A DNA stretch of 26,471 nucleotides from a virus. The stretch lies in the IMG/VR virus record IMGVR_UViG_3300033052_000098, positions 1 through 26,471 of that record. The stretch is one strand, 5' to 3'. Below are positions 1-26,471 of this stretch, piece by piece (within the stretch, counting starts at the first letter, position 1; each line of letters begins with the position of its first letter). The notes below the pieces were generated by a model. That model was not told the origin of the DNA. It worked only from the letters and a program-made list of their open reading frames with translations, and did not search any database. The position numbers and the translations under genes were made by a program.

Positions 1-1
1 G

Positions 2-100
2 AGCCTGGCGAACTTCCTCTGGGGGCCGGTGATCGTCTCGCCGCCGCCGCCGACGGTCCTGGTCTGGCCGACCACAGCGCAGGGGGAGGTGCGGTCATGA
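2..100 (+). CDS. 3' end of an unidentified phage protein (partial)
   Basis: The window opens inside an open frame that reads about 32 codons to a TGA at 98-100. The visible tail contains a hydrophobic stretch (NFLWGPVIV) followed by a proline run and VLVWPTTAQGEVRS. The stop overlaps the ATG of the next gene (97-99), the same coupling used along the whole operon, which is the main reason to believe the frame. Too little is visible to name a family, and the start lies outside the window. Confidence 0.4.
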   Translation, partial: SLANFLWGPVIVSPPPPTVLVWPTTAQGEVRS

Positions 101-246
101 TGATGTGGCTGGATTTGTTCCTGCAACTGTTCGTGCAGGCCCTGGCCCTGCTTCTGGCCGGAGTGACCACGATCGTCATCTGCATCGTGATCGTCTTCAT
201 CGTGGCGCGGGTCTACGCCGCAACGCCTCTGCGGAGGCGGCCATGA
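97..246 (+). CDS. Small single-span membrane protein, unknown function
   Basis: A 49-aa protein beginning with three consecutive ATG codons (97, 100, 103). The first is chosen because it overlaps the upstream stop and sits 7 nt behind a strong GGGGGAGG ribosome-binding site. Residues about 5-38 are almost entirely hydrophobic (leucine/valine/isoleucine-rich), followed by a basic tail (RR-RP), so it is probably one or two close membrane spans with a positive C-terminus. It lies in the early operon, far from the lysis genes, so a holin role is unlikely but not excluded. I recognise no family. The stop overlaps the next start (ATGA). Confidence 0.6.
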   Translation: MMMWLDLFLQLFVQALALLLAGVTTIVICIVIVFIVARVYAATPLRRRP

Positions 247-473
247 CGGGGACGGACGACCTGATCCTGCTGTTCCGCGCCCGTGTCCTGATGATCGGTC
301 GCCGCGAGGTTCTGTCGGCTTTCGAAATCCAGACCATCCGCGAGGCTGACGCCAGGGTTCGAAGCCGTCAGGGCGTGGTCAGCCCGGCCGAGCGGACGGT
401 GATCGAGGACGCGGTGGCCGCGATGTCAGCCGCCGGCTTTCAGCAAACCGACGGCTGGACTTCGCCGGCATGA
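243..473 (+). CDS. Hypothetical early protein (76 aa)
   Basis: The ATG at 243 overlaps the upstream TGA and follows a GGAGG about 10 nt earlier. The open frame extends upstream to 105, but that part lies across the membrane-protein gene and reads as a shadow. The protein is soluble-looking and probably helical, with many arginine and glutamate residues and no cysteines. Codon third positions are G/C-rich as in neighbouring genes. No family is recognised. Position in a run of tiny coupled genes just before gemA is typical of the poorly characterised accessory part of Mu-like early operons. Confidence 0.6.
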   Translation: MTGTDDLILLFRARVLMIGRREVLSAFEIQTIREADARVRSRQGVVSPAERTVIEDAVAAMSAAGFQQTDGWTSPA

Positions 474-811
474 AGCTGAGCGCCGCCCATCCTCTGGACG
501 TCCTGGAGCTGGCCTGGGGGCTGGAGATCCGGAACAGCTTCTGGACGGCCCGTCGACTGGCCGCCTGGTCCGGCCGGTCAGAGGATGAGTGGCGCGCAGC
601 GTTCGAAACCCGTTCGGCGCACTTTCCGCCGACCGAGGTGATCGACGAGCGGCTGGTCCTGGTGAGGCGGGGCGTGGCCCGCGAGATGACGGCGGCCGAC
701 CTGTCCAAACAGGTCCGGGCGCCGAGAGCCTGGTGCGCCGAGGCGGCGAGCCGGGCGGTTGGAACCCTTTTAGAGGAGACGGCCCATGAGCCGCACGCCC
801 TACGTCTCTGA
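470..811 (+). CDS. Hypothetical early protein (113 aa)
   Basis: Starts by ATGA overlap with the preceding gene and ends 26 nt inside the next one. The sequence is mainly helical in character, with a tryptophan-rich first half (DVLELAWGLEIRNSFWTARRLAAWSG) and a charged second half. No catalytic motif, signal peptide or membrane segment is visible. The GRSEDEWRAAF segment could be part of a small helical or DNA-binding fold, but that is only an impression. I cannot assign a function. Confidence 0.6.
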   Translation: MKLSAAHPLDVLELAWGLEIRNSFWTARRLAAWSGRSEDEWRAAFETRSAHFPPTEVIDERLVLVRRGVAREMTAADLSKQVRAPRAWCAEAASRAVGTLLEETAHEPHALRL

Positions 812-1067
812 CCATGCGCTGTTGCGCTGGATGGAAAGGTATCTGGAGATGGATCTGGAGGCGATCCGCGCCTCGATCCTGACGGACGACCGCCGTGCGG
901 CCATCGAGGCCGGCGCCAGCGCCATCCATTGCTGTCCCGAAAACATGATCCTGATGGTCGCCCCGTGCGGAACGGTGACGACCGCCTTCACCCGGACCAT
1001 GTCGCGGCGCCGCTCGCGCGGCCAGGAAGCCGCCCTGGGGGCGACCGCCCGGCGAGGCCGCAAGTGA
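786..1067 (+). CDS. Small conserved-looking phage protein with an SDHALLRWMER motif
   Basis: The 93-aa protein begins VSDHALLRWMER and continues with a helix-plus-strand pattern ending in a VAPCGTVTTAF motif and a strongly basic tail. This is the layout of a small protein common in alphaproteobacterial phages, with a likely RelE/BECR-like or DUF4258-like fold. The fold statement is inference from the motif order, not a match I could compute. The gene overlaps its upstream neighbour by 26 nt and shares a GTGA junction with the next gene. A toxin-like, nucleic-acid-binding or regulatory role is possible. Confidence 0.6.
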   Translation: MSRTPYVSDHALLRWMERYLEMDLEAIRASILTDDRRAAIEAGASAIHCCPENMILMVAPCGTVTTAFTRTMSRRRSRGQEAALGATARRGRK

Positions 1068-1384
1068 AGGCGCCCGCCAGCAAGACCGGCGTCTTGGAGC
1101 GGAATGTGGAGGCGATGGTCGGCCCCTACGATTCCTTCGCCAAGGCGACCTCGGTCGCCGACGGCCTGGCCGGTCGTCTGGCGGTGGCCTTGTCGCTTCG
1201 CAACATCGACCCCGCCGGAGCCGACATGCGGCTGATCGAAGCCTTTGCCGTCTGGCCTGTCCTGTGTCGGGTGATGGTGGAGCTGGAGGCCGCCTTTCCC
1301 GAGCAGGCCGGGCGGGGGCAGGCCGACGCCCGGCGCGTCCTGGACATGCTCGATCGCCGCGACCGCACGGGAGATTATGCATGA
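1064..1384 (+). CDS. Hypothetical early protein (106 aa)
   Basis: GTG at 1064 overlaps the upstream stop as GTGA. It is preferred over the longer open frame reaching back to 929, which would lie across most of the previous gene. The protein looks all-helical: a central alanine/leucine-rich block (SVADGLAGRLAVALSLRNI) is followed by an acidic/basic C-terminal helix. No cysteine pairs, membrane segments or known motif are seen. An ATG at about codon 14 is an alternative start. Confidence 0.55.
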   Translation: MKAPASKTGVLERNVEAMVGPYDSFAKATSVADGLAGRLAVALSLRNIDPAGADMRLIEAFAVWPVLCRVMVELEAAFPEQAGRGQADARRVLDMLDRRDRTGDYA

Positions 1385-1647
1385 TCCACGCCCCCTATCG
1401 CTGTGGCGGAAACCGCTCGGACCACCAGGCAGCCATGAACCGCGCCGCCGCCTTCTCGGCTCGGTCCAAGGTGAAGGTGATCACGGCCGAGACCATGGCC
1501 GGGACGATGAGTTCGATGATTGCTGTGACGGTCATCCGTCGCTCCTTCCAAAAGAAAGGATCGATGCTCGGTCATGTCCTGAAACGGCAACGCGGTCCTG
1601 TTGTGCGGTGCGGTCGCCACAACAGAACCGCGACGGCGGAAGGGTGA
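1381..1647 (+). CDS. Hypothetical early protein (88 aa), frame uncertain
   Basis: Starts by ATGA overlap at 1381. The first 45 codons have the G/C third positions expected here. From about 1500 onward codon usage becomes mixed and the base composition is lower in G+C than in neighbours. The product has a basic, Arg/Lys-rich N-terminal half, then a short hydrophobic stretch (TMSSMIAVTVI) and a basic tail. A competing frame (1377-1655) also ends by overlapping gemA but has poorer codon usage. The 3' end contains a long inverted repeat just before gemA, so this end of the gene may be regulatory DNA. No family is recognised. Confidence 0.45.
   Translation: MIHAPYRCGGNRSDHQAAMNRAAAFSARSKVKVITAETMAGTMSSMIAVTVIRRSFQKKGSMLGHVLKRQRGPVVRCGRHNRTATAEG
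1591..1632. repeat. 15-bp inverted repeat (one mismatch), 12-nt loop, upstream of gemA
   Basis: CGCGGTCCTGTTGTG at 1591-1605 pairs with CACAACAGAACCGCG at 1618-1632 with a single C-A mismatch. It ends about 20 nt before the gemA ATG and just ahead of its GGAAGGG ribosome-binding site. There is no T-run after it, so it is unlikely to be a simple terminator. It may be a protein-binding dyad or an RNA structure controlling gemA-mor. Confidence 0.6.
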
Positions 1648-1651
1648 TCGC

Positions 1652-2278
1652 ATGACCCGTCGCGCCGCTGTCGTGAAGGTCCAGATCGCTCGCAAGGAGC
1701 TGGGCCTGGACGAAGACACCTATCGCGCCATGCTCGAGCGGATCACCGGCCGAACCTCGTCGGCCGACTGCACCGACGACCAGTTGGGCGACATCCTGGA
1801 CGAGATGAAGGCCAAGGGGTGGAAGCCGAGGGTCGTAGCCGGCGGTCGCTCGGGCCGGTCCATGCGCAAGACCGCGCCCGCATCGTCGCCGGTGGCCAAG
1901 AAGGCCAGGGCGCTGTGGCTGTCGCTACATCACCTGGGCGTGGTGCGCGATTCGTCGGAATCGGCGCTGGAGGCGTTCGGCCGCCGCCAATTAGGCGTCG
2001 ATCGTCTGCACTGGGCCGACGAGAGCCAGGGTTATCGCCTGATCGAGGCGCTGAAGGCCATGGCCGAGCGCGAGGGTTGGAGCCAGGACGTGTCCGGCTA
2101 TCCGCCCAGGACCGACCTGGTGAAGGTGCTGAAGGCGGGTCTGATCCGCGCCCAAGAGAAACGCCTGGGTCGGCCCCGGTCGCCCGAAAACTACATGCGC
2201 CGTCTGCACCCGGAGTTGGACCGCGTGATCCGCGAACAGGGCGCCGAGATCCACGCCCTTCAGGCCAGGGCGGGCTGA
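1652..2278 (+). CDS. gemA: GemA-like regulatory protein (DUF1018, Mu gp16 family)
   Basis: A 208-aa protein. The N-terminal third matches the gp16/GemA pattern: short basic start, VKVQIARKELGLDEDTYRAML, then a TGRTSSADCTDDQLGDILDEMKAKGW segment. A variable linker and a second conserved block follow (KARALWLSLHHLGVVRDSSESAL, then DRLHWADESQGYRLIEALKAMAE). In Mu the family is encoded just before mor and has been linked to control of host gene expression and DNA topology; that is family knowledge. ATG 1652 follows a GGAAGGG ribosome-binding site and opens directly into the conserved block. The open frame upstream to 1601 is excluded because it covers the inverted repeat. The stop overlaps the next ATG. 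Confidence 0.9.
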   Translation: MTRRAAVVKVQIARKELGLDEDTYRAMLERITGRTSSADCTDDQLGDILDEMKAKGWKPRVVAGGRSGRSMRKTAPASSPVAKKARALWLSLHHLGVVRDSSESALEAFGRRQLGVDRLHWADESQGYRLIEALKAMAEREGWSQDVSGYPPRTDLVKVLKAGLIRAQEKRLGRPRSPENYMRRLHPELDRVIREQGAEIHALQARAG

Positions 2279-2499
2279 TGATCATGGCGGCTGCGGATCT
2301 GTTCGGATGGCAGGCGATGCGAACGGCGGAAGCCGCCGTCGCCGAGGCTCATCTGCGCCGCGCCCAGGCCGCCCGAAAGGCGTGGTTCGCCCCGCATGGC
2401 CAGCGTCGCGACCGCGAACGTCAGCTGGCCGAGGCGACGATGGAGGCCCTGAAGGCCGAGGCCGAACTGATCGCCTTGCAGCGCGAGGCTGGCCTGTGA
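2278..2499 (+). CDS. Small helical protein between gemA and mor (73 aa)
   Basis: ATG 2278 overlaps the gemA stop (TGATG), and the stop overlaps the GTG start of the Mor-like gene, so the three genes are translationally coupled. The protein is a predicted long, alanine/glutamate/arginine-rich helix (AEAAVAEAHLRRAQAARKAW, then QLAEATMEALKAEAELIALQ), probably a coiled coil. I do not recognise a family. The codon pattern and tight coupling support it as a real gene. Confidence 0.65.
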   Translation: MIMAAADLFGWQAMRTAEAAVAEAHLRRAQAARKAWFAPHGQRRDRERQLAEATMEALKAEAELIALQREAGL

Positions 2500-2876
2500 G
2501 CGCGGCCCAGCCCAACGGGTTCACCGGTCGCCTGGCCGAGATCGCCGAGGCCGCCGGCGTCGCCGCCGCCCTGCAGCTGGTCCGCGAACTGGGCGGCCGG
2601 GAAATCAAGCTGTCGGCCAAGCCCGACGGCAAGCTGGCCAGGATCGTCGGCGCCGAGGCGGCGCGCCAGATCGTCGCCGCCCTGGGCAATGAGAAGATCA
2701 CCGTGCCGATGGCCCATCTGCGCGGCCAGGGCGGACGTCGTGCGGCGGCGGCGCGGATGCTGGACGAAGGCGCTTCGATCAGTCAGGTTGCCGGCGCGGT
2801 GGACGTTCACGAACGCACCGTGTTCCGGGTCAAGGCCGAGACCCGCAAGCCGGGATCTCTGTTTCCCGAAGACTGA
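2496..2876 (+). CDS. mor: Mor/C-family transcription activator
   Basis: 126 aa. The N-terminal half resembles the Mor dimerisation domain: GVAAALQLVRELGGREIKL, then the repeat-like GAEAARQIVAALGNEKITVPM. The C-terminal half carries a helix-turn-helix (RRAAAARMLDEGASISQVAGAVDVHERTVFRVK). In Mu, Mor activates the middle promoter and C the late promoters, binding short dyads upstream of promoters lacking a good -35. Only one such gene lies in this window, directly after gemA as in Mu. The GTG start is chosen for its overlap with the preceding stop; the longer open frame back to 2307 covers that gene. A dyad directly downstream at 2892 and a second one at 10875 are its candidate sites. Confidence 0.9.
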   Translation: MSAAQPNGFTGRLAEIAEAAGVAAALQLVRELGGREIKLSAKPDGKLARIVGAEAARQIVAALGNEKITVPMAHLRGQGGRRAAAARMLDEGASISQVAGAVDVHERTVFRVKAETRKPGSLFPED

Positions 2877-2891
2877 AGGAAAAGGCCCAGG

Positions 2892-2907
2892 CCTGACAAC
2901 TGTCAGG
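2892..2907 (+). promoter_or_regulatory. Palindromic operator / activator site before the lysis operon
   Basis: CCTGACA-AC-TGTCAGG: two perfect 7-bp arms around 2 bp, 16 bp after the mor stop. A second copy of the same palindrome stands before the protease/capsid operon at 10875, and both are followed by GGGGC-N-AA. A possible -10-like CATNNTGT starts about 25 bp downstream of the arm (2932), with a near-equivalent spacing at the second site. Arrangement and spacing are those expected for a Mor/C-activated promoter lacking a -35 box. Binding by the local Mor protein is inference. Confidence 0.7.
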
Positions 2908-2948
2908 GGCTAAAGCCGATCCGCGAACCCCCATCCTGTCGATCCTAG

Positions 2949-2974
2949 ACGGCCGGCGCAAGACCGGCCGTTTC
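2949..2974 (+). terminator. Hairpin with short T-run between mor and the endolysin gene
   Basis: ACGGCCGG at 2949-2956 pairs perfectly with CCGGCCGT at 2964-2971 across a 7-nt loop and is followed by TTTC. It may end the early gemA-mor transcript. Alternatively it sits in the 5' leader of the lysis operon, if transcription starts near 2940 as the palindrome position suggests. The T-run is short, so termination may be partial. Confidence 0.5.
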
Positions 2975-2995
2975 ATCGATCGAAGGGGCGTCACA

Positions 2996-3484
2996 GTGGG
3001 CGAGATCGCACGCGGCCTGCATCCGTCATGGGCTGAAGTGGACGAGACGATGTGGCGATGGCCGCACTTCTCGGCCAAGGAGCTGTCGTGCAAATGCGGC
3101 GGTCGCTACTGCCGAGGGCAGTATTTCCACAATCCGGACTTCCTGGACGGACTTGAGGCCATTCGGGGCGACATGGGTCGGCCCCTGGTCCTGACCTCAG
3201 GCCGGCGCTGCGAACGCCACAACCGCGCCGTCGGCGGCGCCGCGCGGTCGCAACATATGATCGCCATAGCCGCCGACATCGAACTGGACGGCCATGAGCC
3301 GGTCACTCTGGCGCGTTCGGCCCTGCAGGCGGGTTTCAGGGGGATCGGCTTTGGTCGAACCTTCCTGCACGTGGACTGGCGCGCGACGCTGACGCCCTTC
3401 CACTATCCGAACGGCGAAGCCCAGTGGACCGCCCTTTGCGGCTTCGACCCGGTGGCGCGGCTCAAGAACGGCGGCCGACTGTGA
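2996..3484 (+). CDS. Endolysin, M15-type zinc peptidase (D,D-/L,D-carboxypeptidase fold)
   Basis: 162 aa. The M15A signature is clear: FSAKELSCKCGG near residue 25, then a zinc-site region with S85-x-H87 and A93-D94 in GAARSQHMIAIAADI, and the C-terminal HVDWR motif (H125, D127). H87, D94 and H125 are the likely zinc ligands, and D127 is in the usual catalytic neighbourhood. The enzyme should cut peptide bridges in the host cell wall at lysis. No signal peptide is present, so release would depend on the adjacent holin. The GTG start at 2996 follows an AAGGGG ribosome-binding site. It is the first gene of the lysis cassette, and its stop overlaps the holin start. Confidence 0.88.
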   Translation: MGEIARGLHPSWAEVDETMWRWPHFSAKELSCKCGGRYCRGQYFHNPDFLDGLEAIRGDMGRPLVLTSGRRCERHNRAVGGAARSQHMIAIAADIELDGHEPVTLARSALQAGFRGIGFGRTFLHVDWRATLTPFHYPNGEAQWTALCGFDPVARLKNGGRL

Positions 3485-3750
3485 GCGGCGTCGCGAGAGC
3501 CCCCGTCGCGCCCATGCGCAGGGGCTTCGTCAGCCTGTGGGATTTCGTGGTCCGGGCCTATCGACCGACCGCAGCCTGGATTGGGGTCATGACCATGGGG
3601 GTGCACGGCGTCGTCCTGCCGCTTCTGCCCCTGTTCGGCGTCCCGCCCGTCGCAATCGACTGGATGGGCCTGTCGGCCTTCCTGGGCGTCATCTTCGGTC
3701 CGCTGGTGGTCACCCGCACGGTCGAGAAGATCCAGGGGGTGACGTCGTGA
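3481..3750 (+). CDS. Holin (resembles the GTA/3TM-type holin family)
   Basis: 89 aa, starting at a GTG that overlaps the endolysin stop. After a basic N-terminus and WDFVVRAYRPTAAW, a hydrophobic span covers about residues 31-52. A second one (about 56-77) is followed by the short tail VTRTVEKIQGVTS. The aromatic/basic segment before the first span and the RTVEKI ending resemble small holins of alphaproteobacterial phages and gene transfer agents. Only two spans are obvious, so the exact family is uncertain. Its place between endolysin and spanins strongly supports a holin role: forming the inner-membrane lesion that frees the endolysin. Confidence 0.8.
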   Translation: MSGVARAPVAPMRRGFVSLWDFVVRAYRPTAAWIGVMTMGVHGVVLPLLPLFGVPPVAIDWMGLSAFLGVIFGPLVVTRTVEKIQGVTS

Positions 3751-4283
3751 GCCAGATCCGCATCTTCATCGCCCTGGGTCTGGCGGTCCTGACCTTGTCC
3801 GGGCTGAGCCTGGGCAAGGCGCGCGAGGAAACGCGTCTGCGCGACCGCATCGCCGGGTTGGAGGCCTGTCAGGGCGCACTGGGCAAGGCCGACCTGACGG
3901 CTTCGGCCGAATACTGCCCGCCGCCCGTGGCCGCCGCTCATGTCGCCGCGCGTCGACAGGCCGGCTGCGATCACGCCTTGCTGGCCGGGGATCTGTTTGC
4001 GCTTCGAACGATCTGTTCGACCGAGGTGAAGACCCTGTTCGCACAGCGCGAGGCCGAGAGCCGGCGCGCCGACAACCTGGCCGACATCCTGAAGACCGAA
4101 CGCGCCGAACGCGCCGCAGACATCGCCCGCGCCGAGGCGCGCGCCCGAACCGAAACCGAAAGGAAGATCCGTGCTCAAGCCGCCATTTCCAGCGCGCCCC
4201 GCGACGGCGATCTGCTTGTCCTGGATGCTGGCCTGCTGTGCCAGCTCAGGGGCGAGAGCGCCGATTGCGCCGCCGCCCCCTGA
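3747..4283 (+). CDS. i-spanin-like (Rz-type) inner-membrane lysis protein
   Basis: 178 aa from a GTG overlapping the holin stop. Residues about 4-22 form a signal-anchor span (IRIFIALGLAVLTLSGLSL). A periplasmic part with several cysteines follows, then a long charged coiled-coil region rich in E, R and A (LADILKTERAERAADIARAEARARTETERK). This is i-spanin architecture, although the protein ends with a cysteine-containing tail. The o-spanin gene starts inside its 3' end in another frame, the classic Rz/Rz1 arrangement. Together they would fuse inner and outer membranes at the last step of lysis. Confidence 0.75.
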   Translation: MSQIRIFIALGLAVLTLSGLSLGKAREETRLRDRIAGLEACQGALGKADLTASAEYCPPPVAAAHVAARRQAGCDHALLAGDLFALRTICSTEVKTLFAQREAESRRADNLADILKTERAERAADIARAEARARTETERKIRAQAAISSAPRDGDLLVLDAGLLCQLRGESADCAAAP

Positions 4284-4503
4284 ACCTGATCCCGTGGTCG
4301 AGGTCCGCTACGAAACCCGCCTGGTCTGTCCCACGGAGCTGGCCCGGCCTCTGCCCGACCGACCGCCGCCCGGCGCGGGCGCGGTGGTCGAGGCGAACGA
4401 AGCCGGCGCGATGTGGCCGGCGTCCGAGCTGGCCTTCGCCGCCTCGGTCGCGGCCCTGTTCCTGGACGCCCGGACGGCCTGTCCGCCGTCCGCTGCGCCA
4501 TAG
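4171..4503 (+). CDS. o-spanin-like (Rz1-type) lipoprotein, embedded in the i-spanin gene
   Basis: 110 aa in the +1 frame relative to the i-spanin gene, overlapping its last 113 nt. The GTG at 4171 follows AGGAAG by 4 nt. A short signal sequence ends in MLACC, where C22 or C23 would be the lipidated cysteine; the lipobox is slightly non-standard. A proline run then follows (IAPPPPEPDPV), the hallmark of Rz1 proteins. It is longer than most Rz1 proteins, with an alanine-rich C-terminal half (ELAFAASVAALFLDA). Gene overlap, signal and proline content together make the assignment good. Confidence 0.75.
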   Translation: MLKPPFPARPATAICLSWMLACCASSGARAPIAPPPPEPDPVVEVRYETRLVCPTELARPLPDRPPPGAGAVVEANEAGAMWPASELAFAASVAALFLDARTACPPSAAP

Positions 4504-4510
4504 GTGGGCG

Positions 4511-4735
4511 ATGCGGGGAGATTTCGGCGATCAGGCCGAGGCCATCGAAGCCATGCAGAGGCGCCTGGCGCTGGAGGCCGTCCAAGAGCGGGCGGACGCC
4601 ATGCGCAGCGCAGCGGCGGCCGGCGGCTGTGAAGACTGTGGCGACGACATTCCCGTCGATCGCCGAACGGCCGTGCCTGGCGCGCGCCGATGTGTGTTTT
4701 GCGAGGGGGCGCGTGAGCGCCAGGGACGACGATGA
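4511..4735 (+). CDS. TraR/DksA-type C4 zinc finger protein
   Basis: 74 aa, almost exactly the length of TraR. An acidic N-terminal helix (residues 4-31) is followed by a C4 finger with C40, C43, C61 and C64 and the typical DDIPxxRR spacing, ending in a basic ERQGRR tail. TraR-family proteins insert into the RNA polymerase secondary channel and mimic DksA plus ppGpp. By analogy this protein could shift host or phage transcription. Homologues sit at the same place, between lysis and packaging genes, in many Mu-like phages. ATG 4511 is the only sensible start, and the stop overlaps the next ATG. Confidence 0.85.
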   Translation: MRGDFGDQAEAIEAMQRRLALEAVQERADAMRSAAAAGGCEDCGDDIPVDRRTAVPGARRCVFCEGARERQGRR

Positions 4736-5139
4736 ACGGCGCAGGCAGTGGAATCATGGAAGTCCTGGCGGCGGTGGCGCTGTTGGGTCTGGGCGCGTTC
4801 TTCAAGTTCGGCTTCGACCGATGGGGCGCGCATCTGGGCTGGAGCCGCGAAGAGAGGGCCGGACAGGATCGGAAGATCGAACGCGTGGACCATGAGGCGC
4901 GCGAGTCGATCGCCCGCGTGGAACGCGAGCTCAAGAACGATCTGAACAACCAGGGCCGCAAGCTGGATCGGCTGGAGGAACGCGTCGATCACCTGCCGAC
5001 GGCCGACGACGTCCAGGAACTGGCGCGGCGCCTGGCGGACGTCGATCGCGGTCTGTCGGGCGCCGTGTCCAAGCTGGATGGGATGAGCGTCAATGTGAAG
5101 ACGATCCTGGATCATATCCTGGCGGGAGAGCGGCGGTGA
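4732..5139 (+). CDS. DUF2730-family protein (Mu gp25-like)
   Basis: 135 aa. An N-terminal membrane span (about residues 9-27, MEVLAAVALLGLGAFFKFG) is followed by a long charged coiled coil (ERVDHEARESIARVEREL, NQGRKLDRLEERVDHLPT). A second helical segment resembles the DUF2730 pattern, with DHLPTADDVQELARRLADVD as a good match to its conserved LPTxxDL segment. The family lies just before the DUF3486 gene in Mu-like phages; its function is not known. ATG 4732 overlaps the upstream stop. Confidence 0.75.
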   Translation: MNGAGSGIMEVLAAVALLGLGAFFKFGFDRWGAHLGWSREERAGQDRKIERVDHEARESIARVERELKNDLNNQGRKLDRLEERVDHLPTADDVQELARRLADVDRGLSGAVSKLDGMSVNVKTILDHILAGERR

Positions 5140-6008
5140 AGAACACGCTGGAAACGCGGCTGAGGGAAAGCCGCCGCCTGATGATTCTGCAGTTGATCAA
5201 CGCCCTGGAGGCGCGCCGGATCGACACGGGCACCCTGGCCTATGCGCTGCGCGACCTGGACATGGAGATGCCCGCCGACGTCCTTGACGGCGAACTGTCC
5301 TGGCTGGAGCGGCAGGGGCTGGTGAGCATCGACCGGCTGCCGATCGGCAAGTCCGTCGCCATAACCGCACGGGGCGACCAGCATGCGCGCGGCGTGACCG
5401 TGGAGCCGGGCGTCGCGCGTCCGGCGCTGGGTTGGACGATGGCGCGCCCGTCGTCGGTCAAGAAGCTGCCGTCCGAGGTTCGAACGAACCTGGAAGCCTG
5501 GCTGAAGGCGTTCATCGCCGGCGAACTTTCGCTGGACCAGGTCATGGAGCGGCTGGACGGCATCGCCGCCCTGCATGGCCTAGAGCCGGTGGCGATCCCG
5601 TCTCGATCTGCGGTGCACCGCTATGCGCAGAAGTTCGAGGCGGTCGTCGAGCGCATCCAACGCGCAAAGGAGTTGACCAATCTTCTGGCCGAGCAACTGG
5701 GGCCGGAGGTCGCGGACGGACGCGGCGTTCAAGTCATGGTCCAGGCGGTGCAATCTCTCACCTATGATCTGCTGGCCTCCCTGGAAGAGGGAACGGCCGT
5801 GGACCCGAAAGCGATCCACGACCTGGCCAAGGCCGCGCACCACCTGGCCGCCGCGCAGAAGACCGACGCCGACCGCGCGCTGAAGATCGAACAGGAGGTC
5901 CGCAAGAAGGCGGCGGCCTCGGCCGGGGCCGAGGCCAAGGCCATGGGACTGACCGAGGATAAGGTTCGCCAGATCGAGAAGGCGGTCCTGGGGGTGGATC
6001 GTGGCTGA
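5136..6008 (+). CDS. Winged-helix protein fused to DUF3486 (Mu gp26-gp27-like fusion; putative small terminase)
   Basis: 290 aa from a GTG overlapping the preceding stop. Residues 1-~95 look like the small winged-helix protein that precedes DUF3486 in Mu-like phages (LMILQLINALEARRIDTGTL, then ELSWLERQGLVSIDRL and a VAITARGDQHARG strand/turn). From M102 on, the sequence is a DUF3486 protein: MARPSSVKKLPSEVRTNLEA, then SRSAVHRYAQKFE. DUF3486 (Mu gp27) is commonly treated as the small terminase or terminase partner. In the relatives I know these are separate genes. Here the frame is open across the junction and no ribosome-binding site precedes the internal ATG at 5439. The gene overlaps the large terminase start by 8 nt. 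Confidence 0.8.
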   Translation: MKNTLETRLRESRRLMILQLINALEARRIDTGTLAYALRDLDMEMPADVLDGELSWLERQGLVSIDRLPIGKSVAITARGDQHARGVTVEPGVARPALGWTMARPSSVKKLPSEVRTNLEAWLKAFIAGELSLDQVMERLDGIAALHGLEPVAIPSRSAVHRYAQKFEAVVERIQRAKELTNLLAEQLGPEVADGRGVQVMVQAVQSLTYDLLASLEEGTAVDPKAIHDLAKAAHHLAAAQKTDADRALKIEQEVRKKAAASAGAEAKAMGLTEDKVRQIEKAVLGVDRG

Positions 6009-7629
6009 CGGCGCCGGTCCTTTTCCGATCGTAGAGGACTCAACGGACCTGTCGCCCGAGCTGCGCCCGCTCCTACCGCTGGGCACCCTGCTGCTGGCCT
6101 ACCAGGTGCTGGTCCACACCCTGCGTTCGGTTCGGGGCCTTCTGTTCATCGAGAAGAGCCGGCGGATCGGCCTGACCTGGGCGCTGGCGGCCTATTGCGT
6201 GTTGCGCGCGGCCCGGTCCAAGTCCGAAGGGGGGCGGAACCAACTCTACATCTCCTACGCCTTCGATATGACGCGGGAGTTCATTGACTACTGCGCCATG
6301 TGGGCCAAGGCCTTCGGTCTGGCCGCCAGCCGGCCCGAGGAGTTCCTCTTCGAAGATCAAGATCCCGACGGCGGCGAGAGCCGCCACATCAAGGCGTTCC
6401 GTATCGACTTCGCCTCCAGATTCTACATCCGGGCCCTTTCTTCGGCGCCGCGGTCGCTGCGCGGCAAGCAGGGAGATGTGATTGTCGATGAAGGCGCCTT
6501 CGTCGATAATCTGCCCGCGCTCCTCGACGCTGCGATCGCCCTGACGATCTGGGGCGGCGACGTGACCGTGGTGTCCAGCCACTTCGGGGTGGACAACGCC
6601 TTCAATGAGGAAATCCAGAAGATCCGAGCCGGGGAGCGAAAGGGTCGGGTCCATACGATCACCTTCCGCCAAGCCATCGAGGACGGGCTCTATGAGCGGG
6701 TGTGCCTGGTCTCCGGTCAGACGCCGACGCCCGAGGGTAAGGCGAAGTTCATCGACGACACCTACGGCCAGTACGGCGCCGGGTCCAAACAGGAGCTGGA
6801 CTGCATCCCGGCCCGATCGGGAGGGTCATGGCTGTCGTTCGACCTGATCGACCGGGCCGAGCAACCCGGCGTGCCCGTTTTCCGCCTGGCCTGCGACGAC
6901 GCCTTCACCCACAAGCCCGACCTCATCCGGCGGGCCTCCGTCCAGGAGTGGTGCGACACCCATTTGGGTCCGGCGCTCGAAGCCCTGGACGCCCGCGCGA
7001 TCGGGGTCGGGGACGACTTCGCTCGCTCGAGCGACCTTTCGGTCATATGGCTGTTGCGGGAGAGTCAGGATCGGTCCTGGGACACGCCCTTCGTCGTCGA
7101 ACTGCGTAACGTCCCGTTCGAAGAGCAGCTGTTCATCCGGCGCTACATCCTGACTCGCCTGCGCCGTTGGCGCTGCAAGATCGACGCGCACGGCAATGGG
7201 GCCTCCACGGCGGAACGCCTGGGCCAGCTGTTCGGCCGCTCCCGCGTGGAAGGCGTCAAATGGCGGGCGGACGACTGGCGTGACGAAGGCGCTCCCTTGA
7301 AGGCCCGTTTCGAGGACGGCCGGATCACCATCCCACGCGACGCTGACCTGGCCTCGGATATTCGCCAGGTCCAGGTGATCGACGGCGCCCCGGCCATCCC
7401 CGCCAAGCGTACCCGCGCCAAGGGCGAAGAGGCCGCAACCGCCGCCGGCAAGGCGCTGCGCCACGCCGACGGCGCCGTGGCTCTGTTCAAGGCCTCGGCC
7501 GCTCTTCGCGCGGGCGTCATCGCGGATTTCGACAGCGCTTCCCTGGGCTCCACCGGAGCCCCTGCCGCCTTCTTCGGCGACGCCGACCTCGGCGACTTCG
7601 CCGGCGTCCTGAACCTCAATGGCTACTGA
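6001..7629 (+). CDS. terL: Terminase large subunit (Mu gp28 type)
   Basis: 542 aa. The ATPase half has a Walker A-like EKSRRIGLTW (51-60), as in Mu gp28 proteins, and a Walker B-like DVIVDEGAF (159-167). The C-terminal nuclease half has the acidic motif GVGDDFARSSDLSVIW and a second IDAHGNGAS motif, as expected for the RNase H-like endonuclease. It would cut integrated phage ends, with adjacent host DNA in Mu-type headful packaging, and pump DNA into proheads. GTG 6001 is preceded by a G-rich ribosome-binding site overlapping the end of the DUF3486 gene. Length and order (DUF3486, terminase, DUF935 portal) are standard for transposable phages. Confidence 0.95.
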   Translation: MADGAGPFPIVEDSTDLSPELRPLLPLGTLLLAYQVLVHTLRSVRGLLFIEKSRRIGLTWALAAYCVLRAARSKSEGGRNQLYISYAFDMTREFIDYCAMWAKAFGLAASRPEEFLFEDQDPDGGESRHIKAFRIDFASRFYIRALSSAPRSLRGKQGDVIVDEGAFVDNLPALLDAAIALTIWGGDVTVVSSHFGVDNAFNEEIQKIRAGERKGRVHTITFRQAIEDGLYERVCLVSGQTPTPEGKAKFIDDTYGQYGAGSKQELDCIPARSGGSWLSFDLIDRAEQPGVPVFRLACDDAFTHKPDLIRRASVQEWCDTHLGPALEALDARAIGVGDDFARSSDLSVIWLLRESQDRSWDTPFVVELRNVPFEEQLFIRRYILTRLRRWRCKIDAHGNGASTAERLGQLFGRSRVEGVKWRADDWRDEGAPLKARFEDGRITIPRDADLASDIRQVQVIDGAPAIPAKRTRAKGEEAATAAGKALRHADGAVALFKASAALRAGVIADFDSASLGSTGAPAAFFGDADLGDFAGVLNLNGY

Positions 7630-9193
7630 CATGACCGACAACCCCGTCCAGGGCGCCGACGCCATCCCCGCCCAGCCCGATCCGCAGGAGATCGCCGTCT
7701 CGAACGAGACGCTGGACATCACCCGGCTGTTCATCGGCGCCTTGCTCGAGGTCCAGGACACGGTCCTGAGGCGTCTGGGCTCGAACTATGAGGTTTACCG
7801 GGAACTGCGCCGCGACGGTCAGGTCCATTCGACGTTCCAGCAGCGCCGGCTGGCCTTGCGCAGCCGCGTCCTGTCGGTCGAGCCGGGCGCGGACGACGCG
7901 GCTTCGATCGCGGCGGCCGACCAGCTGCGGACGAACCTGGAACAGATCAGTTTCGACCGGGCTACCGGCCTGATGACCTGGGGCGCCTTCTACGGCTTCA
8001 GCGTCGGGGAGTGCATGTGGACCATCCGCGACGGCAAGGTCTGGCTGGCCCGGATCAAGGCCCGCACGCCCTGGCGTTTTCGGTTCAGCGAGACCGGCGA
8101 GCTGCGACTGCTGACCCGCACCAGCATGCTGACCGGGGTGGTCATGCCGTCCGGCAAATTTTGGACGACGTCCTGGGGCGCGGACAATGACGACGAGCCC
8201 TATGGGCTGGGCCTGGCGCACCAGCTGTACTGGCCGATTTTCTTTAAGAAACAGGGCCTGGGGTTCTGGCTGAGGGCGCTGGAGAAGTTCGGCGCGCCGA
8301 CCGGGCTGGGCACCTATCCGGCGGGCACGCCGAAGTCGGAACAGGACAAGCTGCTGGCGGCCGTTCACCGGATGCGGATGGACGGGTCGATCGTCGTGCC
8401 GGAGGGGACGACGATCCAGCTGCTGGAGGCGGTGCGGGGCACGGTGGATCAGGCCGCCTTCAATCGGGCCATGAACAGCGAGATCTCCAAGATCGTGCTG
8501 GGCCAGACCATGACGACAGACGACGGGGCCAGCCTGTCGCAGTCGGAAGTCCATATGGAGGTCCGCGAGGAACTGACCGACGCCGACGCCGAGGAACTGT
8601 GCGAGAGCTTCATGGCCGGGCCGGCCGCCTGGCTGACGGCGTGGAACTTCCCCGGCGCCGCCACGCCCATCGTCAAGCGGATCGCGGCGGAGGACCAGGA
8701 GAAGGCGGCCAAGCTGCTGGTCGCCAAGGCCAGTGCGGTCAAGGCCATGCGGGACGCCGGCTATCAGCCCACGCCGGAGACCGAGGGCGCCCTGTTCGGC
8801 GATGGATGGGTTCGCACGCCGCCCCCCGAGCCGACCATCGATGAGGTCGCCAGGGCGCAGCAGGAACGCGTCGTCCTGCCCGGCCTGCCCGCGCCCAGCG
8901 GAACCGGCTTCGCCGCCGGCGATCATGCCCATGGCGCCGACGCCATCGATCTGTTTGCGGCCGAGGCGCTGGACTGGGCGCCGATGATGGAGGAACCCAT
9001 CGCCTTCCTTGAGGGCTGGCTGAACGACTGCGCCAGCCTGGAGGAGGCGCGAGACCGGTTGCCGGGCCTGATGGCGGGTCTGCCGGTCGAGCGGCTGCGG
9101 ACCGGCGTGGCCCAGGCGGGCCTCGAGGCGCGTGTCGCCGGGCGGGAGGGTCTGGCCCTGTCTGACGAAGAGGATGCCGAGGCCGCCGGCTGA
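7619..9193 (+). CDS. Portal protein (DUF935, Mu gp29 family)
   Basis: 524 aa. Typical DUF935 features are the early RDGQVHSTFQQRRLALRSR segment, the central KFGAPTGLGTYPAGTP and the later QTMTTDDGASLSQSEVHMEV. The protein forms the dodecameric DNA gate at the special head vertex and docks the terminase. About the last 120 residues (after roughly 400) are less conserved in appearance and alanine/glutamate-rich. ATG 7619 overlaps the terminase stop by 11 nt. A second in-frame ATG at 7631, just after that stop, is an equally possible start; neither has a strong ribosome-binding site. Confidence 0.93.
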   Translation: MATDMTDNPVQGADAIPAQPDPQEIAVSNETLDITRLFIGALLEVQDTVLRRLGSNYEVYRELRRDGQVHSTFQQRRLALRSRVLSVEPGADDAASIAAADQLRTNLEQISFDRATGLMTWGAFYGFSVGECMWTIRDGKVWLARIKARTPWRFRFSETGELRLLTRTSMLTGVVMPSGKFWTTSWGADNDDEPYGLGLAHQLYWPIFFKKQGLGFWLRALEKFGAPTGLGTYPAGTPKSEQDKLLAAVHRMRMDGSIVVPEGTTIQLLEAVRGTVDQAAFNRAMNSEISKIVLGQTMTTDDGASLSQSEVHMEVREELTDADAEELCESFMAGPAAWLTAWNFPGAATPIVKRIAAEDQEKAAKLLVAKASAVKAMRDAGYQPTPETEGALFGDGWVRTPPPEPTIDEVARAQQERVVLPGLPAPSGTGFAAGDHAHGADAIDLFAAEALDWAPMMEEPIAFLEGWLNDCASLEEARDRLPGLMAGLPVERLRTGVAQAGLEARVAGREGLALSDEEDAEAAG

Positions 9194-10524
9194 TGGCCGT
9201 CATGGCGTTCACCGGGCGACCGCCGGCCGAGGCCGTCGCCTTTCTGAAGGACAAGCTGCCCGGCGGCAGGATGTCGTTCGACTGGCGCGACGTGTGGCAG
9301 GACGAGCATGTGACCAGCTTCCTGGTCGCCAAGATGGCGTCGCGGGATCTGCTGACCGACGTGCATCGCAGCCTGATCGAAGCCCTGTCGAACGGCACGA
9401 CCCGCGAGCAGTTCGTCAGGGATCTGCGCCCGATGCTGGAAAAGGCCGGGTGGTGGGGACGTCGCGTCCAGACCGATCCCGTTACGGGCCTGGCGCGCGA
9501 GGTTCAGCTGGGGAGCCCGCGCCGGCTCCGCACCATCTTCGACGGCAATATGCGGATGGCCCATGCGGCCGGACGTTGGCAGAGGATCGAGGCGGCCAAG
9601 GCGACACTGCCCTATCTGGCCTATACGGCCGTACTGGACGGGGTCACGCGCCCCCAGCACGCGGCCTGGGGCGGACGCGGCGCGGTGCGGATCGTGCTGC
9701 CGGTCGATCACCCCTTCTGGCGCACCCACTATCCGCCGAACGGCTGGCATTGCCGGTGCACGGTGCTTCAACTGTCCCAGGCGATGCTGGACGCCAGAGG
9801 CTGGAGCGTCACGTCGGAGGCGGAGTTGGCCGAGACCAACTGGACCCGCACCCGCCCCTGGCTGAACGGCCGCACGGGCCGGACCGAGACGGTTCCGGTC
9901 GGCATCGATCCGGGTTTCGCCTATAACGTCGGCCTGTCTCGACGGGCCGCGCTGACGCCGCCGCCCGTGCCCGAGCCCCAGCGCGAGATCGTGGTGGGCG
10001 AGCGGTTTCCTCGCGCACTTCCTCCGGCGCTCAAGCCGAGGCCCTACCCGGCCGGGATCGCCAAACGTCCCGAGCTGGAAGGGGAGGCGGTGTTCGACGC
10101 CTTCACGCGCGCCCTGGGCGTTCAGGAAGGCGGCGTCTTCTTCGACCGGGCGCAGACCCCGCTGGCGATCGAGCGCGGCCTGTTCCAGCAGAAGACCGCC
10201 GCCGGTGCGGTGATCCAGGGCAAGGAGGCGAAGGGCGGGCGGGCCGCCTATGCCGAGGTGTTCGCCGCCACGCTGAAAGACCCGGACGAGATCTGGATGT
10301 CGGCCCAGCTGCAGGCGGATGGGACGGCGCGCCTGGTGCGAACCTATGTCGGGGCGTGGGACGATCCTGACGGCGAACGCTACTGGATGACCGTGGTGTT
10401 CAGCGAGCGGGACGGCTGGTGGTGGGGCACGACCGCCTTCGCCCCCAATCCGCCCAAGGCCAAGGCCGAGCGCTACACCGCCAAGAACGGCCGGGTGGGC
10501 GTGCTTGTCTATCGCCGGAAATGA
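9193..10524 (+). CDS. Mu F-like minor head protein with C-terminal PBECR-like nuclease domain
   Basis: 443 aa. The N-terminal ~230 residues are the Mu F/SPP1 gp7 head morphogenesis domain. The signature is GNMRMAHAAGRWQRIEA, then LDGVTRPQHAAW and NGWHCRCTV at 183-191 (C187 and C189). After a proline-rich linker, residues ~296-443 resemble the PBECR (phage Barnase-EndoU-ColicinE5/D-RelE-like) nuclease domains known at the C-termini of such head proteins: DPDEIWMSAQLQ, RLVRTYVGAW, YWMTVVFSERDGWWWGTTAF and the terminal GRVGVLVYRRK strand. If ejected with the genome this domain could act in the recipient cell; that is inference. The start overlaps the portal stop (TGATG). Confidence 0.88.
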   Translation: MAVMAFTGRPPAEAVAFLKDKLPGGRMSFDWRDVWQDEHVTSFLVAKMASRDLLTDVHRSLIEALSNGTTREQFVRDLRPMLEKAGWWGRRVQTDPVTGLAREVQLGSPRRLRTIFDGNMRMAHAAGRWQRIEAAKATLPYLAYTAVLDGVTRPQHAAWGGRGAVRIVLPVDHPFWRTHYPPNGWHCRCTVLQLSQAMLDARGWSVTSEAELAETNWTRTRPWLNGRTGRTETVPVGIDPGFAYNVGLSRRAALTPPPVPEPQREIVVGERFPRALPPALKPRPYPAGIAKRPELEGEAVFDAFTRALGVQEGGVFFDRAQTPLAIERGLFQQKTAAGAVIQGKEAKGGRAAYAEVFAATLKDPDEIWMSAQLQADGTARLVRTYVGAWDDPDGERYWMTVVFSERDGWWWGTTAFAPNPPKAKAERYTAKNGRVGVLVYRRK

Positions 10525-10527
10525 AAA

Positions 10528-10551
10528 AGCCGGGGCTGGACCGCCCCGGCT
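10528..10551 (-). terminator. Terminator-like hairpin after the minor head gene
   Basis: AGCCGGGGC (10528-10536) pairs perfectly with GCCCCGGCT (10543-10551) across a 6-nt loop. The T-run (TTTTT, complementary to the A-run ending at 10528) follows the hairpin only on the minus strand; on the + strand the sequence after it is CTGTGTCG. It is therefore a better terminator for leftward transcription and at best a weak or bidirectional one for the packaging operon. Confidence 0.6.
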
Positions 10552-10720
10552 CTGTGTCGCCGTCTGGTGCGCCGGGTTCCACGGCTGGACTGCGCGACGA
10601 CCGGAAGATAGCGGTTTTCGTCGGTCCGCGCCACACCTCTTGCATAGACGCGCCAGGAGCCGCCTGAGGGCCTGCGCCGCTGCAATGGGACGAAAAGCCG
10701 CCCGTCGTCGGTCCTGGGCC

Positions 10721-10750
10721 GTTTGAAGGCGTTCGAGGCGCGTTTGAATC
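10721..10750. repeat. Three helically phased GTTYGA repeats
   Basis: GTTTGAAGGC (10721), GTTCGAGGCGC (10731) and GTTTGAATCC (10742) start 10 and 11 bp apart, about one turn of the helix, some 130 bp upstream of the palindromic operator. Such phasing suits a protein that stacks along one face of the DNA, but a three-unit short repeat can arise by chance. Confidence 0.35.
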
Positions 10751-10874
10751 CCTGAGGTCGGTTCGTGGTTCACATCGTCGCCTTGACGTGACAGTTTGGG
10801 TCGGCGGCGGGGCCGCCGAGATGGCCGTTCAGCCCGCGCCCCCGTTCCTCGTCCCTAAATCGCCGGCCATCCCG

Positions 10875-10892
10875 CCCTGACAGCTGTCAGGG
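10875..10892 (+). promoter_or_regulatory. Palindromic operator / activator site before the protease-capsid operon
   Basis: CCCTGACAGCTGTCAGGG is a perfect 18-bp palindrome, 62 bp before the protease start. It repeats the arms (CCTGACA and TGTCAGG) and spacing of the site at 2892. Both are followed by GGGGC-N-AA and then a TCCGC about 8-10 bp later. A CATNNTGT element begins about 24 bp downstream (10915), a possible weak -10. It is probably the second Mor-family-activated promoter; binding is inferred. Confidence 0.72.
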
Positions 10893-10953
10893 GCGAAGCG
10901 GCGTCCGCACCCCGGCATGGTGTGGCCTCAATCGAGAGATCGGGGCGACCGGC

Positions 10954-12117
10954 GTGACCAAGACCACCATCGAGATTTTCCGCGCCGGAACCCATACGGC
11001 GATGGACGGCAAGACCTACACCTTCACCAAGGCCGACCTGGAGGCCACAGCCGCCGCCTATGATCCGGCGGTGTTTTCGGCGCCCTGCGTCGTCGGCCAT
11101 CCCAAGACCGATGATCCGGCCTATGGCTGGGCGCAGTCGATGCGGGTCGAGGGCGAGGTTCTGGTCGCCGACGTCGATCAGGTCGAGCCGGCCTTCGCCG
11201 AAATGGTCAATGCGGGGCGTTACAAGAAGGTCTCGCCCTGGTTCTACGGGCCGGCCGCCCAGGCCAATCCTGTCCCCGGCGTCTATTATCCGCGCCACAT
11301 CGGCTTCCTGGGGGCCGCCGCCCCCGGATGCCAGGGTCTGGCGCCGGTCGCCTTCGCCGCCGGCGACGACGCCGAGCTGATCGCCTTCGCCACGGACGAG
11401 GAACTGCGGCCCCTGGTCTGGCTGGCCCGCAACGTCGGCCGGATGTTCCGGCGGATGCGCGACCAGCTGATCGAGGACAAGGGGCTGGAGGAGGCCAACA
11501 AGCTGCTGCCCGAATGGGAGGTGGACGCTCCGGCCGAGATCGCCGCCCAACTGGACGTCGCCCTGTCGTCCGACGCCCGTCCGGCGTTCGCGGCGCCTGA
11601 AGCACCGTCCCTCGCCGCTCCGACGGCTGATCTGGCGGCTGATCCAGCGGATGCGGACCGCCTCGCTGCGCTTGCCGCCCGCGAGGCCGCCCTGGCCGAA
11701 CGCGAAGCCGGGGTTACGGCCCGCGAGGCCGCCTTCGCCGAGACGGCCCGCGCCGACCGCGTCCAGGAAGACGCGGTCTTCCTGGACGGGCTGATCGCCG
11801 CCGGCCGGCTTGCGCCCGGCTGCAGGGCCGAAGTCGCCGTCTTCTGTGCGGCCCTGGGCGACGGCGAGACCATCGCCTTCGCGGAAGGCGGCGAGGCCGA
11901 AGATCCGCGCGCCCGCTTCAAGGCCTTCCTGGACAAGCACCTGGGCGTGTCGATCCACCTCGGCGAGATCGCCGGGGGCGAGGGACTGCGCTTCGCCGAG
12001 GGCCAAAGCCAAGCCGATATTGAGGCAGCCATCGACGCCGAAATGGCGTCGGCCGCCGCCGCCGGTCACCCCATCAGCGCGGCTGAAGCCAACCGACGCG
12101 CCAAATCCCGCCGCTAG
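10954..12117 (+). CDS. Phage head protease / scaffold (Mu I-type)
   Basis: 387 aa. The N-terminal half is the Mu I-like protease domain: APCVVGHPKTDDPAYGW (H49), GRYKKVSPWFY (S94) and YYPRHIGFLGAAAPG (H115). H49 and S94 are the likely catalytic pair by analogy with prohead proteases. Residues ~215-265 are an alanine/glutamate/arginine coiled coil (AALAAREAALAEREAGVTAR), the expected scaffold part; in Mu a separate scaffold (Z) comes from the 3' part of I. No clear internal start is seen here. The GTG start follows a GGGGCG ribosome-binding site. It is first in the capsid operon and should mature the head during assembly. Confidence 0.9.
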   Translation: MTKTTIEIFRAGTHTAMDGKTYTFTKADLEATAAAYDPAVFSAPCVVGHPKTDDPAYGWAQSMRVEGEVLVADVDQVEPAFAEMVNAGRYKKVSPWFYGPAAQANPVPGVYYPRHIGFLGAAAPGCQGLAPVAFAAGDDAELIAFATDEELRPLVWLARNVGRMFRRMRDQLIEDKGLEEANKLLPEWEVDAPAEIAAQLDVALSSDARPAFAAPEAPSLAAPTADLAADPADADRLAALAAREAALAEREAGVTAREAAFAETARADRVQEDAVFLDGLIAAGRLAPGCRAEVAVFCAALGDGETIAFAEGGEAEDPRARFKAFLDKHLGVSIHLGEIAGGEGLRFAEGQSQADIEAAIDAEMASAAAAGHPISAAEANRRAKSRR

Positions 12118-12126
12118 GAATCCCCC

Positions 12127-12504
12127 ATGTCCCTTTCGACCATCTTGCCCTTCACCGCGACCACAGCCATCGCCGGGTATCGCATCCTCAAGCACGGCGG
12201 CGCAGACGGCGCAGCCGTCCAGGCGACGGCCGCAACTGAGGACTTTGTCGGCGTGTCCGACGCAATGGGCGCTGTCGTCGGCGGCGTCTGCGACGTCCAT
12301 CTCGCCGGCCTGGCCGAGGTCGAATATGGCGGCGCAGTCACACGTGGCGCCCGCCTGACCTCGGACGCCTTGGGTCGCGCCGTCGCGGCCGCCCCCGCTG
12401 CGGGCCAAACCGTCGAGATCATCGGCCGCGCCCTGAAGTCGGGCGTCCTGGGCGATATCGGCTCTGTCAATCTCGCCCGCTCCACCTACACCCGCCCGGC
12501 CTGA
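12127..12504 (+). CDS. DUF2190 capsid decoration/cement protein
   Basis: 125 aa with the DUF2190 pattern: a YRILKHGGADGAAVQA strand start, FVGVSDAMGAVVGG, then a VDVHLAGLAEVEYGG-like segment and GARLTSDALGRAVAA. It is a small beta-rich protein that stabilises the head surface. It sits in its usual place between protease and major capsid gene, 9 nt after the protease stop. Confidence 0.85.
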   Translation: MSLSTILPFTATTAIAGYRILKHGGADGAAVQATAATEDFVGVSDAMGAVVGGVCDVHLAGLAEVEYGGAVTRGARLTSDALGRAVAAAPAAGQTVEIIGRALKSGVLGDIGSVNLARSTYTRPA

Positions 12505-12544
12505 TCGGTCGGCCGTCGCAGCCTCAATCGAAAGTCACTGATCC

Positions 12545-13477
12545 ATGGTAACCCGACCGATCCCCGTCCATCCCGAGTTGACCGCCGTCGCCGTCAAGGC
12601 GCCGGTGCCCAATATGATCGCCGACCAGGTGCTGCCGGAGTTTCCGGTCACATCTGAAGCGTTCAAGTGGAACGAGTACCCCCATGCTCAGGGCGTCACG
12701 GTTCCCGACACCCTGATCGGTCGCAAATCGCGCACCGCCGAAGTCGAGTTCGGCGCCATCGAACGCGACGGCTCGACCCAGGATCACGGCCTTCAGGACT
12801 CGGTGCCGATCACCGACGCCACTGCCAACTCGGACATCGACGCCGAGGCGATGGCGGCCGAAGGCACGTCGCAGCTGGTCACCCTGGCCCGCGAGGTCCG
12901 CACGGCCGCCCTGGTCTTCAATCCCTCAACCTATCTGCCGGCGCAGGTCACGGCCTATGCGGCCGGCGCGGGTTGGACCAACACCGCGACCGATGTTCTG
13001 GGCCAGTTCGAAGACGCCAAGGACGCCATGCTGGTCGATCCCAATACCCTTACGGTGGGCCTGGACGGCCTTCGCGCCCTGAGGAAGCACCCGCAGCTGG
13101 TCCAGGCGGTCCGCCCGTCCAGTTCGAGCGGCGAAGGCCGGTTGACCATTGAGGAGCTGAAAGAGCTTCTGGAGATCGAGACCATCCTGGTCGGTCGCGG
13201 CCAGGTGAACTTCGCCAAGCCAGGCCAGGATCCGCAGCTGCGCCGTGTCTGGGTCGATCACGCCTCCCTGACCTTCACCGAGCGGGTCATCAAGAACAGC
13301 AAGTCCTACACCTTCGGGGCGACGGCGCGCCTGGGGGGCAAGAAGGCCTACAAGTTCTTTGACAAGGACGTCGGCCTGGAAGGCGCCAATGTCATCCGTA
13401 TCGGCGAGCGCCTGCGAGAGCTGATCGTCGCCCAACAGGCCGGCTGGTTGTTCCAGAACGCCGCGAAGAAGGCCTGA
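12545..13477 (+). CDS. Major capsid protein
   Basis: 310 aa, the usual size of transposable-phage major capsid proteins. Recognisable segments are PNMIADQVLPEFPVTSEAFK near the start, the acidic E-loop-like middle, TLTVGLDGLRALRKHPQLV, and LRRVWVDHASLTFTERVIK. A C-terminal block (IRIGERLRELIVAQQAGWL) follows. This should be the HK97-fold shell subunit. The ATG at 12545 has only a weak ribosome-binding site (GAAAG), surprising for the most abundant virion protein. The 40-nt gap before it shows no promoter I can support. Confidence 0.9.
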   Translation: MVTRPIPVHPELTAVAVKAPVPNMIADQVLPEFPVTSEAFKWNEYPHAQGVTVPDTLIGRKSRTAEVEFGAIERDGSTQDHGLQDSVPITDATANSDIDAEAMAAEGTSQLVTLAREVRTAALVFNPSTYLPAQVTAYAAGAGWTNTATDVLGQFEDAKDAMLVDPNTLTVGLDGLRALRKHPQLVQAVRPSSSSGEGRLTIEELKELLEIETILVGRGQVNFAKPGQDPQLRRVWVDHASLTFTERVIKNSKSYTFGATARLGGKKAYKFFDKDVGLEGANVIRIGERLRELIVAQQAGWLFQNAAKKA

Positions 13478-13482
13478 TCGAG

Positions 13483-14169
13483 ATGGCCATCCGTCTTCTG
13501 GTCAATGTCCCGCCGCACGTCGCCGGAAGTGTCGTGAAGGCAGGCGCGCTGGACGAAGCCTTCGTCCAGGAACTGCTCGACTCCGGTCAGGCGGTCGAGG
13601 ATAGGTCTGACGCCGGTCCGGCCGATCCTGCCGATGTCGCCCTGTGCGAGGTGTTCGAACTGGAAGACCAGATCGACGCCGCGATCAGCCGCCGCGCCCG
13701 CGTGGTCATGTTGGTCGATGGCCTGGACGAGGACGCTCGGGCCAAGGTCGATGCAGCCTTGATCACGGCCAGTCGCGTCCGGCCGGAGCTGTTCGGCCTC
13801 GACGAACTGCCGACGTCGGCCGTCGTTGTCGCGACGGATCTGGGTTTGGATGACGTCAAGCAACTGCGTGATCGAGCGCAGCTCGGCATCGATCTGTTGT
13901 TGGCGATCCCGCCGGGCTTCGACCTAAACACTCGTGATCCCGTCGAGATCGTCAGCGAGCTGCAGAAGCAAGTCATGGACCTGGAATCGGCCCGTGAGAT
14001 CGACAGACAGCGGATCGAAGCTGTGACTGGCCAACTGGATGCGGCCAGCGCGGACCTGGCGACTGCCGAGGCCAAGCTGGCGGCGTTGTCGGTCACCGCC
14101 CCGGCCAGCGTCGAAGATCAGCCGACTAATGAACCCGAGGTCAAGGGCAAGAAGCCGCCCAAGGCCTGA
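13483..14169 (+). CDS. Unknown protein after the capsid gene, with C-terminal coiled coil
   Basis: 228 aa, starting 5 nt after the capsid stop. The first ~40 residues (RLLVNVPPHVAGSVVKAG) faintly recall the short N-terminal domain of Mu-like gp35-type proteins. The middle is mixed alpha/beta. Residues ~155-203 form a clear coiled coil (VSELQKQVMDLESAREIDRQ and on), and the end is a proline/lysine-rich tail. Third positions are slightly less G/C-biased than in the capsid gene. Head-tail joining or scaffolding is possible from position, but I cannot assign a function. Confidence 0.7.
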   Translation: MAIRLLVNVPPHVAGSVVKAGALDEAFVQELLDSGQAVEDRSDAGPADPADVALCEVFELEDQIDAAISRRARVVMLVDGLDEDARAKVDAALITASRVRPELFGLDELPTSAVVVATDLGLDDVKQLRDRAQLGIDLLLAIPPGFDLNTRDPVEIVSELQKQVMDLESAREIDRQRIEAVTGQLDAASADLATAEAKLAALSVTAPASVEDQPTNEPEVKGKKPPKA

Positions 14170-14178
14170 CCCTTGTAA

Positions 14179-14250
14179 CCGGCCGTCGTCGTCAGCCCGC
14201 GCCAGGGCGACGGCGGCCGGCTTAAGCGACGCCCGGCCGGGCGGGCGTCG
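14179..14250 (+). terminator. Two hairpins between the capsid block and the Acb2-like gene
   Basis: First hairpin: CCGGCCGTCGTCG (from 14179) pairs imperfectly with CGACGGCGGCCGG ending at 14220. Second: CGACGCCC (14227-14234) pairs perfectly with GGGCGTCG (14243-14250), followed by TCCCCCTCTT. Neither has a true T-run, so they may be partial terminators or mRNA-stabilising structures. This 117-bp gap is one of the few in the structural genes. Confidence 0.45.
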
Positions 14251-14286
14251 TCCCCCTCTTCCACTTCAACTTCGTCAGGACCGATC

Positions 14287-14472
14287 ATGACCGCCACGCC
14301 TGGACATCGCGAGTTGAGCCCGAACCAGATCGAGCGGATCGCGGCGATCAAGGACGCGGGCGCGAGCCTGATGGAGGTTCTGGACGTCCAGCCGGCCGGC
14401 CGTGAGTTGAGCATCGCCAGGACCAAGGTCGAAGAGGCGATCATGTGGGCGACCAAGGGCGTCGTCGGCTGA
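14287..14472 (+). CDS. Small Acb2/Tad1-like protein (candidate cyclic-nucleotide sponge)
   Basis: 61 aa. Sequence order fits the Acb2/Tad1 hairpin family: GHRELSPNQIERIAAIKDAG, a short linker, then GRELSIARTKVEEAIMWATKG. That is two helices, with the second carrying the A-x-T-K-x-E-E-A-x-M-W pattern typical of these phage proteins. From memory, Tyr11 and Lys26 of Pseudomonas phage Acb2 contact cyclic dinucleotides. H7 and K22 here have the same 15-residue spacing, with histidine in place of tyrosine. The known proteins soak up CBASS or Thoeris signals, and acb2 lies beside capsid genes in some transposable Pseudomonas phages. ATG 14287 follows an AGGA, and the stop overlaps the next start. 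Similarity was judged by eye. Confidence 0.65.
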   Translation: MTATPGHRELSPNQIERIAAIKDAGASLMEVLDVQPAGRELSIARTKVEEAIMWATKGVVG

Positions 14473-14909
14473 TGGCCTACGCCACTGTGCAGGATATGGT
14501 CGATCGGTTCACCGAGGCCGAGATGCGCCAGCTGGCGCCGGCCCCGGCCGGCACGGTTCCGCCCTATGTGACCACCACCATCGAGCGGGCGCTGACCGAC
14601 GCCTCGGCCGAGTTGGACTCCTATCTGGCCGTCAAGTTTCCGGTCCCCCTGACCGCCGGCCTGCCGCTGCTGACCAAGGCGGCCTGCGATCTGGCGCGCG
14701 AGGCCCTGGACCGCCAGGGCCGCGAGCCGGTGCTGGAGGCGGGCAAACGGGCGCGGTCCTGGGCGAAGGATGTGGCGGCGGGGCGCGCGACCCTGGGGTC
14801 CGGCCCAGGCGGCGACGCCGAGGCCGTGCCGGAGGTGGAAGGCGGGGTGCAGATCCTGACGTCCGACCGCGTGTTCACCGACGCCGGGCTGGAGGGCTAT
14901 CTGCGATGA
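14472..14909 (+). CDS. DUF1320 protein (Mu gp36-like head-tail connector)
   Basis: 145 aa starting at ATG 14472, which overlaps the preceding stop. The DUF1320 pattern is clear: MAYATVQDMVDRFTEAEMRQL, ERALTDASAELDSYLAVKFP, and LLTKAACDLAREAL. The family is helical and lies between head and tail genes in Mu-like phages, where it probably acts as a connector or completion protein. The last third is less conserved. The stop overlaps the next ATG (ATGA). Confidence 0.85.
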   Translation: MAYATVQDMVDRFTEAEMRQLAPAPAGTVPPYVTTTIERALTDASAELDSYLAVKFPVPLTAGLPLLTKAACDLAREALDRQGREPVLEAGKRARSWAKDVAAGRATLGSGPGGDAEAVPEVEGGVQILTSDRVFTDAGLEGYLR

Positions 14910-15412
14910 GCGGTTTCAGCCTGACCCTATCCTATGACGACCTGGATATCCGCGCGACCATGACGCGACTGCGGATTCTCGGCGCCGATCTTCGCGAGGA
15001 GGTGCTGACGCCGGTCGGCGCGACGCTGGAAGCGACCACGGTCGAACGGTTCGACACCAATGTGGGACCGGACGGCGAGGCTTGGGAGCCGTCGCTGCGC
15101 GCCTCGATCACCGGCGGCCGGACCCTGGTCGAGCGCGGGCATCTGCGCGACAGCATCCATTATGTCCTCGAGGACGATGCGGTGGAGATCGGCTCGGCCG
15201 ACATCCGCGCGGGCGTCCACCAGTTCGGCGCCGTCATCCACGCCAAGACCAGCGCGGGCCTGAACTTCACCCTGGCCGACGGTCTGGGGGTCACCGTCGA
15301 TAGCGTGCAGATGCCCGAGCGCCCCTTCGTCGGCCTGTCGGCCGAAGACGGCCAGCTGGTGATCGGCATCGGTCAAGCCGCCCTGGCGCGTGCGCTGGAG
15401 GGCCGCAAATGA
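14906..15412 (+). CDS. Phage virion morphogenesis protein (Mu G / PF05069-like)
   Basis: 168 aa. Diagnostic segments are VERFDTNVGPDGEAWEPS, TLVERGHLRDSIHY, the EIGSADIRAGVHQFGAVI strand-helix, and PERPFVGLSAED near the end. The family is needed for head completion or tail joining. It is displaced here to after DUF1320, whereas in Mu the G gene directly follows F. ATGA overlap with the upstream gene fixes the start. Confidence 0.87.
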   Translation: MSGFSLTLSYDDLDIRATMTRLRILGADLREEVLTPVGATLEATTVERFDTNVGPDGEAWEPSLRASITGGRTLVERGHLRDSIHYVLEDDAVEIGSADIRAGVHQFGAVIHAKTSAGLNFTLADGLGVTVDSVQMPERPFVGLSAEDGQLVIGIGQAALARALEGRK

Positions 15413-15843
15413 GCGATCTGTTCACCGCCATCGCCGACCGCCTGGCGCCGCTGGTGTCAGCCGCCGCTTCGGTGCGGGCCGCCACCTCGGCCGCCGAGGT
15501 CGAGACCGAGGTGCTGGGTCCGGTTCCGGTCGTCCTGGTCGTGCCGTCCGGCGAGCGGTGGGTCGAGCCGCGTGAGGCCGGCTTCCAGGTTTCGGTCGCC
15601 GGCCGCCTGGGGTTCTCGTGCGTCGTCGCCATGACCTTGCCCGGCGGCGCGCCGGAATGGTCGGCCGTGCGCGCCCAGATCCGCGCCGCCCTGTTGGGCT
15701 GGACGCCGGATGCGCCGGATGCGGCCGGCCCCGTCTACGCCGCCGGCGGACGTCTGCTGGCCTATTCGGCCGGCGACGGCGGACGCTGGGTTCACGCCTT
15801 CGACTTCAACCTGCCTGCCCAGGCTACCTACGGGATCCAATGA
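15409..15843 (+). CDS. Tail terminator/completion-like protein
   Basis: 144 aa starting by ATGA overlap. Pattern: a helical start (LFTAIADRLAPLVS), strands with GPVPVVLVVPSGERW, a RLGFSCVVAM strand, a central helix preceding LLGWTPDAPDAAG, a GGRLLAYSAGDGGRWVHAF strand and a final FDFNL strand. This order fits the tail terminator/gp37-like (DUF1834-like) proteins that cap tail tubes. Position between the morphogenesis protein and tail tube gene agrees. The exact family is uncertain. Confidence 0.7.
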   Translation: MSDLFTAIADRLAPLVSAAASVRAATSAAEVETEVLGPVPVVLVVPSGERWVEPREAGFQVSVAGRLGFSCVVAMTLPGGAPEWSAVRAQIRAALLGWTPDAPDAAGPVYAAGGRLLAYSAGDGGRWVHAFDFNLPAQATYGIQ

Positions 15844-16058
15844 TGACCGCCGAGAGAGAAAAGCCCACCAAGCCGGCCGACGTGGCCAAGGGCCGCGCGC
15901 CCGATTTCGACACCGCCGCGATGGCCGCCGCCCAGGCCGCCGTCGAAGCCGCCCGTGCGGGAAAGGGCGCCGACGGTTCGTCCGTCGAGGACGCGCCCGC
16001 CAAATCCCCGACCCCTGCGCCGGCCTCGCCCGCGCTGACCAAGATCAAGGAGGCCTGA
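15840..16058 (+). CDS. Small Ala/Pro/Lys-rich protein before the tail tube gene
   Basis: 72 aa. ATG 15840 overlaps the upstream stop (ATGA); a second ATG follows directly. The sequence is low-complexity: a lysine/proline start (REKPTKPADVAKG), an alanine-rich helix (AMAAAQAAVEAARAGKG) and a Pro/Ala/Ser tail. It looks disordered. Equivalent tiny genes precede tail tube genes in related phages but I know of no function. The short gap to the tail tube holds a strong AAGGAGG. Confidence 0.55.
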   Translation: MMTAEREKPTKPADVAKGRAPDFDTAAMAAAQAAVEAARAGKGADGSSVEDAPAKSPTPAPASPALTKIKEA

Positions 16059-16062
16059 GGCC

Positions 16063-16992
16063 ATGGATCGCCAGCTGCTGCTGATCAAGAAAGAGACGGT
16101 CTATGGGACGCCCGTGGCGACCCTGGCGGCCGACACCATCTGGGCTGAAGGCGTCCGCTACAGCCTGAAGGGCACCAAGGTCGAGAGCGACCCGGCCAAG
16201 CCCGGCGTCGGCGGGTCGCCCAGCCAGGTCTATGGCGAACACGCCGAGGTGACGTTTGAGGTGCCCCTGGCGGGGTCCGGGACCGCCGGAACGGCCCCGA
16301 AATGGGGGCCGCTGGTCAAGGCGGCGGGTCTGGCCGAGACGATTGTGGCGACCACCTCGGTCACCTATCGGCTGATGGACGATCCGTCGGCCAGCGACAG
16401 CGTGACCATCGTCTGGCGCGACGCCAAGCGGACGCACCAGCTGGCCGGCGCTCGTGGCAAGGTGGGGCTGAAGGCGGTCGCCGGTCAGCGGCCGATGCTG
16501 ACCTTCACCTATCGCGGCCTGTATTCGCCGGTCGCGGCGGGCGCGAGCCTGGTCGCCGCCGACGCCGATTTCACCGGCTGGAACGACGCCAAGCCCATCG
16601 CCCAGGGGCGCACGACCTTCTCGTTCGGCGGTCAGGCCATGCCGCTGCGCGACCTGACCCTGGACGCGGCCGACAACATCAAGTTCGTCGACCTGCCCCA
16701 CCAGGAAAACGTCCAGCTGCTGGGTTCGCGCACCCTGTCGGGCAAGATCAAGGCCACGACCCCGCCGATCGCCGCCTTCAATCCGGAAACGGCGTGGGTC
16801 AGCCGCGCCGCCCAGGCCTTCAGCCTGGTGCACAACACCACGGCCGGGTCGATCGTCACCGTGACGGGCCAGGGGCAGGTGGACGAGCCGACCTACAGCC
16901 GCGACGGGGAGGAGGACGTGTTCGAACAGAACCTGACCCTGATCGGCACGACCCTGGCCGCCAGCGACGATCTGATCATCGTCCTGACCTGA
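16063..16992 (+). CDS. Major tail (tube) protein of siphovirus type
   Basis: 309 aa. It opens with MDRQLLLIKKETVYGTP, a start often seen in tail tube proteins of transposable siphophages and lambda-like phages. It continues with alternating beta strands, such as YGEHAEVTFEVPLAGSG, MLTFTYRGLY and FTGWNDAKPIAQG, ending FEQNLTLIGTTLAASDDLII. No sheath gene neighbours it. The AAGGAGG ribosome-binding site at 16047-16053, 9 nt before the ATG, is one of the best in the window, and a strong intrinsic terminator follows, as suits an abundant virion protein. Confidence 0.85.
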   Translation: MDRQLLLIKKETVYGTPVATLAADTIWAEGVRYSLKGTKVESDPAKPGVGGSPSQVYGEHAEVTFEVPLAGSGTAGTAPKWGPLVKAAGLAETIVATTSVTYRLMDDPSASDSVTIVWRDAKRTHQLAGARGKVGLKAVAGQRPMLTFTYRGLYSPVAAGASLVAADADFTGWNDAKPIAQGRTTFSFGGQAMPLRDLTLDAADNIKFVDLPHQENVQLLGSRTLSGKIKATTPPIAAFNPETAWVSRAAQAFSLVHNTTAGSIVTVTGQGQVDEPTYSRDGEEDVFEQNLTLIGTTLAASDDLIIVLT

Positions 16993-17017
16993 TCCGCAGA
17001 CCCGGTCGCGAGTTCGA

Positions 17018-17049
17018 GGGGCGGCCGGATCGACCCGGCCGCCCCTTTT
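17018..17049 (+). terminator. Intrinsic terminator after the tail tube gene
   Basis: GGGGCGGCCGG (17018-17028) pairs perfectly with CCGGCCGCCCC (17035-17045) across a 6-nt loop and is followed by TTTT. This is the best + strand terminator in the window. It lies between the tail tube and the chaperone gene, so it probably lowers expression of the later tail genes relative to the tube protein. Confidence 0.85.
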
Positions 17050-17104
17050 CGAGGCCCTTCGACACGCTTTCAAACCCTGTTCGAACCCAAAGGACACATG
17101 AACC

Positions 17105-17446
17105 ATGAGCGCGAAATTCGACTTCAAGACCTTGGAGACAGGGTTCGAGGCCGACTGGCCGGTGAAGGTCAGCATGCCCATCGACGGCGGCGGCGTGGAG
17201 GTGCAGACCTTCATGGCCCGGTTCCGGTCGCCCCTCCCGGCCGTCATCGAGGCGGCCGACGCCATCGAGGACATCGCGCAACGGCTGAAGTTCACGCTGC
17301 AGTCATGCATGATCGGCCTGGCCAAGAGCGAAGGCCAGGCGCTGACGCCCGAACTGTTCGAGGCGATGTGGGCGTCCACGCCGGTGATGAAGGCGCTGGT
17401 CGCGGCCTTCGGCGAGTTCCGCACGGGATCTCCGGCAAAAAACTGA
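17105..17446 (+). CDS. Tail assembly chaperone, short form (gpG-like)
   Basis: 113 aa. A beta-rich start (KFDFKTLETGFEADWPVKVS) leads to a helical second half (AADAIEDIAQRLKFTLQSCM). It matches the size and position (between tail tube and tape measure) of the lambda gpG-type chaperone. The stop TGA at 17444-17446 comes directly after a slippery heptamer, so this is the product made when ribosomes do not shift. It would bind the tape measure during tail assembly and be absent from the virion. Confidence 0.8.
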   Translation: MSAKFDFKTLETGFEADWPVKVSMPIDGGGVEVQTFMARFRSPLPAVIEAADAIEDIAQRLKFTLQSCMIGLAKSEGQALTPELFEAMWASTPVMKALVAAFGEFRTGSPAKN

Positions 17447-17850
17447 AGGCGGCGGCCCGGCTGTTCGCCCTGGGCCGCCGATCGACTGATGAAGCGAGCC
17501 AGGCGGAACTGGACCGCGCCGCCGAGGATATGGCCGCCTTCGGCTTCTCGGAGGCCGCCGTGGCCAGGATGCAGGCCGAGGCGCGGCGCGCCCTGGCCGA
17601 TGAGGGCCTGGCCATCCATCCCGACAATATCGTGGCCGTGCGCTGGTTCCTGGCCATGCAGACCCAGTGGCGAGCGGTGAGCCTGTCCACCATGGAGCGC
17701 GCGGAGATCCGTCGCACTGGCCTGGACTACGCCGTGGCCGAAGCGACGGCGCGGCTGAAGGGGCTGGAGCCGTCGGCCGACGCCTTCGCCCGGTTGCAAC
17801 TGCTTGAGGCCGAGGCTCTGACCGCCTGGGCCGAGGAGGCGAGACGTTGA
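17105..17850 (+). CDS. Tail assembly chaperone, long -1 frameshift form (gpGT-like)
   Basis: Joining 17105-17443 to 17443-17850 gives a 248-aa protein that changes from PAKN-stop to PAKKLKAAARLFALG. The extension is helical (AELDRAAEDMAAFGFSEAAV, then AVRWFLAMQTQWRAV) and ends at 17850. The downstream frame has excellent codon usage but no start codon with a ribosome-binding site near the junction, so it is best explained as a frameshift extension. Its end overlaps the tape measure start by 4 nt. The role is recruitment of the tape measure and tube subunits, by analogy with lambda GT. Confidence 0.8.
17437..17480 (+). promoter_or_regulatory. Programmed -1 ribosomal frameshift signal
   Basis: The slippery heptamer A AAA AAC (17437-17443) is in the correct phase for the short-form frame and abuts the TGA. 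Six nucleotides later, CGGCGGCCC (17450-17458) pairs perfectly with GGGCCGCCG (17472-17480) across a 13-nt loop. Heptamer, spacer and stem-loop together form a canonical -1 signal. Confidence 0.85.
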
Positions 17851-20800
17851 GCGACCTGATCGCCCGCCTGAGACTGGAGGCCTCCGCCGGCAACGTGCCG
17901 GCGGTGGCGACCCAGACCGAACGATCGCTGGACGGCGTCCGAGCGGGCGCCCAGCGCGCCGGCGCCGGTATGGGCGCCGCCCAGGCCGACGCCAACCGCC
18001 TGGCGGTCGGACTGGATCGGACCGGCGATCAGGCGGACCGCCTGGAGCGGCGGATGTCGAGCCTGCGCGGCGGGGTTTCGGCCCTGGGCGGGGTTTTGGG
18101 CGCGACCGGCCTGGTGGTGTTCGCCGGGGACATCTCCAAGGCGGCCTTCGCCGCCGGCGGGCTGGAGCTGGGCTTGGGCGCCGTCGCCGGCGGCGCGGCC
18201 GGGGCCAGCGCCGAACTGGCCTTCGTCCGGACCGAGGCGGCGCGGCTGGGCCTGGTCGCCCAGGCGACCAGCAAGGACTTCCTGTCGCTGGCCGCCTCGA
18301 CCAACGGCACGGCCATCGCCGGCGAACAGACCCGTCAGGTGTGGCTGGCCACAGCCGAGGCGGGGATGGCGCTGGGCCGCGCCCCCGAGGAGATCGGGCG
18401 CGGTCTGAATGCTCTGTCGCAGATCGCCGGCAAGGGCGTGGTCTCCATGGAAGAGGTCCGCCAGCAGCTGGCGGAGGCCATTCCCGGCGCGGCGATCATC
18501 GGCGCGCGGGCCATGAACATGACCTCGGCCGAGTTCAACAAATTGGTCGAGAGCGGCAAGCTGACGGCGGAGGTCTTCCTGCCCGCCTTCGCCGCCCAGC
18601 TGCGCGAGGAGTTCGGGCCGTCGATCGACGCCTATCTGACCAGCCCGCTCGGTGTGGCGCGTCAGGAAACCGGCGCTTTCCAAACCTCGTTGAACGACCT
18701 GAGGGCCGCGAGCGGCGAGGGCTTCCTGGAGGGGATGACCGACGGGCTTAAGCGGCTGAACGCCGAGCTGGGCAGCGAGGAGGCGGCGGAGCGGGCGCGC
18801 GACATCGGCCGCGCCCTCGGCGAGGCGGCGACGGTGGGGGCCGACGCCCTGATCTTCCTGATCGACCACCTGGACGAACTGCAGACGGCCGCGGAGGCGG
18901 TGGCCGGGGTCGCCCTGGTTCGATTCCTGACGGGTACGGCGGCTGCGGCGCGCGAGGCGGCGGCGGCCTATGTGGTCAAGGCCGGGGCGGCGCGGACGGC
19001 CGCCGCCACGGCGCAACAGGGCCTGGCCGCCGAGGCCGTCGCCCTGGGCGGGGTGCGCGGCGCCATCGTCCAGGCGGCCCAGGCCGAGGTGGTCGCGGCC
19101 CGCGCGATCCAGACCACGACGCTTCAGCGCGTCGCCGCCGCCGAGGCGGCCCTGGCCCTGGCGCGGGTCGAGGCGGCGACGATCACCAATTCGGCCACTC
19201 TGGCCCAACGCCGCCAGGCGGTCGCCCTGGCCGAGGCTGAACTGACCGCCGCGCGCAACGCCTCGGCGGTCGCCGCCGGCCGCGTGGCCGCCGCCGAGGC
19301 CGGACAGGCGCGGTCGCTGACGGGACTGGGCCAGGCGGCCGGGGTCGCCAAGGCCGGAATGAGCGGACTGCTGGGGCTGGTCGGCGGTCCCTGGGGCGCG
19401 GCTTTCCTGGCGGCCGGAGCGGCGGTCTACGCCCTGGTCAAGGCGCAGGAAGCCGAGGAGGCCAAGAGCCGGGAGCTTCAGGGCGTCCTGGAAGAAGGTC
19501 GCGCGCGCTACGTCGCTTTGGACGAAGCGCGTCGCGCCTTGGGCGGCAGCACGGGCGAGGTCATCGCTGCAGAAGATCAGGCGGCCGTGTCCGCCGCCAA
19601 CCTCGCCGGTGAAGTCGATAAGCTGGCGGACGCTCACTATCGCGCGGCGGCGGCGGCGCAATGGCACGCGCTGCAAGAGCTTAAGCTGCAGGCGACCAAG
19701 TCCAAGACTGCAGCCGACGAAGCGCTCGGGCAATATAACCAGCGGCGGGAGATCGCGGCCTCGGCCGAGCGCACGGTTTCGACGCCTTATGGTTCGGCGC
19801 CGATGATCGGCGGGTCGCCCTATACGGCGGCAGGGGATGCGCGCGCGCGCAACTCGGAAGAATACCGCACGGCCGCCGGGCTTATCGAAGTCGCGACCCG
19901 TGACCAGGCTGAAGTCAGGGCGGCTGAGGCGCGTCTGCGCGATGGTGTTGATGTTCCGGAGCCGACCGTCGCGACCAACACCGTCAGCGACAGCAAGGGG
20001 AGCAAGAGGCGGGACCGCGCCCGCGATCTGGCGGCCGATCTGGCGTTGGAAAAGGCCGCCTTCCTGAGCCATGCGGAGGCCGCGCTGAAGGGCGAGGCGG
20101 CCCTGGATCAGTGGCGGATCACCCAGGCCGGGGTCGAGGCCGTGGCGCGCGCCGGCGTCGAGGCGTCATCGACCGCCGCCATGGCCATTCGGGACCAGGC
20201 TGAACAGGTCGAACGCCTGGCCATCGCGGACGAGCGGATCGAGCGCGCGGCCGGATTCCGGCGCGCGGCCGAGGCGGACACCGCCGCCCTGGTCCGCAAG
20301 GGCGCCGCGGCGCTGCAGGGACAGGCCGCGCTGGAGGCGCTGCGGATCTCGGAAGCCGGGCTCGAGGTGCTGAGCCAGGCGCGGGTCGAAAGCCTGGATC
20401 AACTGAACGGCAAGGAACGCGAGGCGGTCGCCGCCGCCGTCGCCTCGGCCGAGGCGCGAGAGCGCCAGGCCATCGCCACCGAAAAGGCCGAGGCCGCCGG
20501 TCGTTCGATTGAAGAGCTGGACCGTCAGATCGCGACCGAGGAACGCCGTCAGGCCGTCGTCGGTCGCGGGGTCGAGGCCGAGGTCGCCTATGCCCGGGCC
20601 GAGTTCGTCCGTCAGGAGGTCGAGCGCGCCGGTTTGCGGGTCACCGACGAGGCGGCGCGGGCCATCATCGACAAGGCGAACGCCCTGTTCCGCCTGCAGG
20701 CGATCAGCGACGGTTCGCAGGCGGCGGCCGACGCCGAGCGCGAGTTGCGGCTGATGCGGCTGTCCAACCGCGAGCGCGAGCTGGCGGTGAGGGCCGAGAC

Positions 20801-23800
20801 CATTCTGGCCGAGCTGGCCGCCACAAAGTCGGAGCTGTCCGAGCAGGAGCGCGCGGCCATGGCCGAGCGCCGCGCCCAGGCCGAGCTGGAGGCCGAAGAG
20901 ACGGCCGCCGCCATCGGTCGGATCACCACCAGTCTTCGCGACGGCTTCGTCAAGGACGGCAAACTGGGCATGGACCAGGTCGGCGACTATGCCGAGGAGC
21001 GGCTGAGGGCGGCGGTATACGACGCCTTCCTGGCCGATCCGATCCGGATCTTCGTCGAGGCCACAGTCGATATCGCCAACGATCTGGCCAAGGATGTGCT
21101 GAAGGGCATTATGGGCGGCGGCTCCGGCGGCGGTCTGGGTCAGATGCTGGGTCAGATGCTGGGATTTGGCGGTCAGACGGGCGGCGCCGCCGGCGGCCTG
21201 AGCGGGTTCAGCAGTCTGGGCGCCAACTGGAACGCCGCCGGTCTGTTGGGTCAGGCCGGGATCGTGGCGGGGATCGGCGCCCTGGGCAGCCAGCTGGCGG
21301 GGTCGATCACCGGCGCCCTCGGCGGCAATGTCCAGAAGGCGCAGTCGTGGGGCTGGTTGGGCGGCATTCCGGGCCTGATCGCGGGGCTGACGGACAAGGC
21401 CGACCGACCCTACGCCCGCGCCGATGTCGAGGTCCAAAACGGCAAGTTCGTCCTGGCGGGAACCCAGGCGGCCGACGGCGGCGACGAGGCCGGGATTGCG
21501 GCGGCCGGCAAGGCTCTGGCCGACCAGCTGAATACGCTGGCCAAGACGTTCGGCCTGGACCTTTCGAAGGTCGAAAACCTCTACACCACCCTGGGCAAGA
21601 CCCAGGGTGGAAACGCCAAGGCCCTGGGCGGCGACGGCTTCTTCGGCGGGGCGATCAACGGCCTTGGCATGCTGGACGGCGCCCGAGACGTGAAGGGGTG
21701 GACGCTCGGCGCCGGGGTCAAGTTCAGCCAGGGGCAGGACGCCGAGGCGATCACCGAACAGATCCTGCGCGACACGCTGCTGCGCGCCATCAACGCCGGG
21801 GCGTCCGATCTTTCGGAGGCGGAAAAGCGCTTCGTGGCGGCGGCCGAGAGTCTGGACGAGGCGGTCGATTACATCGAGAAGTCGCGCGGGTTCGGTCAGA
21901 GCCTGGACGACATGCTTCTGGAGTTGCTGGACCCGGCCGCCTTCGAAAAAAAGAAGGCCCTGGACGCGGTCGAGGCCACCTATCAGGCCCTGAAGGCCGA
22001 GGCGGAGAAGATGATCGGGGCGGGGCTGTTGTCGGCCGACGTCCTGAAGAAGATCGAGCAGCTGCGCGACCTTCAGCTGGACGCGGCGCTGAAGAATCTC
22101 GAGGGCGCCGCCGGCGCGACCGGCAACCCGTTTGCGGACGTCCGCGACAAGCTGAAGTCCTGGCTAGACGCCCTGGCGATTTCGGATCTGGCGCCGGGCG
22201 GTCCGATGACCCAGTACGAAAGAATGCTGACCCTGGCGCGGATGGGCGATCAGACGGCCTTGGCGAACCTGACCACCTATGCCGACCGGCTGTTGCGCGC
22301 AGATCGGGAGGCGACGGGAAGCGCCGAAGACCGCACAGCCCTGTACAATCGGGTGACGGCTGACGTGGCGGCTCTGGTCGAACAGATCGAGCCGCTGACG
22401 CCGGCGGCGATCGCCGGGCCGATCGTGGAGGCCTTGGGCGCCTCACAGACGGCGGTGGCCCAGGTGCTGAAGGCCTTGCCACCCGAGATCGCCGCGCCGC
22501 TGCTGGCGGCTATATTGCGAGAGCCGGACTGGGCGACCCAGCTGTTGGGCGAGAACGTCCAGGTGCCGCCCGCTCTGGAGGCGGTGCGCGAACAGGTGCG
22601 CGCGGCCTCGGCCGAGACGGCCGGGCCGATCGTGGAGGCGGTGCTGAAGACGCCCGAATGGGCGGTCGTGATGGCCGCCTCGGTTGGAACGGTGACGCCG
22701 TCCATCGCGCTGCTGCAGGCCGCCCTGGCCGGGCTGCCGCCCGAACTGGTCGGGCCCATCCTGGCGGCGCTTACAGCCACGCCGGCCTGGGCCGATGCGA
22801 GCCTAGGCTACCTGTCCAGCCTGCCGCCCTCGCTGGAACTGATCGGCGCGCTGTTGGCGGGCCAGCCTGCGGCGATCGCCGGGCCGATCATCGCCGCCCT
22901 GGAACGCACGCCCGCCTGGGCGAACGTCCTGCTGCAATGGCTGTCCACGCCCGCCAACGACAACCCGACGCCCACGGCCCCCAAGACGGACGCCGTGCTG
23001 GATCCGCTGGCCGAGCTGGCCGGCCTGTCGCCCGCGCGTGGCGGGAAGAATCGGCCGTACAGCCGCGCCGACATCGTGGCCATGAACGGCCAGTGGACGG
23101 TCGCGGGACTGGAGACGGCGGACGGGGGCGATCGGGCGGCGGCCCAGGCCCTGGGTTCGGCCATTACGGAAAGCCTGAACGCGGCCTCGGCCCTGTTCGG
23201 CATCGATGTGAAGGCGCTGGAGGGGCTTTACACCACGGCCGGCTTCGTCACCGGCAAGAACTTCAAGGCCCTGGGCGGCGAAGGCTTCTTCGGCGGTGAC
23301 ATCAACGGGTCGGTCGATTATTGGAACCAGGCCGGACGCGACAAGAAGGGCAATACGGTCGGCTCGGGCGTGACGTTCGAACAGGTTGGATCGGCGGCCG
23401 ACCTGGCCGAGCAGGTGGTGTGGGAGACGATCCAACGGGCCATCGCCGCCGGCGGGTCCAAGCTGACCGCCGACCAGGCGGCCCAGATCAAGTCCGCCGG
23501 CAGCCTGGAGGCGGCCTTGGCGGCCCTGAGCCGACTGGGCGCGGCGATCGAGACGCCGGTGCTTTCGCCCAAGACGGGGGCGGGCACGGGCAATATGGCC
23601 GGCCGGACCGATCTGCAGTCCGTCATCGATCTGCGCACCAGCCTGACCGACCAGATGGTGTCGCTTCAACAGGTGTTTGAAGACCAGTTCACCGCCCTGG
23701 CCGAGGCCACCGCCGACGGTCTGTCGGAGGTCGCTGGACTGTCTTCGCAGCAACTCGCGGCGCTGAGGGATCTGGCGTCGTCGCAGCGGGTGGCCAACGC

Positions 23801-23825
23801 CCACGCCATAGCCAAGGCGGCCTGA
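17847..23825 (+). CDS. Tape measure protein
   Basis: 1992 aa, the largest gene here. TTG at 17847 overlaps the chaperone stop and follows GAGGAGG by 7 nt; there is no nearby ATG. Residues ~90-270 match the tape measure N-terminal domain (GRGLNALSQIAGKGVVSMEE, then QQLAEAIPGA). Alanine/glutamate-rich helices fill most of 340-1050, interrupted by a hydrophobic stretch at ~505-530 (GLLGLVGGPWGAAFLAAGAA). Residues ~1090-1165 are glycine-rich. A duplicated ~150-aa module lies at ~1187-1335 and ~1736-1880, with exact 43-aa tandem repeats around 1550-1680. By the usual scaling of about 1.5 angstrom per residue the tail would be long, around 300 nm at most. No lytic domain is evident. Confidence 0.93.
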   Translation: MSDLIARLRLEASAGNVPAVATQTERSLDGVRAGAQRAGAGMGAAQADANRLAVGLDRTGDQADRLERRMSSLRGGVSALGGVLGATGLVVFAGDISKAAFAAGGLELGLGAVAGGAAGASAELAFVRTEAARLGLVAQATSKDFLSLAASTNGTAIAGEQTRQVWLATAEAGMALGRAPEEIGRGLNALSQIAGKGVVSMEEVRQQLAEAIPGAAIIGARAMNMTSAEFNKLVESGKLTAEVFLPAFAAQLREEFGPSIDAYLTSPLGVARQETGAFQTSLNDLRAASGEGFLEGMTDGLKRLNAELGSEEAAERARDIGRALGEAATVGADALIFLIDHLDELQTAAEAVAGVALVRFLTGTAAAAREAAAAYVVKAGAARTAAATAQQGLAAEAVALGGVRGAIVQAAQAEVVAARAIQTTTLQRVAAAEAALALARVEAATITNSATLAQRRQAVALAEAELTAARNASAVAAGRVAAAEAGQARSLTGLGQAAGVAKAGMSGLLGLVGGPWGAAFLAAGAAVYALVKAQEAEEAKSRELQGVLEEGRARYVALDEARRALGGSTGEVIAAEDQAAVSAANLAGEVDKLADAHYRAAAAAQWHALQELKLQATKSKTAADEALGQYNQRREIAASAERTVSTPYGSAPMIGGSPYTAAGDARARNSEEYRTAAGLIEVATRDQAEVRAAEARLRDGVDVPEPTVATNTVSDSKGSKRRDRARDLAADLALEKAAFLSHAEAALKGEAALDQWRITQAGVEAVARAGVEASSTAAMAIRDQAEQVERLAIADERIERAAGFRRAAEADTAALVRKGAAALQGQAALEALRISEAGLEVLSQARVESLDQLNGKEREAVAAAVASAEARERQAIATEKAEAAGRSIEELDRQIATEERRQAVVGRGVEAEVAYARAEFVRQEVERAGLRVTDEAARAIIDKANALFRLQAISDGSQAAADAERELRLMRLSNRERELAVRAETILAELAATKSELSEQERAAMAERRAQAELEAEETAAAIGRITTSLRDGFVKDGKLGMDQVGDYAEERLRAAVYDAFLADPIRIFVEATVDIANDLAKDVLKGIMGGGSGGGLGQMLGQMLGFGGQTGGAAGGLSGFSSLGANWNAAGLLGQAGIVAGIGALGSQLAGSITGALGGNVQKAQSWGWLGGIPGLIAGLTDKADRPYARADVEVQNGKFVLAGTQAADGGDEAGIAAAGKALADQLNTLAKTFGLDLSKVENLYTTLGKTQGGNAKALGGDGFFGGAINGLGMLDGARDVKGWTLGAGVKFSQGQDAEAITEQILRDTLLRAINAGASDLSEAEKRFVAAAESLDEAVDYIEKSRGFGQSLDDMLLELLDPAAFEKKKALDAVEATYQALKAEAEKMIGAGLLSADVLKKIEQLRDLQLDAALKNLEGAAGATGNPFADVRDKLKSWLDALAISDLAPGGPMTQYERMLTLARMGDQTALANLTTYADRLLRADREATGSAEDRTALYNRVTADVAALVEQIEPLTPAAIAGPIVEALGASQTAVAQVLKALPPEIAAPLLAAILREPDWATQLLGENVQVPPALEAVREQVRAASAETAGPIVEAVLKTPEWAVVMAASVGTVTPSIALLQAALAGLPPELVGPILAALTATPAWADASLGYLSSLPPSLELIGALLAGQPAAIAGPIIAALERTPAWANVLLQWLSTPANDNPTPTAPKTDAVLDPLAELAGLSPARGGKNRPYSRADIVAMNGQWTVAGLETADGGDRAAAQALGSAITESLNAASALFGIDVKALEGLYTTAGFVTGKNFKALGGEGFFGGDINGSVDYWNQAGRDKKGNTVGSGVTFEQVGSAADLAEQVVWETIQRAIAAGGSKLTADQAAQIKSAGSLEAALAALSRLGAAIETPVLSPKTGAGTGNMAGRTDLQSVIDLRTSLTDQMVSLQQVFEDQFTALAEATADGLSEVAGLSSQQLAALRDLASSQRVANAHAIAKAA
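21405..21840 (+). repeat. Duplicated tape-measure module, copy 1
   Basis: Encodes RPYARADVEVQNG, then AADGGDEAG, then ENLYTTLGKTQGGNAKALGG, DGFFGGAING and a VKFSQGQDAEAITEQIL helix. The same order of motifs recurs at 23052-23500. The copies are clearly diverged at DNA level, so the duplication is old. Confidence 0.8.
22416..22960 (+). repeat. 43-residue tandem repeats in the tape measure gene
   Basis: A GPI-type motif (G/A-P-I/L-[VIL]-x-A) recurs at 22494, 22623, 22752 and 22881, exactly 129 nt apart each time, with a partial unit 78 nt earlier at 22416. The three full units and the start of a fourth share the pattern GPIxxALxxTPxWAxxxL, then PPSLxLL, then LAGLPPE. Confidence 0.8.
23052..23500 (+). 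repeat. Duplicated tape-measure module, copy 2
   Basis: Encodes RPYSRADIVAMNG, then TADGGDRAA, LEGLYTTAGFVTGKNFKALG, EGFFGGDING and VTFEQVGSAADLAEQVV. It aligns without large gaps to copy 1 at 21405-21840. It follows the 43-residue repeat block, so the repeats sit between the two module copies. Confidence 0.8.
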
Positions 23826-23826
23826 C

Positions 23827-25407
23827 ATGGGGCTGGCGATCATCCTGGTCGAGTGCGACGTCACCAGCCCCGAAGGCGTGACCGCGACCCTGCGGTTTTC
23901 GGATCGGGCCGTGTTCCCGATGGCGCCGACCGACGCGCAGCGGCCCAACGCGGTGTGGGACGAGCGGATCATCGAAACGCCCAGTCTGCGGCGCACCCTG
24001 TTCGACGATCTGCAGACCCTGGAGCCCGGCCTGGGCGTCGGCGACCTGACGCTGGCCAACGCCGATCGGGCCTTGGACGCGTATCAGGGGCACGTCTGGG
24101 GCGAGGTCCGGGTGTGGCGCTGGATCTATGGCGCGCCCTTCGCCGAGGCGGCCTCGCTGATGCGCGGGCCGGCCTCGGGGGCGCCGGCCTATGACGTCTC
24201 GGCCGCACGGCCCGGCCGGGCGCGGCTGACCTTGTTCGACTATCGGATTGAGCTGGAACGCCCGCTCCAGACCAACACCTACGCCGGGACCAACAACGGC
24301 ACGACCATCCTTTATGAAGGGGAGGCGGCGCTGGAGGGGGCGCCCAAGCCTTTGGCCTTCGGCGAACTGCTGAACGCCCATCTGCCGGGGGTGGTGGTGA
24401 ACGCCGGACAGCAGGCGTTCCAGATTCACGACGGACCGGTCCAGACCTTCCCCACCGTGCCTGCCTTGATCATGAACGACCGAGGGTTCAGCGCGGGCCT
24501 GCACTATGACGGCGAGGCCGCATCGCTGGCGGCCTTTTCGACCACCAATCCAACCGTCGATGGCCAGACCACCTATGCGCCCCTGGGCCTGACCCGATTC
24601 AACTTCAACCCCGTGGGCAACGTCAGTTTTTCCGCCTTCGGCGACGCCAGCGACGGCGGCTATTCGGACAAACCCGGCCCCATCCTGCGTAAGCTGCTGA
24701 AGCGCGCCGGCATAGCCGAGGCGCGGATCGGCGCGAGCGTCGCCGCCCTGGCCAGCAACCGCACGGTCGGCGTCTATGTCCAGGACGCGACCAAGTCCCG
24801 CGATCTGATCGCGTTCGTGGCGCGTTCCGCGCTGGCGGCCGTCCTGCCCGGGCGGGACGGCGTCTGGCAGGCCGTGGCGATCAAGCCGCCCAAGGCGATC
24901 GCCGACGTCACGCTGAATCTGGACGACGTCCTCGGCATCGAGGCCGACGAGTCGGCCGCCGATGGAGCGGGCGAGTTCAGGGTCGGTCATAGCCGCATCT
25001 GGACCACCTTCCGCCGCGAAAGCCTCTTGCCGGCGTTGCGCGGCACGGCCGAGGAAAAGGCGCTGGCCGCGTCCTATCGCTATTTCGTGGTCGAGGACGC
25101 CGCCTTTAAGGCGCGCTTCGCCCAGACCTGGCGCACGCTGACGGTCGAGACCGCCTTGCGGCGCAGCAGCGAGGCCGAGGATCTGGCCGGCGATCTGAAG
25201 GCCCTGTTCGGCCTGCGCGCCGACGGCCGCCCGCGCCGCCGTTGGCGTGTCACCGTCGAGATGACCGACGCGGCCCTGGCGTTTGATTTGGGCGCTACCG
25301 TCGCCTTGGCCACCCCGGCGGTGGGCGGGGACGGTCGCTTTCTGCTGATCGGCGAAGAGCTGATGCGACCGCGCCGCGATCAGATGATCTGGACCTTGTG
25401 GGGCTGA
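23827..25407 (+). CDS. Tail tip / hub-like protein
   Basis: 526 aa, starting right after the tape measure stop. It begins LAIILVECDVTSPEGVTATLRFSDRAV and continues SLRRTLFDDLQTLEPGLGVGDLTLANADRALD. This 'small deviation from a rectangular path, then LTLANADRALD' pattern is seen in tail tip proteins of transposable siphophages. A later VLGIEADESAADGAGEFRVG and the repeated AALRRSSEAEDLAGDLKALF helix complete it. Position after the tape measure predicts a distal tail or hub role. The family name is not certain. Confidence 0.7.
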   Translation: MGLAIILVECDVTSPEGVTATLRFSDRAVFPMAPTDAQRPNAVWDERIIETPSLRRTLFDDLQTLEPGLGVGDLTLANADRALDAYQGHVWGEVRVWRWIYGAPFAEAASLMRGPASGAPAYDVSAARPGRARLTLFDYRIELERPLQTNTYAGTNNGTTILYEGEAALEGAPKPLAFGELLNAHLPGVVVNAGQQAFQIHDGPVQTFPTVPALIMNDRGFSAGLHYDGEAASLAAFSTTNPTVDGQTTYAPLGLTRFNFNPVGNVSFSAFGDASDGGYSDKPGPILRKLLKRAGIAEARIGASVAALASNRTVGVYVQDATKSRDLIAFVARSALAAVLPGRDGVWQAVAIKPPKAIADVTLNLDDVLGIEADESAADGAGEFRVGHSRIWTTFRRESLLPALRGTAEEKALAASYRYFVVEDAAFKARFAQTWRTLTVETALRRSSEAEDLAGDLKALFGLRADGRPRRRWRVTVEMTDAALAFDLGATVALATPAVGGDGRFLLIGEELMRPRRDQMIWTLWG

Positions 25408-25409
25408 CG

Positions 25410-26273
25410 ATGGCGCTGGGACGATTTAGCGATGAGAACCTGGCCCTGACGGCGACCCTTGGCGGCGGCGTCTGGTCGCCCGTGCTGCCGTTGGCCAATC
25501 TGAAGGACCAGAGCCGATTCATCTCGGCGCCCGCGCGGCAGATGTTCCCCAACGATCCGACCAAGGCGCGGATCGAGGCGGTGCTGGAGCGCGACCGAAC
25601 GATCAACCTGGTCGCGGTGTTGTTTCACACCCTGGGCCTGACGGCCGAGTACCGCTTGACCGTCGCCGGGCCGGGCGGAACCCTGGCGGCGCCGCTGCAC
25701 ACGGGCGACTGGACCCCCGTTCACGGCCGCATGTTTCCCTCGGTCAATCTGCCGTGGGAGGAGCCCAACTGGTGGCTGGGGTCCGGCCGGCCGGAAGACC
25801 TGGTGCTTTACCCGCGCCATCTGTGGATCGTGCTGCGGCCGGGGCTGAAGGTCTCGGCCGTGCGGATCGAGTTCCGCGATCCCGATGCGGCCTGGTTCGA
25901 CATCGGCGGTCTTTGGATCGCCTCGACCTGGTCGCCGACCTTCAACTTCGACCACGGCCGGGAACTGGGTCTGGACGCGCGAAGCCTGGCGGACGAGACG
26001 CCCAGCGGCCGGGTGATCCACGAGGAGCGCGTCGGCCGACGGCGGCTGACGGTCAGCTGGTCTATGCTGGAGGCCAGCGAGGCGTTGAAGCTGTTCGACG
26101 CCGGCGCCCGGTGCGGCACCAAGAACCCGGTGCTGCTGTTGCCGGACGTCGATGATCCCGTCGCCCTGATCCGAGAGGCCTTCCCCGCCACCTTCGAAAA
26201 GCCGCCGGCCCCCCGGCGAGGCCGTAAGTTCGAAACCCTGGTCAACGCCACCCTCAAGGAGATCATCGCGTGA
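25410..26273 (+). CDS. Distal tail protein, possible carbohydrate-binding fold
   Basis: 287 aa from ATG 25410; a GTG 12 nt earlier inside the previous gene is an alternative start. Strand-rich sequence with many tryptophans: GGGVWSPVLPLANLKDQ, PSVNLPWEEPNWWLGSGRP, ADLWIVLRP-like strands and WFDIGGLWIASTWSP. This recalls jelly-roll or carbohydrate-binding modules in tail tip proteins. A C-terminal block (KFETLVNATLKEIIA) is helical. It probably joins tail tip to fibres or touches the host surface; function is inferred from location and composition. Confidence 0.65.
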   Translation: MALGRFSDENLALTATLGGGVWSPVLPLANLKDQSRFISAPARQMFPNDPTKARIEAVLERDRTINLVAVLFHTLGLTAEYRLTVAGPGGTLAAPLHTGDWTPVHGRMFPSVNLPWEEPNWWLGSGRPEDLVLYPRHLWIVLRPGLKVSAVRIEFRDPDAAWFDIGGLWIASTWSPTFNFDHGRELGLDARSLADETPSGRVIHEERVGRRRLTVSWSMLEASEALKLFDAGARCGTKNPVLLLPDVDDPVALIREAFPATFEKPPAPRRGRKFETLVNATLKEIIA

Positions 26274-26471
26274 CGACGCCCCTGGAGCGGCTGAACGGCG
26301 GCTATTACAACTCCGATCCCGTGTCGGAGACCAACCCCGGCGGCTTCGCCGACGGCGGCCATGTGGCGAACTTTCCGGCGGCTCTGTTGGATCTGGCCCT
26401 GGTCTCAGCGGCCGTGGGACAGAACAGCCAGGCGGCGGCGACGGCGCTCTTGTCGATCTCCAACCTGGCCC
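26270..26471 (+). CDS. Tail tip/fibre-region protein (partial, cut by window end)
   Basis: GTG 26270 overlaps the preceding stop and follows AAGGAG by 8 nt. The visible 67 residues read LERLNGGYYNSDPVSETNPGG, then GGHVANFPAALLDLALVSAA and an alanine-rich SQAAATALLSISNLA. The glycine-rich start and helix suggest a virion protein of the tail tip or a fibre. The rest lies beyond the window. Confidence 0.65.
   Translation, partial: MTTPLERLNGGYYNSDPVSETNPGGFADGGHVANFPAALLDLALVSAAVGQNSQAAATALLSISNLA

Follow-up and report, generated by a model that had tools for sequence, protein, structure and literature searches.

A Mu-like phage contig carries two copies of a perfect palindrome, one behind its mor gene and one before its head genes, which are very probably the operators of a single Mor/C-type activator; judged from the sequence, this protein would turn on both the lysis/packaging and the head/tail operons without a separate C step. 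The window analyzed here is the entire IMG/VR viral contig IMGVR_UViG_3300033052_000098 (26,471 bases), which represents an incomplete phage. Among transposable phages, late gene control has been worked out in detail for Mu, where two activators act in series.

A palindrome pair at two operon starts

The 5' part of the window contains small early genes, gemA, mor, the first palindrome (site 1), an M15 peptidase gene and small genes, and the rest contains gp27, terminase, portal and gpF genes, the second palindrome (site 2), and then genes for an I-type protease, capsid, head completion and tail functions (Table 1). Comparison with the Mu gene order places site 1 at the position of Plys and site 2 at that of PI.

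Table 1. Coordinates of the activator gene, the putative operators and promoters, and the genes they precede.
Feature	Coordinates	Strand	Remarks
mor, Mor/C-type activator gene	2496–2876	+	126 aa, GTG start; 3' of gemA
Candidate operator 1, CCTGACAACTGTCAGG	2892–2907	+	5' of lysis/packaging operon
Predicted -10 hexamer CATCCT, promoter 1	2932–2937	+	Transcription start expected near 2944; NAnnnT spacing
M15 peptidase, likely endolysin, first gene of operon 1	2996–3484	+	Peptidase_M15_3, E = 4e-22
Packaging genes of operon 1: gp27-like, terminase, portal, gpF	5136–10524	+	Pfam and tblastn
Candidate operator 2, CCTGACAGCTGTCAGG	10876–10891	+	5' of head operon
Predicted -10 hexamer CATGGT, promoter 2	10916–10921	+	Start expected near 10928; spacing as promoter 1
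Mu I-like protease/scaffold gene, first gene of operon 2	10954–12117	+	Likely GTG start; assigned by gene position

The palindrome CCTGACA-N2-TGTCAGG occurs exactly twice in the record, and the pair described in the sequence-only reading is thus real, with the second copy beginning at 10876, not 10875. No further copies with two or fewer mismatches are present in the 26,471 bases, inside genes or between them. Allowing three mismatches gives four matches against 0.91 expected in shuffled sequences, and a chance origin of two exact 14-letter matches is far less likely than this 3-mismatch result. Both copies are intergenic, as had been claimed, with site 1 in the gap between mor and the endolysin gene, 15 nt past the mor stop codon, and site 2 in the gap between gpF and the protease and capsid genes, 351 nt past the gpF stop codon and 62 nt ahead of the GTG that likely starts the protease gene. 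The shared downstream letters reported at the outset are likewise found at both sites: each palindrome is followed by GGGC-N-AA (GGGGC-N-AA if its last G is counted) and, 24 nt past its end, by CATNNTGT (CATCCTGT at 2932–2939 and CATGGTGT at 10916–10923).

The I-like protease/scaffold gene has no match in a Pfam search, and its position is that of the annotated head maturation protease in RcapMu, RR1-B and Mu; homologues of it stand 3' of the site in four other loci (L007, L027, L030 and L031). The gpF-type minor head protein (9193–10524) has a C-terminal PBECR2 nuclease-like domain (residues 303–441, E = 3e-19).

Predicted promoter architecture

Neither window site has a consensus sigma-70 -35/-10 pair. 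If the predicted hexamers are set at -12 to -7, the palindromes span -52 to -37, and a 16-bp dyad thus takes the place of the -35 element with a -10 hexamer at a fixed distance, which is the arrangement of Mor/C-dependent promoters. This spacing recurs outside the window: NAnnnT, the best conserved letters of the sigma-70 -10 element, is found at offset 24 in 73% of 44 non-redundant sites versus ~2% at other offsets. When Mor-adjacent sites are sorted by the third base of the half-site (see below), it is present in all 11 of the C class, 10 of 14 in the T class and 3 of 11 in the G class; about a quarter of all sites lack it, those of the G class most often.

Given that both sites lie at operon ends, they could instead be RNA hairpins, that is, intrinsic terminators closing the early and packaging operons. 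The RcapMu and RR1-B sites are indeed followed by short T runs, and a dual role is possible in those phages. However, TTTT occurs within 15 nt of only 6 of 44 sites, neither window site gives a terminator-like match, and the arm letters are kept across very divergent phages beyond what pairing demands. Terminators would also leave unexplained the -10 spacing and the covariation with a Mor residue described below, and in phage B3 the sites precede late clusters with mor located elsewhere. We therefore regard this explanation as extremely unlikely, and the palindromes as probable activator sites.

A separate inverted repeat, ACGGCCGG-N7-CCGGCCGT, lies at 2948–2972, just 3' of predicted transcription start 1, and is followed by TTTC. 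Locus L003 has a similar hairpin at the equivalent position (6643). The window repeat may serve to terminate the early operon or form a 5'-end hairpin.

The site pair in related phages

A motif scan of relatives, as the sequence-only reading had proposed, finds the pair in very divergent Mu-like phages. Scanning IMG/VR with the 16-letter motif alone returns 28 stretches, including many Mu-like contigs with the site at the same two places, and the 14-letter form returns at least 119; the reversed palindrome, used as a control, returns two stretches, neither with a detectable relative of the window proteins. When the window proteins are placed on the matched loci, the sites fall either directly behind a mor homologue or in the gap that separates gpF from the protease/capsid operon, and the gpF proteins of these phages are ~28–50% identical to that of the window. 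At 25 of 26 site-1 loci, the nearest upstream open reading frame encodes a Mor homologue. In whole-record searches allowing up to two mismatches, the complete pair, with one site behind mor and the other ahead of the head operon, is found in 22 records when the window is counted; 16 records besides the window are longer than 35 kb. In five of the records (G020, G023, G025, G027 and G028) the mor and capsid operons are on opposite strands and the pair is kept, such that the site tracks where an operon begins rather than any fixed order of genes. In G001 (locus L003), whose Mor is ~50% identical to that of the window, both sites are symmetrically altered to CCGGACA-N2-TGTCCGG.

Matching prophages are present in Rhodospirillaceae UBA1479, an alphaproteobacterial MAG, Xanthobacteraceae Astr-EGSB, a Rhodopseudomonas MAG, Parvibaculaceae and a Pseudomonadota MAG. 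The Mor protein as a query gave no match in phage records or IMG/VR, and the terminase gave none in genome contigs.

The two sites are not always equally well preserved. Eight records (G004, G007, G008, G011, G012, G019, G026 and G028) have an exact pre-capsid site and a degenerate post-mor site, with the degeneracy mostly at the outermost base of the upstream half, a pattern that the way in which the records were found may bias. Perhaps such degenerate sites provide a graded affinity that delays lysis. Third or fourth sites of the same class in G016, G051, G052 and G055 are perhaps further late promoters.

Covariation of the recognition helix and the candidate operator

The Mor recognition helix contains the motif R-T-V-X-R, in which R107 and R111 are invariant and X is F110 in the window. 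Arginine occupies X in L003, RcapMu and RR1-B, all of which have sites containing CCGGA, and this prompted scans for the forms of the palindrome with G, C or A as base 3. The open reading frame upstream of each site was inspected, giving 36 non-redundant Mor/site pairs (<85% identity) among the matches listed; Mor-adjacent loci were called with a profile that combined T-class Mors, known Mors and L003. Residue 110 fully predicts base 3 in these 36 pairs: arginine with G in 11 of 11, glutamate with C in 11 of 11, and histidine, tyrosine, tryptophan, phenylalanine or serine with T in 14 of 14. The arginine–G association was expected beforehand and the glutamate–C association was not. Residue X and base 3 share 1.58 bits of mutual information, which is the full label entropy (z = 15.4), with the next column at z = 6.8. 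The A form was scanned as a test, and none of its 57 sites among the matches listed lies beside a Mor.

The number of distinct sites located at mor or in the gpF–protease gap, among the matches listed, is 28 of 115 for the T form, 19 of 109 for G, 27 of 83 for C and 0 of 42 for A; the remaining motif copies are chance occurrences, other elements, or in phages too divergent for recognition. On a tree from which the helix columns were left out, base 3 changes at least ten times, including among the close kin of the window (L003 G, L018 T, L326 C, L147 T, L313 C). Independent pairs on well-supported branches number three and are all consistent, and with three pairs a sign test cannot reach significance. 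All 15 C- or G-class records with at least two sites have the same class at every site, and with looser searches G046 and G051 each gain a second site, again of matching class, and G031 gains a poor one.

From these correspondences we infer that residue 110 reads base 3 of each half-site, with glutamate specifying C, arginine G, and aromatic residues, histidine or serine T. In the open-access papers searched, no account of the shared operator or of the residue rule was found.

Perfect palindromes fit many dimeric regulators, and these letters turn up in unrelated settings as well, such that the sites could be operators of a different regulator, either a phage repressor or a host factor. Such a regulator would not account for the complete covariation of base 3 with a residue of the adjoining Mor, and the position of the element, at -35 of promoters that lack a -35 element, is the place of an activator. 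We give this reading hardly any weight. The proposal that the palindromes are Mor operators, by comparison, is strongly supported by the computed pair conservation, -10 spacing and covariation.

The palindrome also occurs outside Mu-like phages. Multiple copies of CCTGACANNTGTCAGG are present in non-Mu viral contigs (five each in L066 and L086, four in L093 and three in L097), where another element is using the same palindrome. GCCCCTGACA-N2-TGTCAGGGGC recurs in genomes of Oscillibacter and other Oscillospiraceae with no Mu-like genes nearby (L467, L476, L487, L489, L490, L492, L502, L506, L511, L512 and others). In L514 (Arthrobacter) the CCTGACANNTGTCAGG palindrome lies on the minus strand, 3' of a resolvase-type open reading frame whose helix-turn-helix matches the Mor profile weakly (E = 0.009).

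The Mor protein

The window Mor matches the Pfam Mor family (PF08765) with E = 0.0022 and 18.4 bits, under the cut-off of 24.9; relatives beside the same site (G003, G004, G005, G015, G016 and G030) exceed this cut-off once adjoining matches are summed. It is 27–53% identical to the Mors of related phages, and its C-terminal helix-turn-helix is recognized by HTH_23 (E = 6e-8). An AlphaFold model (pLDDT 86) has helices at residues 95–102 and 106–116, the latter being the predicted recognition helix, within which F110 falls. A fold search ranks Mu Mor (1rr7) third, at a non-significant E of 0.56, and a profile search gives E values of 0.04–0.11 for the chains of Mu C and Mor. The position of the gene, 3' of gemA and 5' of the lysis operon, is that of the Mor/C family members in Mu, RcapMu and RR1-B. 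Its probable membership in the family thus draws on the sub-threshold Pfam match, the gene position and the relatives. The helix-turn-helix also resembles that of the Tn552 resolvase (2r0q) in both sequence and model.

A probable single activator for both operons

When 28 records, most of them longer than 32 kb, are searched with a profile of 32 Mors, each yields one clear Mor-type gene; the sole extra is a weak, interrupted match in G053. With one clear Mor/C-type gene per record, one activator very probably drives both late operons directly. The single activator of the sequence-only reading therefore stands, on the strength of one gene per record and one site class, as does its suggestion of a circuit simpler than the Mor-then-C cascade of Mu, but its description of a middle and a late operon does not. 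Site 1 precedes the M15 peptidase and packaging genes, at the place of Mu Plys, and both operons are of late type; no middle operon carrying a C gene is seen in the window contig, which is incomplete, and the two are better taken as two late operons.

A two-step cascade of the Mu type would confine Mor to site 1 and leave site 2 to a C-type protein that escaped detection. Mu operates in this manner, C and Mor sites can resemble each other, and because the contig is incomplete a second activator encoded beyond it is conceivable for this phage. The arms are nevertheless identical at both sites, each multi-site record has one specificity class, and the records have one clear Mor-type gene each; by comparison, the Pm and PI gaps of Mu, which has two activators, share no such common site. 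Two paralogous activators with different sites are not seen in the window, within the bounds of an incomplete contig. We consider a cascade very unlikely, and the analysis supports a switch that works like Mor at Pm.

With the sites, their places and spacing, the single activator gene per record and the covariation all established computationally, the following mechanism is proposed. As the last gene of the early operon, mor would supply a protein that binds each palindrome as a dimer, centered near -44, with one recognition helix per half-site and residue 110 near base 3. Bound Mor would stand in for the -35 element and bring the RNA polymerase of the host to the -10 hexamer, which lies 24 nt further downstream. 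One protein would thereby give the lysis/packaging and head/tail operons a common start signal and timing, and the C step of Mu would be absent.

Comparison with known phages

In Mu, a Mor dimer occupies a 16-bp dyad spanning -51 to -36 in place of a -35 element, with a -10 hexamer downstream (PMC4390567, PMC4287176). In both phages the activator is encoded at the early operon end after gemA, and the window palindromes, as placed above, are one base off the Mu element. They differ in that the middle operon transcribed from Pm encodes C whereas site 1 precedes a likely endolysin gene, and in that the window has a second identical site before the head operon; the operator letters are also unlike those of Mu. 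Mu C is a paralogue of Mor that acts at the late promoters Plys and PI (PMC4287176, PMC4461284). The operons controlled are the same (lysis, and I onwards), but Mu requires C with its own sites, at which Mor is inactive, whereas the window has one clear Mor/C-type gene.

The Rhodobacter phages RcapMu and RcWaterboi and the Rhizobium phage RR1-B each have one annotated Mor/C-type activator and a dyad of their own in both the post-activator and pre-protease gaps (CCGGACCTGTGTCCGG in the former two and GACCGGAACCGAGTTCCGGTC in RR1-B). Their activators have arginine at X, as the residue rule predicts for CCGGA. The sites differ from those of the window in letters or spacer and are followed by T-rich stretches.

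Other phages have candidate operators with other letters, identified by pairwise comparison of gaps by eye, outside the statistical control applied to the CCxGACA class. Curvibacter phage TJ1 has GGTGAA-N4-TTCACC twice, at late operon starts. Less clear are Pseudomonas phage D3112, with TTGAACCCCTTCC twice at late operon starts, and Pseudomonas phage B3, with a TTTTCG-N6-CGAAAA-like site before the holin, I (protease) and tape-measure genes; in RNA-seq of the B3-like phage Fc02, transcription of the early operon is followed by that of three late clusters (PMC9936078). PeaS-P1/RhkS-P1 share a site that is not a clean palindrome, and KS10 has only a weak shared one. The stretch of Ochrobactrum phage POA1180 that was examined contains a gene resembling Mu F and lacks a mor/I pair. 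Record MT835710 was dropped as a comparison phage, being without annotation.

Implications for transposable phages

In many phages the sequence by itself shows a one-activator circuit simpler than that of Mu, and its operators are defined well enough for the annotation of late promoters in contigs. On balance we favor the view that Mor-type activators are a naturally varied family whose specificity resides largely in one helix residue, and that the single-activator, shared-operator circuit is the common design of these phages, from which the Mu cascade is a derived exception. The correspondence between residue and base is a directly testable rule of DNA recognition, and it points to natural sets of activators and promoters that may not cross-react.

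Follow-up and report, generated by a model that had tools for sequence, protein, structure and literature searches.

A predicted short Acb2-family gene with a rare histidine at the nucleotide-stacking position, located between the capsid and gp36 genes of a Mu-like phage fragment

Acb2, or anti-CBASS 2, is a sponge for bacterial cyclic-nucleotide alarm signals. The Acb2 hexamer binds three cyclic dinucleotides, and two cyclic trinucleotides occupy separate, independent sites at the trimer interfaces (PMC12043709; PMC10097602). The trinucleotide site is common to Acb2 and Tad1, and the gcADPR pocket of Tad1 is made by loops of a required N-terminal beta-sheet (PMC12043709). In Vs.4, the Acb2 of phage T4, mutation of L29/A66/A73/A77 abolishes hexamers and the exchange Y8A lowers cGAMP binding more than 5-fold (PMC10097602), and T68M in T4 Acb2 also lowers binding (PMC12657230). 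After deletion of acb2, CBASS-escape mutations have been reported in the major capsid gene (PMC10419184). The family is already known, and the gene described here is an added member of it with a rare histidine at the stacking position.

The window, meaning the whole stretch of 26,471 bases that was analysed, corresponds to an IMG/VR virus record that lists no host, and it covers part of a B3/Mu-like transposable phage. Its genes represent the head-tail half of such a phage (GemA, peptidase M15, terminase, portal, Mu F-like protein, protease, scaffold, capsid, gp36 and tail genes), and its portal is 38-43% identical to those of B3, JBD67 and others. On the plus strand, the gene of the major head protein (12545-13477; phrog_1005, E = 2.7e-69) is followed by a 228-aa gene (13483-14169), whose same-position counterparts in relatives have Lys-rich ends, by a gap of 117 nt (14170-14286) and by the acb2-like gene (14287-14472). 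The latter starts 810 nt past the end of the capsid gene and directly abuts the gene of the head-tail adaptor gp36 (14472-14909; PF07030, E = 1.2e-19), its TGA sharing one base with the gp36 ATG. The open frame begins with ATG, is preceded at a distance of 6 nt by AGGA (14277-14280), a probable ribosome-binding site, and encodes a product of 61 aa, MTATPGHRELSPNQIERIAAIKDAGASLMEVLDVQPAGRELSIARTKVEEAIMWATKGVVG; the reverse strand of the same interval is also open over 62 codons. A scan found neither a sigma-70 promoter nor an intrinsic terminator near the gene, and an Rfam search of the window gave no match. Two strong adjacent RNA hairpins without a T-run are predicted in the 117-nt gap (-55 kcal/mol, z = -2.3) and could serve in processing or attenuation. 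Elsewhere in the window, the Mu F-like head protein (9193-10524) has at its C-terminus a PBECR2 domain (Barnase/EndoU/ColicinE5/D/RelE-like nuclease; E = 2.7e-19), predicted to be an RNase-like domain on a capsid-associated protein. ARAGORN called a tRNA-Pro (11043-11131, minus strand) and a tRNA-Gly (18147-18246, plus strand), both inside coding genes and probably false positives of G+C-rich DNA.

The 61-aa frame is real and belongs to the Acb2 family, whose proteins consist of the PF24729 hairpin without a further domain. Pfam hmmscan matched it to PF24729 (Acb2_Tad1_hairpin) with E = 1.4e-17 and 64.1 bits (cut-off 27), residues 6-59 covering profile positions 1-56 of 58, which is far beyond chance. 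The preliminary description had placed the product in the Acb2/Tad1-hairpin family, with a two-helix pattern and an A-R-T-K-x-E-E-A-x-M-W signature, and had proposed that a missing profile match or a fold without the helical hairpin would speak against this; the profile match was obtained, the signature runs from A44 to W54 within the helix-2 family motif G38-R-E-x-S-x-A-x-T-K-x-E-E-A-x-M-W54 (14401-14451), and the hairpin was recovered by modelling. AlphaFold2, run on a 71-sequence alignment, gave two antiparallel helices (residues 12-33 and 39-60; pLDDT 93.2, pTM 0.73) and no beta strands. The first five Foldseek matches in the PDB were 7uq2 (Vs.4) and 8h2j/8h2x (Acb2), with probabilities of 0.91-1.00 and TM-scores of 0.66-0.77 on query length. 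Their E-values of 0.2-1.1 exceed 0.1 owing to the shortness of the query hairpin; the ranking supports the sequence result and would be insufficient alone.

Other searches agree with this assignment. The PHROGs matches are phrog_1454 and phrog_717 (unknown function), the second of which is also the best PHROGs family for PaP2 Acb2 and JBD67 gp34. In a phmmer search of PDB sequences, Acb2 homolog 43 (9ptq) was best (E = 8e-5) and T4 Vs.4 weaker, and a profile built from seven relatives matched PaP2 Acb2 (8h2j, 8ixz), Vs.4, 9ptq and Tad1. TALE-like and designed-protein matches in the phmmer search were set aside as chance repeat or helix matches. NCBIfam gave no match to the protein, nor did PADLOC, which covers defence and not counter-defence families. 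No close relative of the gene was found in the searched collections, the best having 55% identity. In a hairpin tree of 72 columns the protein pairs with Barebow (support 0.81), probably by long-branch attraction, so that the tree does not place it; the only well-supported clade (0.95) unites six sequences from the capsid slot of Mu-like phages (L051, L056, L058, L078, L079 and L081).

His7 (codon 14305-14307) and Lys22 (14350-14352) are 15 residues apart, which equals the spacing of Tyr11, the cGAMP-stacking residue, and Lys26 in PaP2 Acb2. Their equivalence to this pair, suggested in the preliminary description, follows from both a profile alignment to PDB 8h2j and a direct alignment, and the two residues also align with Tyr8 and Lys23 of Vs.4. 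In an alignment of 97 distinct sequences, counting that of the window, 90 have Tyr at position 7, two have His, two Pro and one Val, and two have a gap. The stacking Tyr is thus typical of the family, not universal, and the protein has His in its place. The conserved ligand-contact Lys is present in 96 of the 97, the window protein among them. Arg39 is conserved in 94 and Thr46, the counterpart of T68 in T4 Acb2, in 92, although helix-2 conservation is partly built in, as the patterns used to search the collections sat in helix 2; for the same reason position 7 was not selected for. The second His7 sequence (L090, 6168-6353) is the only natural Tyr-to-His variant found besides the window; it comes from an Acidobacteria MAG, where it lies within a Mu-like element and upstream of the terminase region, outside the capsid slot. 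Natural Pro at the stacking position occurs in L081 (3944-4156), where the gene is located in the capsid-gp36 slot, and in L060 (1542-1730), and Val in L013.

The four residues required for hexamers in Vs.4 are all identical in the alignment, as L28, A44, A51 and A55. Of the remaining Vs.4 ligand contacts, R79 corresponds to K57, H11 to L10 and F82 to V60, and at other mutated positions S74 corresponds to I52 and the helix cap T12 to S11. The missing counterpart of Phe82 is not disqualifying, because PaP2 Acb2 has Ala there. The N-terminal extension 'DxRTxNNxxRH', present in its closest sequence relatives, is missing from the protein, as is the C-terminal tail seen in PaP2 Acb2 and Vs.4. Taken together, His7, the absent Phe82 counterpart and the changes of H11 to L10 and S74 to I52 mean that the dinucleotide pocket may be weak.

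The order capsid, small gene, acb2, gp36 recurs in other transposable phages. It is found in JBD67 (Pseudomonas, Beetrevirus; PF24729 E = 3.4e-16), bearing out the earlier statement that acb2 adjoins capsid genes in transposable Pseudomonas phages, and in the cyanophage JY19 of Leptolyngbya (E = 3.9e-19), in both cases annotated 'hypothetical'. The slot is also filled in a prophage of Alphaproteobacterium Mf 1.05b.01 (L093, equal to L136), with a weak match in a second alphaproteobacterial genome (L140), and in the six IMG/VR phages of the clade named above. No acb2 is present in the slot of B3, Bhz63 and YPCBV-1, of nine alphaproteobacterial prophage fragments in which both neighbours are present (L116-L119, L121-L124, L126), or of the nearest relatives of the window, L143 (terminase, 71%) and L146-L148 (gp36, 51%). 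Exact peptide patterns found no relatives of the capsid protein in IMG/VR. Because some relatives carry acb2 in the slot and others do not, the gene is accessory, and this distribution fits the expectation for an accessory counter-defence gene. The occupants are of two sequence types, PaP2-like in JBD67 and JY19 and 'VEEAxMWA' in the window, which suggests from sequence that acb2 entered the slot more than once, the tree being too weak as proof.

Two further arrangements were observed in related phages. In L143, the closest relative of the window phage, the slot is occupied by an unrelated 92-aa ORF (18054-18332; MKWFFSLFLPLVAVLD...), a candidate accessory gene, perhaps for counter-defence. 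In two Mu-like phages (L002, 4546-5199; L004, 7938-8609) an Acb2-type hairpin runs on in frame, as a fusion, into a C-terminal part of about 145 aa. This part opens with a membrane-like, hydrophobic stretch and matched nothing in Pfam or PHROGs. From their sequence these fusions are possible membrane-tethered sponges.

An alphaproteobacterial setting of the window phage is plausible. At the DNA level its closest matches are spread across phages of Chromohalobacter, Rhodobacter/Rhodovulum, Stenotrophomonas and Pseudomonas, and the search found no genome that was nearly identical. Among 385 sampled alphaproteobacterial genomes, 14 have CD-NTase (SMODS) genes over the cut-off and six have PF24729, so that target and counter-measure both exist in Alphaproteobacteria.

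Based on the family match, the modelled fold and the conserved residues, it is probable that the gene encodes a short Acb2 member which sequesters CBASS cyclic oligonucleotides and blocks the death effector while virions are built. The gene would be co-translated with the late head genes, and its product would assemble into a hexamer that binds cyclic trinucleotides of the host CBASS at the trimer interface and possibly dinucleotides in side pockets, signal capture keeping the effector off during assembly. Production with the capsid message would also fit the reports of CBASS escape through the capsid gene (PMC10419184). Trinucleotide binding is the safer prediction, because R39 and T46, which we infer to take part in the trinucleotide site, are kept across the family while position 7 varies. 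Dinucleotide binding is plausible as well, since His is also capable of stacking and the loss in Vs.4 Y8A is given as only >5-fold (PMC10097602).

The fold and hexamer could have been kept and the dinucleotide pocket lost through His7 and the short ends, leaving cyclic trinucleotides or some other signal as the sole ligand. Such a shift in signal choice is possible, if on the doubtful side: residue 7 is the contact that varies (five of 97 have His, Pro or Val), R39 and T46, where helix 2 begins, are conserved across Acb2 and the clade of the window, and the two kinds of site are independent in Acb2 (PMC12043709). However, His is able to hydrogen-bond as well as to stack, the cost of Y8A is limited, and PaP2 Acb2 binds cGAMP despite its Ala at the Phe82 position. 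More speculative is the proposal that the Tyr-to-His exchange and the shortened ends define a minimal Acb2, with the dinucleotide pocket retuned or lost, which would act as a 61-aa sponge for cyclic trinucleotides or a still unassigned alarm signal and be deployed alongside the capsid, itself connected with escape from CBASS. That the gene is instead a decaying, inactive relic is very unlikely; the near-universal Tyr and the N-terminal extension of the closest relatives have been lost, yet the frame is open with a good start signal, all oligomer residues and most basic contact residues are intact, and the PF24729 score is level with that of intact members.

The position between capsid and gp36, the translational overlap with gp36 and a weak HTH_38 score (E = 0.16) could also be read as signs that this virion-operon protein serves in head-neck assembly or binds DNA and has no sponge function. 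We regard this as very unlikely, as many intact relatives have no acb2 in the slot, the family occurs far from head genes in T4 and HK639, and the HTH_38 score is under the cut-off and overlaps helix 1 only. An anti-Thoeris role as a Tad1-type cyclic ADP-ribose sponge, offered as an alternative in the preliminary description, is weak and highly improbable, because the N-terminal beta-sheet domain that precedes the hairpin in Tad1 is absent from the strandless 61-aa model. The helix-2 motif does match Tad1 (the seven-relative profile reaches 7uav/8kbe with E = 0.004) and Pfam puts Acb2 and Tad1 in a single hairpin family, but Foldseek places Vs.4 and Acb2 ahead of Tad1.

The general picture of Acb2 is unchanged by this gene. 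To our knowledge, few phage genes are annotated as anti-CBASS in alphaproteobacterial prophages. The comparison confirms that transposable phages from widely different hosts, alphaproteobacterial prophages among them, have acb2 genes in one recurrent accessory slot situated between the genes for capsid and neck, and the slot itself may repay a search for other counter-defence genes. With only 61 aa, the protein in addition offers a compact natural means of testing which parts of Acb2 each signal requires.

Compared with the described systems, the protein shares with Acb2 of the Pseudomonas phages PaP2/PaMx33 (p26; 8h2j, 8h2x, 8ixz) the hairpin fold, PF24729 and the aligned pairs K26/K22, R67/R39 and T74/T46. 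The pairwise identity to PaP2 Acb2 is 21%, and the window protein differs in having His for Tyr11, a length of 61 instead of 93 aa, a shorter loop between the helices and no tail at the C-terminus; in the podophage PaP2, acb2 is not part of a Mu-like head operon, whereas the present gene lies inside one. T4 Vs.4 (7uq2) is the best Foldseek match and has the helix-2 motif IAxTKxxEAxMWA, with its four hexamer residues and K23 identical, while Tyr8, Phe82, His11 and Ser74 are replaced by His, Val, Leu and Ile. JBD67 gp34 (YP_009625958.1, 'hypothetical protein') shares PF24729 and the identical capsid/gp36 slot, but is of the PaP2-like 'IQTG' type with Tyr and a long inter-helix insert. Acb2 homolog 43, the best PDB sequence match, shares the REx-S-x-x-x-TKxEEA motif. 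Tad1 (7uav, 8kbf) shares the hairpin motif SRE-x-x-A-x-T-x-VEEA-x-MW and, unlike the window protein, an additional N-terminal beta domain that forms the gcADPR pocket.
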